Shown here: piece after piece, positions 1 to 64,000 of the stretch | Layout of the letters: every line of letters begins with the position of its first letter | Numbering within the stretch: position 1 is the stretch's first letter | NCBI GenBank assembly: GCA_026014685.1 | Contig: JAOZHW010000003.1 | Coordinates: 99,995 to 163,994 of the forward strand | Direction of reading: 5' to 3' | Origin: Candidatus Bathyarchaeota archaeon | Lineage (GTDB): Archaea > Thermoproteota > Bathyarchaeia > Bathyarchaeales > Bathycorpusculaceae | DNA length: 64,000 bases | Made by a program: the position numbers and the translations under genes | The notes under the pieces: model-generated | Database searches by the model: none | Told to the model about the DNA's origin: nothing | The model's input: the letters and a program-made list of their open reading frames with translations, nothing else

Positions 1-2
1 CA

Positions 3-197
3 CGCGCCATCTCCGAACGCGTCAACGTTCCAGTCATAGCAAGCGGCGGCGCAGGCATACCCAAACACCTCCTCGACGTATTCACCGAGGGCAAAGCCGA
101 CGCGGCACTGGCTGCCTCGATTTTCCACTACAACAAGTACCCTGTTCCTGTTGTGAAAGATTACTTGCGTAAGATGGGGGTGACGATACGACAATGA
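3..197 (+). CDS. hisF: HisF C-terminus (imidazole glycerol phosphate synthase cyclase subunit), cut by window edge
   Basis: This is the 3' end of the cyclase subunit that closes the imidazole ring in histidine biosynthesis. The reading frame entering the window gives [19 protein letters not shown] and a final [13 protein letters not shown], which are the beta-7/beta-8 phosphate-binding and C-terminal motifs of HisF. Its TGA overlaps the ATG of hisI (ATGA), so the two are translationally coupled at the end of a his operon that lies upstream of the window. Only about 64 residues are visible. Confidence 0.9.
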
Positions 198-526
198 CAC
201 CACCCGAACTACTCGCAAAACTCGATTTCAGCAAAGGCAACGGACTCATACCCGTCATAACCCAAGACGCTAAAACCAAAGAAATCCTCATGCAAGCCTA
301 CGCCAACAAAGAAGCAGTCGAATTAACCCTGAAAACGGGCAAAGCCACTTACTGGAGCCGCAGCCGAAACGAACTCTGGATAAAAGGTGAAACCAGTGGT
401 CACACACAGAAAATCGTTGCGGTGTACACTGACTGCGACTATGACTCACTGCTCTACGTGGTTGAACAGACTGGACCAGCTTGCCACACAGGCGAATACA
501 GCTGCTTCCACAAAAAACTGCTGTAA
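194..526 (+). CDS. hisI: Phosphoribosyl-AMP cyclohydrolase HisI
   Basis: It hydrolyses the N1-C6 bond of phosphoribosyl-AMP in step 3 of histidine biosynthesis. The 110-residue protein is a stand-alone cyclohydrolase with no HisE fusion. It shows the family motifs [10 protein letters not shown] (about residues 53-62), the metal-binding DCDYD (about 80-84) and GPACHTG followed by SCF near the C-terminus. Translation is coupled to hisF by an ATGA overlap. A T-rich stretch follows the stop codon, which suggests that it is the last gene of the operon. Confidence 0.95.
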
Positions 527-546
527 ACAACTTATTCCGACTTAAC

Positions 547-562
547 TTTTTTATTATTTTTT
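547..562 (+). terminator. T-rich terminator after hisI
   Basis: Two runs of six T separated by A/T lie about 20 nt after the hisI stop. Oligo-T tracts without a strong hairpin are the usual archaeal intrinsic terminator. There is no transcript evidence. Confidence 0.45.
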
Positions 563-600
563 GAAAAGGCTTAATTCTCCATGAGGCTATTTAATGAATC

Positions 601-930
601 ATGCAAATCCAAGTTGAGAAACTGCCACAACCATTAAAGCGTAAAGGATTGGATAAGAAGCTAGAGGAGATTTGCATACGGAACGATGTTGTTTTTTTGG
701 CAGTTTTCGGGTCATACGTACGAGGCGAGCAGCATAGAGGAAGCGATGTTGACATCGCTATCGAATTCGATCCAAGTAAGCCTAAGAGTCTCTTGGATTT
801 AGTGGGGTTAGAAGATGAATTGAGCGTGGCTTTCAAGCGGAAAGTAGACCTGGGAATTTTCAGAAGTTTAAGCCCTTACATTATTGATGACGTAAAACGA
901 GAGATGATAGTTGTTTATGACAAAAGATGA
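601..930 (+). CDS. mntA: MNT-type nucleotidyltransferase, antitoxin of a HepT/MntA pair
   Basis: It is a minimal nucleotidyltransferase of the DNA polymerase beta superfamily. The GSYVRG motif (about residues 37-42) is followed by SDVDIAIEF, giving the two metal-binding aspartates D49 and D51. In characterised MntA/HepT pairs this enzyme AMPylates a tyrosine of the HEPN RNase and silences it; applying this here is family inference. The 3' end overlaps the downstream HEPN gene by 14 nt, the normal arrangement. At 109 residues it is full length for the family. Confidence 0.88.
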   Translation: MQIQVEKLPQPLKRKGLDKKLEEICIRNDVVFLAVFGSYVRGEQHRGSDVDIAIEFDPSKPKSLLDLVGLEDELSVAFKRKVDLGIFRSLSPYIIDDVKREMIVVYDKR

Positions 931-1255
931 GGCCTACTTAAAACATATTTTAGACGCCATATCAGCTATAGAGAAGTTTTCCCAAGGGCTCTCTAAAGAG
1001 GAATTCTTTGAAAACCAAGAAAAACAATTTGCGGTTCTACGTGCTCTTGAGGTTGTCGGTGAAGCAACCAAGAATTTAAGTAGCGAATTAAAAAATAAAT
1101 ACTCTGAAATGAATTGGCGAAAAATTGCTGGAATGCGCGATAAACTAATTCACGCATATTTTGTCGTTGACTTACTTTTAGTTTGGGACACTATAACGAT
1201 TGACCTTCCGCGGCTGAAAGCGTTAATTAAAAAGATGCTGGCGGATATCCAGTAG
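917..1255 (+). CDS. hepT: HEPN-domain RNase toxin (DUF86, HepT)
   Basis: It is a helical HEPN protein of the DUF86/HepT family, a metal-independent RNase toxin. The active-site motif R-x4-H-x-Y is intact (RDKLIHAY, R74, H79 and Y81 counted from the ATG at 917). The tyrosine is the residue modified by the partner nucleotidyltransferase in characterised systems. A TTG at 911 could also initiate, but the ATG at 917 fits better. The protein is 112 residues from that ATG. It overlaps the upstream antitoxin and is otherwise unrelated to its neighbours. Confidence 0.88.
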   Translation: MTKDEAYLKHILDAISAIEKFSQGLSKEEFFENQEKQFAVLRALEVVGEATKNLSSELKNKYSEMNWRKIAGMRDKLIHAYFVVDLLLVWDTITIDLPRLKALIKKMLADIQ

Positions 1256-1331
1256 TACGACCGTCTCCATCACACTTTGTAGTGAATGCTTTTAAACGAA
1301 CTGGCTACACTATTCTATTTGTGGAACAATC

Positions 1332-2387
1332 ATGTCTCTTCATCCCGCCATGCTCTACACTCGCCAAAGCAACGGCAAAGTCAAATGCAACCTCTGTGCA
1401 CGCCACTGCCTCATAAGCGACGGAGCACCAGGCTTCTGCTTAGTTCGCAAAAACCAAGGCGGCAACCTCTTCACCCTCAACTACGGCAAAGCCGTCTCCG
1501 CAGGCGTCGACCCCATCGGCAAAAAACCCCTCACTCACTTCCACCCCGGCGCACTGGTGATGTCGGTTGCGGCTGCTGGCTGCAATTTCCGCTGCCAATT
1601 CTGCGACAACTGGATGATAAGCCAAGACCACGAAGTCGCAGGCAAACCCTTCCCCCCCGAAGAAGCAATCAAAGCAGCAAAAAACGCCTTCTGCCAAGGC
1701 TTAAGCTACACATACACTGAACCCACCATCTTTATGGAATACGCCTATGACATGGCTAAACTTGCCAAAGAAGCAGGGCTATTCAACACCTTCGTAACCA
1801 ACGGCTACATGACGCCTGAGGCAGTGAAAACTATCGCGCCTTACTTGGATGCGGCTACTGTGGATTTCAAGGGCGGCGGTGACCCCGACTTTTACCGCTC
1901 TGCTATGGGCGTGCCAAACGTGGAGCCCATCTACGAGTCGCTTAAGGAACTCAAACTCCAAGGCGTTCACATAGAACTCACCAACCTTGTCGTGCCCAAA
2001 TCAGGCGACTCCCCCGAACGCATCCGCGCCCTCGCAAAGTGGATAAAGGACTACTTGGGCGCCGACACCCCGTTTCATCTGCTGCGATTCCACCCCGACT
2101 ATAAATTAACAACTACTCCCGCGACGAGCGTGCAGGAAATGGAGCAGGCGTATTTGACAGCCAAAAACCAAGGCCTCAACTACGTCTACATCGGAAACGT
2201 CCCTGGTCACCCTGCAGAGAACACGGTCTGCCCCAACTGCGATACCGCCGTCATCAAACGCTACAGCTTCGAAATCACCCAGTGGAACCTCACTGCCGAC
2301 ATGAAATGCCCAGTCTGTGGACAAGCCATCCCTATAAAAGGCGAACTACACCAATCCAGCCAAAAATTTCCCTACGCCCTTTTTTAA
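1332..2387 (+). CDS. amrS: AmmeMemoRadiSam system radical SAM enzyme (AmrS)
   Basis: It is a radical SAM protein of the pyruvate formate-lyase activase-like group. The [4Fe-4S]/SAM motif is C-x3-C-x2-C at CNFRCQFC (C84, C88, C91). The N-terminus has extra cysteine pairs (CNLCARHC), and the C-terminus ends in a rubredoxin-like zinc ribbon (CPNC and CPVC). This layout and the motif TYTEPTIFMEYAYD match the AmrS family, which often occurs with Memo and AMMECR1. Neither partner is in this window, and the substrate is not established. A second, divergent radical SAM gene follows immediately. Confidence 0.85.
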   Translation: MSLHPAMLYTRQSNGKVKCNLCARHCLISDGAPGFCLVRKNQGGNLFTLNYGKAVSAGVDPIGKKPLTHFHPGALVMSVAAAGCNFRCQFCDNWMISQDHEVAGKPFPPEEAIKAAKNAFCQGLSYTYTEPTIFMEYAYDMAKLAKEAGLFNTFVTNGYMTPEAVKTIAPYLDAATVDFKGGGDPDFYRSAMGVPNVEPIYESLKELKLQGVHIELTNLVVPKSGDSPERIRALAKWIKDYLGADTPFHLLRFHPDYKLTTTPATSVQEMEQAYLTAKNQGLNYVYIGNVPGHPAENTVCPNCDTAVIKRYSFEITQWNLTADMKCPVCGQAIPIKGELHQSSQKFPYALF

Positions 2388-2436
2388 GCTCAAACAGCCA
2401 ATAGTAACAGGGTGTAGAAGCACGTCGTCTGATGAG

Positions 2437-3477
2437 TTGGCACGGGCGAGTTTAGCTAGGTACTTTGCTATTACAGAAAACAAGACGGTAGCCAAGTTTC
2501 TGATAGCAAAAAAAGTAGCTGCCGACTTCTCAAACCTCGATTCATTAGCTTCACTGTGGCAGCAACACCAAAAATGCACCCAAGACTTCCTCAACCTCGA
2601 GCGGCAACTCGACAACGGCACAACCAGCTTTCTGAGGGCTACACCAGAAAAATCCTACTTAGACCTAAAAATCCAAATAGCCACCGACATCCTCCAACGC
2701 TGCCACCTCTGCAGCCGCCAATGCCACATAAACAGGCTGGCTGATCAGTTGGGGTATTGTGGCTGCGGCAACGCTCTGCCTGTTTCCAGCATTTTTGCTC
2801 ACACTGGCGAGGAACCCGAACTTGTGCCCTCTGGCACGGTGTTCACGATGGGCTGCACAATTCGTTGCCGTCACTGTCAAAACTGGGAGATTTCACAGTG
2901 GAAAGAAACCCCCATCGAATACACGCCTAAAGAACTCGCAGAAGAAATCGAAACCCTGCATTCAAAGGGTTGCCGAAACATCAACTTGGTCGGTGGAGAA
3001 CCGACCCCGTGGCTGAAGCATTGGCTAAACACATTCACTTACGTCAACGAAAACGTGCCCGTAGTCTGGAATTCTAACGCTTACTACAGCCCCCAAACCG
3101 CACAGTTGCTGGCGGGGTTCGCAGATGTTTACCTACTGGATTTCAAGTATGGCCCAGGTAATTGCGCTGAACGCATATCTGACGCTCCAAACTACTGGCA
3201 AGTCTGCACACGCAACCATCTTGAAGCCAAAAAGTACGGTGAACTCTTGGTGCGGGTGCTGGTTTTGCCTGGTCATTTGGAGTGCTGCACTAAGCCGATA
3301 CTGCAGTGGATCGCCAAAAACTTGGGTGCTGGTACACGGGTTAATTTGATGTTTCAGTATCGTCCTGAGTGGCGGGCAGATGAATTGCCAGAATTAAGGC
3401 GCAGGCTTACCAAAGCGGAGATGGATTTGGCGTTGCAGTTGGCTAAAGAGGCTGGCTTAAAGAACTTGGTCAACTAG
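2437..3477 (+). CDS. Radical SAM protein, PflA/AmrS-related
   Basis: It has the radical SAM motif GCTIRCRHCQNW (C140, C144, C147) and an upstream cysteine block CHLCSRQCHINR that resembles the N-terminus of AmrS. It then carries an NLVGGEPTPW segment typical of the SAM-binding beta strands. An N-terminal region of about 85 residues precedes these motifs. No ATG is available: TTG at 2437 is the first usable start, but the frame stays open upstream into amrS, so the N-terminus is uncertain. It lies 49 nt after amrS and is probably co-transcribed. The substrate is unknown. Confidence 0.72.
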   Translation: MARASLARYFAITENKTVAKFLIAKKVAADFSNLDSLASLWQQHQKCTQDFLNLERQLDNGTTSFLRATPEKSYLDLKIQIATDILQRCHLCSRQCHINRLADQLGYCGCGNALPVSSIFAHTGEEPELVPSGTVFTMGCTIRCRHCQNWEISQWKETPIEYTPKELAEEIETLHSKGCRNINLVGGEPTPWLKHWLNTFTYVNENVPVVWNSNAYYSPQTAQLLAGFADVYLLDFKYGPGNCAERISDAPNYWQVCTRNHLEAKKYGELLVRVLVLPGHLECCTKPILQWIAKNLGAGTRVNLMFQYRPEWRADELPELRRRLTKAEMDLALQLAKEAGLKNLVN

Positions 3478-3518
3478 ACGCGGTCAAGTCTTATTAAGCC
3501 AAACCTAAAACTGCATCA

Positions 3519-4379
3519 GTGAAAACAATGACAAAGTACCGTGCATTAGCCGTTGCAGCCAGCTACTGGAAACCCAACGACAACTACCTTGACAGGATAG
3601 CTGAGGCGCTTGAGGGTAGAATTCTCGACGGAGACTTCGTGGTGGTTTCAGAAAAAGCTATAGCCATAGCTACTGGAACCATAATCGACGAAAGCGCTAT
3701 AAAGGCTAGTGTCCATTCCAAATTCCTTGCCCATTTCTGGATGCGAACGATATGGGGCTGGTGCCTCGGCTACCTCTGTGGCTTTGGATTGCGGCTGATT
3801 CAACGGTTGCGCGAGTATCCATTGGAGTCGGGGACCAGGCACAAACAGTTGGCGCTTGAGCGGGCGGGGTTGCTGCAGGCACTTCTCTTCGGTTCAGAAG
3901 GCGGAATCGACGGCTCGAACTTGGCTTTTTCTTATGTGAGTTTGCCCCTAAAAGGCGCGGATGCTTATGCACAGCGCATTCAGAGACAAATCCGAGAAGT
4001 CCTCGGCAAAACCGTCTGTGTAGTCATCGCAGACACCGATAAAACGTACCGTTTCCGCAACTTCTACATTACACCACGCCCAAACCCGATGCGGGGAATT
4101 CATTCTTTTGGCGGAGTCTTCACATATGTTTTGGGCAGGATGCTGAGGCTTAAACGGAGTTCAACGCCTCTTGCTGTGGCGGGCTGTGAATTGTCTGCTG
4201 GTCAGGCGTTAACAATCACCAACATCGCTGACCGAGCTCGGGGGCCAGGTTCGGGTGCGACGGTGTGGGATATGGCGTCGCGGTTCCACGTTAACGTTGA
4301 CTCAGTGAGTTGGGAGATGCTGGATCGCGTGGTCCATACGCCCTTGGTGATTGTAAGAAAAGTTCTGCACTACACATAA
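3519..4379 (+). CDS. Coenzyme F420-0:L-glutamate ligase family protein (CofE-like)
   Basis: It resembles the CofE fold. The segment GDFVVVSEKAIAIATG (about residues 38-53) matches the N-terminal strand/loop that binds metal and GTP in CofE. VIADTD and ELSAGQALTITNIADRARG match the central and C-terminal motifs. At 286 residues it is slightly longer than typical CofE, with an insertion around residues 70-100. It could be the F420 ligase or an archaeal paralogue of unknown substrate; no other F420 gene is visible. Starts at GTG 3519 or ATG 3528 are both possible. Confidence 0.62.
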   Translation: MKTMTKYRALAVAASYWKPNDNYLDRIAEALEGRILDGDFVVVSEKAIAIATGTIIDESAIKASVHSKFLAHFWMRTIWGWCLGYLCGFGLRLIQRLREYPLESGTRHKQLALERAGLLQALLFGSEGGIDGSNLAFSYVSLPLKGADAYAQRIQRQIREVLGKTVCVVIADTDKTYRFRNFYITPRPNPMRGIHSFGGVFTYVLGRMLRLKRSSTPLAVAGCELSAGQALTITNIADRARGPGSGATVWDMASRFHVNVDSVSWEMLDRVVHTPLVIVRKVLHYT

Positions 4380-4482
4380 ATGCTTGAAAACCTTAACCAA
4401 AATAACAGAAAACCCGTTTTCTGGAGAGCAAGACATAAAAATTGGCTTGCAAGCTCTATGCGGAAATACGATGGGATAAACT

Positions 4483-5991
4483 ATGGAAGAAGCACTTCAA
4501 AAGATGGATGCATTCTTTAATCCACGCTCAGTCGCAGTCATCGGCGCAACCAAAAAGTCCGACAAAGCAGGGAACGTTATCTTTAAAAACTTAGCTATAA
4601 ACAAGCAGCGCGGCGTTCTCAAAGCGGAACTCTATCCTGTTAATCCAGGTGAAGAATCTATCTTGGGTTTTAAATGCTACAAGACGCTAAGCAGTGTCCC
4701 CGGCGAAGTGGATTTGATGGTTGTTATCGTTCCCGCCAAGATTGTCCCATCAGTAATGGAAGAAGCTGTTAACAAAAAAGTTAAGACCGCAATCATAATC
4801 ACCGCGGGCTTCAAGGAAGTCGGTAACAAAGAACTTGAAGACCAAGTCATATCCATCGCAGCCAAAGGCGGTATCCGAATTTTGGGCCCCAACTGCCTCG
4901 GGGTTTACTACTCTAAAACAGGAATCGACACCCTGTTTCTGCCTGAAACAAAGACACTTACCACAGGCGAAGATGTGGTTGCCACACCCCGTCCTCTTCC
5001 CGGATGCATAGCTATGATAACTCAGAGTGGCGCTTTCGGTGTAGCCGCACTCGACTACCTTACTGGTCGCCAGATGGGTGTATCGAAATTCGTTTCTTTC
5101 GGTAACAAGAGTGATGTCTCTGAATCTGACATACTCAACTACCTCATGTATGACAAGGAAACCAAAGTCATCCTCGTCTACCTTGAAGACGTCAAAAATG
5201 GCCGCGACTTCATAAAGATCGCTAAAAAAGTCACTCTCAAAAAACCCGTTGTCGTCATCAAGTCCGGTCGCAGCAGTGCAGGTGCACGGGCCGCAGCTAG
5301 CCACACAGGCGCCATTGCAGGCAGTGATAAAGTCTACGACGCCGCCTTCGAGCAAAGCGGAGTAATTCGTGCACATAACATGGAAGACTTCTTTGACATC
5401 GGCAAAGCGCTTGCCATGCAGCCTCCAGCTATGGGCAAAAACATCGGTATTTTAACTGACGCAGGTGGACCCGGAGTCATGACCGTCGATGAATTGGAAA
5501 CTCTGGGCTTAACTGTGGAGCACTTCACCGAAGAGACAGAGGCGAAGTTTGAGGAACTTAAAAAGAAGGGAGCTATCCTCCAAATCGCCGCAACTCACAA
5601 CCCCGTTGACTTAACGGGTTCAGTGACTGACGAGCAGTTTGTGACTTCAGCTGACATTATGTTCCAAGACCCAAACATACACGGCATCATCCTCTTAGGT
5701 TTACATCATATGCCAGGCTTACGCGAAAAATACATTGACGGCATCGTAGAAGTAGCCAAAAAATACCAAAAACCCCTCGTAATGTGCGACATAGGCGAAA
5801 CAGAAATGGCGCTCTATACTCGCAGTCGCTTTGACCGCCTCTGTGTGCCTTCGTTTGGTTCACCTGAGGATGCAGCCTGCGCTATGGCTTCTCTGGTTCA
5901 CTACGGTGAATACCTCAAACGGAACGGCGCATTTGAAGACTACCTTGCTAACTACAAAAAATCCTGCAACGCAACTAAAGCTAAAAAGTAA
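4483..5991 (+). CDS. acdA: Acyl-CoA synthetase (NDP-forming), alpha subunit
   Basis: This is the CoA-binding and ligase (succinyl-CoA synthetase-like) half of an ADP-forming acyl-CoA synthetase, which makes ATP from acetyl- or acyl-CoA. The order is an N-terminal CoA-binding Rossmann domain (SVAVIGATKK), GPNCLGVY, ITQSGAFG, and the segment with the phosphorylated histidine, ASHTGAIAGSD. At 502 residues it lacks the ATP-grasp domain, so a separate beta subunit should be encoded elsewhere; none is in the window. The acyl substrate cannot be told from sequence. It ends convergently with ribK, overlapping by 11 nt. Confidence 0.82.
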   Translation: MEEALQKMDAFFNPRSVAVIGATKKSDKAGNVIFKNLAINKQRGVLKAELYPVNPGEESILGFKCYKTLSSVPGEVDLMVVIVPAKIVPSVMEEAVNKKVKTAIIITAGFKEVGNKELEDQVISIAAKGGIRILGPNCLGVYYSKTGIDTLFLPETKTLTTGEDVVATPRPLPGCIAMITQSGAFGVAALDYLTGRQMGVSKFVSFGNKSDVSESDILNYLMYDKETKVILVYLEDVKNGRDFIKIAKKVTLKKPVVVIKSGRSSAGARAAASHTGAIAGSDKVYDAAFEQSGVIRAHNMEDFFDIGKALAMQPPAMGKNIGILTDAGGPGVMTVDELETLGLTVEHFTEETEAKFEELKKKGAILQIAATHNPVDLTGSVTDEQFVTSADIMFQDPNIHGIILLGLHHMPGLREKYIDGIVEVAKKYQKPLVMCDIGETEMALYTRSRFDRLCVPSFGSPEDAACAMASLVHYGEYLKRNGAFEDYLANYKKSCNATKAKK

Positions 5992-6376
5992 CCGTTAAGG
6001 TCACCATTGAGCCATCCGCAAGCCCCAGTTTTCCACGGAGATAGACTGGCGAGATAATTTCTAGCACGTCATCTGGGTATTTGGGGATTTGTGGAATTAT
6101 TATGGCACATTCAATTGTGCCGATGACTGCCTTGTATAGGTTGCCTGGGCAGTAGCCTTTTTCTGGTTCAATAACGAATTGAGCAGAACCTTGTAGCTGT
6201 TTTCTTTTTTCCGCCATCTCCTTTGATAAGCGTAGATTTAAGGTGCCTGAGTATGGGGTGAAGCCCACTTTGCGCTGGATTTGCCGCCTAACCCAAGTTA
6301 ATTCTAAAAACTTTTTTCCTTCACGTTTGCCAGAGAAGACTGTACCCTCAAAAATCAGATGCGGCACGCCGCTCAC
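5981..6376 (-). CDS. ribK: CTP-dependent riboflavin kinase
   Basis: It phosphorylates riboflavin to FMN using CTP, the archaeal route to flavin cofactors (DUF120 family). The protein has 131 residues. It shows the beta-barrel pattern of the family: a GTVFSGKREG turn near the N-terminus, GFTPYSGTLNLRL (substrate-binding loop), and a C-terminal ISPVYLRGKLGLADGSMVTL. It lacks the N-terminal winged helix found in some homologues. It follows the upstream gene with a 4-nt ATGA overlap. Confidence 0.85.
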   Translation of the reverse strand: MSGVPHLIFEGTVFSGKREGKKFLELTWVRRQIQRKVGFTPYSGTLNLRLSKEMAEKRKQLQGSAQFVIEPEKGYCPGNLYKAVIGTIECAIIIPQIPKYPDDVLEIISPVYLRGKLGLADGSMVTLTVTF

Positions 6377-6756
6377 TGCTGTGCTTTTAGCCAGTGTGCT
6401 ACTGACTTTAGAATTGGGTCAGCGGAGATGTCTACGACTGGCACGATCATTTTTTCTTTGGTTTCGATTGTTTGCATATAACGAGGCATCATGGCGTAGC
6501 CCACGTATGTCCAGTAGACTTTGCGTTTTTCTAACAGTTCTTTAGCAACAGCGATGTTAGATGCTGTTAAGGGGAAATAGAGGAACACTACGCCGTCAAC
6601 CCAGTAGAGCCCTGCTAATTTGCCGCCTGCTATGACTGAGGTGAAGCGGGCGATTTCTTCGGGGCTTCCGAAGCGGGTTTTCTCCATGATTACGATTTCG
6701 CGGAATGGCTCATAAGAAACTGTTACGTCATGCTTACCAGACAAACACTTATCCAT
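6373..6756 (-). CDS. Conserved hypothetical protein upstream of ribK
   Basis: The 127-residue protein has no family that I recognise. It appears soluble, with mixed alpha/beta composition and no signal peptide or cysteines of note apart from one near the start. Its stop overlaps the ribK start by 4 nt, so the two are translationally coupled and may act together. The divergent upstream gene is an endonuclease III. No function is proposed. Confidence 0.65.
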   Translation of the reverse strand: MDKCLSGKHDVTVSYEPFREIVIMEKTRFGSPEEIARFTSVIAGGKLAGLYWVDGVVFLYFPLTASNIAVAKELLEKRKVYWTYVGYAMMPRYMQTIETKEKMIVPVVDISADPILKSVAHWLKAQQ

Positions 6757-6994
6757 CCAAAGCTACCCCTAACAGTGTCAGCGGTAACTTATTTAATTTT
6801 GCCACAAGCCGAGCTGAAGTTGTTCTCTTTGAGGACAATTTTTTTCGGGGGTAGATATGTGGGGTTAGGTTTGATTCAGCTTTTTCTATTGATGTTTTTC
6901 CGGTTTACTATTAGAATCCTAAAAATGCTTTTTTTGTGCGCAATTGGTATTTATAGCCAGATACAGCATAGAATTCAGAATTCTATCCGATGGG

Positions 6995-7672
6995 GTGAAG
7001 GCACACACGTTAACTGAAGCATGCGCACAAACAATTCTGTCAACTCTAAAAGACACTTTGAGTTTTCCCCATCTCGTCAAAGCTAGCGCCGACCCATTCG
7101 AAACGCTGGTTGTTACGATTATTTCACAGAACACCGCTGACACCAACACAGAGCGAGCTTTCAAAAAACTTGCCACGCACTTCAAAATAACCCCCCAAGA
7201 GTTGGCTAGCGCAGAATTAAACGAGATTGAAGAATGTATTCGCATCGGTGGACTCTACCAGAACAAAGCCAGAACCATCCAAACTGCCTCAAAAATCATT
7301 CTTGAAAAATTCGGTGGTACCCTAAAACCCATCTCGTTGTTGCCAGTTGAGGAGGCGCGAAAGGCTTTGATGGAAATTCCAGGTGTGGGCCCCAAAACGG
7401 CTGATGTGGTTTTGTTGTTTTCTTTGGGTAAGCCAACGATTCCTGTGGATACCCATGTTAATCGCGTGTCGAGGCGTCTGGGGTTGGCGCCATGTGAAGG
7501 CGGCTACGAAGATGTGCGGCTGAGCCTACAGTCGTTTTTCAAACCCAAAGATTACCTCTCAGTGCATTTACTGTTGATTTCGCATGGCAGAAAAACCTGC
7601 AAAGCACGCAACCCCCACTGCAACGCCTGCCCAGTTAACACCTACTGCCCATCTAAGGGGGTTACCGCATGA
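6995..7672 (+). CDS. nth: Endonuclease III (Nth), DNA glycosylase/AP lyase
   Basis: It excises oxidised pyrimidines and nicks the abasic site in base-excision repair. The helix-hairpin-helix IPGVGPKTAD carries the catalytic lysine (about K134) and PVDTHVNRVSRR the catalytic aspartate (about D152). Four cysteines (C202, C209, C212, C218) form the C-x6-C-x2-C-x5-C [4Fe-4S] loop. The GTG at 6995 gives 226 residues, close to the family norm; a longer reading from 6944 would add 17 residues. Its stop overlaps the start of the downstream helicase (ATGA). Confidence 0.9.
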   Translation: MKAHTLTEACAQTILSTLKDTLSFPHLVKASADPFETLVVTIISQNTADTNTERAFKKLATHFKITPQELASAELNEIEECIRIGGLYQNKARTIQTASKIILEKFGGTLKPISLLPVEEARKALMEIPGVGPKTADVVLLFSLGKPTIPVDTHVNRVSRRLGLAPCEGGYEDVRLSLQSFFKPKDYLSVHLLLISHGRKTCKARNPHCNACPVNTYCPSKGVTA

Positions 7673-9624
7673 GTAAACAACCCTGCAAGTTGCCTGCAGA
7701 AGTCCTCGAATACTTTCCCTACAGCAACGCGCGCCCGCATCAAGATGAATTCATAGCAACCGTTAACCAAGCCGTAAATGAACGCAAAAGTGTCTTAATC
7801 GAGGGTAGTAACGGTTTGGGCAAAACCATCTCGGCGCTCTCTGCGTGTTTGCCTGTGGCGATGAAGAAAAACCTCAAAATCCTCTACGTCGCACGCACAC
7901 ACCGCCAACACGACCGAGTTATCGACGAGTTAAGGATGATTTACAAGCAGCGGCCAGTTACAGGCGTCAGCATCCGCGGACGAAACGAAATGTGCCTAAA
8001 CGTCTTCGCCGCCAAAGGCGCTTTCGACTCTAAATCGCTTATGGAAGTATGCGAGCTTCTCAAAGCTAAAGGCAGATGCCCCTACTACCGAAACGTGGAA
8101 AACCGCTCCTACGAGTACCTCTCTCTTCAGCAGCAAGTTGCCAGTCGTCCGTATATGGGTTCAGAAATTCTTCGAGTGTGCAAGAAAAAAGAGATATGCC
8201 CCTACGAACTCGTCAAAGGCGCTGTGCATGACGCGCGGGTAATTGCGTTGAGTTACCTCTATGTTTTCGATCCACAAATTCGCACGGCGTTCCTGAAGAA
8301 TTTGGAGACGGAACTGCAGAAAATCATACTCGTTGTAGATGAAGCCCACAATCTGCCAGAAACCGCTGTTGACATCTCCAGTAGTCAACTTACCCTTTTC
8401 ATATTGCGGCAGGCAGAGATGGAGGCAGAGCGCTTCGGTTACAAGGATATCGAAGAATTTACCCATTTCTTCCGCGGCGAATTAGACAAACTGACAGACA
8501 AAATAAGCAAAGAAGAAATCATCTCACCCACTCGCATACTTGAAATTATAGAGAAGCAGGGCGGCATAGCTAAACCACGTGATTTTTTCATCCACATGCA
8601 TGAAGCAGGCGTCGCAATCAAAAAGGCGCTGTTGGCAGAGGGCAAAAACCCCCGCAGCTACGTCAACGCCACAGCCGACTTCTTCAGCAAATGGCTAGAC
8701 ACCATAAACGACAATTCGTACATCAATGTTGCCAGCAAATACTTCAACAAGGAAGGCAACAAAACCGCTAAACTCGAAATCGTCGCTTTAGACCCAGCTA
8801 AAATCACTGAACCAGTCTTCTCATCGACATACGCAAACGTGATTATGTCGGGGACTCTTCAGCCATTGGAAGCCTATGCACAAATCACTCGTCTTCCTGA
8901 AAGTACCGTGCAGTTCCTTGCGCCTTCGCCGTTTCCCAAAGAACATGTCTTTTCAGCTGTTAGCCTCGGTGTAACCACGTCGATGGAGAAACGGACTCCC
9001 AAGATGTACCAGACGATGATTGACCGCATAAACGAAGTTGTCAACAGCACACCCACCAACACAGGCATATTCGCCGCCAGTTTCCAAGTCTTAAACGCGC
9101 TTCTCTCAGAAGGCTTAGAACAGCAGCTTCTAAAACCGCTCTACTACGAAAAAAGCGGCATGACCTCAAAAGTCAACGAGAAACTGGTACATGACTTCAA
9201 AGCATGCGGCGATAAGGGCGGCGCAGTTTTTCTCGGTGTGCAGGGCGGCAGGACTTCGGAGGGGGTAGATTTCCCGGGTAATCAGATGAATTCGGTGGTT
9301 ATTGTGGGTGTGCCTTACGCTGAGCCAACTCCCAGAGTTAGGGCTCAAATTGATTATTATGAGGATAGGTTTCCTGGTCGAGGTCGAGAATACGGCTACA
9401 TTTTGCCTGCTATGAAAAAAGCTTGTCAAGCCGCTGGCAGACCAATACGCACATTAGACGATAAGGGCGCTATAGTGTTTCTTGATTTCCGTTACGCCAC
9501 CGCTTACTGCAAGAGTTTCATACCTTCATGGGTTACTAACGGCATGAAAATACTGCCTGACAAACCTGGAGTCTTAGCCCAAGAAATCCGAGACTTCTTC
9601 AGTAATCAGTCTTCAACTTCTTGA
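7669..9624 (+). CDS. XPD/Rad3-family FeS DNA helicase
   Basis: It is a superfamily 2 helicase of the XPD/DinG type. Walker A GSNGLGKT lies near residues 43-50 and the DEAH box VVDEAHN in the middle. Four FeS-cluster cysteines follow the first helicase block (in EMCLNVF, MEVCELL, GRCPYY and EICPYE). Motif VI is QAAGRPIR. At 651 residues it is close to archaeal XPD. It unwinds DNA 5'-3' in repair. Coupling to endonuclease III by a 4-nt overlap suggests a base- or nucleotide-excision repair context. It overlaps the convergent Clp1-like gene by 19 nt. Confidence 0.86.
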   Translation: MSKQPCKLPAEVLEYFPYSNARPHQDEFIATVNQAVNERKSVLIEGSNGLGKTISALSACLPVAMKKNLKILYVARTHRQHDRVIDELRMIYKQRPVTGVSIRGRNEMCLNVFAAKGAFDSKSLMEVCELLKAKGRCPYYRNVENRSYEYLSLQQQVASRPYMGSEILRVCKKKEICPYELVKGAVHDARVIALSYLYVFDPQIRTAFLKNLETELQKIILVVDEAHNLPETAVDISSSQLTLFILRQAEMEAERFGYKDIEEFTHFFRGELDKLTDKISKEEIISPTRILEIIEKQGGIAKPRDFFIHMHEAGVAIKKALLAEGKNPRSYVNATADFFSKWLDTINDNSYINVASKYFNKEGNKTAKLEIVALDPAKITEPVFSSTYANVIMSGTLQPLEAYAQITRLPESTVQFLAPSPFPKEHVFSAVSLGVTTSMEKRTPKMYQTMIDRINEVVNSTPTNTGIFAASFQVLNALLSEGLEQQLLKPLYYEKSGMTSKVNEKLVHDFKACGDKGGAVFLGVQGGRTSEGVDFPGNQMNSVVIVGVPYAEPTPRVRAQIDYYEDRFPGRGREYGYILPAMKKACQAAGRPIRTLDDKGAIVFLDFRYATAYCKSFIPSWVTNGMKILPDKPGVLAQEIRDFFSNQSSTS

Positions 9625-10694
9625 AGTTTCTCGTTCAAGTGAACTTTACCAAAAACAAGCCTAAAAGGCTTCGACCTAACAGCAGTCTGAATTTTAAGCA
9701 CTTTCCTCTCCGAGTTAACTGCTCGTAAGACGCCGATGCCTAAGAATCTGGTTCCTCGTCCATATAAGCCGACAAGTAACCCCCTCTCTGGTTTCTGCTC
9801 TTTTGGAACGCCGTTTCGGGGTTCGAGGTTGATTTGGCTGATGGGTATGCAGTGGAGTTTAGATTTTTTGAGGTATTTGGCGTACGTCATTTCGCGTAGT
9901 AGTTTGCGTTTTTCGGGGGTGCGCTGGTTCACTGCTGGAGATGGTTCAACCATCATTAATCCGCCGCCGCCCAAATACGACATTAACTCTTCCAGTTCAT
10001 CCCCCATTTGGACCCCAACGGCCACATCAGGTTTAAGCTCCTTAATGATAGACAACTTGTACCTGATAGCTGCCTCACCACTGACAAACCCATCCGTGTT
10101 AACCAAAATGTAATCAGCTTGTTTGGCGGTTGCCTCAGCCATCATACAATTTAGTGCCTTGATTGTTTGCGTTGCTGCCTTAACAGGAGATGTGGCGCCG
10201 ACGAAACAACCATTCAAAAAGCGCAGATTGTAGAGTTCCGTTACAGGTGCAGAAGCCGCCGAGAAGCCAACGCAAGCTGAGGGGCCAATGTCCGATTGCC
10301 CTAAATCTCCATCGATGACTGCGACGGAGCGTTTGGCTTCCACCAGTTTGTTTACCATGTAGGTGCAGAAGCTGCTTTTACCCACATCACAGGCACCTAA
10401 AACGATTATAACTACAGGTTTTTTCTCCAAACCAAGGACCGTTTGGACAGGTTTGCTCCAAGATGTAGGAACAGTGCAGCCTTCCACCTCTTGAACCGCT
10501 GCGTTTGCACCTAGCAGCACGTTAAAAACTGCGGTTTCGACAGTGTAGAAGGGTTGACGTTTGCCTTCCCGAACAAGAACCCTTTGCTCTGTTTTTAGTG
10601 GGTAGCCAAGCACTTCCGCTTTTCCTGCGACTAACTGAACCGATGCGGGGCCATCCACGAGTAGGGTTCTATTGGGTTGTACTGTTCGATGCAA
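9606..10694 (-). CDS. Clp1/Grc3-type polynucleotide 5'-hydroxyl kinase
   Basis: It phosphorylates 5'-OH ends of RNA or DNA. It has a P-loop GACDVGKSSFCTYM, a Walker B-like VIDGDLGQSDIGP typical of Clp1/Grc3, an N-terminal beta domain (about 110 residues) and a C-terminal beta domain ending in LRAVNSERKVLKIQT. It is 362 residues long, as in archaeal homologues. Archaeal members are thought to act in tRNA or rRNA end processing. It shares 26 nt with the upstream RNase H-fold gene, which supports an RNA-processing unit. Confidence 0.85.
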   Translation of the reverse strand: MHRTVQPNRTLLVDGPASVQLVAGKAEVLGYPLKTEQRVLVREGKRQPFYTVETAVFNVLLGANAAVQEVEGCTVPTSWSKPVQTVLGLEKKPVVIIVLGACDVGKSSFCTYMVNKLVEAKRSVAVIDGDLGQSDIGPSACVGFSAASAPVTELYNLRFLNGCFVGATSPVKAATQTIKALNCMMAEATAKQADYILVNTDGFVSGEAAIRYKLSIIKELKPDVAVGVQMGDELEELMSYLGGGGLMMVEPSPAVNQRTPEKRKLLREMTYAKYLKKSKLHCIPISQINLEPRNGVPKEQKPERGLLVGLYGRGTRFLGIGVLRAVNSERKVLKIQTAVRSKPFRLVFGKVHLNEKLQEVED

Positions 10695-11319
10695 TCGTCT
10701 TCCTCCTTGTATATTTAGGGCCGTTTCTTCCAGCTATACGGATAGCGGAAGATATATGCCTAATCTTTCTGCTGTGCACCTTCTGAGGGCGATTGGTTCC
10801 CGCTTCACTCACCACTTCCAGCGTCACCTGCGCTGGCAGGGAATAATCTAGGTCTTCAAGCAGTTCTCTGTAGATGGGAACGCCGTTTCCAATCTTTACC
10901 ACAGCGCTGGTTGCATCGAAGTTTACTGTTTTCAGCACTTTAAGGATGCTGCAGGTCAATTCATGGCTGCTGTAGCAGTTGCTTTCTTCGATTACTTTTC
11001 CATCTGCCAAAACAGCCAGCCCGATGGCTTCGCCAGGATCAATTCCAACCACCATTTTCTCGTAGGTTTCTTTACCTAACAGGAGCTTTTTGACTTCGAT
11101 GATTAGGCTTTCAAGTTGTTCTTCGCCTTGGAAGACGAGGATTTTCTCGTAATTGACTTTGCTTTTTTCTTTTTCAGTTGTTATGACAACTTTGACTTTG
11201 GTGGGCATGGGTTCGCCTGGCATTAAACTCACAAAGCCTATGCCTTGTTCACGCAGTGCGTTGACTAATAGAAAGTAAGCCCTGCCCTGAACTGTTGCCA
11301 CCGCAACCTTTTCCTTCAT
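10669..11319 (-). CDS. RNase H-fold (RuvC/YqgF-like) protein of unknown function
   Basis: The 216-residue protein has a central VVGIDPGEAIGLAVL strand with the first acidic residue of the RuvC/YqgF RNase H fold. Candidate later acidic positions (ELLEDLD) are less clear. The C-terminus VHSRKIRHISSAIRIA is basic and could bind nucleic acid. The N-terminal 75 residues resemble a regulatory or Rossmann-like domain. It sits upstream of and overlaps the polynucleotide kinase gene. The nuclease activity is inference only. Confidence 0.55.
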   Translation of the reverse strand: MKEKVAVATVQGRAYFLLVNALREQGIGFVSLMPGEPMPTKVKVVITTEKEKSKVNYEKILVFQGEEQLESLIIEVKKLLLGKETYEKMVVGIDPGEAIGLAVLADGKVIEESNCYSSHELTCSILKVLKTVNFDATSAVVKIGNGVPIYRELLEDLDYSLPAQVTLEVVSEAGTNRPQKVHSRKIRHISSAIRIAGRNGPKYTRRKTIASNSTTQ

Positions 11320-11395
11320 AAACCATCCTTAAAGAGTATACGTTTAAGTGCAAAACACAATATCTAATTCAACCTAATAATCCTTGAGTGATCTC

Positions 11396-12085
11396 ATGGC
11401 TCATATCTCAACTGGCTTAGAATGCATCGACGAGTGCCTCGGAGGCGGCATAAAGCCCGCTACAATTACTTTGATGTATGGTGAACCAGAAACAGGCAAA
11501 TCAACCTTGATGCTGCAACTATCTGTTAACTGTGCCCTCCAAGACCTCAAAGTCCTCTATGTAGACTGCGACAACACTTTTTCAACCGAGCGCCTCTACC
11601 AAATTGCAGGCAGAAACTTTGAAGTCGTGGCAGAGCGGATTGTGCTGGTTAAACCCGCAGATTTTAGGGAGCAAACAGCCCTAATCGACCGCATCGAAGA
11701 CTACCTCGTCAACGTGGGCTTAATTATAATTGACACTTTCACATCGCTGTACAGCGCAAGAGCGGCGGAAAGCCCTAAAACCTTCAGCTTTAACCGAGAG
11801 TTAAACCGTCAACTCGCTGTTTTAGCCCAGACAGTGAAGACCAAAAAAATCCCGTTGGTCATGACCAGCCAAGTCCGTAGCGTCATAAGCGAGCAAACCT
11901 CAAGCTTGCGTCCTGTGGCTACGAGGGTTCTTAAATTCTGGGCAGAAAACATACTCTTCCTTAAACCCTCAGACTTTCCCCAAACCATCAAAGCCACCGT
12001 CGAGAAAGCCCCGCAACTTTTAGGCGAAGCAGTGTGCTATATACAAATAGGGGAAACTGGAATAAGAGATACACAACTTCCCTAA
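11396..12085 (+). CDS. radB: DNA repair and recombination protein RadB
   Basis: It is a RecA-superfamily paralogue of RadA. It starts ISTGLECIDECLGGGI, with Walker A GEPETGKST and a Walker B region LIIIDTFTSLY. It lacks the N-terminal helix-hairpin-helix domain of RadA, and its length (229 residues from the ATG at 11396) is normal for RadB. An upstream TTG at 11384 would add four residues. RadB binds DNA and ATP and assists RadA and Hjc in recombination. The CarS gene follows at a short distance on the same strand. Confidence 0.88.
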   Translation: MAHISTGLECIDECLGGGIKPATITLMYGEPETGKSTLMLQLSVNCALQDLKVLYVDCDNTFSTERLYQIAGRNFEVVAERIVLVKPADFREQTALIDRIEDYLVNVGLIIIDTFTSLYSARAAESPKTFSFNRELNRQLAVLAQTVKTKKIPLVMTSQVRSVISEQTSSLRPVATRVLKFWAENILFLKPSDFPQTIKATVEKAPQLLGEAVCYIQIGETGIRDTQLP

Positions 12086-12101
12086 AGCATGGTTGAAAAG
12101 C

Positions 12102-12620
12102 ATGGATGTCGCGCTACTCATCGTTGAAGCCTTAAAATTCATTTTTCCCGCCTACTGCGCCAACGCAACACCTGTCTTAGCGGGCGGCGGAGTAAAGATG
12201 GATTTCGGCAGAAACTTTGTAGACGGCAAACGAATCTTTGGCAACAACAAAACTTGGCGCGGCTTCTTTTTCGGTTGGGCGGTGGGTTTCGGCGTCGGTT
12301 TAGCGGAAGGCTTGGTTTTTGGCTTTGACAATTATCCTGTGCTGTTTAGTGTATTGATTCCTTTGGGTGCGCTTTTAGGAGATTTAACTGGTGCATTCAT
12401 CAAGAGACGGCTCGACATTGCCCCTGGCGGATTGTTGCCGATTGTGGATCAGATTGATTTTGTTGTGGGTGCTGTGGTGTTTTCGCTGCCGCTGGCTTTG
12501 ATTAATTGGTCGGGTTTGAGTTGGCAGGTTATCTTGACGGTTCTGTTGATTACTCCGCCGATTCACTTGCTAACTAACTATGGTGCTTACAAGTTGAAAT
12601 TAAAGAAGCACCCATGGTAA
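12102..12620 (+). CDS. carS: CDP-archaeol synthase
   Basis: It transfers CMP from CTP to 2,3-di-O-geranylgeranylglyceryl phosphate, activating the archaeal lipid backbone for headgroup attachment. The family signature is clear: PAYCANATPVLAGG, then DGKRIFGNNKTWRG near residues 37-50, and GDLTGAFIKRR. Four to five hydrophobic segments are visible, consistent with a membrane enzyme of about 170 residues. The ATG at 12102 gives a hydrophobic first helix directly; a TTG at 12093 is also in frame. Confidence 0.9.
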   Translation: MDVALLIVEALKFIFPAYCANATPVLAGGGVKMDFGRNFVDGKRIFGNNKTWRGFFFGWAVGFGVGLAEGLVFGFDNYPVLFSVLIPLGALLGDLTGAFIKRRLDIAPGGLLPIVDQIDFVVGAVVFSLPLALINWSGLSWQVILTVLLITPPIHLLTNYGAYKLKLKKHPW

Positions 12621-12680
12621 CTAAAACAATTCATCTAAAAAATCAAAAAATTGTGTTCCCACGATAAATGGGGGGTATTT

Positions 12681-13103
12681 TTAGCCGTAGAGCTTGTAGT
12701 TGATTGCGCCTTCGAGGAATATGTAGGACAGCAACAATAAAGTGATGCCGACAACCATCATCATGTATGCTTGTCTGGGTTTGCTGACGTTTTTTGCGCT
12801 TTGATAGATGGTAAGTAACCCAAAGAAGCCCATTGCGTATAGTGTTACGGCGATGATTGTGTCTGCGCCGAATTGGCTACTTATATCGGGGTAGAGGAAC
12901 ATGAATCCGCCTGAACTTGTGTAGTATGAAGCAACAGGGTTGTTGATTAAGGTGTATAAGCCGCCTCCGAAGAGGAAAATCGCATACGCAATTACGACCA
13001 CGGTAACTATGAAAGTTGATGGCGCGTTGGTTGATAACTTGCGGAACCATCGGCTAAGCGAGAACGACATATCCTCAGATGTTTTCTTTAATTTGTTCGA
13101 CAT
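12681..13103 (-). CDS. Small membrane protein, three predicted TM segments, unknown function
   Basis: The 140-residue protein has a basic N-terminus (about 30 residues) and three hydrophobic segments: about 30-55 (FIVTVVVIAYAIFLFGGG), 80-98 and 112-132. A loop rich in Ser and Tyr separates the first two. I do not recognise the family. It is the third gene of a run with topA and a zinc-finger gene, overlapping the latter by 29 nt. Membership of a protein-translocation or glycosylation complex is possible, but nothing in the sequence proves it. Confidence 0.6.
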   Translation of the reverse strand: MSNKLKKTSEDMSFSLSRWFRKLSTNAPSTFIVTVVVIAYAIFLFGGGLYTLINNPVASYYTSSGGFMFLYPDISSQFGADTIIAVTLYAMGFFGLLTIYQSAKNVSKPRQAYMMMVVGITLLLLSYIFLEGAINYKLYG

Positions 13104-13317
13104 CTTTTTCCTCTTCCCTAATTAGTTGCTTTGCTACATCTTTAGCCCATTCCCCAGTTAATGAATTTTTCTGAATCAGAACCAAATACTCCTTCCAACC
13201 TACGCCCGAAGCCTTAACCCAAATCTGATACTTCTTGCGGATAGCATGGTACGCCTGCAAATGCAGAGCACAGTAACCCCGCTCCTGTGCTTCCCGCTGG
13301 CAAACGTTGCACTTCAT
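13075..13317 (-). CDS. Small zinc-finger protein downstream of topA
   Basis: The 80-residue protein has an N-terminal zinc knuckle MKCNVCQREAQERGYCALH, giving Cys-x2-Cys and Cys-x2-His ligands. A helical C-terminal part rich in Lys and Glu follows. The ATG at 13317 overlaps the topA stop as ATGA, which supports this start over the longer frame that opens at 13368. It may bind nucleic acid or a partner of topoisomerase. The function is unknown. Confidence 0.62.
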   Translation of the reverse strand: MKCNVCQREAQERGYCALHLQAYHAIRKKYQIWVKASGVGWKEYLVLIQKNSLTGEWAKDVAKQLIREEEKDVEQIKENI

Positions 13318-15386
13318 GGTTTTGAGGCTCCTTTGCTGGGGCACTTTGGGTTGAGGCAGAGCCGCCACGGCTTCCTTGCACGGATATAAACTGACACGAC
13401 GGGGGCGCCACAGTTTTTACATGGCTTAGCTAAGGGTTTAACTGTGCCTGTTTGGGGGAGGGGATAAGTAGTGTTGCATTTGTCTTGGAAGTAGTTGTTG
13501 CAGCCTACAAAGCGTTTGCCTGTTTTTTGGGATTGCAAAATAATTAACTGGCCGCTTTTGCAGTTCGGGCAAAAACCAACTGTACGCTCCTCCAACCGCG
13601 CTCTCTGTAACGCCTGACTTAGCTGGGCGCCAACTGCCTTTTCCTTTGACTTCAACTCATCTGTGGCCGCCTTCAAAGTCTCAACAGCGTCAGTCAGTAC
13701 TGTTTGCTTGTTTTCTTTGCCCTGTTGAATCAAATCCATCCTTTCCTCAAGACTCCGTGTCATCTCAGAAGAAACTACAATAGGACAATACTTCTGCAGA
13801 ACCTCGATAACTGTGAAGCCTAAATCACTGACTGCAAAGTTGTCTGCTCCCCTGAGATACTTGCGTTCTTGAAGTGTCTCTATGATTGCGGCTCGGGTGG
13901 CTTTGGTTCCAATTTCCTCCTTCTCCATCTTGAGGAGCAGACTTCGGGGGTTGTATCGGGGCGGCGGCTGCGTATAAAGCTCTTTTAGACTTACCCGTTT
14001 AACATCGACCAGTTGTCCTTCAATCAAAGTCGGCATTTTGTCGTCTTTTACCTGCACGTAGGGTTTGTAATATTTCATCCAGCCCTCACTCAATGTCCTT
14101 GCCAGAGAAAACCCAAACGGAACCCCATTAATTGAAACTGTTACGTCAACGTTCTGTTTAAGTGCAGGCTCCGCAAAAACCGCTAAAAACCGTTTAACCA
14201 CCAAGTCAAAGACTTTTCTTGACGCGTCATCTATGGCTTTCTGGGGTAAATTGCCTGTAGGGTATATTGCTGGGTGGGCGGGGTCAAATTTTTTGCCTTC
14301 GTTAGGCTTCAAATCCTTATTAGCTAACAACTCTGCAGTTTGTCGATTGTAAGCTGGATTAGCCCCAAGTTTCTTGAGGATGCTGCAGTAGCCGATTGAG
14401 GGCGGCAGTTTTTGGCTGCTTGTTCTTGGATAAGAAATCAATGCGGCTATGTAGAGGCGTTGCAGAATCGCCAAAGTCCGAATTGGTGTTAGGTGGAAAA
14501 GTTTGTAGGCTTCACTTTGCAGAGCCCCCAAGTCGAATGGAATAGGTGGACTTAGCAAGGCTTCTGTAACTTTTACGGTTTCTATTGTACCTTGCTTAGC
14601 TTTACTTTTCTCTTTTAATTCTGTAGCTTCTTTGAGAGTCTCCAAAGTTTTGAGGTATTCCGCATCTATATCTGTGTCGTTTATGCTGATTTTTGCGGTT
14701 AATTTCCAGTAGGGTGTAGGTACAAAACATTGGATTTCTTTTTCGCGTTCCTCCAGAAACCGCAATGTTGGACCCTGCACTCTACCAGTGCTTAGAGTGG
14801 CGTATTGACCGCTGACTTGTTTCGCTGCAGTTGTTAGTGCTCTGGAGAGGTTTATGCCGTAGAGCCAATCGATTTCATGCCGCGTTAACCCAGCCTCCAC
14901 CAACGCAAAATCAAGCTTCGGCAGCAAGTGGTCATATGCCTCTTGGAGTTCTTCTGTAGTTAAGGTGGAGTATTTCATGCGTTTGGCAACTTGCTGTTTT
15001 TCTCCACAGGCATACTTGAGAATAGTGTAACCGATTATGCTTCCTTCGATGTCAAAATCGCAGCCATCCACAAAGCCTTCAGCGTCTGCCGCTAACTCAG
15101 AAATCACTTTGAGCCACGTGCGGATTTTCGCTGCGCCTTTCTCTGCTTGCCACCGTGGCACCCATTGGTAATCAAAAACAGGGTAATCTCTCTTTTTGTC
15201 TTTACTGGTAATCGTGTAGAGGTGTCCAACTGCTGGAACAACCACGATTTCTCCCCTTCGTTGCGCCCTAAAAAATGGAACTCCCATTTTCTGGTTTTTT
15301 TCAGGTTTCCCCTGCACGTCAAGGGCTGCGGCTATTCTTTCGGCGGCATCAGGCTTTTCTGTTACGATTAAAGTATATTTTTCCAC
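13314..15386 (-). CDS. topA: DNA topoisomerase I (type IA)
   Basis: It relaxes negatively supercoiled DNA through a 5'-phosphotyrosine intermediate. A TOPRIM domain opens the protein (TLIVTEKPDAAERIA; acidic DFDIEGSIIG near residue 110). The active-site tyrosine lies in ISYPRTSSQKLP (about residues 312-323). The C-terminus holds two zinc fingers, CPNC...C...C and CKNC...C...C. Its 690 residues fit archaeal topoisomerase I/III; no helicase domain is fused, so it is not a reverse gyrase. It heads an operon with a zinc-finger protein and a membrane protein. Confidence 0.9.
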   Translation of the reverse strand: MEKYTLIVTEKPDAAERIAAALDVQGKPEKNQKMGVPFFRAQRRGEIVVVPAVGHLYTITSKDKKRDYPVFDYQWVPRWQAEKGAAKIRTWLKVISELAADAEGFVDGCDFDIEGSIIGYTILKYACGEKQQVAKRMKYSTLTTEELQEAYDHLLPKLDFALVEAGLTRHEIDWLYGINLSRALTTAAKQVSGQYATLSTGRVQGPTLRFLEEREKEIQCFVPTPYWKLTAKISINDTDIDAEYLKTLETLKEATELKEKSKAKQGTIETVKVTEALLSPPIPFDLGALQSEAYKLFHLTPIRTLAILQRLYIAALISYPRTSSQKLPPSIGYCSILKKLGANPAYNRQTAELLANKDLKPNEGKKFDPAHPAIYPTGNLPQKAIDDASRKVFDLVVKRFLAVFAEPALKQNVDVTVSINGVPFGFSLARTLSEGWMKYYKPYVQVKDDKMPTLIEGQLVDVKRVSLKELYTQPPPRYNPRSLLLKMEKEEIGTKATRAAIIETLQERKYLRGADNFAVSDLGFTVIEVLQKYCPIVVSSEMTRSLEERMDLIQQGKENKQTVLTDAVETLKAATDELKSKEKAVGAQLSQALQRARLEERTVGFCPNCKSGQLIILQSQKTGKRFVGCNNYFQDKCNTTYPLPQTGTVKPLAKPCKNCGAPVVSVYIRARKPWRLCLNPKCPSKGASKP

Positions 15387-15519
15387 TTACCTCTAAACCA
15401 CGCATCAACAATTGAGGTTGAACTGTCAAATAAAACCTTCACAGCTAAACTTTTTGTCACAGCGTCCTGTTTAGCAATCATTAAATATTCCATAACATCC
15501 TATGCTATGGGGAACTGGC

Positions 15520-15693
15520 ATGCCGCAACGAGTTATTTGTCATGGATGTCACCACGTACTATACGAAGGCCCCGAGTTGAGGCCTCCAGACGAAATTATT
15601 CAGGAAAACGGCGGGAACTGCCCAAAATGCAACCGAAAACTGTCCTTGTTACCGCTTGATGTCGAAGTCACGGCTGTAAACAAACGGCGTTAA
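15520..15693 (+). CDS. Small zinc-ribbon protein
   Basis: The protein has 57 residues from the ATG at 15520, with two CxxC knuckles (CHGC near the N-terminus and CPKC near residue 40) separated by an acidic, proline-containing linker. It resembles the small archaeal zinc ribbons found near transcription or translation genes, but has no known specific role. An upstream ATG at 15502 would add six residues; GGGGA sits just ahead of the chosen start. It is divergent from topA. Confidence 0.68.
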   Translation: MPQRVICHGCHHVLYEGPELRPPDEIIQENGGNCPKCNRKLSLLPLDVEVTAVNKRR

Positions 15694-15714
15694 CTAAAAT
15701 TCTTTTTCAAGTTT

Positions 15715-15782
15715 AAAGGGTGCCAAAAAGTTTCCAAAGTTGATTTTTTATCTTTAGTTGATTTGAGTGGTTTGTACCCTTT
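15715..15782. repeat. Inverted repeat downstream of the zinc-ribbon gene; intergenic region before aglB
   Basis: Seven-base arms AAAGGGT (15715-15721) and ACCCTTT (15776-15782) flank an AT-rich loop just after the small zinc-ribbon gene. It could be a weak terminator. The rest of the 15694-15969 gap is AT-rich and contains a TATA-like CCATAAATAAATC near 15903-15915, upstream of aglB. I see no gene in it. Confidence 0.3.
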
Positions 15783-15969
15783 AGACTTCGGTTTTGACTA
15801 AATTAAAACTCAAAAGCAATTATTCACAACCGTTTTTTTACAAACCCTCTGAAGATTAAACCGCGCAGAATGTTTGTATGTCATTAACTTGGTTTTGGAA
15901 AGCCATAAATAAATCTCCAATGTGTAAAATAGTACAATCCAACATACACTAAACACGAGATGGCTTAAA

Positions 15970-18249
15970 GTGGGGGAAACAATCAAAGACCGACTTGGCA
16001 ATGTCTTTAGCAGGCTTGGAATAAACCTTAGCCACGGCACAATCCTTGTATACGCAACACTCATCTTGATTTTCTTCATCGCGTTCACTATCCGCATGTT
16101 GCCTCTCCGCTGGGAAAACCTATCTGCAGGAACCTCGCTGCTAAACGAGTTCGACCCCTACTACCAACTCAGCATCACACGGCACATGTTAGATTACGGT
16201 TTGCTTTCTCCGTATTATCCGACCGCTTGGATTGACACAATGAAGTGGTATCCAAACGGGTTAGACATGTCCAGTTCGTTACCTGCTTTACCCGCAACCG
16301 CAGCAGTACTATACAGTATTGTTTCAGTCTTTGGGCACTTCGATTTGATGACTTTCTGTGCAATACTGCCCGCATTCATGGCCGCACTTTCCTGCTTTAT
16401 CATATACCTCTTAGGAAAAGATATGGGCGGGCGCGGAGTTGGCTTATTTGCAGCTTTATTCTTGGCACTGGTGCCTTCTTTTCTGCAGAGAAGCTCACTG
16501 GGTTTCTTCGACACAGAAGTTCCAGGTGTTCTTGGTTTAGTTTTATTCATGTTCCTCTTTATGCGTTCACTTGACGGGAACCGTTCACTCAAAGCCTCAC
16601 TGCTCTATTCAGTGGGCGCTGGTTTAGCTTTAGCCTACTTCATAATGGGCTGGGGTGCAGCGTACTTCGTCATCGGCTTATCTGTCCTATTCGTATTCGT
16701 CTTAGTTCTGCTGAAACGGTACAGCCAAAGAATGCTCATCAACTACAGCATAACCTTCGGCTTAGCGTTAATGATCGGTACCAAAGTACCCTATCTGGGC
16801 TTAAACTACCTCACTTCAGGCGCAATTCTGCCTGTTGCAGCGGTCTTTGTGGTTTTGATTGTGGCAGAACTGTTGCGCAATAACATATCTGCAAAAAGCA
16901 AACTATACCTCATAATTGCCTCCATAGTTGCAATAGTCGGCGCAGTTGCCGCTTTAGGCCTAACAGGCGCACTTAGCAGCCTCGCAGGCAAATTCATCAC
17001 AGTTCTAGACCCATTCATCAGGGCTGCCTCACCCTTGGTCGATTCAGTAGCTGAGCAAAGAATCTCTGCATGGGGCAATCTCTACGTGGAATTCGGAATC
17101 AGCATACTCTTCTTCCTAATAGGTTTGTACTTCACTGTTAAGAAACCTACAAACCGAAACATCTTCCTCCTCCTATTCGCAGTAACCTCACTATACTTCG
17201 CTAACTCCATGGTGCGCTTACTGGTGCTTCTGGGTCCTGCATTCGCCATAATCGCGGGAATAGGCATCATGGGTATGGTTAAGCCCTTCGTTAATCAACT
17301 GCATGAAGCTTCAAGAGCCATGGTTAAATCTAAACGTAAAATGCTACGTGTCAGCAAAGAATACAGCGGATTTGCCATCATACTCATATTCCTGATTTTG
17401 ATAACCAACTTTGCGTTTTCACCTCAGACAGGCGGTATGCCACGGTCAGTGTCACAAGCCTTTACACCGACTGCTATCAGCAGTTCAAGCCTTCCATTAG
17501 GCGGAGCAGGACTCACCGACAACGTGGACACATGGCTTAACGCCATCCAGTGGCTAAACAATAATGCGAAACGAAGCGACGTCGTCGTGAGTTGGTGGGA
17601 CTATGGTAACTGGCTAAGTGACCTTGGAAACGTAACAACACTGGCAGACAACACCACAGTTAACGCTACACAGATCGAAAACATCGGGTTCATGTTCATG
17701 TCTAACGAGAACCAATGCCTAAACATGATCACCAAAAGCTACGGTCAAGAACGAGTGAAATACATCGCGGTATTCACCACCGTTTACGCTTACCAAGCTG
17801 GCACAAACCAATACATCCTATACCCCTATTCGTATGGTGACGAGAGCAAATGGGTTTGGATGGCCAGAATCTCCTCACAAGGCATGGACCGCCTCATCCA
17901 GCAAGGCTACATAGACGAAGCAAACGCATGGTACGATTCAACCGATAAACGGGCAGAAAGCTACTTCGGTGCATCCAACCAAACAACTGGCATGTGGGAT
18001 TGGAACGCTAAAGGCCAAAACAGCGTAATATACGAACTGTTGGGTTACGCTAGAACAACATACGCCACCAGAGTCTCAGCCACCGGAACCTACACCGTGA
18101 CCCCAGACATAACCGTGGCTGCACCGAAATACTTCAAAGAAGCCTACTTCGCAGGACTCGACATCGCACCCAACCAATACAGCGGCTTAATCCCAATCGT
18201 AGCAATCTATCAGATTGACTGGGCAGCATACAACGCAGCCAACCCTTAA
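15970..18249 (+). CDS. aglB: Dolichyl-phosphooligosaccharide-protein glycotransferase AglB (STT3)
   Basis: It is the catalytic membrane subunit that transfers a lipid-linked glycan to Asn in N-x-S/T sequons outside the cell. The N-terminal half has about 11-13 TM segments. A first acidic metal-binding motif lies in the EL1 loop (NEFDPYYQLS) and a second in GFFDTEVPG. The C-terminal soluble domain contains the WWDYG signature (VSWWDYGNW). A DSVAEQR segment corresponds to the EL5 SVSE/TIXE motif. At 759 residues it is typical. It starts at GTG and is followed after 24 nt by a GT4-type phosphotransferase of the same pathway. Confidence 0.92.
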   Translation: MGETIKDRLGNVFSRLGINLSHGTILVYATLILIFFIAFTIRMLPLRWENLSAGTSLLNEFDPYYQLSITRHMLDYGLLSPYYPTAWIDTMKWYPNGLDMSSSLPALPATAAVLYSIVSVFGHFDLMTFCAILPAFMAALSCFIIYLLGKDMGGRGVGLFAALFLALVPSFLQRSSLGFFDTEVPGVLGLVLFMFLFMRSLDGNRSLKASLLYSVGAGLALAYFIMGWGAAYFVIGLSVLFVFVLVLLKRYSQRMLINYSITFGLALMIGTKVPYLGLNYLTSGAILPVAAVFVVLIVAELLRNNISAKSKLYLIIASIVAIVGAVAALGLTGALSSLAGKFITVLDPFIRAASPLVDSVAEQRISAWGNLYVEFGISILFFLIGLYFTVKKPTNRNIFLLLFAVTSLYFANSMVRLLVLLGPAFAIIAGIGIMGMVKPFVNQLHEASRAMVKSKRKMLRVSKEYSGFAIILIFLILITNFAFSPQTGGMPRSVSQAFTPTAISSSSLPLGGAGLTDNVDTWLNAIQWLNNNAKRSDVVVSWWDYGNWLSDLGNVTTLADNTTVNATQIENIGFMFMSNENQCLNMITKSYGQERVKYIAVFTTVYAYQAGTNQYILYPYSYGDESKWVWMARISSQGMDRLIQQGYIDEANAWYDSTDKRAESYFGASNQTTGMWDWNAKGQNSVIYELLGYARTTYATRVSATGTYTVTPDITVAAPKYFKEAYFAGLDIAPNQYSGLIPIVAIYQIDWAAYNAANP

Positions 18250-18273
18250 ATTAACTGAACAGGAAGCGGCAAA

Positions 18274-19137
18274 TTGTTCCCCAAGGTTCCCGACCAACAC
18301 AAAGTTGGTCGTCCCCTAGTACCTAACGGTTTAGGCGTTTTCTACGTCCTATTCACAACCGTTTATCTTTTCTTAGTGTATTTTTTGCAGCAGAGTTCCC
18401 ACCCTGAACCAGTTTCCGCAGCTTTCACTTTAGCTGCTTGCGTCTTGTTCGGCGGGTTTATGGGGATGATGGATGACTGGATAGATTTGAAGTGGCGCTA
18501 CAAGGCTTTTATGCCGCTGATTGCTGCTTTGCCCCTGATTTACTACGCACAGTTCATACATGCAAGAACATCAATTACTTTGCCTTTCATAGGTATCATC
18601 GACTTCGGTGTGCTATACTTCTACCTAATAATCCCCTTAATCGTCATGATAGTTACCAACACCGTAAACCAACTTGGCGGATTAAACGGATTAGAAACAC
18701 TCTGCCCCGCCATAGTCATCGCAGGCCTGATGGTGTTTTCTCCAAACTGGCTCCTCATGGTGGGGCCCCTGCTGTTCTGGCTCGTGCTTGCAGCCCTGAA
18801 CCTGTCAGGAAAAATCTTTGTCGGTAACACAGGCTCGTTTGCTATAGGCATGACTATCGCGGCTTTCGCTATCCTCTCCGACATGAAAGTCAACCTCATA
18901 ATCTCCATAATACCTTTCATATTCAACAGCTCAATCATCCTGCTTTCCGTGTTCTTCACCCGCAAGAAAGCCTCAGTTAGTTTTGACGGCAAAAAACTGT
19001 GCTCAGACAGCATGAGAAGCTTAGTTACTGTGATAACGTACAAGCGACCTATGAGTGAACGGCGGGTTGTGGCAGTGATTGCTGCTCTTGTCGCTGTCTT
19101 CACCCTCATAGGTTTGTTATTACAAGTTCTCTCATAG
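18274..19137 (+). CDS. Glycosyl-1-phosphate transferase (MraY/WecA/AglH family), N-terminally short
   Basis: It is a polytopic enzyme that joins UDP-linked GlcNAc-1-P (or another HexNAc-1-P) to dolichyl phosphate, starting N-glycan assembly. The catalytic motifs are complete: MMDDWIDLKWRYK, NTVNQLGGLNGLE and GNTGSFAIG. At 287 residues it is shorter than usual. The TTG start follows AGGA, and an in-frame TGA at 18256 blocks extension, so the expected first TM helix is missing while the VGRPLVPNGLG loop is kept. The position after aglB supports the pathway role. Confidence 0.8.
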   Translation: MFPKVPDQHKVGRPLVPNGLGVFYVLFTTVYLFLVYFLQQSSHPEPVSAAFTLAACVLFGGFMGMMDDWIDLKWRYKAFMPLIAALPLIYYAQFIHARTSITLPFIGIIDFGVLYFYLIIPLIVMIVTNTVNQLGGLNGLETLCPAIVIAGLMVFSPNWLLMVGPLLFWLVLAALNLSGKIFVGNTGSFAIGMTIAAFAILSDMKVNLIISIIPFIFNSSIILLSVFFTRKKASVSFDGKKLCSDSMRSLVTVITYKRPMSERRVVAVIAALVAVFTLIGLLLQVLS

Positions 19138-19221
19138 AGCTATTTTACTGAGTTAAATTTTTGTTTTGAACTCCTCTGTGCAATTAGTCATTCTGTGCTT
19201 TCAGTTTTTTGCCCTTTTAGT

Positions 19222-19304
19222 GGGCGCATACGTTTCCGTATCCGTACCTGCTGGAATCACGCGACGTCTCAAAGCTGACCTCCCCTCCCTTATATAAAGA
19301 ACAA
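19222..19304. repeat. Dispersed intergenic element, copy A
   Basis: This 83-bp element matches 44182-44264 at 79 of 83 positions. It begins GGGCGC, has a small hairpin (ATACG 19228-19232 / CGTAT 19237-19241), a middle part with CGCGACGTCTC, and ends CTGACCTCCCCTCCCTTATA followed by TAAAGAAC. The end looks like a BRE/TATA promoter on the plus strand, and FEN1 lies 145 nt downstream. It is preceded by a T-rich tract and GCCC/GGGC arms. The rest of the 19138-19448 gap has no gene that I can support. Confidence 0.75.
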
Positions 19305-19448
19305 AAGTCACGGCAAGCGTGATTATGTGGGCAAAAGAGGTTTTTCTTTCTTTTGGGAAAAAGCAAAAAGCACCTGAGAAGGTAGCTTATTGCGTCGATT
19401 CGCAAACCTCTTTAACTTGTGTTTTCCTATGCTTTGTGTGGTGTCCTT

Positions 19449-20477
19449 TTGGGCGTAAACTTCAAAGACCTCATACCAAAAACCCCAATCAAACTCGAAG
19501 ACCTTTCAGGCAAAATAATAGCCATAGACGCATACAACGCCATCTACCAGTTTCTCAGCATTATACGCCAACCAGACGGCACCCCCCTAAAGGACAGCAC
19601 AGGCAAAATCACCAGCCACTTAAGCGGTCTCTTCTACCGCACAAGCAACCTCGTCGAAATGGGATTAAAACCCGTCTACGTTTTCGACGGCGAATCTCCA
19701 GTGCTCAAGGCAGCAGAGATTGAACGCCGCCGCCAAATCAAAGTAGAAGCCGCTATTCGTTACGAAAAAGCCGTAAAAGAAGGCAAACCCGAAGAAGCCC
19801 GCATGTATGCACAGGCTTCAACGACCATGAAGGACTACATGTTAGATGAAAGCCAGAAGCTACTGGGGTTGATGGGGTTACCGTGGGTGCAGGCGCCAAG
19901 CGAAGGTGAAGCCCAAGCCGCCCATATGACGCGGAAAGGCATTGCGGATTACTGTGCCAGCCAAGACTACGACAGTCTCCTCTTTGGAGCGCCGAGGTTA
20001 CTGCGTAATGTTACGATTTCTGGTAGAAGAAGGCGGGGCAAAGTGTTCATCGAAGTTGTGCCCGAAGTGGTTGAACTCTCCAAGGCATTGAGTGAATGCG
20101 GGTTAACCTACGAACAGCTAATCGACGTCGGCATCTTAATCGGCACCGACTTTAACCCAGACGGCATCGAAGGCATCGGCCCCAAAACCGCCCTCAAACT
20201 CATCCGTCAACACGGCACCATAGAAGCCGCCTTACCCTACATCAAAAACGCCACTTTCCCATGTGAACCCAACCAAATCAGAGAAATCTTTCTCCACCCC
20301 AAAGTTACCGACAACTACAAGCTCGAATGGAGAGACCCTGACGAGCAGGGCATCATCGACTTTATGTGTCGCGAGAAAGAGTTCGGCGAGGAACGCATCA
20401 AAAAATCCCTTGAACGGATGACTACAGGTAGCAAGAAGCAGAAGGGAAAGGTTTCGCTGGAAAAATGGTTCGGCTAG
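19449..20477 (+). CDS. fen: Flap endonuclease FEN1
   Basis: It is a structure-specific nuclease that removes 5' flaps during Okazaki fragment maturation and repair. The TTG at 19449 gives the conserved archaeal N-terminus GVNFKDLIPK and a 342-residue protein. Metal ligands sit in IAIDAYNAIYQFL, VYVFDGESP, PSEGEAQAA, SQDYDSLLFG and GTDFNPDGIEGIGPKTAL (helix-hairpin-helix). The C-terminal GKVSLEKWFG is a PCNA-interacting peptide (QxxLxxWF-like). An upstream in-frame ATG at 19419 would add ten atypical residues and is less likely. Confidence 0.92.
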   Translation: MGVNFKDLIPKTPIKLEDLSGKIIAIDAYNAIYQFLSIIRQPDGTPLKDSTGKITSHLSGLFYRTSNLVEMGLKPVYVFDGESPVLKAAEIERRRQIKVEAAIRYEKAVKEGKPEEARMYAQASTTMKDYMLDESQKLLGLMGLPWVQAPSEGEAQAAHMTRKGIADYCASQDYDSLLFGAPRLLRNVTISGRRRRGKVFIEVVPEVVELSKALSECGLTYEQLIDVGILIGTDFNPDGIEGIGPKTALKLIRQHGTIEAALPYIKNATFPCEPNQIREIFLHPKVTDNYKLEWRDPDEQGIIDFMCREKEFGEERIKKSLERMTTGSKKQKGKVSLEKWFG

Positions 20478-20478
20478 T

Positions 20479-20619
20479 TTATTGGCTGAACTGTTTGCAG
20501 ATGCATCCTAGTACTGTACATTCTCTGTCTTTTCTGTGGCTGCCTCTTGGGTGCCCGCAGTTTGAGCATTTTTTGAGGACTGTTTCGATGGTTGCGTCTC
20601 GATTCAGCAGAGCACTCAC
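20479..20619 (-). CDS. Small cysteine/histidine-rich zinc-binding protein
   Basis: This 46-residue protein starts at GTG 20619 behind a good GAGGT Shine-Dalgarno 7 nt upstream. The core is CSNCGHPRGSHRKDREC followed by GCICKQF, giving C-x2-C, two histidines, and C-x4-C-x-C. This is the pattern of small archaeal zinc fingers with a CxxCGH...H...C.C ending. It lies 23 nt after glmS on the same strand and is probably in its transcript. It ends one base beyond the convergent FEN1 stop. The role is unknown. Confidence 0.7.
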   Translation of the reverse strand: MSALLNRDATIETVLKKCSNCGHPRGSHRKDRECTVLGCICKQFSQ

Positions 20620-20642
20620 TTTATCGACCTCAAAATTGGGGG

Positions 20643-22472
20643 TTACTTGACTGTAACTGACTTCGCCAAGTTTCGGGGCATATCTGGGTTGAGGCCTTTT
20701 TCAACAGCAACATAATATGCCAGCAACTGAAGTGGCACTGCATAGGGAATTGGGGAGAGCACGGCGGGGATGCCTTTGGGGACTTCGACGTAGTCGTCTG
20801 CGAGGGATTTGATTTCTTGGTCGCCTTCCTCGATGATGGCTAAGATGTGGGCGCCGCGGGCTTTCATCTCCATGATGTTGCCGATTACAGTTCGGTGAGT
20901 GTCATCCTTGGGGCATACGAACACGACCGGGAAGCCGTCTTCGATGAGGCTGATGGGGCCATGTTTGCTTTCGCCAGCGGGGAACGCTATTGAGGGGATG
21001 TAGGCGATTTCCATGAGTTTGAGTCTGCCCTCAAACGCGGTGGCGGTGCTTATGCCTCTGCCCAAGTAGAAGAAGATTTTTGCGTCTGCGTATTTTTTGG
21101 CTAAGCCTTTGATTTTTTCTTCTTGAGTCGTTACGATTGTGTTGACCATTTCTGGGAGGAGTTGGAGTTTTGCTTCTAGGCAGTCGATTTCGTCCTGCGA
21201 AATTTTACCCCGCTTCTTAGCCAACTTGAGCGCCAACTGCGCGAGCACGCTGAGTTGGGAGGTGAAGGTTTTGGTTGCTGCGACGCCGATTTCTGGGCCT
21301 GCTTGTGTGCCGATGTAGACTCGGCTGATGCGTGTGAGGCTGGAGCCGATGACGTTGGTTAAGCTGAGGATGGTTGCTGCACGTTGCTGGGCACAGCTAA
21401 CGGCGGCGATGGTGTCCGCGGTTTCGCCTGACTGGCTCACCGCGAGGATGGTGCTGTCGATGTTGACGGATTTGCCATGTTGCTCCAAGAATTCAGAAGC
21501 ATAAACGGGGTATGTTGGTAGAAACGCCAGTTTGGAGAACATGTATGATGCGGCGAGGCAGGCGTGGTAGCTGGTTCCGCAAGCCACCAAAAACACCTCG
21601 TTCGCGCGGTCAAGAAATGTTGAGAGAAGGTCAAGGTAGTGGTCTTGGATACGCAGGGTGTTGCGGAGCACTTCGGGCTGCTCATGGATCTCTTTTATCA
21701 TGAAATGCGGGTACCCTTGCTTTACCGCCATCTCAGGAGTCCAATCCACAGTAATGGGTTCACGTGTGATTTGGCTGCCGTCGGAGATTTTTTTGATTTC
21801 GTATCCGTCTGCCTTTAGGACGACGAGTTCGCCGTTGTTGATCATGACGGCTTTGTTTGTTACTTCCAAAAACGCTGGGATGTCTGAAGCGCAGAAAACG
21901 CCGTGCCCGTTGATGCCTAAAACCAGTGGGCTTTCATTTCTGGCGCAGATGATTTTGTCAGGTTCACGTGTGGAGAGGATGGCGAATGCGTAGGAGCCTT
22001 CAACACGTTTGAGGCTTTCGTGTACGGCTTGCTCAAAAGATAGTTTGGGGTTTTGTTTGAGGGTTTCCTCGATGAGGTGCGCCATGACTTCGGTGTCGGT
22101 TTTGGACACGAAGGTGTGGCCGAGGTTTGTGAGTTCTGATTTTAATTCAAGAAAGTTTTCGATGATGCCGTTGTGTACGACGACGATTTCGCCTGTGCAG
22201 TCTGTGTGGGGGTGGCTGTTGACTTTGAGGGGGGCACCGTGGGTTGCCCAGCGGGTGTGACCGACTCCTATGGTCCCCGGTAGATCATCGAGGTTTAGGA
22301 TTTTGTGGACTTCGTCGATTTTGCCGCTGTCTTTTTTTAGGTGGACGGTGCCGTTGCTTATGGTGGCGATGCCGACTGAGTCATATCCGCGGTATTCGAG
22401 TCTTTTTAGGGAAGAATGAATTAGGGGGGCTGCTGTGCCGTCTTTTAGAATGCAACCAAATATTCCACACAT
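20643..22472 (-). CDS. glmS: Glutamine-fructose-6-phosphate aminotransferase (isomerizing)
   Basis: It makes glucosamine-6-phosphate, the entry point to UDP-GlcNAc used by the N-glycan enzymes encoded nearby. The mature N-terminal nucleophile is Cys2 (MCGIFGC), followed by a class II glutamine amidotransferase domain (about 1-220; TDTEVMAHLIEE). Two SIS sugar-isomerase domains (CGTSYHA, SQSGETADT, GRGISTA) follow. The C-terminus NLAKSVTVK is the family signature. At 609 residues it is full length. A TATA-like CCTTATAACC near 22532 (minus) may drive it. No ribozyme was seen. Confidence 0.95.
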   Translation of the reverse strand: MCGIFGCILKDGTAAPLIHSSLKRLEYRGYDSVGIATISNGTVHLKKDSGKIDEVHKILNLDDLPGTIGVGHTRWATHGAPLKVNSHPHTDCTGEIVVVHNGIIENFLELKSELTNLGHTFVSKTDTEVMAHLIEETLKQNPKLSFEQAVHESLKRVEGSYAFAILSTREPDKIICARNESPLVLGINGHGVFCASDIPAFLEVTNKAVMINNGELVVLKADGYEIKKISDGSQITREPITVDWTPEMAVKQGYPHFMIKEIHEQPEVLRNTLRIQDHYLDLLSTFLDRANEVFLVACGTSYHACLAASYMFSKLAFLPTYPVYASEFLEQHGKSVNIDSTILAVSQSGETADTIAAVSCAQQRAATILSLTNVIGSSLTRISRVYIGTQAGPEIGVAATKTFTSQLSVLAQLALKLAKKRGKISQDEIDCLEAKLQLLPEMVNTIVTTQEEKIKGLAKKYADAKIFFYLGRGISTATAFEGRLKLMEIAYIPSIAFPAGESKHGPISLIEDGFPVVFVCPKDDTHRTVIGNIMEMKARGAHILAIIEEGDQEIKSLADDYVEVPKGIPAVLSPIPYAVPLQLLAYYVAVEKGLNPDMPRNLAKSVTVK

Positions 22473-22643
22473 ACGCTTTACGTGCCTTTTGATTGATGTT
22501 TGGGTATGGTGAGGTGAATTTTGGTTATAAGGTTTCTTAATAATGGACTGCGACTGCTAAAAAAAATGTTTTATGGGTTGTCTTGGTTTTTGCTGTGAAT
22601 ATTACTATTTGCTACAGTTGGCAAGGTTGGAAATCTGTAACCA

Positions 22644-22652
22644 TTATAAATA
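22644..22652 (+). promoter_or_regulatory. TATA box of the HTH/S-layer-like gene
   Basis: TTATAAATA lies about 32-40 nt before the ATG at 22684, which is the expected archaeal spacing for a short leader. Confidence 0.5.
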
Positions 22653-22683
22653 AATTTTTTATAGTAGCGCAGACGTTAAAGCA

Positions 22684-23655
22684 ATGAACAACATGACCAA
22701 AAAACTCCTCCTCAAAGACGACGGCAAAACCCAACAAATCAAAGACATCACCATACTAAACGACTCACAAAAACTCAAAAACATCCTCGGCCCCCTCAGC
22801 TGGAAAATCCTCACCCTACTCTCAACCAAAGAAATGTACCCCCTCGAAATCGCCAAACACCTCGACATCCACGAACAAAAAGTCTACTATCACATCCGCA
22901 AACTCGCCAAAGCAGGAGCCATAACCGTCACAAAAGAAGAAAACAAAAAAGGCGCCACAGCAAAATACTACAAAACCGCCTCATCCGCATTTGGCATAGA
23001 ATTCCCCGAAGGCTACAGAGCCATACAAAACCTCTGCACACTGGGAGTAAGTGACCAACTGCAAGGATTCTTCAAAGAATTCATAAAAGACGGAACCTTC
23101 AACGGCAAAATCGTCGTCGGCAGCCCCCAACCACACGGCCCATTCAAAACCAGCGCACGCGACGGCCACTACGCCGCACATTTGGCGTTGTTTTTGGGGC
23201 AGTTCGCCAAGTTGCCTTCTGAATTCGCGGTTAAACTCGACGTTGACGTCAAAGTGGAGAAAGAGGAAAAAAACAACCTAATTTTGGTCGGCGGTCCCGG
23301 AACGAACCTCTTAACGCAGGAAATCAATGAGCACCTGCCAATCAAGTTTATTATGCAGTCGTCTCAGCAGGGCTTCTTGCTGGGCGGTCTCTCTTCTTCT
23401 AAGACTGGACAAGTTTACACCTCCGACGTGTCGGGGTTAGTTGCCAAAATAGTGAACCCATGGGATAGCACCAAACGTATCGTGATTTTAGCGGGCAACA
23501 AAGCTGTAGGAACAAAAGCCTGCGTCATCGCCCTCACGAACCTTTGGCAGAAAACGCTTGAAAAATATAAGGGCGAAGACACGTTTGCTGTGGTTATCGT
23601 TGGGTTTGATTTAGATGGCGACGGCAAAGTCGATTCAATCGAGGTACGTGAGTGA
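22684..23655 (+). CDS. ArsR-type winged-helix protein with S-layer-like C-terminal domain
   Basis: An N-terminal winged helix (about residues 35-95; LEIAKHLDIHEQKVYYHIRK) is followed by a domain with GSPQPHGPF, LVGGPGTNLLTQEI and GNKAVGTKACVIALTNL. This resembles the archaeal S-layer C-terminal module found in some regulators. The last residues DLDGDGKVDSIE look like a Ca-binding DxDxDG loop. There is no signal peptide or TM segment, so it is cytoplasmic and probably DNA-binding. A DUF371 gene follows 3 nt downstream. The target genes are unknown. Confidence 0.68.
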   Translation: MNNMTKKLLLKDDGKTQQIKDITILNDSQKLKNILGPLSWKILTLLSTKEMYPLEIAKHLDIHEQKVYYHIRKLAKAGAITVTKEENKKGATAKYYKTASSAFGIEFPEGYRAIQNLCTLGVSDQLQGFFKEFIKDGTFNGKIVVGSPQPHGPFKTSARDGHYAAHLALFLGQFAKLPSEFAVKLDVDVKVEKEEKNNLILVGGPGTNLLTQEINEHLPIKFIMQSSQQGFLLGGLSSSKTGQVYTSDVSGLVAKIVNPWDSTKRIVILAGNKAVGTKACVIALTNLWQKTLEKYKGEDTFAVVIVGFDLDGDGKVDSIEVRE

Positions 23656-23658
23656 GTA

Positions 23659-24093
23659 ATGGCACCCAAAAAAGTAGTTGAAGTCATTCATGCGTTTGGT
23701 CACCCAAACATTCGGGCAAGTCACCAGACCACATTCATGATCACCAAGGAGCGTAATGTAACCCAAAGAGGGGACTGCATCGTGGCGGTAGATGCGGACA
23801 AGTCAGTGGCTGATTTAAGTAAAGAATTCAAAAGTGCCCTGCGTCAGCCAAACGCTAAATTAACCATAGAATTCGAAGTGGACGGTTTAGTGGGGCAAAT
23901 AAACGCTTTTGGTTCTCCAGAGTTGACGTTAGATCACCCAAACGATTTGGTGATACGGAAAAGCGAATTCTTCTCAGATAGAACCTTAGCTGTAAAAGCT
24001 GACAAGTCATCCAGCGACATCTCAAGAGCAGTTGTGGAGAAACTAAAAAACCCAAAACAGCAAGTCACCTTAACCTTAACGGTAGAAGCCTAA
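23659..24093 (+). CDS. DUF371 family protein
   Basis: The 144-residue protein belongs to the archaeal DUF371 family. It shows HPNIRASHQTTFMITKE and the RGDCIVAVDADKS segment that defines the family, with a repeat of the DHPNDLVIRKS type in the second half. The function is unknown; the fold is a small beta-rich domain. It lies three bases after the winged-helix gene and is probably co-transcribed. It is convergent with a small membrane protein 4 nt away. Confidence 0.82.
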   Translation: MAPKKVVEVIHAFGHPNIRASHQTTFMITKERNVTQRGDCIVAVDADKSVADLSKEFKSALRQPNAKLTIEFEVDGLVGQINAFGSPELTLDHPNDLVIRKSEFFSDRTLAVKADKSSSDISRAVVEKLKNPKQQVTLTLTVEA

Positions 24094-24097
24094 CCGA

Positions 24098-24298
24098 TTA
24101 GGGCTGTGTCAGCACCATGTAGTAGGTTGTCAAAGCTGCCGCTGCTGTGAAAGCCATCAACCCGCCAAACGATGCAGCGTTATTTGCCATTGTTTGACCC
24201 ACGGCTATTAGGGCAACAAAAACTGCATAGAGGGTTAAGATAGTGGATTTTAGAACCAAGAGTTTCTTTCGGTTTAGTCTTTGTTCTTCATTTGGCAT
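24098..24298 (-). CDS. Small two-TM membrane protein
   Basis: The protein has 66 residues from the ATG at 24298, with a basic N-terminus (NEEQRLNRKK) and two hydrophobic helices (about 15-37 and 43-63). A TTG at 24307 would add three residues. No family is recognised. It stands alone between convergent DUF371 and the rtcA-trm5 pair. Confidence 0.5.
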   Translation of the reverse strand: MPNEEQRLNRKKLLVLKSTILTLYAVFVALIAVGQTMANNAASFGGLMAFTAAAALTTYYMVLTQP

Positions 24299-24412
24299 CT
24301 GAACCAACTGGGGTCACCGAGTAGGTTGTATGGCTAAGGCGGTTATAGCCCTACCATTAAGAGCTTAGACTCTAAGACTTAGAGGAGGCAACCAAGCTGA
24401 CAAACAGAACTT

Positions 24413-25483
24413 TTACTTGATTTCTGCGTCTAAAACTATCTGTGACTCAAACGGAGCTGTCTCACGGATGGCTTTAGCGTAGAGGAACTTTTGGACTTTT
24501 CTGCTGCATCCCTTGAATTGCTCGGTGAAGCGTTGCTTGAGGTTCTCTACAGCGTCAGGTGCCCGCACAAAACCATAAAAATGCACGATTCCGCCTTCGG
24601 GTTTGATGGCGTTACAGGCGGCGTCCACAAACTCAATCGCGGTTTCAGGAAGGTTCATTATAACCCTGTCTGCGGCTCCTTTGAGTTTGCCCTTAGCGAT
24701 TTCTCTGGCATCCGCACAAACCGCGAACACCCGATTATCAACCCTGTTAACTCTAACGTTTAGCTTGAGCAGCTCCACCGCGTCGGGGTTCAAATCAACA
24801 GCGTAAACCTTGGCTTCTGGGCACTGTTTGCCAATCAAAACCGAAAACGGCCCCACACCCGCAAACAAATCTGCCACAACCTCCCCTGATTGCACCTGGG
24901 ACGCCACCCGCATATGCTCATGGCTGAGTCGAGGGGAAAAATACGCCTTAGCCACATCCACATGGTATGCACACCCGAATTCTCTGTGAATGGTGCTGGT
25001 TTTTTGTATGCCAGCGATGAAGGTGTAGTCGCGGATGCGGTAGACGCCGCTGATGTCGCCTGCCTTGCCCAAGACGGTTTTGATGTTTTTGTGGGTTTGC
25101 AGGATGGTTTCGCCGATTAGGGTTTGGTGTGGTTTGAGTTGGGGTGGGATTTCGATTATGACTATGTCGCCGACTATGTCAAACGCTTGAGGCACCATCG
25201 CTAGCAATTCTGGGGGCAGTTTGGTTTGGAGTGCTTGGGTGAGGGTTTCGGACGGCTGCTTTTTCTCTTCAAAATCGCTGCGGGTAACTTCAAGTAGGGA
25301 CACACCGTTTTGTAGAGCCGTTAACTCGGCGTTGTCTGGTTGTCTAACCAAAGGAACAAAAAGGAACTTATCATCTCGGGTTATGCCCAAAACTTTGTTA
25401 ATCAACCCAAGCTTAGCTGCTAGGGCAATGGTTTTTTCTCCTTGCTGTTTGGGCACTTTGAGGCAAACCGAGGTTTTAGTCAT
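24413..25483 (-). CDS. trm5: tRNA (guanine37-N1)-methyltransferase Trm5
   Basis: It methylates N1 of G37 next to the anticodon, preventing frameshifting, notably in tRNA-Pro and tRNA-Leu. It has an N-terminal D1/D2 region, then YFSPRLSHEHMRVA, the SAM-binding VADLFAGVGPFSV (motif I), AVDLNPDAVELL, and the catalytic NLPETA (NPP-like motif). At 356 residues it matches archaeal Trm5b. It starts 5 nt after the rtcA stop on the same strand, so the two RNA enzymes form an operon. Confidence 0.93.
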   Translation of the reverse strand: MTKTSVCLKVPKQQGEKTIALAAKLGLINKVLGITRDDKFLFVPLVRQPDNAELTALQNGVSLLEVTRSDFEEKKQPSETLTQALQTKLPPELLAMVPQAFDIVGDIVIIEIPPQLKPHQTLIGETILQTHKNIKTVLGKAGDISGVYRIRDYTFIAGIQKTSTIHREFGCAYHVDVAKAYFSPRLSHEHMRVASQVQSGEVVADLFAGVGPFSVLIGKQCPEAKVYAVDLNPDAVELLKLNVRVNRVDNRVFAVCADAREIAKGKLKGAADRVIMNLPETAIEFVDAACNAIKPEGGIVHFYGFVRAPDAVENLKQRFTEQFKGCSRKVQKFLYAKAIRETAPFESQIVLDAEIK

Positions 25484-25488
25484 ATGCT

Positions 25489-26523
25489 TCAGCTTTTCTC
25501 TATTCGGTAGAGGTTGTTAACTTTTTGGATACTGAATCGGGTGTTCAGCATTTTTTCCATGAGCCAAATGTTGGACTCAATATGTTCAGAGATACCTCGA
25601 ACGAGGAAGACGGATTTGCCTTCGGTGAGTGCCATGTAGGGAATCATCATGTCCGCGAGGAACTCGTCAACCGTCGCCTGAGCGGAAAGATCAGCGAGTA
25701 GGGTTCGGGCGGCTTCTTTGCCTACATCCTCAGCCATCTTCCCCAATTCACCAATGGCGTCAGCCCCCAAGAGCACACCCGTGTCAGTCTCAGCCCAGAG
25801 CACGATGGAACTGCCTTTCTGGATGGGATTTGATTGGTCGTTGATGACTTGGATATTGGCTTTGTAGCCGTTCTGTGCGAGTTGGGTTTGAGCTGCTTTG
25901 GCTTGGCGCTCAGCAACCTGTCGGTCAGCTAGAAAAGTGCAGACAGAAACGCCCTGTATGGTTTTGAGGTTGCCGAAGGTTTCAAATGCAAACGGTTTTA
26001 ACTTGACGTTTGGCTTCACAGTTATAGTTGCCTCACCCATACCTTTGGGGTAATATCCATACTTCTGTAAGTTAATTTCCGCTTCAACACCCATCTTAGC
26101 CAGTGTTGGCAAGAGCACTTTTCGTAGGTAATTGATTGTTGGGGCGTGGCGGGTGTCGGTGCCGCCTTTGGCTACATGCAACCGCACCGGGGTTTTGGCG
26201 AAGAGGCAGATTGGCAGAGTGGAGAGAAACAGCATGGGGATGCTTCCTGCGGTTTCGATGACTGCTTCTATGTTGCCGCCGCAGATGTCGTGGGGTGTAA
26301 ACCAGAGTTCTTTAGAGCCCAAGGTGGCGCCTTTGACTTCAGCGTTGCAGAGTTTAGCGGCTGTCAACACTGATTCAAGGTGCTGATGTTTGAGGCCGGG
26401 TTGTGGTCGGCTTTGGCGAATGTTGGTAATGTGGAGTGGTTCTTTGGTGATGGCGGCGATGGCTATTGATAGGCGGAGTATGGTGCCGCTGCCGCTTTTT
26501 TGGCTGCCGTCAATTTCGATCAT
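25489..26523 (-). CDS. rtcA: RNA 3'-terminal phosphate cyclase
   Basis: It converts RNA 3'-phosphate to 2',3'-cyclic phosphate with ATP. The N-terminus IDGSQKSGSGTILR is the family signature (usually GGGQ). RPQPGLKHQHL follows, then the TDTRHAPTINY region and ADRQVAERQA. The likely AMP-accepting histidine is in SEHIESNIWLM near the C-terminus. At 344 residues it has the normal length. The first gene of a pair with trm5, it is divergent from the iron operon. Confidence 0.9.
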   Translation of the reverse strand: MIEIDGSQKSGSGTILRLSIAIAAITKEPLHITNIRQSRPQPGLKHQHLESVLTAAKLCNAEVKGATLGSKELWFTPHDICGGNIEAVIETAGSIPMLFLSTLPICLFAKTPVRLHVAKGGTDTRHAPTINYLRKVLLPTLAKMGVEAEINLQKYGYYPKGMGEATITVKPNVKLKPFAFETFGNLKTIQGVSVCTFLADRQVAERQAKAAQTQLAQNGYKANIQVINDQSNPIQKGSSIVLWAETDTGVLLGADAIGELGKMAEDVGKEAARTLLADLSAQATVDEFLADMMIPYMALTEGKSVFLVRGISEHIESNIWLMEKMLNTRFSIQKVNNLYRIEKS

Positions 26524-26615
26524 ACACTTTTCAATATCGTGTGTTAGTTAAAAAAATGAATTGGTTGTGTTGTTTTGTTCTTTGTTGTGTGAGTGTGGGT
26601 TTGTTCATTCAGATT

Positions 26616-26633
26616 TTTTAGGTGTGCCTAAAA
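26616..26633. promoter_or_regulatory. DtxR/MntR-type operator 1
   Basis: TTTTAGG-TGTG-CCTAAAA is an 18-nt dyad with perfect 7-bp arms. It resembles the TTAGGnnnnCCTAA sites of DtxR/IdeR/MntR regulators and lies 58-75 nt before the DtxR-FeoA start. Confidence 0.75.
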
Positions 26634-26655
26634 CTTTATTAGGGTAGTTTAACCC

Positions 26656-26673
26656 TTTTAGGCATGCCTAAAA
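26656..26673. promoter_or_regulatory. DtxR/MntR-type operator 2
   Basis: TTTTAGGCATGCCTAAAA is a perfect 18-nt palindrome located 17-34 nt before the ATG at 26691. With operator 1 (40 bp away, centre to centre) it brackets the probable promoter, so a metal-bound regulator would block transcription. A weaker AGGGT...ACCCT dyad lies between them. Confidence 0.8.
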
Positions 26674-26690
26674 ATCGGAGATGAGCATAC

Positions 26691-27416
26691 ATGGAACAAA
26701 AATCAACCCAAGACTACCTCAAAGCCGTCTACAGCCTATCCAAAAACGGCGACCTAGTCAGCAACACCCAAATCAGCCAAAAACTAAACGTCGCACCCGC
26801 AAGCGTAACCGAGATGCTAAAAAAACTCTCCGACGAAGGCTACATCAACTACTCCCCATATCATGGTAGCACCCTCACCGAAAAAGGCCTCCAAGAAGCA
26901 AAAAAAGTAACCCGCAAACACCGCCTACTGGAAACCTTCCTCTCCGAAGTCCTCCACATAACAAAAGACAAAGTCCACTCCCAAGCCTGCCAAATGGAAC
27001 ACACCCTCTCCGACGAAGCAGAAGAATCCCTCTGCCGCCTCCTCAAACACCCCGACACCTGCAGCGACGACGGAAAAACCATACCCGCATGCGACCTGCC
27101 ATTTACCACATGCGAGGACTGCATGAAACTCCACGCACAGGGCTTAGAAGAAGTAGGAAAACGAAAAGAGAACCTACTCGCCCTAAGTGAACTCAAAGAT
27201 GGGCAGCAGGGCAAAATTCAGTTCATCCGTGGCGGCCACAACGTGCTTCAACGTCTCCTTGATATGGGTTTAACGCCTGGCACAAAAATCACATTAATCA
27301 AAGCGGCACCCTTCGAGGGTCCCATGGAAGTCTCCGTTCGCGGCTCCAAACTAGCCATTGGCAGAGGTATAGCCTCTAAGGTTTTCGTTGAACCAACACC
27401 CAAAGCCAACGCATAG
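26691..27416 (+). CDS. DtxR-family metal-dependent regulator fused to FeoA domain
   Basis: Residues 1-65 form the DtxR winged helix (TQISQKLNVAPASVTEMLKK). Residues 70-140 form the metal-binding/dimerisation domain with HRLLETFL and CQMEHTLSDEAEE. A cysteine-rich linker follows (CDLPFTTCEDC), and the C-terminus (about 165-235) is an SH3-like FeoA domain (LLDMGLTPGTKITLI). It likely senses Fe2+ or Mn2+ and represses the feo operon through the two palindromes upstream. SD GGAGATGAG precedes the ATG. The feoB gene follows after 10 nt. Confidence 0.88.
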   Translation: MEQKSTQDYLKAVYSLSKNGDLVSNTQISQKLNVAPASVTEMLKKLSDEGYINYSPYHGSTLTEKGLQEAKKVTRKHRLLETFLSEVLHITKDKVHSQACQMEHTLSDEAEESLCRLLKHPDTCSDDGKTIPACDLPFTTCEDCMKLHAQGLEEVGKRKENLLALSELKDGQQGKIQFIRGGHNVLQRLLDMGLTPGTKITLIKAAPFEGPMEVSVRGSKLAIGRGIASKVFVEPTPKANA

Positions 27417-27426
27417 GTGAAATTCT

Positions 27427-29400
27427 ATGTTTTCTAAGCAGAAAAAACAACTAAAACCAGTCGACAAAAACAGCAAGCACCTAACCATAGCTTTAGCTGG
27501 CAACGCAAACGTTGGCAAAAGTGTCATATTCAACCAGCTCACAGGCTCCAACCAAATCATCGGCAACTGGCCAGGTAAAACCATCGACCGCGCCGAAGGT
27601 ACTTTGAGCTTCGAAGGCTACGACATCACAGTCATCGACCTGCCAGGCATCTATTCGTTTTCGACTTTTTCTATGGAAGAGTTAGTTTCGCGGGACTACA
27701 TCGCACTGGAGAAGCCTGATGTCGTTATCAATGTGTTGGATGCCTCGGTTTTGGAGCGTAATTTGTTCTTTACGCTTCAGTTGCTTGAGATGCAGGCACC
27801 GATGGTTCTTTGCTTAAACCAGGTGGACGTTGCCAAGAGCAAAGGCATGATAATAGACAAAGACAAACTCCAAAGTGCATTAGGTGTCCCCGTAGTTTTC
27901 TCGACTGCAACACGGGGCGAAGGCATCTATGACGTCGTCCGCGAAGCCGTCAAAGTCGCCACTCACAAGTCTAAACCTCACCCCCTCAAATACCGCAAAG
28001 AACTGGAAGAAAAGATTGAACAACTACAAGCATTAATCGACAAAGAGAACCTTGGCTTGCAGTATCCCTCCCGTTGGCTAGCGATTAAGCTACTGGAAGG
28101 CGACTCAAAAATAACTGAAACCGTCGCCGCTAAATCGCAAACTATAGCGGTTGCATCGAAAACCATTGCGGCGGAACTGCAGAAAAACTGCCAAGAGCCC
28201 TGCTTCTCAATCATCGCCCAAGAACGCTACGCACTGGCAAGTTCGATTGCTGCTTCGGCGCTTCAGCAGAACGAGATTTGGACCACCTTCTCAGATAAGC
28301 TTGAGTATGTAACTACGCATAGAGTTTGGGGCTACTTCACCTCAGCAGGCGTTATCGTTGGTTTGCTGTTGTGGACGTTTTTTGTGGGCAACGAGCTTTC
28401 AGGTCTCATCTCAGAAGGGTTGAACATGATTCAACCCGTTGACCCCGCGTTGACCTCTGAGTTGCCGATTCTGGCGATCATCCTCAACGGTGTTTGGGGC
28501 GGCATCGTTGCGGGCTTAACCCTAATCATCCCATTCGTAATCCCCTTCTACCTGCTATTGGCTGTTGTGGAAGATTCAGGCATCTTAACCCGTGTGGCGT
28601 TTATGATGGACAGCGCCATGCACAAGATGGGCTTACATGGCAAAGCCTTGATCCCAATCATTTTGGGGTACGGCTGCAACGTGCCAGCGATTCAAGCTTG
28701 CAAAATCATGGAAACCCGCCGCGAACGGTTGCTGGCTGCGTTCGCCATCACCTTTGCACCCTGCTCAGCCCGAACCATCATCCTATTCGGCATGGTGGGC
28801 TTATTCGTGGGTATCCACTGGGCGCTGCTGCTCTATGTGGTTGACTTAGTGGTCATCTTTGCGTTAGGGCGCGTTGCCATGAAGGCGGTTCCAGGCAAAT
28901 CCACAGGTTTAATCATGGAGATGAGTAGCTTCAAGCGACCCTCCGCCAAAGTTGTCCTAAAGCAGACCTGGACACGCACAAAATCCATAATCTATGTAGT
29001 ATTCCCCATCTACATCGTGTTTAGCGCCCTCATCCAAGCACTCTACGCCCTCAACGTGCTCACACCCATCAGCGACGCATTAGCACCGTTGACAGTATGG
29101 TGGCTGGGGTTGCCTGCTTTTGCGGGGGTGCTGTTGATCTTGGGTACGGTTCGAAAAGAATTCGTGCTCGTCGGCGCAGTGTCAATACTTGGCACTTCGA
29201 ATTTGCTGGTGGGTTTCACGCCTGTGCAGTTGGTGGTTATGGCGTTGGTTGCGATGCTCTACATTCCCTGTGTTGCCACGGTGGCTATCTTGGGCAAGGA
29301 GTTCGGCGGGAAAGCAACGGCGGTTATAACTGCGGCGAACATTGGGGCGGCGTTGTTGATCGGTGGCTTAGCGTTTAGGCTACTTGCCCTGTTTTTCTAA
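27427..29400 (+). CDS. feoB: Ferrous iron transporter FeoB
   Basis: It imports Fe2+ across the cytoplasmic membrane. The N-terminal G domain has G1 [15 protein letters not shown]3 DLPGIYSF and G4 NQVD, followed by a helical spacer. The C-terminal membrane part carries the two Gate motifs with GYGCNVPAI and PCSARTIIL, and about ten TM segments. At 657 residues it is normal. It is transcribed with the DtxR-FeoA gene and should be controlled by the same operators. Confidence 0.94.
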
Positions 29401-29402
29401 CC

Positions 29403-29418
29403 TTTTTTTAATTTTTTT
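29403..29418 (+). terminator. T-rich terminator after feoB
   Basis: Two runs of seven T separated by AA begin three bases after the feoB stop, a typical archaeal oligo-T terminator. Confidence 0.55.
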
Positions 29419-29495
29419 CACATTACCATCCAAGAAATGCGAAATATTTATCGAGTTTTTTCCACTTTTTTTAAACATTCATCCATTGGACAGCC

Positions 29496-31157
29496 ATGGC
29501 GATGAACAAACCAGAGGTTTCTGGGAAAGACATTAAAGGGATTACGTCATCTATCTTAAGTCTAATGAAGTCACCAATAGCCATCTTGCTTGCTAACATG
29601 GGGTTTGTTCTACAAATCTCAGGCATATTCATCCTAATTCCAATAGTCGCCGGCTTCATTCTACACGAAACCGAAGCAACCTTAGCCCTATTTATAACCG
29701 CAACAGCTTTCCTCGTTCTGGGTTTCTTTGCTAACTCTCTGTGCGAAAAGAAAGAAATGAACTTCAAACAATCCTGTACTCTGCTAGTTCTGGTTTTCGT
29801 AATAATAAGCATCATAGGCTCCATCCCCTACTTCTACATAGGAGTCCCAGACGGCGCACTATTCGACCGCATAACAAACTGCATTTTTGAGTCAGTTGCA
29901 GGCTTCACCACCTCAGGCTTCACCGTTATACCCGACATCACACTTTTACCCCAGTCAATAATTTTGTACCGGTCGCTGACTCAATTCATCGGTGGCTTAG
30001 GCATAGTCATCGTTTTACTAGCCTTTTTCTATCCTGAAGCCAAACTGCGTGAATTCGCAAAAACAATGGGGCTTTCCAAAAACAACCACAAAATCAGAAA
30101 AACCTTCCTCTTTCTCATCTCAATTTACAGCTTATTTACAGCGTTCATGGTTGCAGTAGGATACCTTTTTGGTTATCATGATTTAATCAACTTGTCCTCG
30201 CTGATTTTTTCTGCCGTGAGCACGGGTGGTTTTTCTCCAGTGCCCGACTTAGCCACCTTGATAACGCAGTCACCTTTCAATTTCATAATTCCAATCTGCA
30301 TGATTTTTGGAGCTTCCAACCTACTCGTATTAGCCAAACTCTACAACAAAAAATTCAAAGACTTCCTCAACTCTGAAACCACTTTCTTTTTGATAATTAT
30401 CGCCATCTCGACTGTGCTATTGGTATCCTTCTTTGGGTTGCCCCTCTACGAATCGGGCTTTCATGTCATAAGCGCGCTGTCATCCAGCGGATTCAGCTAC
30501 ATATCCATCAGCGGCTTAGATGATTCTTTGAAGTTTTTCTTGGTTGCCTTGATGTTTATCGGTGGAGCAAGTTTCTCTACCGCTGGCGGCATCAAAGTCT
30601 ACAGGTTTCTGCTGCTCATCAAAAGCGTCCCCAAAGCGTTAACTTTCACTGTAGTTGGAAAAGACAGCAAGATACGCCTCTTCCGCAAAGACTATACAAA
30701 CCCCGAGGTCATTCAAGCAGCAAGCACGGTGTTTTTGACAGCAGGCGCCATCTTTATTGCATCTTTCATTGTTAGTTACTATGGTTATGATCCGATAAAT
30801 GCAATTTTCGATTGCACCTCGGCTTTAGCCACAACTGGTTTAAGCACTGGCGTAGTCGGTCCAGATTTGGTTTTAGAACTAAAATGGCTGTTTATGTTCC
30901 TGATGCTTTTGGGCCGCGTGGAAATAATGGTCTTTTTAGTCATGTTTACAAACGGTAAAAAGCAGCCAAAAACAAACCGCACCGAAACAGCCAATGCACC
31001 GGCAGCCACAGAGGAATCCTGCTATAAACCCAATAAAGTAATCGACTTCATAGAGAACGCATGGGAATTCGTGGTTTCCAAGCTTAGAGCATTCCGTGAC
31101 TTTTTCAAACAACATGTTCTGAGCCTGTTCAAATTAACTAAAAAAGAGACAACCTAA
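29496..31157 (+). CDS. trkH: TrkH/KtrB-family potassium transporter
   Basis: It is a K+ (or Na+-coupled K+) channel-like membrane subunit with four pore repeats. The selectivity-filter segments are visible as SVAGFTTSGFT, SAVSTGGFSP, SALSSSGFSY and SALATTGLSTG, each with the key Gly. GGLGIV follows the first. The protein has 553 residues with about ten TM helices and a charged C-terminal tail of about 60 residues. The regulatory TrkA subunit is not in the window. A TATA-like element (AAATATTTAT) lies near 29443. Confidence 0.9.
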   Translation: MAMNKPEVSGKDIKGITSSILSLMKSPIAILLANMGFVLQISGIFILIPIVAGFILHETEATLALFITATAFLVLGFFANSLCEKKEMNFKQSCTLLVLVFVIISIIGSIPYFYIGVPDGALFDRITNCIFESVAGFTTSGFTVIPDITLLPQSIILYRSLTQFIGGLGIVIVLLAFFYPEAKLREFAKTMGLSKNNHKIRKTFLFLISIYSLFTAFMVAVGYLFGYHDLINLSSLIFSAVSTGGFSPVPDLATLITQSPFNFIIPICMIFGASNLLVLAKLYNKKFKDFLNSETTFFLIIIAISTVLLVSFFGLPLYESGFHVISALSSSGFSYISISGLDDSLKFFLVALMFIGGASFSTAGGIKVYRFLLLIKSVPKALTFTVVGKDSKIRLFRKDYTNPEVIQAASTVFLTAGAIFIASFIVSYYGYDPINAIFDCTSALATTGLSTGVVGPDLVLELKWLFMFLMLLGRVEIMVFLVMFTNGKKQPKTNRTETANAPAATEESCYKPNKVIDFIENAWEFVVSKLRAFRDFFKQHVLSLFKLTKKETT

Positions 31158-31167
31158 CTTTATATTT
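31158..31167 (+). promoter_or_regulatory. TATA box for the small Cys-rich gene
   Basis: CTTTATATTT lies 22-31 nt before the ATG at 31189, so the transcript would be almost leaderless. It directly follows the trkH stop. Confidence 0.5.
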
Positions 31168-31188
31168 CAATGTAGAGTATCTTCTGTT

Positions 31189-31308
31189 ATGTCTGTTGAG
31201 GCACCTCATTGTCCTTGTCCAAAACGTGATTGCCCCCGTCACAGTAAATGCACCGAATGCGTAAGACACCACAAAGAAAAGAACCAAGACCCCTACTGCG
31301 CAAGGTAA
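31189..31308 (+). CDS. Tiny cysteine-rich protein (39 aa)
   Basis: This 39-residue ORF encodes HCPCPKRDCPRHSKCTECVRHH followed by a last Cys three residues from the end. The spacing C-x-C-x4-C-x4-C-x2-C matches a family of small Cys-rich proteins seen widely in archaea and anaerobic bacteria (CPCPK.DC.RHGKC..C..). It probably binds zinc or an iron-sulfur cluster. A TATA box sits at the right distance. The function is unknown. Confidence 0.65.
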   Translation: MSVEAPHCPCPKRDCPRHSKCTECVRHHKEKNQDPYCAR

Positions 31309-31315
31309 ACGCCAC

Positions 31316-31561
31316 ATGGGAAAGGTTCTGGATTTGGAGGCACAGCACAAGAGACTGAAGATACAGCAGCACTTTTGGAGCATAGTTGGTTCAGTTGAGC
31401 ACATAAATGTGCCCAAACTTGAGGACGCCATAAGAAAAGAATTCCATACCTCTGATGGGCGGTTGGTTGATTTGCAGGTTAGGTTGATGCAGACCGAGGG
31501 GCGGATAAAAGTGCAGAGTGCCTCGAAGGTTTGGATTAAACAGCCACCCCTTGAGTGTTAG
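31316..31561 (+). CDS. Hypothetical small protein, possible winged-helix fold
   Basis: The 81-residue protein is charged and helical, with a pattern (VPKLEDAIRKEFHTSDGRLVDLQVRLMQTEGRIKV) that could be a small winged helix. It has no TM segment. It begins 7 nt after the tiny Cys-rich ORF and may be expressed with it. No family is recognised. Confidence 0.5.
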   Translation: MGKVLDLEAQHKRLKIQQHFWSIVGSVEHINVPKLEDAIRKEFHTSDGRLVDLQVRLMQTEGRIKVQSASKVWIKQPPLEC

Positions 31562-31618
31562 TTTGCAAAAATTTTATTACAAGCCGTCCATTATTGTTTA
31601 GTAGAGGCTTTTGGTTAA

Positions 31619-31996
31619 TTGTTTAATCAAAGCAAGCCGTCCATTCTCATAATCGACGACGACGTTGGCATCCTGAAGACTTTTAGCCGCATATTTCAGC
31701 GCAAAGGCTACACCGTCGCTGTGGCGGCAAAGGGCACCGAAGCCATAGAAAAAATCGCATGCAACCACTTCGATGTGGCGCTGATTGATTTTTGTTTGCC
31801 CGACATGGAAGGCACCCAGCTTTTTTCCGTCATAAACAATGCATCTCCAGACACGGTTAAGATTATGTTAACTGGGAAAGCTTCAGTAGGCAGCATCGAG
31901 GGAGCAGATGCTCTTTTAGGGAAACCGATTCAACCCGACCAGCTTCTAAGCATAATAGATAACAAACTCAAAAACCGCAACATCGAAACACTCTAA
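31619..31996 (+). CDS. Receiver-domain-only response regulator
   Basis: It is a 125-residue CheY-like receiver with no output domain. The acidic pair is in ILIIDDDVG, the phosphoacceptor in VALIDFCLPDMEG, the Thr in MLTGKAS and the Lys in LLGKPIQ. It starts at TTG 31619. No histidine kinase is in the window, so the partner is unknown. It sits between a hypothetical gene and the convergent perR. Confidence 0.82.
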   Translation: MFNQSKPSILIIDDDVGILKTFSRIFQRKGYTVAVAAKGTEAIEKIACNHFDVALIDFCLPDMEGTQLFSVINNASPDTVKIMLTGKASVGSIEGADALLGKPIQPDQLLSIIDNKLKNRNIETL

Positions 31997-32007
31997 CAGA
32001 TGTCGGT

Positions 32008-32442
32008 TCAGGTTTTATGGGTACAATGCTTGCAAACCCCATAGACATCCACCCGCTGGGCAGTAGGAGTAAACTCCGCTTTCGCCGCAGCCCTCTTCAC
32101 CAACTCCCGTGCAGTGGGGTCATCTAAATCAAAGATTTTTCCACAATTAGTGCAGACCAAATTTATGTGGGGTTCCAGGTTGGGGTCGTAGCGTGTTTGT
32201 CCTTGAGGAAAGTTGAGTTCCTGTATTAAGCCGCCTTCTTTTAGGATGCCCAGTGTGCTGTAGACGGTTGCGAGGCTGACGGTTGGGTTTGTTTTTTTGA
32301 TTTCGGTGTAGATTTTTTGTGGGCTTGGGTGTTCGCGGCTGGCGAGGGCGGTTTTGCAGATGGCTATGCGTTGGGGGGTGGCTTTGTAGCCTTTGCTGCG
32401 GAGAGCTTGAATGATGGTGGTTTCTGTTTTCGGTGGTTGCAT
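32008..32442 (-). CDS. perR: Fur-family regulator, PerR-like
   Basis: It is a metal-dependent repressor with an N-terminal winged helix (KGYKATPQRIAICKTAL, then HPSPQKIYTEIKK) and a C-terminal dimerisation domain. Two CxxC pairs (LVCTNCGK and GVCKHC) would bind structural zinc. The ATG at 32442 gives 144 residues, normal for Fur; a longer frame starts at 32484 and would run through the operator region. It is divergent from katG, and a dyad lies 2 nt upstream, so it probably represses both genes and is relieved by peroxide. Confidence 0.85.
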   Translation of the reverse strand: MQPPKTETTIIQALRSKGYKATPQRIAICKTALASREHPSPQKIYTEIKKTNPTVSLATVYSTLGILKEGGLIQELNFPQGQTRYDPNLEPHINLVCTNCGKIFDLDDPTARELVKRAAAKAEFTPTAQRVDVYGVCKHCTHKT

Positions 32443-32444
32443 AC

Positions 32445-32464
32445 TTAATATTAGGTAATAATAA
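32445..32464. promoter_or_regulatory. Putative PerR operator between perR and katG
   Basis: A 20-nt AT-rich dyad, TTAATATTAG/GTAATAATAA, matches its own reverse complement at 16 of 20 positions and resembles TTATAATnATTATAA PerR boxes. It overlaps the perR promoter and lies about 50 nt before katG, just upstream of a TATA-like CTTAAATACA. Confidence 0.6.
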
Positions 32465-32498
32465 TTCTTAAATACATTTTTCAAGATTGTTAAAGTAG

Positions 32499-34682
<2,184 letters not shown>

Positions 34683-34712
34683 ATTTAACCCCGAAGGTGC
34701 ATAAGGTAAACC

Positions 34713-34739
34713 TTTTTCCCTCTTTTTTGTGTTCTTTTT
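34713..34739 (+). terminator. T-rich terminator after katG
   Basis: Three pyrimidine-rich T runs (five, six and five T) follow the katG stop by 30 nt. Confidence 0.4.
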
Positions 34740-34804
34740 ATAACAACCAGCAAAGAGTCGGAGAAACAGAATGGTTTCGCGTTGGAACTAAAAAAGCAGA
34801 TCGG

Positions 34805-35086
34805 CTAGCACTGTTTTGATGTTCTGTTTTGTTTGTTCTCTAAAAGTTGCTGGAGGGGCTGAAAACCCATCAGGTGAATGTGGCTTGTGCATTTGTTGCA
34901 TCGGATGACCACTTCGTCTAAAACGTAGTCTTTGACGTTTATGTCCAGAATCGAGTAAACCTCGTCTGAGCAGTCGTCTGGCGAGATTTTTGCTCCGCAC
35001 TCTGGGCAGCGAAACGCCCCATTTCGATCCATCATCGAGAGGTTCACCTTGTACGCGGTGACTTGTTTGGTTCTTTTTTGCTTCAT
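34805..35086 (-). CDS. Zinc-ribbon hypothetical protein
   Basis: The 93-residue protein has a basic N-terminus, a first knuckle CPECGAKISPDDC (about residues 27-39) and a second CNKC near residue 68. The ligands therefore come from CxxC pairs about 36 residues apart. It has no TM segment. The family is not recognised. It is convergent with katG and divergent from the NifU-domain gene, which suggests a redox or metal setting, but no role is assigned. Confidence 0.6.
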   Translation of the reverse strand: MKQKRTKQVTAYKVNLSMMDRNGAFRCPECGAKISPDDCSDEVYSILDINVKDYVLDEVVIRCNKCTSHIHLMGFQPLQQLLENKQNRTSKQC

Positions 35087-35260
35087 TCTTTTACATCTCC
35101 CTTGTTTTTTAGTTTTGGTGGCTACTATATTAATCGGTTTTTCAGAATCTTTCCCAAATTAAGACCATATTCTGCGTTTAAATTGAATATGGGTAAAGTG
35201 TGTTGGCAATAGGAATCTTTTATTAGGCAAAATAATCCTTCAAAGGGTAAGTGAAGTATT

Positions 35261-35494
35261 ATGGCTGAATCAATCCAAAAACGGGTACAAGCAGCACTCG
35301 ACGACATACGCCCCCAAATCCAGATGGACGGCGGAGACGTAGAACTCGTCGCAGTTGAAGGCAAAATCGTAAAAGTCCGCTTAGTCGGGCACTGCGCAGG
35401 CTGCCCCATGTCTCAGATGACGCTTAAAAACGGCATCGAAGCACACCTAAAAGCAGTTGTCCCCGAAGTTCAAAGCGTTGAAGCGGTACGTTAA
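35261..35494 (+). CDS. NifU C-terminal-domain protein (Fe-S scaffold)
   Basis: The 77-residue protein is a stand-alone NifU-like domain. It has IRPQIQMDGGDVELV followed by GHCAGCPMSQMTLKNGIE, which contains the cluster-binding CxxC. Such proteins carry or transfer Fe-S clusters in the cytoplasm. It lies near the oxidative-stress genes perR and katG, but has its own promoter region. Confidence 0.88.
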   Translation: MAESIQKRVQAALDDIRPQIQMDGGDVELVAVEGKIVKVRLVGHCAGCPMSQMTLKNGIEAHLKAVVPEVQSVEAVR

Positions 35495-35588
35495 AGGTAA
35501 CGCATCGCAACCAATTTTTCTGCTCAAGTTTATTTTTGTTATAGATTCTGTTTTCATAAACCATAAGTGCATAAATTGGCTTATTGTT

Positions 35589-35660
35589 GGGTGGGCTAAG
35601 AAGGATGCATTTGATGGTTCGCCATCACACTATGCACTCCGCACAATTCTTAGCCCACTT
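35589..35660. repeat. Nested inverted-repeat structure (72 nt)
   Basis: The outer arms GTGGGCTAAGAA (35591-35602) and TTCTTAGCCCAC (35647-35658) are perfect. Inside are TGCAT/ATGCA and then GATGG-TTCG-CCATC. The whole folds as one long interrupted hairpin in the 193-nt gap between convergent nifU and an exported protein gene. It may be a bidirectional terminator, a small RNA or a MITE-like palindrome. I see no gene in the gap. Confidence 0.6.
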
Positions 35661-35686
35661 CTGCGTCGTATTTTCAAGATACAGTG

Positions 35687-36847
35687 TTATTGCTGTTTGC
35701 TATTTTCATGGTTTCTAACCCTGTGGTGTTTCTTAAAGTAAACCAGATACCCAGAAATAACCACCGCAAGTATGACCCAAAGCGAAACTAACCCTAAGCT
35801 TGCAGTAGTTTGTGTAAAAAAAGAGTTGCTTCCAACAACGCTAATGTCTTCAGAAAACGCTTCAATGCCCGCCCACTCGGCTTTTACCATGAACGCACCT
35901 GTTGCGGTTGGTAACCATGTTGCGATGTATGACCCGTCTTGATTAGTCACCGCTGATGTAAATGGGTTCCACTCACCGACAGCTGGAACCATGTATGAAA
36001 GGATCACCGTTTCGCCAATCAGAGGTGTTCCTTCTTGGCTGCAAAGGGTACCGCTGATGTCTACTCCGAAACCAAGCTCCGTCTGAGCGGTACTTGTTGA
36101 AATAGAAATGACTACGGGAGGCGACACCTTTATGAAATCAATTTTGAACGAAGACCACCCGCCCACGTTCCCTATTGCACGCTCATGCGCAACGGGAATA
36201 CCCTTACTTGGAGGATGCCCAAACCCCACAGTATCAGGTCTAATCGCTGAAGACTCAGTGGCAACCTTAACTGAATCTACAAACAATGTGTAGACACCTT
36301 TAATGTATTCCAACTTGAATGTCTGGGTGTCAGCGCTTGGTTCCCAACCGTAAACCACAGATCGATAGACTTGGCTGCCTAAGAGATAGACACGGATTGC
36401 TGTTCGTGTCCAACTTGCTTCGTTATCTGCCCAAACCTGCAGAACAGTGTCAGCAGAACTGTTCCCAAACGTTCCCCTAGAAATCCACAGACCAGTTCCC
36501 CAGTCGCTTATGCAATCATATGTCAAGTCAAATTCAACTACAAAGTCGCCTGAGGCGGGGAAAGGATTGAAGGCACTTGTGATACAGGGGAAACTTGTAC
36601 CGTCGCCAGTGCTCGCAAGAGTCACTTGACTGTCCGCAACGGTAACTGATCCGCCGAAGGCTGGAAGACCTGACATGTTGGTATTCTCTTGAACTGTCCA
36701 TTTCATGTCGTTAACTCTGTTTCCGTCGAAATGGTCAAAGAGAGAATTCTTAGAGGCAATTTCGCTTGCTTTCGCCGAAGTATGCGTTAAAGAGAAAACG
36801 CATAGTACTAATAACACTATCATCGTGGCAGAGATTGATTTTTTCAT
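35687..36847 (-). CDS. Exported, C-terminally anchored beta-sandwich protein
   Basis: From the ATG at 36847 the protein has an N-terminal signal peptide (KKSISATMIVLLVLCVFSL, cut near TSAKA). A lectin/LamG-like jelly-roll region covers about residues 30-235 (FDHFDGNRVNDMKW, GDFVVEFDLTYD). An Ig-like or carboxypeptidase-regulatory-type beta domain (GTPLIGETVILSY, DGSYIATWLPTATG) spans about 245-335. A C-terminal TM helix and basic tail follow. It is probably displayed outside the cell and may bind glycan. Two small palindromes lie upstream. Confidence 0.72.
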   Translation of the reverse strand: MKKSISATMIVLLVLCVFSLTHTSAKASEIASKNSLFDHFDGNRVNDMKWTVQENTNMSGLPAFGGSVTVADSQVTLASTGDGTSFPCITSAFNPFPASGDFVVEFDLTYDCISDWGTGLWISRGTFGNSSADTVLQVWADNEASWTRTAIRVYLLGSQVYRSVVYGWEPSADTQTFKLEYIKGVYTLFVDSVKVATESSAIRPDTVGFGHPPSKGIPVAHERAIGNVGGWSSFKIDFIKVSPPVVISISTSTAQTELGFGVDISGTLCSQEGTPLIGETVILSYMVPAVGEWNPFTSAVTNQDGSYIATWLPTATGAFMVKAEWAGIEAFSEDISVVGSNSFFTQTTASLGLVSLWVILAVVISGYLVYFKKHHRVRNHENSKQQ

Positions 36848-36908
36848 GTTGAGACCGCCTAGTCCAGTGAGCATAAATCAACAATAAGTCCCTTTTAGCT
36901 CTACTCAG

Positions 36909-36941
36909 GGAACAAAGTGTTCCGCTAAGAGAACAATCTCT
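36909..36941. promoter_or_regulatory. Two adjacent short palindromes upstream of the exported protein gene
   Basis: GGAACA-AAG-TGTTCC (36909-36923) and AGAGA-ACAA-TCTCT (36928-36941) lie 62-94 nt before the ATG at 36847. They could be regulator-binding sites. The remaining gap 36942-37236 is AT-rich, and I see no gene in it. Confidence 0.35.
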
Positions 36942-37236
36942 AAACAGGAGTCGCCGAATCCTAAAACATGAACTAGCAGATCGAAAAAGCAATGCTTGCA
37001 AAGCCTAAGTCACAAATTCCGCTGCCACACCAAAACTGCGTTAAATCCACTCTACTAAAATCGAATGGACAACTAACATTGCCTAAACTAAAAGAGTAGA
37101 AATACACATTTTTGAAAGCTTTTTTAACTTCCAAACCTGATCACACCAATTCAGAAGCCCAAAGTATTGCCGCTTAGGAAATCTGCGGCAGTCTAATAAG
37201 CGCAACTCGCTAATCAGTGATTGGGAGACTGCGCAT

Positions 37237-38661
37237 TTGAAAGTCCTGTTCATCGAGCCGCCTAAAGACATCTGGTTTGTCATGGGCGAATACCTGCCGC
37301 CGCCGTATGGCATCATCCAACTCGCCGCGTATCTAGAAAAGCAAAACCTAAACGTCCAAATCGAAATCCTTGACTGTAACGCCGAAAAAGTAGATTGGAA
37401 AAAACTTGAAGGGCGCATTGCCGATTCTAACCCCGATGTGGTGGCTTGTGCTTCGTTGGCGACATGTAACACCTATCCTGTTGTGAAAACTCTTGAAACA
37501 GCCAAACGGGTCGCCCCAAAAGCCCTCACTGTTACAGGTGGTCAGCATTTCACTGCAACTGCTCAAGAGAGCCTACAGCTTTATCCTGAACTTGACGTAA
37601 TCGTCCGCAACGAGGGCGAACAGACGTTAGCCGAGTTGGTTAAAGCGCGGCAAAACGGTGCGCCTCACGGAAAAATTCAAGGTATCTCCTTTAGAAACCG
37701 CGGAGAAGTCGTACATAACGCTTCGAGACCGTTGATCGAAAACCTTGAGGATTTGCCGTTTCCAGGCTACCACCTCGTCAAAGACAACATGCCAAAATAC
37801 CACTTTTCCATCATGGGCGGCAAAAACTCTCCATACGCACTCATCGAAGGCGCACGCGGATGCAACCACCAATGCACCTTCTGCACACAGTGGCGTCACT
37901 GGCAAGCCTGCTGGCGGCTCAAACCCGCCAAACGCATCGCAGACGAAATGGCGTACTGCAGCGAGGAGTTTGGGAGCCAGATGATTTGGTTGACTGACGA
38001 TAACTTTGGAACTGGACAGCGTCCCAGCCAAATCGCCGATGAAATTATTGCCAAAAAACTGCCAAAAGACGCTTGGTGGTTTGTGCAAGCCCGATGCGAC
38101 GACATAATCCGCAACAAAGACCTGCTGCCACGGTTGGCGAAGGCGGGGTTAAGCTGGGTTTTGCTCGGCGTAGAAAACTCCAACCCCTCCACACTGGACT
38201 ACTTCAAGAAAGGCATCACCCCAAACGACGCCAAGACGGCAGTGCGGTTGCTGCAGGACAACGGCATATTCGCCCACGCCATGGTCATTATCGGCAACCG
38301 CAAAGAAACCCGCCAATCTATCCGCCAACTCCGCGAGTTCGCTAACGACTTAGACCCCGACTTCATCATGTTCGGCATCCTAACCCCTTTTCCAGGCACA
38401 GAAGTCTACGCTGAAGCAGAACGCAACGGCTGGATAGAGGACCGCAACTGGAGCCACTACGACATGATCCACGCCATCATGCCCACTGAAACCCTCTCCA
38501 CCCACGAGGTACAGGAGGAACTCTACGGATGCTACCGCGACTTCTACGGCTCTTACAGCAGACGCTTCCGAGGAATATTCGCAGCCAACCCCATGAAACG
38601 CCGCACCTTTAGACACATGGCAACATGGGGTGTAATGGGAAAAATCAAATTACTATTCTAG
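37237..38661 (+). CDS. B12-binding-domain radical SAM protein
   Basis: It has an N-terminal cobalamin-binding Rossmann domain (LFIEPPKDIWFVMGEY; PDVVACASLATC; VTGGQHFTATA) and a radical SAM TIM barrel with RGCNHQCTFCTQW (C-x3-C-x2-C). MITE-like SAM-binding residues follow (WLTDDNFG, ARCDD, LLGVENSN). At 474 residues it matches the BchE/Elp3-like class C methylase and cyclase family. It starts at TTG. Neighbours give no substrate hint. A second, more distant B12 radical SAM gene lies at 55.9 kb. Confidence 0.85.
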   Translation: MKVLFIEPPKDIWFVMGEYLPPPYGIIQLAAYLEKQNLNVQIEILDCNAEKVDWKKLEGRIADSNPDVVACASLATCNTYPVVKTLETAKRVAPKALTVTGGQHFTATAQESLQLYPELDVIVRNEGEQTLAELVKARQNGAPHGKIQGISFRNRGEVVHNASRPLIENLEDLPFPGYHLVKDNMPKYHFSIMGGKNSPYALIEGARGCNHQCTFCTQWRHWQACWRLKPAKRIADEMAYCSEEFGSQMIWLTDDNFGTGQRPSQIADEIIAKKLPKDAWWFVQARCDDIIRNKDLLPRLAKAGLSWVLLGVENSNPSTLDYFKKGITPNDAKTAVRLLQDNGIFAHAMVIIGNRKETRQSIRQLREFANDLDPDFIMFGILTPFPGTEVYAEAERNGWIEDRNWSHYDMIHAIMPTETLSTHEVQEELYGCYRDFYGSYSRRFRGIFAANPMKRRTFRHMATWGVMGKIKLLF

Positions 38662-38670
38662 GCTAGAGTT

Positions 38671-39363
38671 ATGCGTGGAACTGTGCCTTCCAGTTTTTTC
38701 TTGCTGTTTTTGGTTGCTGTGGCAGTTTTCGGTTTGGCAGTGGTTCCCCTCATCTTACTTGAGCCTAACTTGCAAGCAGACCAAATGCCCTATCGCCGCC
38801 CACTCATCAGCGCCCTATACAGTGCAGTCTGCGTTTTGGGAGTAGTTGCCGTGTTTTACCCCCGGAGGTGCCGCTTGATGTTCAAAAAACCAAACGTTTC
38901 TCCCAACCCCAATGCCTCCGCCTCTTCCACGGTGCAGTTTAGGGGTCATCATCCAGACTGCGAAAAATTCAACGCCAACCGCATCACAATCAGGGGCAGG
39001 GCGTTTTGTGCTGCATGCAGCGGTTTGCTGATAGGTACAATAGTTGCCCTTGTGGGGGTTGTTTTGTTTTCTTTAGGGTTTTTTGATTTTGGGTCTGGAA
39101 GTTTGGGTGTTTTAGTGGCTGGAGAGGTTTTGATGCTTTTGGGGTTGGGGCAGATAAAAATGAAGGGTTACTCTAAAATGGCTGTGAACGGCGTTTTTGT
39201 GATTGCCTCTTTTAGTATTCTGGTTGCGGCGGATTTGTTGGGGCAGAGCTTACTGCTTGATGTCTATGTGCTTGGGTTAATTGTGTTCCTTTTGTGGCTT
39301 AGGATTTTGCTCTCTGAATGGCACAATAAACGGATCTGTCTGGTGTGTGGCGACTGCGGTTAA
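38671..39363 (+). CDS. Membrane protein with DUF2085-like metal motif
   Basis: The 230-residue protein has two N-terminal TM helices, then a cytoplasmic segment RGHHPDCEKFNANRITIRG followed by FCAACSGL. This resembles the His/Cys motif of DUF2085 membrane proteins. Four further TM helices follow, and the protein ends in a CLVCGDC tail. It may bind a metal. It begins 10 nt after the radical SAM gene and may be co-transcribed. The last base overlaps the convergent zinc-ribbon membrane protein. Confidence 0.6.
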   Translation: MRGTVPSSFFLLFLVAVAVFGLAVVPLILLEPNLQADQMPYRRPLISALYSAVCVLGVVAVFYPRRCRLMFKKPNVSPNPNASASSTVQFRGHHPDCEKFNANRITIRGRAFCAACSGLLIGTIVALVGVVLFSLGFFDFGSGSLGVLVAGEVLMLLGLGQIKMKGYSKMAVNGVFVIASFSILVAADLLGQSLLLDVYVLGLIVFLLWLRILLSEWHNKRICLVCGDCG

Positions 39364-39695
39364 GTTGGGTTAGGTCGGTATTGCCTGCGGCTGTACAGGG
39401 CGCCTGCGACGATGAGGACGCCGATGATTATTATGATGAAGGGCCAGAAGTCAAATTTTATGCCATAGGTTTGCAGAAGGAAACTCAATCCGATAAGCAC
39501 GATGATTGTGCCTATTACGATGCCTACTATCATGTTGCCGTTGGGCAAGCCGAAGCATTCGTTTTCCATTTTGCGGTAGTGTTCTCGGTCGCTTCCAGGG
39601 TAACGTTCGCCGACAGTGTAGAGGGGGGCGCCGCAGTTAGCGCAATGAACGTTAGTGTCAGGGTTTTGAGTGCCACATCTGCTACAATAAACCAT
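39360..39695 (-). CDS. Zinc-ribbon membrane protein
   Basis: From the ATG at 39695 the N-terminus is a zinc ribbon (CSRCGTQNPDTNVHCANCG, two CxxC pairs). A linker of about 30 residues follows, then two adjacent TM helices (about 50-70 and 78-98) and a basic tail. This architecture is common among small archaeal membrane proteins of unknown role. A longer frame from 39710 adds five residues. It ends in a 4-nt overlap with the convergent upstream gene. Confidence 0.68.
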   Translation of the reverse strand: MVYCSRCGTQNPDTNVHCANCGAPLYTVGERYPGSDREHYRKMENECFGLPNGNMIVGIVIGTIIVLIGLSFLLQTYGIKFDFWPFIIIIIGVLIVAGALYSRRQYRPNPT

Positions 39696-39841
39696 ACCTG
39701 CTCTCCTCAATTCAGAAGAGGGAACGATTTAGTTTTAAGATTTGCGGTAACTAAGGATTCTCCAAGAGCAAACAACTCATCAAAAGGGCATTAATCCATT
39801 TGAAAGACTTCTAAAATCTTAAAAATTGAAGGCTTAGTTGG

Positions 39842-39919
39842 TGGTGGGGCCTCCCGGATTTGAACCGGAGTCTATAGAGCCCAAGTCTACAAGCCTGGAC
39901 CAAGCTAGCCGAAGGCCCC
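39842..39919 (-). tRNA. tRNA-Pro (anticodon UGG), CCA encoded
   Basis: The cloverleaf folds completely. The acceptor GGGGCCT pairs with AGGCCCC, with discriminator A and an encoded CCA (39842-39844). The D stem is GGCT/GGCT with two G-U pairs and the GG dinucleotide in the loop. The anticodon stem is GTAGA/TCTAT with loop CTTGGGC, placing TGG at 34-36. The T arm is TCCGG-TTCAAAT-CCGGG. The variable loop is four bases. No intron is present. The upstream stretch on the minus strand holds a weak TTTATGG TATA-like box near 39954. Confidence 0.95.
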
Positions 39920-40177
39920 ACATTGGTTGGGTGGAACAGTATTTCCTCTGCATCCATAAAAACCTTGTCAACCCCAAAAGCCAAACCACGCTTCAGCAAT
40001 GTAGCCGATGCTTTTTGTGGATGATGAAATTCTGCCTAAAAATATGCATAACTTAGGTTACTTGCCTCTATATGCCATCTGGAACGGGTGCAGTTTAGTC
40101 ATAGCTCAGTAAAAGACTATTCATAACGCTTATCTTTATGGTTGGCTCTCAATGCGGGTAACTATAGGTGTAGTTTC

Positions 40178-41137
40178 ATGGGAAACATTACAGTCGCCGT
40201 TCTTGGACCAGTGGGTTACAGTGGGGGAATCGGTAAAAAAGGAACATCCACAGACATAACGCTCTACGACGTCAAAAAAGGCGAAGCAACTGTCACTTTA
40301 ATCGAGCCTACACGTTACCCTGAACGTTTAGCGCCCTTATTCTACACTTGCGCTTTAGCTACCAAAGCCATAGTGGTTGTCGACGAATTAAACGCCACAT
40401 TTGGCGAACAGCTGGTTATGCTTCAGTGTGCAGGCATAAAAACGGGGTACTTTGTGCTTCGCAATTATATTCCTAAAGAAAAAATTGAGCCACTCATAAA
40501 AGGCACAAGTATCGAAGGTTTCGAATTCTTGACGGATGACACTAACGTGTTACGTGAGAAACTTCTCGCGGAAGCCGCTCAAGTAAAACCCGTCGAGGGG
40601 CAAGCGGTTGGAGCAGTGCCAGTTGATCACGCCTTCAACGTGAAAGGTGTCGGTGTTGTCGTTTTAGGTATAGTAGTGTATGGAACTGTCGTGAAGCATG
40701 CAAAACTGAAAGCTTTGCCTAGCTCTAAGGTTGCCGAAGTTCGCTCCATCCAGAAGCATGACGACGAATTTGAAACTGCCTCTTTAGGCGACCGCGTTGG
40801 CTTCGCACTTAAGAACGTGGAAGTTGAAGATTTGGATCGAGGCGTCGTTTTAACGAACGATCCCGCAATCAAAACATCGAATAAACTTGAAACCACTGCT
40901 TCTCTTGTCAAGTACTGGCAAACACCCATCAAGGCAGGTATGGTTATGCATGTTGGTCACTGGGCTCAGTTCGTCACGGCTAAAATCGAAGCTGCAACTG
41001 AGGGAGGAGACTTTAGAAAACCGAACCTTACCTTAGCTTTGGATAAACCGTTGGTTTATCGTCCTGGTGATAAGGCCGTTTTGATGTACTTGGAGGGCGC
41101 TAAACTGCGGGTGGCGGGAACACTCGACTTAACATAG
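40178..41137 (+). CDS. EF-Tu/SelB-like paralogue with degenerate GTPase domain
   Basis: It aligns with the G domain and domain 2 of EF1A/SelB (GKKGTSTDITLYD; LEPTRYPERLAPLFY region; GVGVVVLGIVVYG matching the domain-2 start). The G1 motif (GHVDHGKT) is replaced by GPVGYSGGIGKKG, and G3 (DxPGH) and G4 (NKxD) are absent. It cannot be a normal GTPase. Related proteins occur in methanogens as EF-Tu domain 2 proteins of unknown role. The ATG at 40178 is preferred to an upstream 40142 start. The protein has 319 residues. Confidence 0.75.
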   Translation: MGNITVAVLGPVGYSGGIGKKGTSTDITLYDVKKGEATVTLIEPTRYPERLAPLFYTCALATKAIVVVDELNATFGEQLVMLQCAGIKTGYFVLRNYIPKEKIEPLIKGTSIEGFEFLTDDTNVLREKLLAEAAQVKPVEGQAVGAVPVDHAFNVKGVGVVVLGIVVYGTVVKHAKLKALPSSKVAEVRSIQKHDDEFETASLGDRVGFALKNVEVEDLDRGVVLTNDPAIKTSNKLETTASLVKYWQTPIKAGMVMHVGHWAQFVTAKIEAATEGGDFRKPNLTLALDKPLVYRPGDKAVLMYLEGAKLRVAGTLDLT

Positions 41138-41378
41138 CCGTAACTTGTATGTTCCCATCCGAGCGCACTTCGTACCGATTATACTTGGGGAATTCATATT
41201 TGTGATATTGTCCCGAATTTCTGAGCCCATGTAAACAACGTTTATTACTGATCAGCCTTCAAGCGGCTTTCGGGAAACACCTCTGAAGACTAAAGACAAC
41301 TCTCGCTTACAAGCCCTAGACACCTCTATACGCGTAAAGTTAGGTGTATCTCTGGGTGTTGATGGCAAACTTGTATGC

Positions 41379-41837
41379 TTGGTTGCCTTCGCCGCGATTT
41401 ATGGCTTAGTCTTCATAAACTACATCGATGTGGCGTCTTCAGGGTTTACTTACGGCTATCATGTATGGCTGGTTTTGATGTATTTCTTACCTTTTGTTGG
41501 GTTCTCTATGTTTAACCTAAAAAACTGGGGCCTCACAGTTGGGTTAGGTTTGTTCGCGTCGCTTATGAACGACGTTTTTTATGGTTTAACCAAATACATC
41601 TTCGGCGTATCTTATGACATAAACAGGTACTACAGTCTATGGCTAATTCCGCAGGGTGAAAAATTGTTCAGCTTGAATTTGGGCTTCACCGAGATCCCCG
41701 TTTATTCTTGGATGATGGCACTCTCAATTTACATCCGAATCGCGGTTGTGGCTGCTCTTTTGTGGTACTGGAAACGCATCCAAACTACAAAAAGCCCTTT
41801 GCAACCGACCGCTGCGGTTTTTTCGGTATCAAAATAG
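41379..41837 (+). CDS. Integral membrane protein of unknown function
   Basis: The 152-residue protein has about four hydrophobic segments (about 1-14, 28-48, 53-72 and 115-135) and a short charged C-terminus. A Tyr/Phe-rich loop (YGLTKYIFGVSYDINRYYSLW) lies between the third and fourth. TTG at 41379 is the first standard start, but the frame stays open to 41235 and its translation (DTSIRVKLGVSLGVDGKLV) looks protein-like, so the N-terminus is uncertain. No family is recognised. Confidence 0.55.
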   Translation: MVAFAAIYGLVFINYIDVASSGFTYGYHVWLVLMYFLPFVGFSMFNLKNWGLTVGLGLFASLMNDVFYGLTKYIFGVSYDINRYYSLWLIPQGEKLFSLNLGFTEIPVYSWMMALSIYIRIAVVAALLWYWKRIQTTKSPLQPTAAVFSVSK

Positions 41838-42027
41838 TCCTTGTGTGTTGTATGCTTTAATTTAGAATAGGCCTTTTTTGCGTCATCCGTAACTTCTAAT
41901 CAGGAAATTGTAAAAGGTAACTTTCGGAGTGGCGCAGTTCATTGATTTATGGAATAATTTAAAATAAGCCTTCTGGTTTATATCAGAGAAACACTAACAA
42001 AACAGGCATACAGGGGAAACATGAGCT

Positions 42028-42228
42028 ATGAGTGATGAAGGCGACACATTCTGGGTATCCTTATTTGAGAGGCTAATCGGTTTACTTCTCATCGTAATCG
42101 GAGCAGTCTTGCTCTACTTCACCGCGACCACAGCCGAATTAGGCGGATTCGGCTTGTTCTTCGGCGTCATAAGCATAGTCTTGGTCATCGTTGGCCTGTT
42201 TTTGCTCTTGGTAAAACCGCCACAATAA
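42028..42228 (+). CDS. Small two-TM membrane protein
   Basis: The 66-residue protein has a short acidic N-terminus (SDEGDTFW) and two long hydrophobic helices (about 15-31 and 41-61) with a glycine-rich turn. Proteins with this layout recur in many archaea without a known role. It stands alone between the preceding membrane protein and aIF5B. Confidence 0.6.
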   Translation: MSDEGDTFWVSLFERLIGLLLIVIGAVLLYFTATTAELGGFGLFFGVISIVLVIVGLFLLLVKPPQ

Positions 42229-42354
42229 CCCGTCTTATTCTCTTCTTTCCAATGCATGCAAAGGTAGATTAGTTACCCAAAACACAAAATTAAATGAGCG
42301 AATTTATTAACAAAAACTGATACAATCAACCCTTACTATAGGAGAAAAACGAAG

Positions 42355-44142
42355 ATGCCCATACGCCAACCCATAGTTTGTGTTCTCGGACACGTAGACT
42401 CAGGAAAAACCTCACTGCTTGACGAGTTACGCAAGACTAACGTGCAGGTCCGTGAAGCAGGCGGCATGACCCAACATATAGGTGCCAGCTTTTTCCCTGT
42501 CGAAACCCTAAAACAGCTAATTGGACCCTACATGGGCAGCTTCAAAACTGGTATAGAAATTCCAGGTTTACTCATCGTGGATACGCCTGGACATGAAGCT
42601 TTCACTAACTTGCGGCGCAGGGGCGGAAGCGTTGCCGACATTGCTATACTTGTTGTGGATGCGTTGCGTGGGTTTGAGGCGCAGACTTTTGAGTGTATCG
42701 AAATTCTCAAAGCCCGAAAAACCCCGTTCATTGTGGCGGTTAACAAAATTGACCGTATACCTGGCTGGAAACCTCAGCAGAACACGCCTTTTATGAAATC
42801 TAACGCTTCGCAATCGAGTTACGTTCAAGAGGAACTCAACAATCGTCTCTACCAAGTTATGGGTGACTTCAGCCGTCTCGGATTCAAAACTGACCGCTTT
42901 GACCACATCCGCGACTTCACTCAAAACGTTGCTTTGGTGCCGACTAGCGCGAAAACTGGTGAAGGTCTCGCTGAGTTGGTTATGGTTTTGGTTGGTTTAA
43001 CGCAGCAGTTTCTAAAGAAGCGTCTGCAAACGGCTGATGGTCCCGCGAAAGGCTCCATTTTGGAGGTCAAAGAGGAACCAGGGTTAGGTATGACGCTTAA
43101 CACCATCATTTATGATGGTACGTTGCATAAGGATGATTTAGTTGTGGTCGGTGGGAAAGATGGCCCGATTTCTGCGCGGGTTAGGACAATTTTGGTGCCT
43201 AAACCGCTTGATGAAATGCGTGACCCACGTGACAAATTCAGCAGCGTAGATTGTGTTTATGCTAGTGCAGGTGTGAAGATTGTTGCGCCAGGTTTGGAGT
43301 GCGCGTTGGCTGGTGCACCACTACTTGCTGTGCCTGCAGGCGAGGAAGCCTCGAAGTATTGTGAAATGATCACTGAGGAAGTAGGCAGAATCCGCATCAC
43401 CAAAGAAATCGACGGCGTAATTGTTAAGGCTGACACTCTTGGCTCTTTGGAGGCGATGGCTGAAATCCTCAAAGCCAACAACGTGCAGGTTCGAAGTGCA
43501 GACATCGGCGACATTAGTAAACGCGACGTAATCGAAGCTTCAGTGGTGAAGCAACGTGAACCGCTGGTAGGCGCGATTTTGGCGTTCGGCGTCAAAACGT
43601 TGCCCGACGCGGAAGCTGAAGCGGAGGCTAATGGCGTTAAAATTTTCCGCGACCCAATTATTTACAACCTTATCGACGGCTATCTTGAATGGGTTAAGGC
43701 TAAAAAGGAAGCAAAGAGCGCAGAAGAGTTTGAGGCGCTGGTTAAACCGGGTAAAGTTATGGTTTTACCTAACTGTATTTTCCGTCGCGCGAAGCCGTTG
43801 GTTGTGGGGGTGGAAATTCAAGGAGGCAGAATTAAACCTAAAGTTTCGCTTATCAGAAAAGAGGACGGTTCTGATTTAGGTGAAATCCAGCAGATTCAGG
43901 ACAAAGGCAAAGCAATAGGCGAAGCAAAAGCAGGTGCAGAGGTGGCGATTTCGATGGATAAACCCATCGCGGGGCGTCACATCTTCGAGAGGGATGTTTT
44001 GTTTGTGAAAGTGCCTGAGGACGACGCTAAAAAACTGCTTACGGCGCATCTGGATGATTTAACTGCTGAGGAGCAAGATGTACTTAAAGAATACATAAAT
44101 ATGATGCGTAAAAAAATCCCCTTCTGGGCAGGCGTCATGTAG
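42355..44142 (+). CDS. infB: Translation initiation factor aIF5B (IF2-like)
   Basis: It is the GTPase that promotes ribosomal subunit joining. G1 is GHVDSGKTSLLDEL, G3 DTPGHEAF and G4 NKIDRIPG. Domain 2, a thioredoxin-like domain 3 (VIVKADTLGSLEA) and domain 4 follow. The archaeal form lacks the long bacterial N-terminus; 595 residues is typical. No intein is present. It has its own promoter region and ends in a strong T-rich tract. Confidence 0.95.
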   Translation: MPIRQPIVCVLGHVDSGKTSLLDELRKTNVQVREAGGMTQHIGASFFPVETLKQLIGPYMGSFKTGIEIPGLLIVDTPGHEAFTNLRRRGGSVADIAILVVDALRGFEAQTFECIEILKARKTPFIVAVNKIDRIPGWKPQQNTPFMKSNASQSSYVQEELNNRLYQVMGDFSRLGFKTDRFDHIRDFTQNVALVPTSAKTGEGLAELVMVLVGLTQQFLKKRLQTADGPAKGSILEVKEEPGLGMTLNTIIYDGTLHKDDLVVVGGKDGPISARVRTILVPKPLDEMRDPRDKFSSVDCVYASAGVKIVAPGLECALAGAPLLAVPAGEEASKYCEMITEEVGRIRITKEIDGVIVKADTLGSLEAMAEILKANNVQVRSADIGDISKRDVIEASVVKQREPLVGAILAFGVKTLPDAEAEAEANGVKIFRDPIIYNLIDGYLEWVKAKKEAKSAEEFEALVKPGKVMVLPNCIFRRAKPLVVGVEIQGGRIKPKVSLIRKEDGSDLGEIQQIQDKGKAIGEAKAGAEVAISMDKPIAGRHIFERDVLFVKVPEDDAKKLLTAHLDDLTAEEQDVLKEYINMMRKKIPFWAGVM

Positions 44143-44158
44143 CGTTGGGTCTGCTAAG

Positions 44159-44180
44159 TTTTTTTGTTTTTTCTCATTTT
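44159..44180 (+). terminator. T-rich terminator after aIF5B
   Basis: Runs of T (seven, six and four) start about 17 nt after the aIF5B stop and end at the border of dispersed element copy B. Confidence 0.5.
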
Positions 44181-44181
44181 G

Positions 44182-44264
44182 GGGCGCATACGTTTCCGTA
44201 TCCGCACCTGATGGAGTCACGCGACGTCTCAAAGCTGACCTCCCCTCCCTTATTTAAAGAACAA
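44182..44264. repeat. Dispersed intergenic element, copy B
   Basis: This 83-bp copy differs from copy A (19222-19304) at four positions. It keeps the GGGCGC edge, the ATACG/CGTAT hairpin and the CCCCTCCCTTATTTAAAGAA end. It lies between the convergent aIF5B and hemerythrin genes, so a plus-strand promoter at its end would read antisense into the hemerythrin gene. Confidence 0.75.
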
Positions 44265-44289
44265 GATTTTGCGTTTGTAAAAGAGACAA

Positions 44290-44775
44290 TTATGGCAACC
44301 TCTCCGTTTTCTCGTTCATGAACTGTCTAGCTATTTCCTGTTCATCTTCTTCTGAGAGGACTCTTTTAGCCTTCTTGAAAAGTTCTTTCTCTTCTTCCTC
44401 AACGTGCATGTCTATTGTTTCGCTTAGAACCTTAACTTTGGCTAGTTTAGCTTCGGTGTCTTCTGTGTCGTCTATGTCGTTCATCACTTTTTTGCTAACT
44501 TCATGTTCCTCGTATGATTCAAGCGTCAGCAGCCTTGTTTCCGCGTTGTTTTCTAACCGTGGATAGAGAAGTTTTTCTTCGCCCGCCATGTGTATCTGCA
44601 AAGCTGTCCTAATCTGATTGTAGATTTTGTCTTGATAGCGTTCCTCATCGACGATTTGTTTAAACAGTTTCTTTACATCTTTATGCTCTAGCTTCAGTAT
44701 GTCGTAGATGGTTGCGTTGTCTCTTATTTTTTCTTGTTCCCGTCTGAGTTCATCCTGTAAAACTGGACTTTCCAT
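44290..44775 (-). CDS. Hemerythrin/HHE-domain protein
   Basis: It is a four-helix HHE protein that probably binds a di-iron centre. The ligands sit in KLEHKDVKKLF (about residue 29), HMAGEEKLLYPRLE, SYEEHEVSKK and MHVEEEEKELF. The ATG at 44775 is preceded by a textbook GGAGGTGAT Shine-Dalgarno, so the longer frame starting at 44856 is rejected. The protein has 161 residues. It is the second gene after a Cys-rich four-helix protein, 34 nt away. It may sense or scavenge O2, NO or iron. Confidence 0.82.
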   Translation of the reverse strand: MESPVLQDELRREQEKIRDNATIYDILKLEHKDVKKLFKQIVDEERYQDKIYNQIRTALQIHMAGEEKLLYPRLENNAETRLLTLESYEEHEVSKKVMNDIDDTEDTEAKLAKVKVLSETIDMHVEEEEKELFKKAKRVLSEEDEQEIARQFMNEKTERLP

Positions 44776-44809
44776 ACAATCACCTCCCATCCCCCAAAAA
44801 AAGATACTG

Positions 44810-45376
44810 TTACCTCGCCATTTCCCTACAAGATTCAGCGCAACGCCTGCACACACTCGCGCATTCTTTCATGAAGTCCTCCTCAAATCTGTCGCAGTCG
44901 TCGGCGCATTCGTCGCAGATGTCCGCGCATATACCACATGTTTGAGGGTGATAGGTGGAGTTGCGTAGCATGAAGTCGGCGTTGAGGTTGCAGATTTTTG
45001 CGCAGTCTATGAGAAGGTTGATGTGGTCGGGTTCGGCGTGTTTTCCTCTGAGGTTTAGGCAGTGGATTGTGGTGTTGGTGCAGGTTTGGTAGCAGTCCAG
45101 TGAGTCTTTGATGCATTGTTGGACCTCTTGGATAGTCATCAATTCTGAGCTTTGGATTTGCTCTAATTCCTCCATTGATCCAACAATTCGTCCAGCCACA
45201 GGGGACGGGTTTTTCTGTTGCCAGCCTTCTTCGGCGTCTTCTATGGTTTGTGCTTCGTTTTCTGGGTTTTCTTCGTCTTCATGTATGGGGCGCATGTCTC
45301 TGGCAGAGGCTTCTCCAAGATAATTTGAGCTTGAGGTGGTTTTTTCGTGGGGTTCATAACTGTATGATTTGGACAA
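44810..45376 (-). CDS. Cys-rich four-helix-bundle protein (DUF326, copper-storage-like)
   Basis: The C-terminal 110 residues contain 15 cysteines in helical spacing (CYQTCTNTTIHC, CGICADICDECADDC, CASVCRRCAESC) as in DUF326/Csp copper-binding bundles. An acidic, Ser-rich N-terminal extension of about 75 residues precedes them; it has no signal peptide, so a cytoplasmic location is likely. TTG start 45376 sits behind GGGAGGTGA. Partner of the hemerythrin gene downstream. Binding of Cu(I) is inferred from the family. Confidence 0.78.
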   Translation of the reverse strand: MSKSYSYEPHEKTTSSSNYLGEASARDMRPIHEDEENPENEAQTIEDAEEGWQQKNPSPVAGRIVGSMEELEQIQSSELMTIQEVQQCIKDSLDCYQTCTNTTIHCLNLRGKHAEPDHINLLIDCAKICNLNADFMLRNSTYHPQTCGICADICDECADDCDRFEEDFMKECASVCRRCAESCREMAR

Positions 45377-46064
45377 ACCTTCACCTCCCTATCAATCCGC
45401 CACCAAAGAACAAAGCAAACATCGATTTTTGCGTCGTTTGGGTATAGCTGTGACTTTGTGATAGGTTACATGAATATGTCTGTTCGGGTTTGATTTAAAA
45501 ATATGTGACTGCCAATCTGCGCCTACATCAAAGCAAAAGATAAAGATTTGTCTTTGTTTCTTTGGTTGGTTCACTGTTTTTTCTTTTTAGTTGTAGTTGC
45601 AGAAAAAGCCTAAGTACATCAACAATCAGCAACTTGTTTTTAGGTGTCTGCTTTTTCTTTGGCTATGAGGGCGACAGCAAACTGGTTGGTTTTTCGCAAG
45701 CAGTTCAGGTTGGTGGGCGCGGTTGGCATGGAACAGCCATGTTTGCTGCTCTCAGCTGACCCCCTCTCCTTATTTAAGACAGAATAGCCTTCCTCTCTTT
45801 ATGTGATTGTGGCGGTTTTTGGATGCCACAAGAAGGCGTTTGGTTGCGGTTGCTTTTTGGGTTCGGCTTGTGTGTGGGATTCTGTTTGGATGTGGCAGCG
45901 GAGTTTTTCTCTACAAGAATACATAGGAAAAACTGATTATCCGTGTGGCGCTTTGCTGTGAGTGTTTTTGTTTTCACAAACCATCAACAACCAAAGCAAT
46001 TCCCGCAGGGCAAAAGTTAAGATACCACTAAACCCATATACAAAGCAAAGGTGAACCTCGCATT
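45377..46064. other. Intergenic region without a supported gene
   Basis: The 688-nt gap between the DUF326 gene (minus) and the RelE-type pair (plus) is AT-rich. It holds a minus-strand TATA-like ATATTTTTAAATC near 45485-45500 that fits the DUF326 operon, the degenerate element C, and otherwise nothing I can call. A 65-codon frame at 45562 is of low complexity and not convincing. Confidence 0.5.
45715..45780. repeat. Degenerate copy C of the dispersed element
   Basis: It begins GGGCGC and ends AGCTGACCCCCTCTCCTTAT followed by TTAAGA, like copies A and B. The hairpin at the same place has another sequence (CATGG-AACAG-CCATG, 45727-45741). Element layout is kept while the primary sequence differs. 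A still shorter tail-only match (CGCCCCTCCCTTATATATAG) lies at 46542-46561. Confidence 0.45.
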
Positions 46065-46274
46065 ATGACTACAATTTTGACTGCTGAAGAAAAAGAACTT
46101 CTCACCCGCGCCGCAACCCTCATGAAAGCACTCCTAGAAACCATTGAAGTCAGCCAAGACAAAACCACCGCCAAAGAACTAAAAAAAGCCCTCCAAGAAG
46201 TCGAAGACGGAAAATCGCGACCCATAGAAGAACTCATAAGAGAGCTTGGCCTTGAAAAAGAGGTACCAACTTAG
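46065..46274 (+). CDS. Antitoxin of a RelE-type pair
   Basis: The 69-residue protein is helical and acidic, with a C-terminal half (KDGKSRPIEELIRELGLEKE-like) typical of antitoxins that wrap RelE/ParE toxins. No DNA-binding RHH or HTH motif is obvious. The toxin gene starts inside its 3' end in another frame, the normal arrangement. The family name is uncertain. Confidence 0.7.
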   Translation: MTTILTAEEKELLTRAATLMKALLETIEVSQDKTTAKELKKALQEVEDGKSRPIEELIRELGLEKEVPT

Positions 46275-46506
46275 AGTCGCTCCAACCTTTTCAAGGGGAC
46301 TCAAAAAACTTGACAAAAACACCCAAATCCAGATTCTAACACATGCCCTGGCGCTAAAAACCGACCCATTCATTGGCAAACCGCTGCGAGGCGACTGGAA
46401 AGGCATCTACTCGCTAAGAATAGGCACATACCGAATTCTCTATACAACCAAAAAAACGGAAATCCACCTACTCTACGTCGGACACCGAAAAAACATCTAC
46501 CACTAA
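46252..46506 (+). CDS. relE: RelE/ParE-superfamily toxin
   Basis: The protein has 84 residues from TTG 46252 (46246 is also possible). It has the RelE fold pattern: a first strand YQLRVAPTF, the helix SRGLKKLDKNTQIQIL, then GKPLRGDWKGIYSLRIGTYRILYTT and LLYVGHRKNIY. The R-x-G-x-Y-R-I-L-Y and H-R motifs are the conserved catalytic strand residues of ribosome-dependent mRNA interferases. Its overlap with the antitoxin gene supports the pair. Confidence 0.85.
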   Translation: MKKRYQLRVAPTFSRGLKKLDKNTQIQILTHALALKTDPFIGKPLRGDWKGIYSLRIGTYRILYTTKKTEIHLLYVGHRKNIYH

Positions 46507-46663
46507 CCACTTTGAAAACCACGCTTCTGATTTGCCGCTACCGCCCCTCCCTTATATATAGAAAAAGAGGTAAAGGTCACTCTACAGAGATCCGCCTAAC
46601 CCTCTGGTAAATTGCAAACATATCCAGACAGGTTCAGCGGACAGGCAAGGTATTGCTTGGGCT

Positions 46664-47557
46664 CTATTTTTTGGGGAGTAATTCGTTTAGTTCGTAGCTT
46701 GCGCCACAGAGCACGGTGTCTGCGCCGCCGTAGTAGACGATGACTTGGTCATCTAACTGTACGTTTCCGCAGCTGAAAACCACGTTGGGTACGTCGCCGA
46801 CGCATTCGTAGTCTTCGCAGGGTGTCAGTATGGGTTTCTCTGAGCGGTACAGCACTTTTTCAGGGTTACTCTTATCCAGCAAAGCAGCGCCAAGCGAGTA
46901 GTGCTTCTTTTCATCTACACCATGATAGATGAACAGGTAACCTTCGTTGAGTTCGATGGGTGTGCCTGCCGCGCCGATTTTAACGCTGTCCCACATCTTG
47001 TCGCGGGGTTCCATGATTGATTTGAAGTCGTGCCACCGTTTGAGGTCCTCGGAGTAGGAAACGCAGATACTGGGTTCGATGCGGTGGAACATGACGTATT
47101 TGCCGTCAACTTTTCCGGGCAGAATAACTGCGTCTTTGTTGCGGACGCCTGGAAACGGCAGGGTGCGTTCTTTCCAGTTCCAGTTGCGTTTCACGAAGTC
47201 TGCGAGGTTAATTTGGGTTAGTGAGATTTGGAATATCACTGGAAAATCATGGTTTCGATAGGCAGTGTATGCCATGATGCATTGGTCGCCCATCACCGTT
47301 AAGCGTGGATCTTCGCAGCCGTCGCGTTCCGCGTGGTTGACTGGCGTGAAGATTGGTGTGTCAAAACGTTCTTTTATGGTGAAACCGTCGTTGGATGTTG
47401 CTAAGCCCAGTCTTGAAACCATGTCTGTGCCCTGTGCGCGGTAGACGATATGGACTAAGCCGTCGCTGTAGATGGCTGCTGCGTTGAACACAGACCTGTT
47501 TTCCCAAGAGTTGGTCTTTACTGGTTTTAATATGGGGTTATGTACAAATCGTTTCAT
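46664..47557 (-). CDS. GH130-family glycoside phosphorylase/hydrolase (copy 1)
   Basis: It is a five-bladed beta-propeller of the GH130 (DUF377) family, which acts on beta-mannosides by phosphorolysis or hydrolysis. Conserved elements are HNPILKP near the N-terminus, RSVFNAAAIY, CEDPRLT, YVMFHRIEPSI, GAAGTPIELNEGYLFIYHGV and VPNVVFSCG. At 297 residues it is full length. Substrate and mode cannot be told from sequence. It is divergent from a GT4 gene and closely related in architecture to the copy at 50.4 kb. Confidence 0.85.
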   Translation of the reverse strand: MKRFVHNPILKPVKTNSWENRSVFNAAAIYSDGLVHIVYRAQGTDMVSRLGLATSNDGFTIKERFDTPIFTPVNHAERDGCEDPRLTVMGDQCIMAYTAYRNHDFPVIFQISLTQINLADFVKRNWNWKERTLPFPGVRNKDAVILPGKVDGKYVMFHRIEPSICVSYSEDLKRWHDFKSIMEPRDKMWDSVKIGAAGTPIELNEGYLFIYHGVDEKKHYSLGAALLDKSNPEKVLYRSEKPILTPCEDYECVGDVPNVVFSCGNVQLDDQVIVYYGGADTVLCGASYELNELLPKK

Positions 47558-47687
47558 TAATCCCCTCTCCCTTCCTGAAGCAGTCCTCTAGCAGGGTAAA
47601 ATATAAACTTCATCCCAAAGTATGGTCAAAAACGCCTGTGTGACTGTCAAAGCACAATCACATCGGCTTAAAGACAGCCAAATCTTT

Positions 47688-48947
47688 ATGGTATGGCGTG
47701 ATTTGTTGTTGGCAAACTATATTCTAGGCACTCCTACGTTGACTGGCGTTAAAGAAGTTGCTTACGTCAGCACATTTCCACCTCGAAAATGCGGCATAGC
47801 CACCTTCACAGCGGATCTAGTTAACTCAGTGGGGCAACTGGGCAAATTAAGAAACCAAAAAGTCATCTCCATCGATGGCCGACGGCTGTCTAAACCGACT
47901 TTCGGGGGGTTTGAGGATAAAATCGGCCGCGACTTCGCCGAAGACTACGTATTAATGGCGAATTTCCTCAACAACTCTTCTGTTAACGTGGTGAACATTC
48001 AGCATGAATTCGGTATTTTCGGCGGCGAATCAGGCGAATACATCTGCAACTTTCTTGACCGCATAAAGCGGCCTGTTGCCACGACACTTCACACAGTTTT
48101 GCCTAATTTTGAGAACAAAGCCAAAGAAGTCTTCCACGATGTGGTTGCGAAGAGCACGGCGATTGTGGTTCTCAACGAAACCACGCGGGGGCTGCTCTGC
48201 AGCTATGGAGTTCCCTCAAATAAGGTGAAGCTTATTCCTCACGGTTGCCCAGACCTGCCATTGGTAGCCAGCAGCAAAGTCAAACCAAAACTGGGGCTGA
48301 AAAACAAAGTCGTCCTGTCGACGTTTGGGTTGCTGGGCAGGGGCAAAGGCATCGAACACGTCATCGAGGCCCTCCCCAAAATAGTAAAGAAGGAACCCCG
48401 TCTCGTCTACTATGTACTAGGTGTCACGCATCCTCAAGTGAAAAAAGTGGAAGGCGAACAATACCGCAACTCGCTGCTGAGGAAAGCAAAAAACCTCGGA
48501 TTAAGAAACCATGTGCGGTTCCTAAACCGTTTTCTCTCTAAAACTGAACTCTACACTTACTTGCAAGCTACAGACGTGTACATAACACCATATCTGTCGC
48601 CAAATCAGGTCAGCAGCGGCACCTTATCTTATGCTTTGGCGGCGGGAAAAGCAGTTGTTTCCACTCCTTACCTGCACGCTAAAGAAGCCCTCGGTGAAGG
48701 TCGCGGGCTCTTCTGCAGGTTTAACGACTCGGAATCCATCGCTGAACAGGTTACTACCGTCATTGAGAACCCTATTCTTCGTCGCTCACTTGAGAAAAAA
48801 GCGTACCATTACAGCCGCAAATTCACTTGGTCCCATGTCGCCCAAAAATACCTCGAGTTATTCGACGAATTAACCATGCATTCGGAGGCGAAGTGCCATA
48901 CGGCTTCCCCCATTAAAAATCGATTACCTCAAAGCGTTTACAGATGA
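47688..48947 (+). CDS. Glycosyltransferase family 4 (GT-B)
   Basis: The N-terminal Rossmann domain starts VAYVSTFPPRKCGIATFTADL, and the acceptor side includes NIQHEFGIFGG. The C-terminal donor domain has LSTFGLLGRGKGIEHVIEAL (K/R-G motif) and YLSPNQVSSGTLSYALAAGKAVVSTPY with the E-x7-E-like region. ATG 47688 and ATG 47622 are both possible; the shorter one removes 22 atypical residues. It transfers a nucleotide sugar, perhaps GDP-mannose, in a cluster with GH130 genes. The next gene follows directly. Confidence 0.83.
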   Translation: MVWRDLLLANYILGTPTLTGVKEVAYVSTFPPRKCGIATFTADLVNSVGQLGKLRNQKVISIDGRRLSKPTFGGFEDKIGRDFAEDYVLMANFLNNSSVNVVNIQHEFGIFGGESGEYICNFLDRIKRPVATTLHTVLPNFENKAKEVFHDVVAKSTAIVVLNETTRGLLCSYGVPSNKVKLIPHGCPDLPLVASSKVKPKLGLKNKVVLSTFGLLGRGKGIEHVIEALPKIVKKEPRLVYYVLGVTHPQVKKVEGEQYRNSLLRKAKNLGLRNHVRFLNRFLSKTELYTYLQATDVYITPYLSPNQVSSGTLSYALAAGKAVVSTPYLHAKEALGEGRGLFCRFNDSESIAEQVTTVIENPILRRSLEKKAYHYSRKFTWSHVAQKYLELFDELTMHSEAKCHTASPIKNRLPQSVYR

Positions 48948-48954
48948 CACAGGC

Positions 48955-49932
48955 GTGTTCCAGCACGCAAAATTATGTATACCTAAACGCGGGGAAGGCT
49001 ACACAACCGACGACAACGCCCGAGCATTAATCGCTGTAGTGAGGTACCACCGTCTAAAACGCGACCCAGCTGTGGAGCGTTTAGCAAGCATCTATCTGGC
49101 GTTTCTTAACCACATGCAGAAACCTGATGGCAACTTCCACAATTACCTCAGCTATGAACGCACGTACCTAGATGTAGATGGCTCGGAGGATTCTGCAGGT
49201 CGGGCCCTCTGGGCTTGTGGTTGTGCTTTGAATTCTGCTTTACCTCGGGATATGCGGTTGGTTGCCAAAGACATTTTTGACCGCGGTTTACCTTGGGTTT
49301 GGAAATCTACTTCGCTCCGGTTCTACTCCGCCGCCATAGCTGGACTCTACCAATACCGCCAAGCCGTCCCCAACGGCGACAGCGCAGCGCACGCCGAAAA
49401 ACTCGGCGACACTTTAGTGCAGCATTTCCGTGACGAAAACAAAGGTGAATGGCGCTGGTTTGAACCCCACTTGACTTATGATAACGCCCGCTTGGTTGAG
49501 GCGCTCTTTTTGGCGTATCTTATGGTAAAGAAACCCGTGTTTCTTAATGTAGCTGAGGAGGCGATGACTTTTCTGCTTGAAACCCAACTGGTGGACGGCG
49601 TGTTTGTTCCCATTGGTAACGATGGCTGGTTCAAGCGTGGCGGAAGTCGACCCTTCTATGATCAGCAGCCACTGGAAGCAGCGGCGATGGTTGAGGCAGC
49701 CGTAGACGGCTATTTGGCAACCAAAAACGAACGCTACCTCGATGTTGCAAACGTGGTTTTCGGGTGGTTTTTAGGTAGAAACAGCCGCAACATCATGATG
49801 TACAATCCCGAAACTGGTGGATGCTACGACGGTTTAAGCGCAGATTCCGTTAACACAAATCAAGGAGGCGAATCTTCAATCTCGTATCTGTTGGCTCGGC
49901 TTAGGCTTGAGGGAGTGCGCAGGGGATTTTAG
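48955..49932 (+). CDS. Alpha/alpha-barrel glycoside hydrolase-like protein; 5' end probably frameshifted
   Basis: The protein is helical with repeated motifs GYTTDDNARALIAV, GRALWACGCAL, LTYDNARLVEALFLAYL and DQQPLEAAAMVEAA, as in (alpha/alpha)6 barrel proteins found with GT4 enzymes. GTG 48955 is the first standard start, but the frame upstream encodes DYLKAFTDDTG, which is conserved in relatives. A GTG at 48893 behind GGAGG reads MPYGFP and then stops. Adding one C to the C5 run at 48907-48911 would join both. The substrate is probably a glycan. Confidence 0.7.
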   Translation: MFQHAKLCIPKRGEGYTTDDNARALIAVVRYHRLKRDPAVERLASIYLAFLNHMQKPDGNFHNYLSYERTYLDVDGSEDSAGRALWACGCALNSALPRDMRLVAKDIFDRGLPWVWKSTSLRFYSAAIAGLYQYRQAVPNGDSAAHAEKLGDTLVQHFRDENKGEWRWFEPHLTYDNARLVEALFLAYLMVKKPVFLNVAEEAMTFLLETQLVDGVFVPIGNDGWFKRGGSRPFYDQQPLEAAAMVEAAVDGYLATKNERYLDVANVVFGWFLGRNSRNIMMYNPETGGCYDGLSADSVNTNQGGESSISYLLARLRLEGVRRGF

Positions 49933-50002
49933 TGTCAGAAGAGGATTTAAGCATGGAACTACCTTGGTTTAGTGGATAGTATTCTGTTTTTTGGGTGATT
50001 GA

Positions 50003-50416
50003 ATGTGTGAACCCATGCTTAAAATCAAAGACATCATGTGTAAGAGGGTTGTTACCGCAAAAGAAGATATGCTAATTCAGGACGCAGTGCAGTTGCTAAA
50101 CGATATGCATGTGGGCTCCATAATAGTTATCGACGAGGAAGAACGCTGCAAAGGCATCTTTACAGAACGCGACGCCATACGCGTAATAGCCGCCAAGTAC
50201 CCCACAAACGAGCCGATAAGCAAAATCATGAGCCGCCACGTCGTAACCATCTCCTTTGAAGCCTCCTTCGACGAAGCCAAACGCCTCATGCTCTCCCACG
50301 ACATACGCCACCTTCCAGTCACAGACCAAACAGGCAAACTTGTCGGTTTGTTCTCGCTTAGAGCCTTCTTCGATGAAATTATGGGTATCAAGACGCCGAT
50401 ACCGAGCGCCACTTGA
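50003..50416 (+). CDS. CBS-domain-pair protein
   Basis: The 137-residue protein consists of two CBS domains (KIKDIMCKRVVTAKED...; ISKIMSRHVVTISFEA...), each with the ligand-binding hGxxxxT/SxxD end (GIFTERDAIR and GLFSLRAFFD). Such a pair binds adenosine nucleotides and usually regulates a partner. It sits within the glycan cluster 10 nt before the second GH130 gene, so it may report energy state to it. Confidence 0.85.
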   Translation: MCEPMLKIKDIMCKRVVTAKEDMLIQDAVQLLNDMHVGSIIVIDEEERCKGIFTERDAIRVIAAKYPTNEPISKIMSRHVVTISFEASFDEAKRLMLSHDIRHLPVTDQTGKLVGLFSLRAFFDEIMGIKTPIPSAT

Positions 50417-50426
50417 GGGGTGAGCT

Positions 50427-51332
50427 TTGGCTATGGAACGTTTTGCAGGTAACCCCATACTTAAACCCATAGAGGCGCATGCTTGGGAGTCAAGAGAGGT
50501 CTTCAACGCAGCCGCCGTCTACCTCGAGGGCAAAGTGCACCTCCTCTACAGAGCAATAGGCAACGACGGCATTTCACGGCTTGGCTACGCGAATTCTAAA
50601 GACGGCTTCACCATTGATGAACGGTTGCCGCAACCCGTTTTTGAGCCAGCCTTTGAAAGTGAAAAAGACGGCGTGGAAGACCCAAGACTCTCCTTGATAG
50701 ATAAAAAGTTAGTCATGACCTACACTGCCCTCTGCGAGTTCAAACACCTCCAATCCTATCAAGTGGCCCTAACAGACATCTCCGTGGAAGATTTTATCCA
50801 GAAACGCTGGAACTGGGGAACCCGCAGACTTCCGTTTTCGGGTATACGAAACAAAAACGCTGTGGTTTTTCCCGAGAAAATAGGCGGCCGCTATGTTATG
50901 TTTCACCGCATTGAACCTGACCTTTGCGTTGCTTACTCGGAGGATTTAGAGAAATGGTGCGATGTTATGTGTGTGATGAAACCAAGGGTTGTGGGTTGGG
51001 ATAACTGGAAAATCGGCGTTGCAGGTACCCCGATAAAAACCAGTGAGGGCTGGCTGGTTGTTTATCATGGGGTGAGTGTGGAGAAGATGTATTCGTTGGG
51101 GTTGGCTTTGCTTGACTTGGAGCATCCCGAGAGGGTGCTGTACCGTTCGAAGACTCCGATTTTGGTTCCTGTTGCTGATTATGAGCGCTTCGGCAAGGTG
51201 CCTAACGTGGTTTTCAGCTGCGGTAACGTGGTTATAGGCGACCGCTTTTTCCTTTATTATGGCGGTGCAGACAGCGTGCTATGCGTTGCATCCATAAACT
51301 TCAACGAACTCCTCGCCTTAGTACACAAATAA
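50427..51332 (+). CDS. GH130-family glycoside phosphorylase/hydrolase (copy 2)
   Basis: It has the same architecture as copy 1: GNPILKPIEAHAWESREVFN, VEDPRLS, YVMFHRIEPDL, GVAGTPIKTSEGWLVVYHGV, VPNVVFSCG and GGADSVLC. The two differ at many positions, so they are paralogues and probably differ in substrate or mode. TTG 50427 and ATG 50433 are both possible; a GGGGTGAGC stretch precedes them. The CBS gene lies directly upstream on the same strand. Confidence 0.85.
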   Translation: MAMERFAGNPILKPIEAHAWESREVFNAAAVYLEGKVHLLYRAIGNDGISRLGYANSKDGFTIDERLPQPVFEPAFESEKDGVEDPRLSLIDKKLVMTYTALCEFKHLQSYQVALTDISVEDFIQKRWNWGTRRLPFSGIRNKNAVVFPEKIGGRYVMFHRIEPDLCVAYSEDLEKWCDVMCVMKPRVVGWDNWKIGVAGTPIKTSEGWLVVYHGVSVEKMYSLGLALLDLEHPERVLYRSKTPILVPVADYERFGKVPNVVFSCGNVVIGDRFFLYYGGADSVLCVASINFNELLALVHK

Positions 51333-51333
51333 A

Positions 51334-52389
51334 TTAGGCTTTAATTATGTGGTAACCTGAAGCTTTGCGCAGCCGATTCATCACAGCTAAACCCAACCCC
51401 TCCGAGGGCACACCCTCAGCCAACACAACATTCACCCCTTCAGCGTCAACCGCTCGCAACAAGCCAAACAGGTTCTGCGCTACCACTGCCAAGTTAAATC
51501 TGCTCCCAAGTGATTTTACAACTGCGGCTTGGTATCTGGTTTGAGTTTCATCAGTCGCCAACACCGCCACCTTTTTCCCCTCTGCACGGTAGGTTTGGGT
51601 TAACTCCACGATTTTAGCAGAAACCGCCTCGATATCGCCCTCTACCAGCACCACAGCGGCTTTAGGTGCATAATGCTTATGCCGCATACCAGGCGACCTT
51701 GCTTTTTCAGGCGGCAATTCCTGCTCAGCCACCACAAAGGGATGCAGCCGCAAATCGCTCAGAACTTTTTTGAGGGCTTCAAAGGGGGTTCCGCCGGGAC
51801 GCAGTAGCGTCGGAGGGTCACGACTCAAATCAACCACTGTGGATTCTACACCGATGTTGGTGGCTCCGCCGTCTATTATGGCGTCTATGCGTCCGTTTAG
51901 GTCTTCGTAGACGTGTTGGGCGGTGGTTGGGCTGGGTTTGCCTGCGAGGTTGGCGCTTGGCGCCGCAATAGGTCGCTGACTCTGCTTAATTAGAGCGAGA
52001 GCGACTTTATGTTTGGGCATGCGGATGGCGATAGTGTCTAAACCCGCAACCGAAACACTCGGCACCCTCTCCGACCGTTTAAACAGTAACGTAAGTGGAC
52101 CAGGCCAAAACTGCTCCATCAACAACTCAGCCTTTTTCGGCACCTCTGCCACAAGCGGATAAACCTCGGTAATGTCTGCTATGTGTACGATAGCGGGGTT
52201 ATCTAGGGGGCGTTTTTTTGCTTTGAAAAGCCGCAAAACTGCCTCAGCGTTAAGGGCATCTGCGCCGAGTCCATACACGGTTTCTGTGGGGAACGCCACC
52301 AACCCGCCGTTTCGCAGGATGTCAGCTGCGGACTGGATTTTCGCTACGTCGGGGTTTTCTGAATCAACCTTTATGATTTGGGTTTTCAT
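51334..52389 (-). CDS. sua5: Threonylcarbamoyl-AMP synthase (Sua5)
   Basis: It makes threonylcarbamoyl-AMP for t6A37 of ANN-decoding tRNAs. The N-terminal YrdC domain (about 1-200) shows GGLVAFPTETVYGLGADA, KRPLDNP, WPGPLTLLF and SANLAGKPSPT. A linker (RSPGMRHKHYAP) and the C-terminal Sua5 domain follow. At 351 residues it is the long Sua5 form. It overlaps the upstream acetyltransferase gene by 4 nt. Confidence 0.93.
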   Translation of the reverse strand: MKTQIIKVDSENPDVAKIQSAADILRNGGLVAFPTETVYGLGADALNAEAVLRLFKAKKRPLDNPAIVHIADITEVYPLVAEVPKKAELLMEQFWPGPLTLLFKRSERVPSVSVAGLDTIAIRMPKHKVALALIKQSQRPIAAPSANLAGKPSPTTAQHVYEDLNGRIDAIIDGGATNIGVESTVVDLSRDPPTLLRPGGTPFEALKKVLSDLRLHPFVVAEQELPPEKARSPGMRHKHYAPKAAVVLVEGDIEAVSAKIVELTQTYRAEGKKVAVLATDETQTRYQAAVVKSLGSRFNLAVVAQNLFGLLRAVDAEGVNVVLAEGVPSEGLGLAVMNRLRKASGYHIIKA

Positions 52390-52880
52390 TGGCGGCGCCT
52401 TTTCTGCTCCAAGACAACTGAGGTTTCAACTTGCCTCTCGGGTATGTTCCAGTATTTGTGAAGAAGCTTATTTGTTTCTTCCCTTGAGAGCAACACAAAA
52501 CCGTGTTTTTGATAGAACCCAATCGCCCAAGTCGCAGCTTCCCAAGTGCCCACCAAAACCCGTTCCGTTTGGGCCAAGCTAAGCAGATAGTTGAGTAGTT
52601 TTTCCCCTAAACCTTTCCGCTGAAAACGGGTTAAAGTGTAGGCATGCCTAATCAAGGTCACGTCGCCGACTGGTTGAATCCCCATAACTGCAGCTAACTC
52701 GCCGTTTTGTGTGATACCGTAGAATTGGACACCTGACTCAATTTCCGCTCGGAGTTCTTCTTTTGGCATGTAGGGTTCTTTGTAGCAGTCCGAGGGGATT
52801 TTGCCTTTGTAGGCGACTGAGGCGTCGTTTATGATGGTGTAGAGGGTTTGAAAATCTGTGCTGGACAGCTTACGGATCAT
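52386..52880 (-). CDS. GNAT-family N-acetyltransferase
   Basis: The 164-residue protein has a GNAT fold: strand 4 AAVMGIQPVGDVTLIRHAYTL, then the acetyl-CoA loop RFQRKGLGEKLLNYLL, and GTWEAATWAIGFYQKHGFVLL at the C-terminus. The substrate is unknown. It overlaps sua5 by 4 nt (ATGA), so the two are co-translated. A PAC4-like gene is next upstream. Confidence 0.85.
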   Translation of the reverse strand: MIRKLSSTDFQTLYTIINDASVAYKGKIPSDCYKEPYMPKEELRAEIESGVQFYGITQNGELAAVMGIQPVGDVTLIRHAYTLTRFQRKGLGEKLLNYLLSLAQTERVLVGTWEAATWAIGFYQKHGFVLLSREETNKLLHKYWNIPERQVETSVVLEQKRRRQ

Positions 52881-52897
52881 CTATTTCACAGGCATGG

Positions 52898-53266
52898 TTA
52901 GATTGCAGTGGGTTCTCTGTTGTCTGTTTTGAGAACCTTTTCGATGAGGTGCATAAAGAACTCCTGCGCCTGAACCTCGTTGACGCGTTCCAAATAGACA
53001 GATACCATGGCGATTTTGCCTTTCTTTGCAGCCACGTACTCAGCGAACATTCGTGCAGAGATTATGTGTTTATCTCCGACTAGAACCTGTGAAGTGACGG
53101 AGCCGACTAAGTCGCGGGGTTTAGGTACCGCGATAGCCATGGTGCCGAGTTTATCCTCTTTCTCGCTTAGCATAATCATGATGCTGTTTTTTGCTTCAAC
53201 GTAGACTGCCAAAAAGCGTGTGTCTTGCTGCTGTATTTCTTCTTTTATGACGTTGGCGCGTTCCAA
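52898..53266 (-). CDS. Proteasome assembly chaperone 4-like small protein
   Basis: The 122-residue protein shows VYVEAKNSIMIMLSEKEDK, LGTMAIAVP and a later KKGKIAMVSVYL, the pattern of archaeal PAC4-type proteins (strand, glycine turn, AxP, then a C-terminal helix and strand). The role would be assembly of the 20S proteasome, but this rests on pattern recognition alone. It starts at TTG behind GAGGG. Its long leader contains the structured element at 53319-53425. Confidence 0.55.
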   Translation of the reverse strand: MERANVIKEEIQQQDTRFLAVYVEAKNSIMIMLSEKEDKLGTMAIAVPKPRDLVGSVTSQVLVGDKHIISARMFAEYVAAKKGKIAMVSVYLERVNEVQAQEFFMHLIEKVLKTDNREPTAI

Positions 53267-53318
53267 TGTTGCTCCCTCTCGCAGGTTTATTGCGGCGTTC
53301 GCCCTTAAAAAGACTTTA

Positions 53319-53425
53319 CAATCAGCATTCTCCTATGTAGGAGATTGGACTGGGCTTTGGATTTTTCCGGAGAAAGGAAAAACTGAAGATCCCATAGCTA
53401 TTTTCAGCGCCAAAGCCCAGCCCTC
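53319..53425 (-). ncRNA. Candidate structured leader RNA or small RNA
   Basis: Read on the minus strand, the 11-bp arms CTGGGCTTTGG (53410-53420) and CCAAAGCCCAG (53350-53360) enclose two hairpins, CTGAA/TTCAG and TTTTTCC/GGAAAAA. A third dyad, TCTCCTA-CA-TAGGAGA (53329-53344), follows. A TATA box (TTATAA, 53450-53455) lies about 27 nt before the first arm and a T5 tract (53307-53311) after the last. The layout fits a transcribed three-way junction, as a leader of the PAC4-like gene or a separate sRNA. Confidence 0.4.
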
Positions 53426-53449
53426 ACATACATACTTAGTGATTTGCAC

Positions 53450-53455
53450 TTATAA
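53450..53455 (-). promoter_or_regulatory. TATA box for the structured leader/PAC4-like gene
   Basis: TTATAA within AGTATTATAAGTGC (minus strand) places a start site near 53425, directly before the outer stem of the structured element. Confidence 0.45.
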
Positions 53456-53464
53456 TACTTTGCA

Positions 53465-53552
53465 GTTGCTTCTGGTTTTTCTATTTTAATTAATCTTGAC
53501 CTAATAATTTTTTAACAAAAATACTTGTATTGCTGTCGTTGCTTCTGGTTTT
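53465..53552. repeat. 15-bp direct repeat pair upstream of the promoter
   Basis: GTTGCTTCTGGTTTT occurs at 53465-53479 and again at 53538-53552, 73 bp apart (about seven helical turns). The first copy lies just upstream of the minus-strand TATA box, so the pair may be a regulator site. The remaining gap to 53775 is AT-rich without a gene. Confidence 0.45.
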
Positions 53553-53615
53553 GGCTAAGAATTCCTAAAACCATTAAAAAAAATTCATGAACTAAAAGAA
53601 ATTAAAAACCAACAC

Positions 53616-53647
53616 CCAATCAGCACTTTAATAAAACAACTGATTGG
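53616..53647. repeat. 8-bp inverted repeat upstream of the Lrp pair
   Basis: CCAATCAG (53616-53623) and CTGATTGG (53640-53647) are perfect arms with a 16-nt AT-rich spacer, 129 nt before the first Lrp start. They could be an autoregulatory site or a weak terminator. Confidence 0.35.
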
Positions 53648-53775
53648 AAGCGACTTAAGAATTTTATTAGCCACTTTTCGTTTTCGATTTTTTGATAAAC
53701 CACAAAAACTATGGTAACACTCATGCATTTTTTTAATAAACTTTATTTAACTGTCATTGATTATTTGCAAGACCA

Positions 53776-54258
53776 ATGAAACCACTAGTGGATATAGACG
53801 AAATCGACGCAAAAATCCTCCAACTACTCATCGTAGATGCCCGAACAAGCCTAAAAGACCTCGCAAAAAAATGCGGCATATCCTCCGTCTCCGTTCTCAA
53901 TAGAGTCAAACGCCTCAAAAAATTAGGCGTCATAACAGGCGCCACACTTTTTGCGCCAATCGAAAAGTTCGGGTTAGAAATAGCTGCATCAATAGGAATC
54001 GAACTTGGCCCCGAAGCAAACATAGATGATTTACTAAAGTTTTTCAGGGAAGAAACTGACCTGATGGAGCCCTCTGTCAGTGTAGGCAAATTTGACTTAA
54101 CGGCTTTTGTCTGTGCAGAAAAAATTGCATCCTTAAACGAAGAAGTGGAAACAATAAGAAAACAGCCCGGAGTTAGAAAAGTCATAGTGAACGTTTGGGC
54201 TGGAAGACCTAACACAAACATAGAAGACCTCGATTTAACACCCTTAAAGGACGAATAA
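53776..54258 (+). CDS. Lrp/AsnC-family regulator (first of two)
   Basis: The N-terminal AsnC winged helix is DEIDAKILQLLIVDARTSLK with the recognition helix GISSVSVLNRVKRLKKLGV. A C-terminal RAM-like ligand domain (ASIGIELGPEANIDD...FDLTAFVCAEK) completes 160 residues. It is likely a feast/famine-type regulator responding to an amino acid or other metabolite. A second AsnC protein starts 3 nt after it, so the pair probably forms a heteromer or responds jointly. Confidence 0.85.
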   Translation: MKPLVDIDEIDAKILQLLIVDARTSLKDLAKKCGISSVSVLNRVKRLKKLGVITGATLFAPIEKFGLEIAASIGIELGPEANIDDLLKFFREETDLMEPSVSVGKFDLTAFVCAEKIASLNEEVETIRKQPGVRKVIVNVWAGRPNTNIEDLDLTPLKDE

Positions 54259-54261
54259 CCC

Positions 54262-54771
54262 ATGGACAAACTGGATTACCTGATACTTTCTGAACTCTAC
54301 AAAGACGCTTCACTCTCATTTGTCGACATCGCAGACAAAGTTGGCACAACACCCTACACTGTTAGAAGACGCTTTGAGAAACTAAAAAAAGAGGGCATCA
54401 TATCCAAAACCGTCGTGTCGATTGACCTCTCAAAATTAGGCTATCAAGGCAAAGCATTCCTCATGATAACTGTTGCTTCAAACAGTGACAAAACACAAAC
54501 CATAAAGTACCTAAAACACCTCAAAAACACCTTGTTTGCAATCGAATCGATTGGACCCTGCGACGTCCTCTACATTGCACCAGTAACTGACATGAAAAGT
54601 GTTCTGAATTTAGTCAAAGAAGTCAAGAAGGCACCTAACGTGGAAAGGGTTGAATTTACCTGCATGAGCGAGGTCGATTTCCCGATCTGTGAAAACTTTG
54701 GCAAGGTCTTAAGTGCAAAGTGTTTAGCTCTAGCTAATGCCTGCCCCACCAAACCATCCAGTTCTGAATAA
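54262..54771 (+). CDS. Lrp/AsnC-family regulator (second of two)
   Basis: It has an AsnC-type winged helix (DYLILSELYKDASLSFVDIA; TPYTVRRRFEKLKKEGI) and a RAM-like C-terminal domain with LMITVASNSDKTQ and IGPCDVLYIAPV. A cysteine-bearing tail follows (CMSEVDFPIC, SAKCLALANAC), which the first protein lacks and which might bind metal or respond to redox. It is 169 residues long and spaced 3 nt from its partner. Confidence 0.83.
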   Translation: MDKLDYLILSELYKDASLSFVDIADKVGTTPYTVRRRFEKLKKEGIISKTVVSIDLSKLGYQGKAFLMITVASNSDKTQTIKYLKHLKNTLFAIESIGPCDVLYIAPVTDMKSVLNLVKEVKKAPNVERVEFTCMSEVDFPICENFGKVLSAKCLALANACPTKPSSSE

Positions 54772-54832
54772 AACATTTTTTTGCAGTCGCTTACCGTAAG
54801 CGATATAAACTGAGCACCCAAGTATCGAAGCG

Positions 54833-55855
54833 ATGCTTGACCTCCTCACATGGCTGACACAAAACGCCCTAAACATCCTAGTCGCCATAGCCATGCTTAC
54901 TCTCGCCATCGTTTTGGATTTAATCGTCGGAGACCCCTCACCCAACTACCCCGACCGCTTGCTGTTTAAACTGCACCCAACCGTGCTTATGGGCAACTTT
55001 ATCAAGAAAATCGAGCCCCACTTCAAAAACCCCAACGCCAAAACCGAAAAATTCCTAGGCGCCCTGCTGGGTTTAACCACCATCGCAGCTTTCGCTGTTC
55101 CCACTTTTCTTGTGCTCTGGGCAATCTACACTTACATGCCCTTTTACCTCAACATTCTCCTCTACGCCTTCATCGGCATCATTCTGCTCAAGATGACCAT
55201 CTGCATTAAGCTGGAGACAGATTGGGCAAAAGCCACCGCCAAAGCCATAAACGCCGACGATGCAGCGGAAGCTAAAAAGTACAGTCACTTCTCACGCAGA
55301 GACAGCCGCAACCTCAACAGCAGCCAAATGGCCAGTGCAGTCATCGAATCCATGTCTGAGAACCTTATCGATTTCAAACTTTCCCCCATGATGTCCTTCG
55401 CACTCTTCGGCGTCACAGGCGCCATAGCTTTCCGCGCAATCAACACCCTTGACGGTATGGTGGGCTTCAAAACTAAAGAACACATAAACACAGGTTGGTT
55501 CAGCGCGAACCTAGACAACTTTGTGAATTTTATTCCAACTCGGTTAACTGCCCTGCTTATGATTGTCGCCGCAGCGATACTGCGGATGGATGCAAAGAAC
55601 GCGTGGAGAATCGCCCGCCGCGACCACAAGAAAACACCCAGCCGCAACCACGGTTGGCCCATGGCCTCCGTCGCGGGTGCCCTGCGGGTTCAGTTGGAGA
55701 AACCGGGGCAGTACATTTTGGGGGATGCGCAGGAGCCACTTAATGGCGACAAAATCTTGGGTGCATTGCGCATTAGGAATGTAACGATTGTTTTGTGGGG
55801 TTTGCTCTGTGTGGCTGTGTTGGTTGTGGTTCGGTTGTTCTTTTTGCCGATTTAG
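54833..55855 (+). CDS. cbiB: Adenosylcobinamide-phosphate synthase CbiB
   Basis: It is a membrane enzyme that attaches aminopropanol (phosphate) to adenosylcobyric acid in B12 synthesis. Motifs are DLIVGDPSPNYPDRLLFKLHP, SRRDSRNL, SENLIDFKLSPMM, FRAINTLDGMVGFK and NHGWPMASVAGALRVQLEK. Several TM helices are visible in the first 130 residues and near 210. At 340 residues it is slightly long. Two B12-dependent radical SAM genes are nearby, one directly downstream, so cobalamin use is consistent. Confidence 0.92.
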   Translation: MLDLLTWLTQNALNILVAIAMLTLAIVLDLIVGDPSPNYPDRLLFKLHPTVLMGNFIKKIEPHFKNPNAKTEKFLGALLGLTTIAAFAVPTFLVLWAIYTYMPFYLNILLYAFIGIILLKMTICIKLETDWAKATAKAINADDAAEAKKYSHFSRRDSRNLNSSQMASAVIESMSENLIDFKLSPMMSFALFGVTGAIAFRAINTLDGMVGFKTKEHINTGWFSANLDNFVNFIPTRLTALLMIVAAAILRMDAKNAWRIARRDHKKTPSRNHGWPMASVAGALRVQLEKPGQYILGDAQEPLNGDKILGALRIRNVTIVLWGLLCVAVLVVVRLFFLPI

Positions 55856-55904
55856 GTCAAAGTATTAATCAAAGAAAGGGTAGTTGTGCCTAGAAGTGCC
55901 CTCG

Positions 55905-57353
55905 ATGCGTGTATGCCTCATCAATCCACCAAGGATTCAACCTAAAGCTTGGGGGAAACCCAACGTTTTTCCACCCATAGTCATGGCAACGGTGGCAGCG
56001 GTTTTGGAAAAAAACAAACACGTCGTCAGCATTATCGATGCTCCAACTGAGGGCTGGGAGAACCTGCTGTCACTGGACGAATCGAAATACCGCGTTGGCT
56101 TAAGCGCAGAAACCATCGAAGCCCGCCTCACCGAATGGAAACCCGACGTGGTGGCGGTAGAGATTCCTTTTTCAGGCTGGTCAAAAACCGCCTACGAAGT
56201 GGTTTCCATCGCAAAAAATGTCAACCGTGACATCGTGGTGGTGCTGTTTGGGCTGCATCCGTCATCTCGACCCGAAGACTGCTTAGAGAACGCGGATGTG
56301 GATTTTGTGGTGGTCGGTGAACCCGAAATCACTGTTGCCGAGTTGGTTGAGGCGCTTGAACAAAAAAACAAAGACTTCAGAAGCATCGATGGATTGGGTT
56401 TTAAAGAAAAAGGCAAAGCAGTTCTCACAAACAAGCGGGCATTCATCGAGGATTTGGATGTGTTGCCTCTTCCTGCACGGCACCTTCTGCCCATGGAAAT
56501 CTACGCCCAAGCCGTCAAAGCCAATCCGCTCCGTGGCGAAATAACCAAACCCAACACCATAGTCATCACCAGCCGCGGTTGCCCCTTCAACTGCGTGTTT
56601 TGCACTCACAGCCTCGTCTGGGGCAAAAAGTGGCGTCCACGAAGCGCCAAAAACGTCGTAGACGAACTGGAACACGTAATCAAAACCTACGGCATCAAAC
56701 AGGTTGATTTTGCTGACGACAACATGACTTGGGACCGCAAGCGTATGGAGGAGATTTGCGATTTGATTGTTGAACGTGGCTTGCGTTTTGAGTGGTTTAC
56801 GCCTAACGGGGTTCGCGCAGACACCCTTGATGAGGCGTTGCTACGGAAGATGAAGCGGGCTGGCTGCAAAAAAATCCGAGTTGCCCCCGAATCAGGCGTG
56901 CAGCGGGTCGTCACCGAAATCGCCAAGAAGAGCCTTGACCTCAAAAAAGTTGAGGCGGCGGTTGTGGCTTGCAAGAAGGTCGGCATCAAAGTCGGCTGCT
57001 TCTTTGTGTTGGGGTTAATCGGTGAAACCAAAGCGGACATAGAAGAAACCATCCGCTATGCATACAAGCTCAAACGTCTCGGTGCGGAGAGTTTCATCTT
57101 TAGCATCGCGATGCCGCTGTATGGTACAGCGTTCTATGAGCAGGCAAAGGCAGGCGGCTACATCAAGGAGGGGTTCTGTGATTATGCGTTGGCTGCGACT
57201 GAGCCGCTTGTGGAGACGCCTCAGTGGACGGCGGCGGAGATCAGCGAGTTGTGTATGAAAGCTAACGCCATAAACCGCACCGTAACCCGAAAGAAAGTGT
57301 TAAAGGTGATGCGGCACCCGTACAAGACGGCGAAGATGCTGCTCAAAAAATAG
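55905..57353 (+). CDS. B12-binding-domain radical SAM protein
   Basis: It has an N-terminal B12-binding domain (VCLINPPRIQPKAWG; VFPPIVMATVAAVLE) and a radical SAM barrel with RGCPFNCVFCTH (C-x3-C-x2-C). FADDNMTWDRKRMEE, RVAPESGVQRVV and LGLIGETKADIEETI follow. From ATG 55905 it is about 482 residues; a TTG at 55884 is also in frame. It may act on an unactivated carbon, for example in cofactor or tetrapyrrole chemistry. Its place after cbiB supports cobalamin dependence; the substrate is unknown. Confidence 0.85.
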   Translation: MRVCLINPPRIQPKAWGKPNVFPPIVMATVAAVLEKNKHVVSIIDAPTEGWENLLSLDESKYRVGLSAETIEARLTEWKPDVVAVEIPFSGWSKTAYEVVSIAKNVNRDIVVVLFGLHPSSRPEDCLENADVDFVVVGEPEITVAELVEALEQKNKDFRSIDGLGFKEKGKAVLTNKRAFIEDLDVLPLPARHLLPMEIYAQAVKANPLRGEITKPNTIVITSRGCPFNCVFCTHSLVWGKKWRPRSAKNVVDELEHVIKTYGIKQVDFADDNMTWDRKRMEEICDLIVERGLRFEWFTPNGVRADTLDEALLRKMKRAGCKKIRVAPESGVQRVVTEIAKKSLDLKKVEAAVVACKKVGIKVGCFFVLGLIGETKADIEETIRYAYKLKRLGAESFIFSIAMPLYGTAFYEQAKAGGYIKEGFCDYALAATEPLVETPQWTAAEISELCMKANAINRTVTRKKVLKVMRHPYKTAKMLLKK

Positions 57354-57355
57354 CT

Positions 57356-57643
57356 TTATTTGCCTTTTCTTGTGGCTAAAACCGCAATCACCGCTAAGTA
57401 GACAGCTATAACGCTAACCACGGTCACTATCATCGCAAGCGATGTTTGGGGTTGGGGTTCTGTTTGAGGCGGTTGCATGGTGGCTGTTGCGGTTGCGTTT
57501 GATTCGGGTGGATTTGGAGACGGTGTAACAATTTCGGTGGGTGCTGGAGTGGCATCTTCTGCACCGCTGGCAACCTCAACAGCTACTACTTCCACTAATA
57601 AGAGCGTAAGGAACACGACTAAACAAACCACGCCTTTATTCAT
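57356..57643 (-). CDS. Small secreted/anchored Pro/Thr-rich protein
   Basis: The 95-residue protein has a hydrophobic N-terminal signal or anchor (VVCLVVFLTLLLVEVVAVEV), a Pro/Thr/Ser/Glu-rich middle (about 30-67; PAPTEIVTPSPNPPESN) that could carry O-glycans, and a C-terminal TM helix with RKGK tail. It is probably displayed on the outer face of the membrane. The family is not recognised. It is convergent with the radical SAM gene, 2 nt away. Confidence 0.6.
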   Translation of the reverse strand: MNKGVVCLVVFLTLLLVEVVAVEVASGAEDATPAPTEIVTPSPNPPESNATATATMQPPQTEPQPQTSLAMIVTVVSVIAVYLAVIAVLATRKGK

Positions 57644-57787
57644 CCAACCACCAAAAAGTTATCTTGTTGAGGTTGGCTTTAGCTCTCCCTGCAGAACAAA
57701 ACGTTCCACCACCAGAACACCCTTCAAAAGCAGCAAAGAAGCGGCATAAACGACAGCTAGAACCCAGAAGGACTCTTAACGATTTTT

Positions 57788-58663
57788 TTAAGCCTTCTGC
57801 TGTTTTTCAGCTTGAACTTCCTGAAGCATCTCCTTCATTTTTCTGGCATCCACATCCAGAATCGGCGACTCACAAATCATCGTCGGATGCATCCCAAAAT
57901 CCAAAATCACCTCCGCCAACAACCGAAACTCCGGCCCAAACGCCTCTTCGTCGAGGGTGTGGTGCCGTTTTTCGCCTTGAGCGGTGAACTCGATTTTTGA
58001 GAAGTGACAATGCATACTTCGCAGCGTTTGGGTGCCAAGTTGCTCTTCGATTTTAATGGCGATTTTGCGCATGTCATCTGAGGTTTTGAATGATCCTTGA
58101 TGCAGCGCATGCAGATGTCCCCAATCCACGACAAGCTGGGTGTTTTCGACTTGCTGGTTTATGGCTATGATTTCATCTATGGAGCCCACTTGAAACTTGC
58201 GCCCCATCGTCTCAGGCCCCAACTTCACCTTCAAACCCTGCGCTTTCATTTCGGCGCTGACCTCTTTGAGGGCTGAGATGCAAGTTTTAAGGGCGTAGTC
58301 TTTTTCGAATTTGCCGTAGAAGCCCGTGTGGAAAACCATCACGTATGCGCCCATCCAGTCTGCGGCGGTTGCGGCGGCGATTAGGCGGCGTTTGCTGGCT
58401 TCGACTACGTCCCGTTTGCCTGAGAGGTTGATGTAGTATGAGCCATGCATACTTAGGCGGACATCGTTTTTGCGTGCTTCCTCGCCGAGTCGAATTGCAT
58501 CTTGCTGTTTTATCTGCGGCTTCTCCCCCCAACGAACCCCTTGATACTCAAACGCGTCCAAACCCTCTTCCCGCAGCAACCTCGGCGTGTCAACTGTAGA
58601 GGCACCTAAGAGTCGAAACATGGGTGGTACACCTGCGGGTCCAAAACGGGTATGCTCAGACAT
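57788..58663 (-). CDS. Endonuclease IV-like/xylose isomerase-type TIM barrel protein
   Basis: It is an AP-endonuclease-2 superfamily TIM barrel with metal-binding residues in SMHGSYYINL, VFHTGFYG, GPETMGR, VVDWGHLHAL, HCHFSKIEF and MICESP. This set matches endonuclease IV (Nfo), which incises DNA at abasic sites. At 291 residues it has family length. The N-terminus MSEHTRFGPAGVPP differs from bacterial Nfo. A sugar isomerase of the same fold is the main alternative. Confidence 0.75.
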   Translation of the reverse strand: MSEHTRFGPAGVPPMFRLLGASTVDTPRLLREEGLDAFEYQGVRWGEKPQIKQQDAIRLGEEARKNDVRLSMHGSYYINLSGKRDVVEASKRRLIAAATAADWMGAYVMVFHTGFYGKFEKDYALKTCISALKEVSAEMKAQGLKVKLGPETMGRKFQVGSIDEIIAINQQVENTQLVVDWGHLHALHQGSFKTSDDMRKIAIKIEEQLGTQTLRSMHCHFSKIEFTAQGEKRHHTLDEEAFGPEFRLLAEVILDFGMHPTMICESPILDVDARKMKEMLQEVQAEKQQKA

Positions 58664-58719
58664 GGAAGAGACCTTTACAAGTTAGGTCGCACTTCAATCA
58701 TTAAGGCTTTCTATAAAAT

Positions 58720-59082
58720 TCAGGTAATCACTCTGACTTTCTTTTTTGAAATTATCAATAGCTTACCCGTTACTTCTTTTAGATTTATTCGCTTCTGAGC
58801 ATTATCAAGGGTTTGTATAATGTTGACGGGAGTCGCGGGTTTTGCTTTGATGATAATAACGGTAAGTTGGTTACCCTTGAAAAAGCGGTAGACTTGTGAG
58901 AAATGGTTGTCTAACGTAAGAACTGCAAGTTTATTTTTTGCCGCGTAATTACCTATGGCTTGGTCTTTAGCGCCCCTAAGTTGCGTCTCAGTCACACTTG
59001 TTATGTCAAAGCCTCTCTTGACCAGCCACTCTTGGACATCTCTGGGAACATTTTCGTCCACAAGTATTCGCGGCACAGTCAC
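58720..59082 (-). CDS. DUF5615 PIN-like toxin
   Basis: It is a PIN-like nuclease of the DUF5615 type. LVDENVPRDVQEWLVKRG (about 7-24) carries the first acidic residues and LAVLTLDNHF the next. At 120 residues it is full length. It is paired with an upstream DUF433 gene in the usual antitoxin-toxin order, 7 nt apart. Toxicity has not been shown for most members. Confidence 0.82.
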   Translation of the reverse strand: MTVPRILVDENVPRDVQEWLVKRGFDITSVTETQLRGAKDQAIGNYAAKNKLAVLTLDNHFSQVYRFFKGNQLTVIIIKAKPATPVNIIQTLDNAQKRINLKEVTGKLLIISKKKVRVIT

Positions 59083-59089
59083 TACTCTC

Positions 59090-59317
59090 TTAGAGGGTAA
59101 TAATTACCTCGTTCTCTAGGCATTTAGAGGCATAAAGAAGCGCTGCTTTGATATCTTCTTCTTTTAGGCTCGGATATTGCCCAAGAACCTCTTTTTCTGA
59201 TAAGCCATTACCAAGAAGCTCTACGATGAGGTAAATTGGAATGCGCGTCCCTTTGATTACTGGTTTACCGCCCAGAATCTCTTGGTCAACTGCAATTCTC
59301 TCCATGAACTTTTCCAT
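59090..59317 (-). CDS. DUF433 antitoxin
   Basis: The 75-residue protein is a DUF433 winged-helix-like protein, RIAVDQEILGGKPVIKGTRI and then LGNGLSEKEVLGQYPSLKEEDIKAAL. It usually precedes a DUF5615 toxin and is taken as its antitoxin and autoregulator. The first codons carry two Met (59317 and 59305), both possible. Confidence 0.85.
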   Translation of the reverse strand: MEKFMERIAVDQEILGGKPVIKGTRIPIYLIVELLGNGLSEKEVLGQYPSLKEEDIKAALLYASKCLENEVIITL

Positions 59318-59375
59318 ATTTACTCACCTGATAATCCAATTAGGCACTAAATATATTACAGTTGCTTTTTTTCCT

Positions 59376-60167
59376 TCAAGCTACCCCGATTAAGCTGGCG
59401 ATGGTTGGAATAGAGAGGAAAAGATACGTGTAAATCGCCCCCACCAAAACAATTATGGTAAGCGCTATCAACACATAGTCGCCTCTGTGGAGCTTTAACA
59501 CGAAGAGGTTAGTGCGTTTCTTGCATGCACCCCACGCACGGGACTCCATGGCTTCTGCCAACTCGAGACTCCGCCGAATAGCACTCACAATAAGCGGAAT
59601 CAGGATGGGGATGTAATTGCGTATGCGCTTCATCAAACCGCCTTTCTCAAGTTCTAAACCGCGGGCTTTTTGGGCGTCCATGATGGTTTGGGCTTCCTCC
59701 GCCAAGACGGGGACGAAGCGGACGGCTGTGGTGAAGGCGAAAGCGAATTCGTATGGGACACGGGATGTTTCCAGTGCTAAGCCTAAGTGGTCGGGTGAAG
59801 TGGTGAGGAAAAAGACCGAGAACGACTCAACCAGCACCACAAAGCGCATGGTCATAGCGAACGCGTTTTCCACGTCTGCTACTGGTAAGGTGTAGCTTTT
59901 AGTGAAGTAGGTTGTGACGATGTTGATGATGAAGATAAAGGACGCTAAAAAAGCCGCCCCACGTAGCGAACGCAGCCACTGCCGCTGAACCCGCGCCAGA
60001 AACACAAACGGCAACTGCATCACAAACAACACAATCATCGGGAGGATGTCTCGGAAGAGTATGGCGGCAACAAAGATGCAGATGACATAGACGAATTTTA
60101 CTCTGGGGTCAAGGTTGTGGATGGGTGAGGAGACTTTGCGGAATTTTAAGCCGTCAAAAACACTCAT
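59376..60167 (-). CDS. ecfT: ECF transporter transmembrane component EcfT
   Basis: It is the membrane scaffold of an energy-coupling-factor vitamin or metal transporter. The 263-residue protein has about five TM helices and the two coupling-helix motifs QKARGLELEKG and MESRAWGACKK, which contact the ATPases. It overlaps the upstream ecfA gene by 4 nt. No S component gene is adjacent, so the substrate is unknown and it may serve several S proteins. Confidence 0.9.
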   Translation of the reverse strand: MSVFDGLKFRKVSSPIHNLDPRVKFVYVICIFVAAILFRDILPMIVLFVMQLPFVFLARVQRQWLRSLRGAAFLASFIFIINIVTTYFTKSYTLPVADVENAFAMTMRFVVLVESFSVFFLTTSPDHLGLALETSRVPYEFAFAFTTAVRFVPVLAEEAQTIMDAQKARGLELEKGGLMKRIRNYIPILIPLIVSAIRRSLELAEAMESRAWGACKKRTNLFVLKLHRGDYVLIALTIIVLVGAIYTYLFLSIPTIASLIGVA

Positions 60168-60988
60168 CTAGCCAACCTCTCCTTAGTTTTAAGCAGCAAC
60201 GCTTTGGCTTCGTAGAGGTCGATGATGTCTTTAGGCAACCCCAACGCAGACAATTTGGTGAATACCTGCGCTACCTGCGGCAGCACAATAGAGGACATCT
60301 CAAGCATAGCTGGGTCGGTGAGGATTTCGCGTCCCACTCCGTCCGCGACCACTTTGCCCTCTTTCATCAACACCACGCGGGGGTTGCATTCAGCCACAAA
60401 CTCCACATCATGCGTAACCGCCACCACGGTCTTCTTCTGCGTCTGCAGCTGCATGATGAATTGACGCAGCTTCTCTTTCTGTTCGTGGTCTTGTCCGATG
60501 GTGGGTTCATCCAAAATCAGCGTGTTTGGATCCCATGCCAAAACCGAAGCCAACGCCACCCGCTTACGTTCGCCCCCGCTGAGCAGAAACGGCGAAGTCT
60601 TGCGGTACTGCGTTAACGAGAGAAGGTTAAGTGCCCATGTGACGCGGTCTTCGATGACTTTTTGTTCGAAACCGAAGTTTTTGAGAGCAAACGAAATTTC
60701 TTCCTCGACGGTTTCGCTGAAGAGTTGGTGATCGGGATTTTGAAAAACGAACCCAACGTTTCTGGCCAGTGCGGCGACGCTGGATTTTGTGGTTTCCACG
60801 CCGTCGATTTTGACGGTGCCCACTGAGGGTTTGAGTAAGCCATTGAAGTGTTTAACGAAGGTGGATTTGCCTGCGCCGTTCTGCCCCATGATGGCAACGA
60901 ATTCGCCGTCTTTAATGCTAAGCGAAATCCCCTTTAACGCCTCGACTTTGCTGGGGTAACTGTAGTGAACGTTTTCGGCTTCAATCAC
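60164..60988 (-). CDS. ecfA2: ECF transporter ATPase EcfA (second)
   Basis: It is an ABC ATPase with Walker A GQNGAGKSTFVKHF, Q-loop FQNPDHQLF, signature LSGGERKRVALASVL, Walker B TLILDEPTIGQD and H-loop VTHDVEFVA. It has the C-terminal extension typical of EcfA (274 residues). It overlaps ecfA1 upstream and ecfT downstream by 4 nt each, so the three are translated together. Confidence 0.9.
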   Translation of the reverse strand: MIEAENVHYSYPSKVEALKGISLSIKDGEFVAIMGQNGAGKSTFVKHFNGLLKPSVGTVKIDGVETTKSSVAALARNVGFVFQNPDHQLFSETVEEEISFALKNFGFEQKVIEDRVTWALNLLSLTQYRKTSPFLLSGGERKRVALASVLAWDPNTLILDEPTIGQDHEQKEKLRQFIMQLQTQKKTVVAVTHDVEFVAECNPRVVLMKEGKVVADGVGREILTDPAMLEMSSIVLPQVAQVFTKLSALGLPKDIIDLYEAKALLLKTKERLAR

Positions 60989-61836
60989 TTCTGGCCCAGT
61001 GCCTCCAAAATTTGGTCTGCCAACTCTTCAGATGAGAGGGGGGTTTTGTCGCCGAGGTTGAAGCCTTCCTTCTTTAGCATTTGGTAAAGTAGGGTGGCTT
61101 TTGGGATGCCGACGCCGATTAGGCGGGTTTCTTCTGAGTTGAGGATGTCTCGGGGGTCGCCTTCGCATCGGATGGTACCTTGATCCATTAAGATTAGGTG
61201 GTTGGTGTATTTGGCAGTTAAATCAAGTCGGTGCTCAACGAGTATAACGGTGATGCCTTGTTCTTTGTTGAGTCGATAGATAACTTCAAAGATTTTTTCA
61301 GCGCTAAGCGGATCCAGAAATGACGTGGGTTCATCTAGGACGATGATTTCGGGCTCCATCGCCAACACAGACGCAATCGCCACACGCTGCTGCTGGCCGC
61401 CGCTGATTTCATGCGGAGACCGCTCGCGGATGTCGTAGATGCCTGTTTGGTTGAGGGCCCAATCTACTTTTTGGCGCATCACCTCTCTTGGTGTACCCAA
61501 ATTTTCTAATCCGAAGGCGACGTCTTTTTCGATTGAAAGCGCGAAAAGCTGGTTTTCTGGGTTCTGAAAAACCAAACCCACATGCTTAGCCATCTCGTAA
61601 GTGTGATGTTCAAGCGCGTTTATCCCTGCGACGGTTACTTCGCCTTTGACTTCGCCCTGGTAGAAATGCGGCACTAACCCGTTAAAGCATCGGCACAATG
61701 TGGTTTTGCCGCAGCCGCTTGGACCCGTAATCAAAACGAACTCACCTTTCTCGATTTTGAGGGACACATCATGAATTGAGGGTTTTGATGCGCCTGGATA
61801 GGTGTAGGTGAGGTTTTTGATTTCAATCAGAGCCAA
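60985..61836 (-). CDS. ecfA1: ECF transporter ATPase EcfA (first)
   Basis: It is an ABC ATPase with Walker A GPSGCGKTTLCRCF, Q-loop FQNPENQLF, signature ISGGQQQRVAIASVL, Walker B IIVLDEPTSFLD and H-loop VEHRLDL. It is 283 residues. It is the first gene of the ecfA1-ecfA2-ecfT operon. The 158-nt gap to the DHH gene has a TTTAAAC-rich stretch, but no S component. Confidence 0.9.
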   Translation of the reverse strand: MALIEIKNLTYTYPGASKPSIHDVSLKIEKGEFVLITGPSGCGKTTLCRCFNGLVPHFYQGEVKGEVTVAGINALEHHTYEMAKHVGLVFQNPENQLFALSIEKDVAFGLENLGTPREVMRQKVDWALNQTGIYDIRERSPHEISGGQQQRVAIASVLAMEPEIIVLDEPTSFLDPLSAEKIFEVIYRLNKEQGITVILVEHRLDLTAKYTNHLILMDQGTIRCEGDPRDILNSEETRLIGVGIPKATLLYQMLKKEGFNLGDKTPLSSEELADQILEALGQK

Positions 61837-61994
61837 AGTTGTGTGCCTGCTTTACCTTAAGCGTGAGTATTTGCTCATTTAAGCGTAGCTACTCAGCTTT
61901 GGTTTTTTCTGTTCTTAACAGTTTTGGCTTAATTAAGAATTTCCATTAAACAGTTTAAACAAACCCTAAAAGTTTAAACACCAAAAAACGGCGT

Positions 61995-62990
61995 CTAAGT
62001 GGGTTTAGCTATTTTTTCTTCAACGAGAGCTAAACACTTCTTGAGGGCATCTTGAATTTCGCCTTTGCCGCTGACACCTGCCGCCATTGCGTGGCCTCCT
62101 CCGACACCTTGCAAGTATTCGCCGAGGGGTGTGGCGATGTCGGTTCCAAGGTGGATGCCTGCGCCCTCGTTAAATTGTCGGACGCTACGCAGGGATATCT
62201 CAAGTTTTCCGCTCTTTTTACCTGCCACCGCCGACATGTGTGCTCCTAAATCGACCAGTGCCTTAGCGGCGGGAGCTTGAAATGCGCTTACGTGGGAGAG
62301 GGCGATTATCCAGCCTTGGACTTTGACGATTTTTGCTCTTTTGCAGGCTTTGAGTTTGGCGACGCGTTCGGAGGGGTCGATGGGTATGGCATATTGAGCC
62401 AAGGTTTTTTGTGCGTCGATGCCTACAGCTACAAGGTTAGCGATTATGCTAAACGTGGGCGAGTTAGCCAACGCAAAATGGCGTGTGTCAAAAGCTATAC
62501 CCACAAAGAGCGCTGTTGCCTCGTTGAGGTTGGGTTCCACTTCCGCTTCCTCGAAGAGGCGGTAGATGAGTTCACAGTTTGCAGCAGCTTTATCGTCGAT
62601 TACGCAGAGCTTGCAGATTTGAAGTGTCTCTTCGCTTGGAGCGTGGTGGTCGATTATGATTTTTGGGGCAGAAGATTTTCTGATGACGTCGGCGACTTCG
62701 TCAAGCTGCTCGATGGTATTCATGTCAAGTAAAACGATGGCTTCTGCGGATTCAATGTTGGGTTTAAGATTCACCGTTATGGGCAGGTTTTCCAGCAGTG
62801 TCTTAGACGGCTTGTTGATGCCCTGCGGACAACCAATCTCAACCACCACATCAGGCAGAAACCGCTTCAGCAACCCCTGTAAACCATAAGCGGAACAAAT
62901 CGCATCTGCATCTGCACTGCGATGACAAAGCAGCAACACAAAGGACGCTTGCTGGTCTTTTAGAATCTGGATTAGCTTTTTTAGACTCAT
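61995..62990 (-). CDS. DHH-family phosphoesterase (RecJ/NrnA-like)
   Basis: It has the DHH motifs CHRSADADAICSA, LLDMNTIEQLDE and IIIDHHAPSE, and a DHHA1 domain ending GGGHAMAAGVSG. It hydrolyses phosphodiester bonds, probably small nucleotides or single-stranded nucleic acid. At 331 residues it is NrnA-sized rather than a full RecJ. It overlaps DUF3194 upstream by 4 nt, the conserved archaeal order prefoldin beta-DUF3194-DHH. Confidence 0.85.
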   Translation of the reverse strand: MSLKKLIQILKDQQASFVLLLCHRSADADAICSAYGLQGLLKRFLPDVVVEIGCPQGINKPSKTLLENLPITVNLKPNIESAEAIVLLDMNTIEQLDEVADVIRKSSAPKIIIDHHAPSEETLQICKLCVIDDKAAANCELIYRLFEEAEVEPNLNEATALFVGIAFDTRHFALANSPTFSIIANLVAVGIDAQKTLAQYAIPIDPSERVAKLKACKRAKIVKVQGWIIALSHVSAFQAPAAKALVDLGAHMSAVAGKKSGKLEISLRSVRQFNEGAGIHLGTDIATPLGEYLQGVGGGHAMAAGVSGKGEIQDALKKCLALVEEKIAKPT

Positions 62991-63277
62991 TTTAGTTTTC
63001 TCAAAAAGTTTTCAGTCGCCCTATGCGCAGCTTCAACAGCTTCCTTCACCAAAACCTCCACGTCAAAACCCTTAGTTTCCTTGGTTAAAAGAAGGTTGAT
63101 TTCGACGGTTACGTTGACGGGTTTTGTGCCTTCCACTTCAACGGCTATGTCGAGGCGTTCCACGTCTTTACTTGGAACTTTGCTTAGGATGTGTTTGCGG
63201 GCTGCGTCTTCGGTTGTTTGGCATAAAAGTTCGATTTGCTCGGTGGATAGCTCTGGAAAGCCGAGCTCACCCATCAA
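62987..63277 (-). CDS. DUF3194 family protein
   Basis: The 96-residue protein has the DUF3194 pattern: ELSTEQIELLCQTTEDAARK, VPSKDVERLDIAVEVEG and VNVTVEINLLLTKETKG. The function is unknown. It lies between prefoldin beta and the DHH gene, an arrangement shared by many archaea. Confidence 0.8.
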   Translation of the reverse strand: MMGELGFPELSTEQIELLCQTTEDAARKHILSKVPSKDVERLDIAVEVEGTKPVNVTVEINLLLTKETKGFDVEVLVKEAVEAAHRATENFLRKLK

Positions 63278-63292
63278 GCATCACGGCTCCGT

Positions 63293-63667
63293 TTAGGAGA
63301 GAGGTTGACCTGAGACTGGGCTTAGGTCTTCTTGCAGTTTTGTTTGTGCTTCTTTAACTTGGGCTTTTATGCGTTCTTCTTGGCGTGCGATGACTGTGCT
63401 TCGGGTTTCCAGTAGGCTTTTACGTTCGTTGAGGTCTTCAGTTACTTTGGCTTTTTCTGCTTTGACGAGCAGAGAACCGATGGCTTTGTAGATGACTGCG
63501 TCGTCTGCGGTTTTGGCGAGTTCAGCGAGGGTTTGTTCTACCTCGTTTTTCTCCATGTCAACCTGCTGCTTTTGTGCAAGGATGGATTGCAGGGTTTGCT
63601 GTAGCTGTTGAAGGCGGAGAAGCCTTTCTTGAACGTTAGGCGGTAACTTGGATAATTCATCACTCAA
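63293..63667 (-). CDS. pfdB: Prefoldin subunit beta
   Basis: It is the beta subunit of the hexameric co-chaperone that hands unfolded proteins to the thermosome. The 124-residue protein has two coiled-coil helices (LPPNVQERLLRLQQLQQTLQ; ERIKAQVKEAQTKL) around the central hairpin IYKAIGSLLVKAEKAKV. It leads the operon with DUF3194 and the DHH gene. Confidence 0.93.
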   Translation of the reverse strand: MSDELSKLPPNVQERLLRLQQLQQTLQSILAQKQQVDMEKNEVEQTLAELAKTADDAVIYKAIGSLLVKAEKAKVTEDLNERKSLLETRSTVIARQEERIKAQVKEAQTKLQEDLSPVSGQPLS

Positions 63668-63702
63668 AGTGTATTCCTTCCACCCAGAAATTAACGCCGC
63701 TA

Positions 63703-63873
63703 TTAATTAAGGGTTTCCAGCGTTTTTGCAGCTTGAAATGCTGCGATTTCTCTACTAGACCCATCAACAGTCTTCTTAAAAGTCGTGTGCTTGCTTGAAC
63801 GAACATCTTCAAAGCCATTTGAACGCAAAATTTCAATTACTTTTCACTGAGGCAATGGTCGAAGCTTTGGCAT
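63703..63873 (-). pseudogene. HicA-like toxin remnant interrupted by an in-frame TGA
   Basis: On the minus strand, ATG 63873 encodes MPKLRPLPQ, then TGA at 63844-63846, then KVIEILRSNGFEDVRSSKHTT and a further 25 residues to the TAA at 63703. The start MPKL-x-P and the GF-x5-S-x-HTTF pattern resemble HicA mRNA interferases, where the stop falls at or next to the usual Trp/Lys position. The C-terminal half does not look like HicA. The upstream stretch to 64000 has short frames (DPDTLKPALEDLLSLSLTNI) that I cannot assign. It may be a decayed toxin or a sequencing error. Confidence 0.45.
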
Positions 63874-64000
63874 TCAGAACCCCTTTAGGAACCCTTAACA
63901 GCGATGTTTGTTAACGAAAGAGACAATAAATCCTCAAGCGCAGGTTTGAGCGTGTCTGGGTCTCGTTGAGGTAATCGTCGATAAGGTCAACCATATTCGC

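Follow-up and report, generated by a model that had tools for sequence, protein, structure and literature searches.

The window, that is, the whole stretch of 64,000 nucleotides that was analyzed, carries on its minus strand a structured element that lies between a divergent Lrp-type gene on one side and a PAC4-like gene on the other, and not behind a surface-protein gene (Table 1). The outer stem, GGGCUGGGCUUUGG / CCAAAGCCCAGUCC, has 14 pairs, one of them G·U, and encloses two predicted hairpins; the 11 perfect pairs around two hairpins noticed in an earlier sequence-only reading of this DNA are thus found again within a longer stem. Folding of 211 nt gives -57.9 kcal/mol (z = -2.85), with 1 of 200 dinucleotide shuffles equally good, and in the minimum-energy model hairpin 1 is in competition with other small folds. 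The TATA box proposed ahead of the stem is borne out, as TATTATAAG is matched by TATATAAG at an equal distance before the stem in the nearest of the relatives compared (genome G018). Further upstream, AAAACCAGAAGCAAC occurs twice, at about 53475 and 53545 (within 53440-53555, minus strand), as if the promoter region of the RNA had been duplicated, and a TATA-like or AT-rich stretch follows each occurrence within about 30 nt.

Table 1. Positions of the element and its neighboring features in the window
Feature	Positions	Strand	Basis or remark
Structured RNA element, putative divergent free-standing family member	53347..53424	minus	Fold, comparison with G018, covariance models
P1 stem, 5' strand GGGCUGGGCUUUGG	53410..53423	minus	Family P1 (GGG + GCUG + GGCUUUGG) minus the 3-nt bulge AGW
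P1 stem, 3' strand CCAAAGCCCAGUCC	53347..53360	minus	Family strand CCAGAGCC-yCAGC-AAACCC minus the AAA bulge
Hairpin 1, GCUGAA / UUCAGU around AAUAGCUAUGGGAUC	53382..53408	minus	Kept in G018
Hairpin 2 (UUUUUCC/GGAAAAA), with the anti-Shine-Dalgarno motif in its loop	53362..53382	minus	Predicted; not conserved in G018
Anti-Shine-Dalgarno motif CCUUUCUCC	53369..53377	minus	Invariant in G018; matches family CUUUUCUCC
TATA box of the RNA, TATTATAAG	53449..53457	minus	Ends 25 nt before the stem
7+2+7 dyad TCTCCTA-CA-TAGGAGA	53329..53344	minus	Judged to lie outside the RNA; absent in G018
Core promoter of the PAC4-like gene, GTCTTTTTAAG (the T5 tract of the sequence-only reading)	53304..53314	minus	Conserved across the genus
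PAC4-like gene, TTG start	52898..53266	minus	Pfam PF16093, E 1.2e-4, below the curated cut-off; a neighbor, not shown as a target

The sequence of the element is absent from 39 of 40 relatives of the source genome (G000), and G018 is the only one that carries it. Over the 78-nt element, 71 of 76 aligned bases (93%) are identical between the two genomes, whereas the flanking spacers on both sides reach about 69% over aligned bases (53-54% with gaps counted); the PAC4 coding sequence stands at 89%. Alignment of the orthologous leaders upholds the pairs of the stem and of the 5' hairpin (hairpin 1), where the G-U at the base is replaced by G-C and the loop is longer in G018, but not those of the second hairpin or of the 7+2+7 dyad. 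The dyad, previously counted as part of the structure, does exist in the window, and its absence from G018 speaks against a functional part in the RNA. AAAAUAGCUAUGG and CCUUUCUCC are invariant between the two sequences. This conservation argues against decay of the window copy, two sequences being no proof of selection. In a wider search, the exact motif of the window copy gave 9 genome matches, near chance expectation, of which only the Bathyarchaeota contig is genuine, and no match in viral contigs.

The T5 tract of the sequence-only reading belongs to CTTTTTAAG, the TATA box and conserved core promoter of the PAC4-like gene. Orthologues throughout the genus carry this promoter about 50 nt ahead of their start codon, even those that have no structure upstream. 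Because this promoter lies between the structure and the gene, and is conserved also where the structure is missing, two readings fall: that of a leader riboswitch of the PAC4-like, GNAT, and sua5 genes, and that of an intrinsic terminator composed of the nonconserved dyad and the T5 tract. Most PAC4 orthologues in the genus lack the structure; in one (L042, genome G023), the place that the RNA has in the window is taken by another long hairpin, the 15-bp stem of which is GCGACCTCCGAAAAC / GTTTTCGGAGGTTGC. A search of Rfam at a permissive threshold returned no riboswitch and no family of this kind, only weak matches elsewhere or matches far below the gathering score. H/ACA, C/D box, kink-turn, and integron attC elements were considered by eye and set aside, with no box motifs or GA pairs seen at the bulges.

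A dispersed RNA family in Bathyarchaeia

A covariance model built from the window copy and the G018 copy (R1) matched one further site in the source genome, C7:228584 (E 0.0023), the stem of which differs from that of the window by a compensatory change, GGGCUCUGG/CCAGAGCCC, and which has in common with the window copy CUUUCUCC and an A-run before the 3' strand. When the DNA of this site was used as a query, many copies were found in 13 of the 32 genomes of the genus, and a second model (R2), based on 32 copies from the genus, matches 19 of the 32. In the source genome R2 gives 13 matches at E <= 0.1, among them the window copy at E 0.09, so that the reciprocal R1 and R2 matches link the window copy to the family modestly; R2 also recovers the G018 copy of the element at E 0.0086. 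Across the class, R2 finds matches in 45 of 257 genomes, from 13 genera and two families, with up to 37 copies per genome (two single-contig genomes carry 37 and 16). These data define a dispersed, multi-copy structured RNA family in Bathyarchaeia that is absent from Rfam. A full-text literature search, with preprints and most subscription papers outside its coverage, found no description of such a family. A typical copy lies on the same contig 6.8 kb left of the start of the window (G000:C3:93075-93180), behind the gene for a 903-aa PQQ-propeller surface protein, and is far nearer the consensus than the window copy.

The family consensus, of about 100 nt, reads GGGGCUGAGwrGGCUcUGG, hairpin(s), CUUUUCUCCUAAA, CCAGAGCCyCAGCAAACCC. 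The stem (P1) is composed of three parts, GGG/CCC, GCUG/CAGC, and rGGCUCUGG/CCAGAGCCy, which are separated by 3-nt bulges (AGW in the 5' strand, AAA in the 3' strand), and the 3' end, GCAAACC, is nearly invariant across the family. In an unguided MAFFT alignment of the 32 copies, 93.6% of P1 cells are paired, and sliding the partner lowers this to 53% or less. Changes on both sides are seen in 16 of 21 pairs over 84 distinct aligned copies (112 cells versus 36 in shuffles), counts that lean towards the model, as the copies were fitted to it. P1 holds 51 G·U against 28 A·C cells, and the strand as read is therefore favored. A pseudoknot between the leader GGAGAA and UUCUCC has no support from the energies, as a copy's own pairing (-9.09) is no better than shuffled pairing (-9.31). 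Of 80 leaders, 29 contain the Shine-Dalgarno-like GGAGA, which in the gene-linked copies precedes the stem by roughly 8-20 nt, and no covariation was found in its pairing with the anti-Shine-Dalgarno segment.

The P1 of the window copy consists of the same pairs as the family P1 (GGG/GCUG/GGCUyUGG and partners) with both 3-nt bulges deleted, and the exposed anti-Shine-Dalgarno segment of the family, CUUUyCUCC, is present as CCUUUCUCC. The anti-start segment is missing; by inspection, the window copy has CAG, as part of hairpin 1, where the family has CAU. With its own TATA box, its conservation in G018 against diverged flanks, and its homology to a large covarying family, the suggestion of a small RNA in the sequence-only reading gains in weight, and we regard the window copy as a candidate small RNA, derived and free-standing, that would be transcribed from a promoter of its own.

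Of 83 distinct copies examined, 64 lie just behind a co-directional surface-protein gene, mostly 40-75 nt past the stop codon, and 19 were not classed as gene-linked by an automatic rule that counts the doubtful match L192 as linked and L131 and L155 as orphans, though a surface-type gene precedes both, and with some other copies truncated or misfiled. The gene that follows on the 3' side may be on either strand. The preceding genes encode secreted, anchored proteins of about 820-960 aa (typically about 850 aa) with matches to PQQ_2 propeller and Ig-like domains, which end, as a rule, in a transmembrane segment followed by RKRP, RRK, or similar. Nearly all gene-linked copies are preceded, at a distance of 30-40 nt, by a pyrimidine-rich T run, and there is no such peak after the RNA. 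As paralogues without the RNA still have this run, it is probably the terminator of the surface-protein gene, of the kind recognized by aCPSF1/FttA (PMC8716108). By comparison of positions, 14 of 15 paralogues in G036 are followed directly by a copy, compared with only about 10 of 26 in the source genome.

Several orphan copies have, by eye, TATA-like boxes 25-60 nt upstream, like the window copy. The orphans L169 and L210 (perhaps also L212), from two genomes, stand beside a divergent, apparently shared gene of about 290 aa and have a TATA-like box; it is possible that they represent a conserved stand-alone RNA gene. L128 (G018:C18) and L189 (G000:C15:54720) have in common a doubled anti-Shine-Dalgarno segment, UUUCUCCUAUUUUCUCCUUAAA, and a GCGCUGA start, and are perhaps an orthologous free-standing sub-type.

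Complementarity to surface-protein start sites

The conserved single-stranded segment of the family is antisense to the region from the Shine-Dalgarno sequence to the start codon in the surface-protein family. Start regions such as TTTAAGGAGAAAAGAAAAAGTG and TTTTAGGAGAAAAGAAAAATG in the source genome, TTAGGAGAGAAAAAA in G089, and TTGAAGGAATGAA or GAAGGTGAAAAAATG in G036 are matched by the RNA segments UUUUUCUUUUCUCCUUAA, UUUCUUUCUCUCCUAA, and UUUUUUCAUUCCUUCAA or UUUUUUCACCUUCAA, respectively. In the three genera, mean duplex energies for surface-protein versus ordinary starts are -21.1/-14.2 (p = 1e-6), -20.7/-15.9 (p = 0.002), and -19.2/-14.3 (p = 0.0006), with small sets of ordinary genes (45, 13, and 11; few outside the source genome), mechanical gene calls, and, for both gene sets alike, a choice of start codons that favored Shine-Dalgarno sites. 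The energies carry a purine/pyrimidine bias, shuffled segments still giving -9 to -13 in a run with shorter leaders. The longest perfect matches are 20, 15, and 22 nt, whereas ordinary genes give no more than 11, 10, and 9 nt, and the 16S anti-Shine-Dalgarno sequence gives the opposite trend between surface-protein and ordinary genes.

The signal peaks in one RNA segment of 18-24 nt and, on the mRNA, around positions -18 to +11 relative to the start codon; the anti-Shine-Dalgarno part is predicted to be unpaired (P 0.78-0.98). In a matrix of the three genera the diagonal is best, the RNAs of each genome fitting the start sites of that genome best. Within the genus of the window, in a comparison to which three further genomes were added after the idea had been formed, the RNA also tracks codons 2-4, with ATGCAAATGC in G005 and ATGCAAAATCG in G012, where CAAATGCAAAATCGT is a perfect match of 15 nt; the energies do not separate G005, G024, and the source genome from one another.

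In the three genera the family pairs better with the ribosome-binding sites of surface-protein genes than with those of ordinary genes, which does not hold for the window copy alone. The window copy has modest duplex energies with surface-protein start sites; its best match to a surface protein in its own genome is -24.4 kcal/mol and ordinary genes reach -25.0, and the exact complement of its anti-Shine-Dalgarno segment, GGAGAAAGGRAAA, has no occurrence in G000 or G018 outside the element. PAC4 was rejected as a target, its values of -16.6 and -19.2 kcal/mol lying within the range of ordinary genes.

Alternative explanations, proposed role, and known systems

The position of the element 3' of a gene, on the same strand and at a fairly constant distance, together with its complementarity to start sites within that gene's own protein family, could suggest action in cis, where the 3' element pairs with the start site of its own mRNA and closes the mRNA on itself. 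The pairings found make this unlikely. In none of the three genomes are own pairs better than random pairs (own versus all pair means of -16.8/-21.1, -17.3/-20.7, and -18.3/-19.2; permutation p = 0.92, 0.59, and 0.84), all 13 own pairs of G000 and G089 fall into the weaker half of the ranking, and orphan copies have no gene in cis. In G000, moreover, paralogues that lack the RNA have start sites that are better targets than the start sites of RNA-bearing paralogues (-22.4 versus -18.8 kcal/mol, p = 0.02), and G089 has a like trend (p = 0.07); G036, with only one gene lacking the RNA, is uninformative here. Own pairs are thus not favored, and the best targets are often RNA-lacking paralogues, which argues for action in trans on sibling genes.

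A structured 3' element with another job, such as stability of the mRNA 3' end, protein binding, or processing after the U-tract, would fit the strong covarying stem, the conserved bulges AGW and AAA, the nearly invariant GCAAACC end, and the U-tract that lies 30-40 nt ahead of almost every gene-linked copy. The antisense segment would then be secondary, which leaves unexplained why it follows, from lineage to lineage, the start sites of one and the same protein family, and we regard this explanation as rather unlikely, if slightly less so than pairing in cis. Less probable still, and in our view quite improbable, is a DNA element and not an RNA, either an inverted copy of the start region that serves recombination among surface genes or a mobile repeat: there are many copies, they are linked to a paralogous gene family, and the segment repeats the 5' end of these genes in inverted orientation, yet the stem has compensatory changes and G-U pairs, the best complement is restricted to the start region, and the copies are diverged and not identical. 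The leader riboswitch of the PAC4-like, GNAT, and sua5 genes retains in its favor that the structure is upstream of PAC4 on the same strand in both G000 and G018; besides the separate PAC4 promoter, the structure-free orthologues, and the lack of an Rfam match, its homologues sit behind surface-protein genes with the next gene on either strand, and we give this reading hardly any credence.

The reading that we favor, with moderate confidence and from sequence comparison, is that the family would consist of trans-acting antisense RNAs that mask start sites, with the window element as a divergent, free-standing copy. From the computed family, structure, genomic linkage, complementarity, and lineage-wise covariation, we infer transcription, pairing in the cell, and repression as follows. 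Typical members are encoded just downstream of the putative U-tract terminator of genes for large, anchored PQQ-propeller surface proteins, and the RNA could be made by read-through or 3'-end processing or, for orphans such as the window copy, from its own promoter. The bulged, covarying stem is predicted to hold out the hairpins and a single-stranded reverse complement of the start site, comprising the Shine-Dalgarno sequence, spacer, start codon, and first codons. This segment may then pair in trans with the mRNAs of paralogous surface proteins and block ribosome binding, so that expression of one surface protein would lower the others. It could be speculated, as a tentative extension that we hold to be less probable than masking as such, that this forms an RNA code over tens of surface proteins, in which an RNA-bearing gene silences its siblings and spares itself, leading to a hierarchy or switching of the surface. 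If the masking reading is true, these archaea would have a widespread and hitherto undescribed RNA family with targets readable from sequence, in which an antisense segment co-evolves with start sites throughout a family of paralogous surface proteins, and this would point to RNA-based coordination of surface composition in abundant, hardly cultured sediment archaea.

Small RNAs derived from 3' untranslated regions in bacteria are encoded behind a gene and mask the Shine-Dalgarno sites of other mRNAs. The RNA of Bathyarchaeia resembles them in being encoded behind a gene and in its predicted action on the start sites of other mRNAs; unlike them, it is archaeal and located after, not before, the U-tract terminator, with no sign of a terminator hairpin. 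The U-tract that separates the stop codon from the RNA is of the type found in terminators that depend on aCPSF1/FttA, where cleavage could release the RNA, whereas a structured RNA 25-35 nt downstream is no part of the mechanism as described (PMC8716108). Archaeal precedents for start-site masking are sRNA162, sRNA154, and sRNA41 of Methanosarcina mazei (PMC3510493, PMC5867862), to which no family link in sequence or structure was found. In these, as predicted here, the RNA uses an unpaired loop or linker to cover the ribosome-binding site of an mRNA encoded in trans. The M. mazei RNAs have been described singly and with few targets, whereas a genome of Bathyarchaeia can carry tens of copies, which are linked to a single family of paralogous surface proteins, and the anti-start segment appears to co-evolve with this family.
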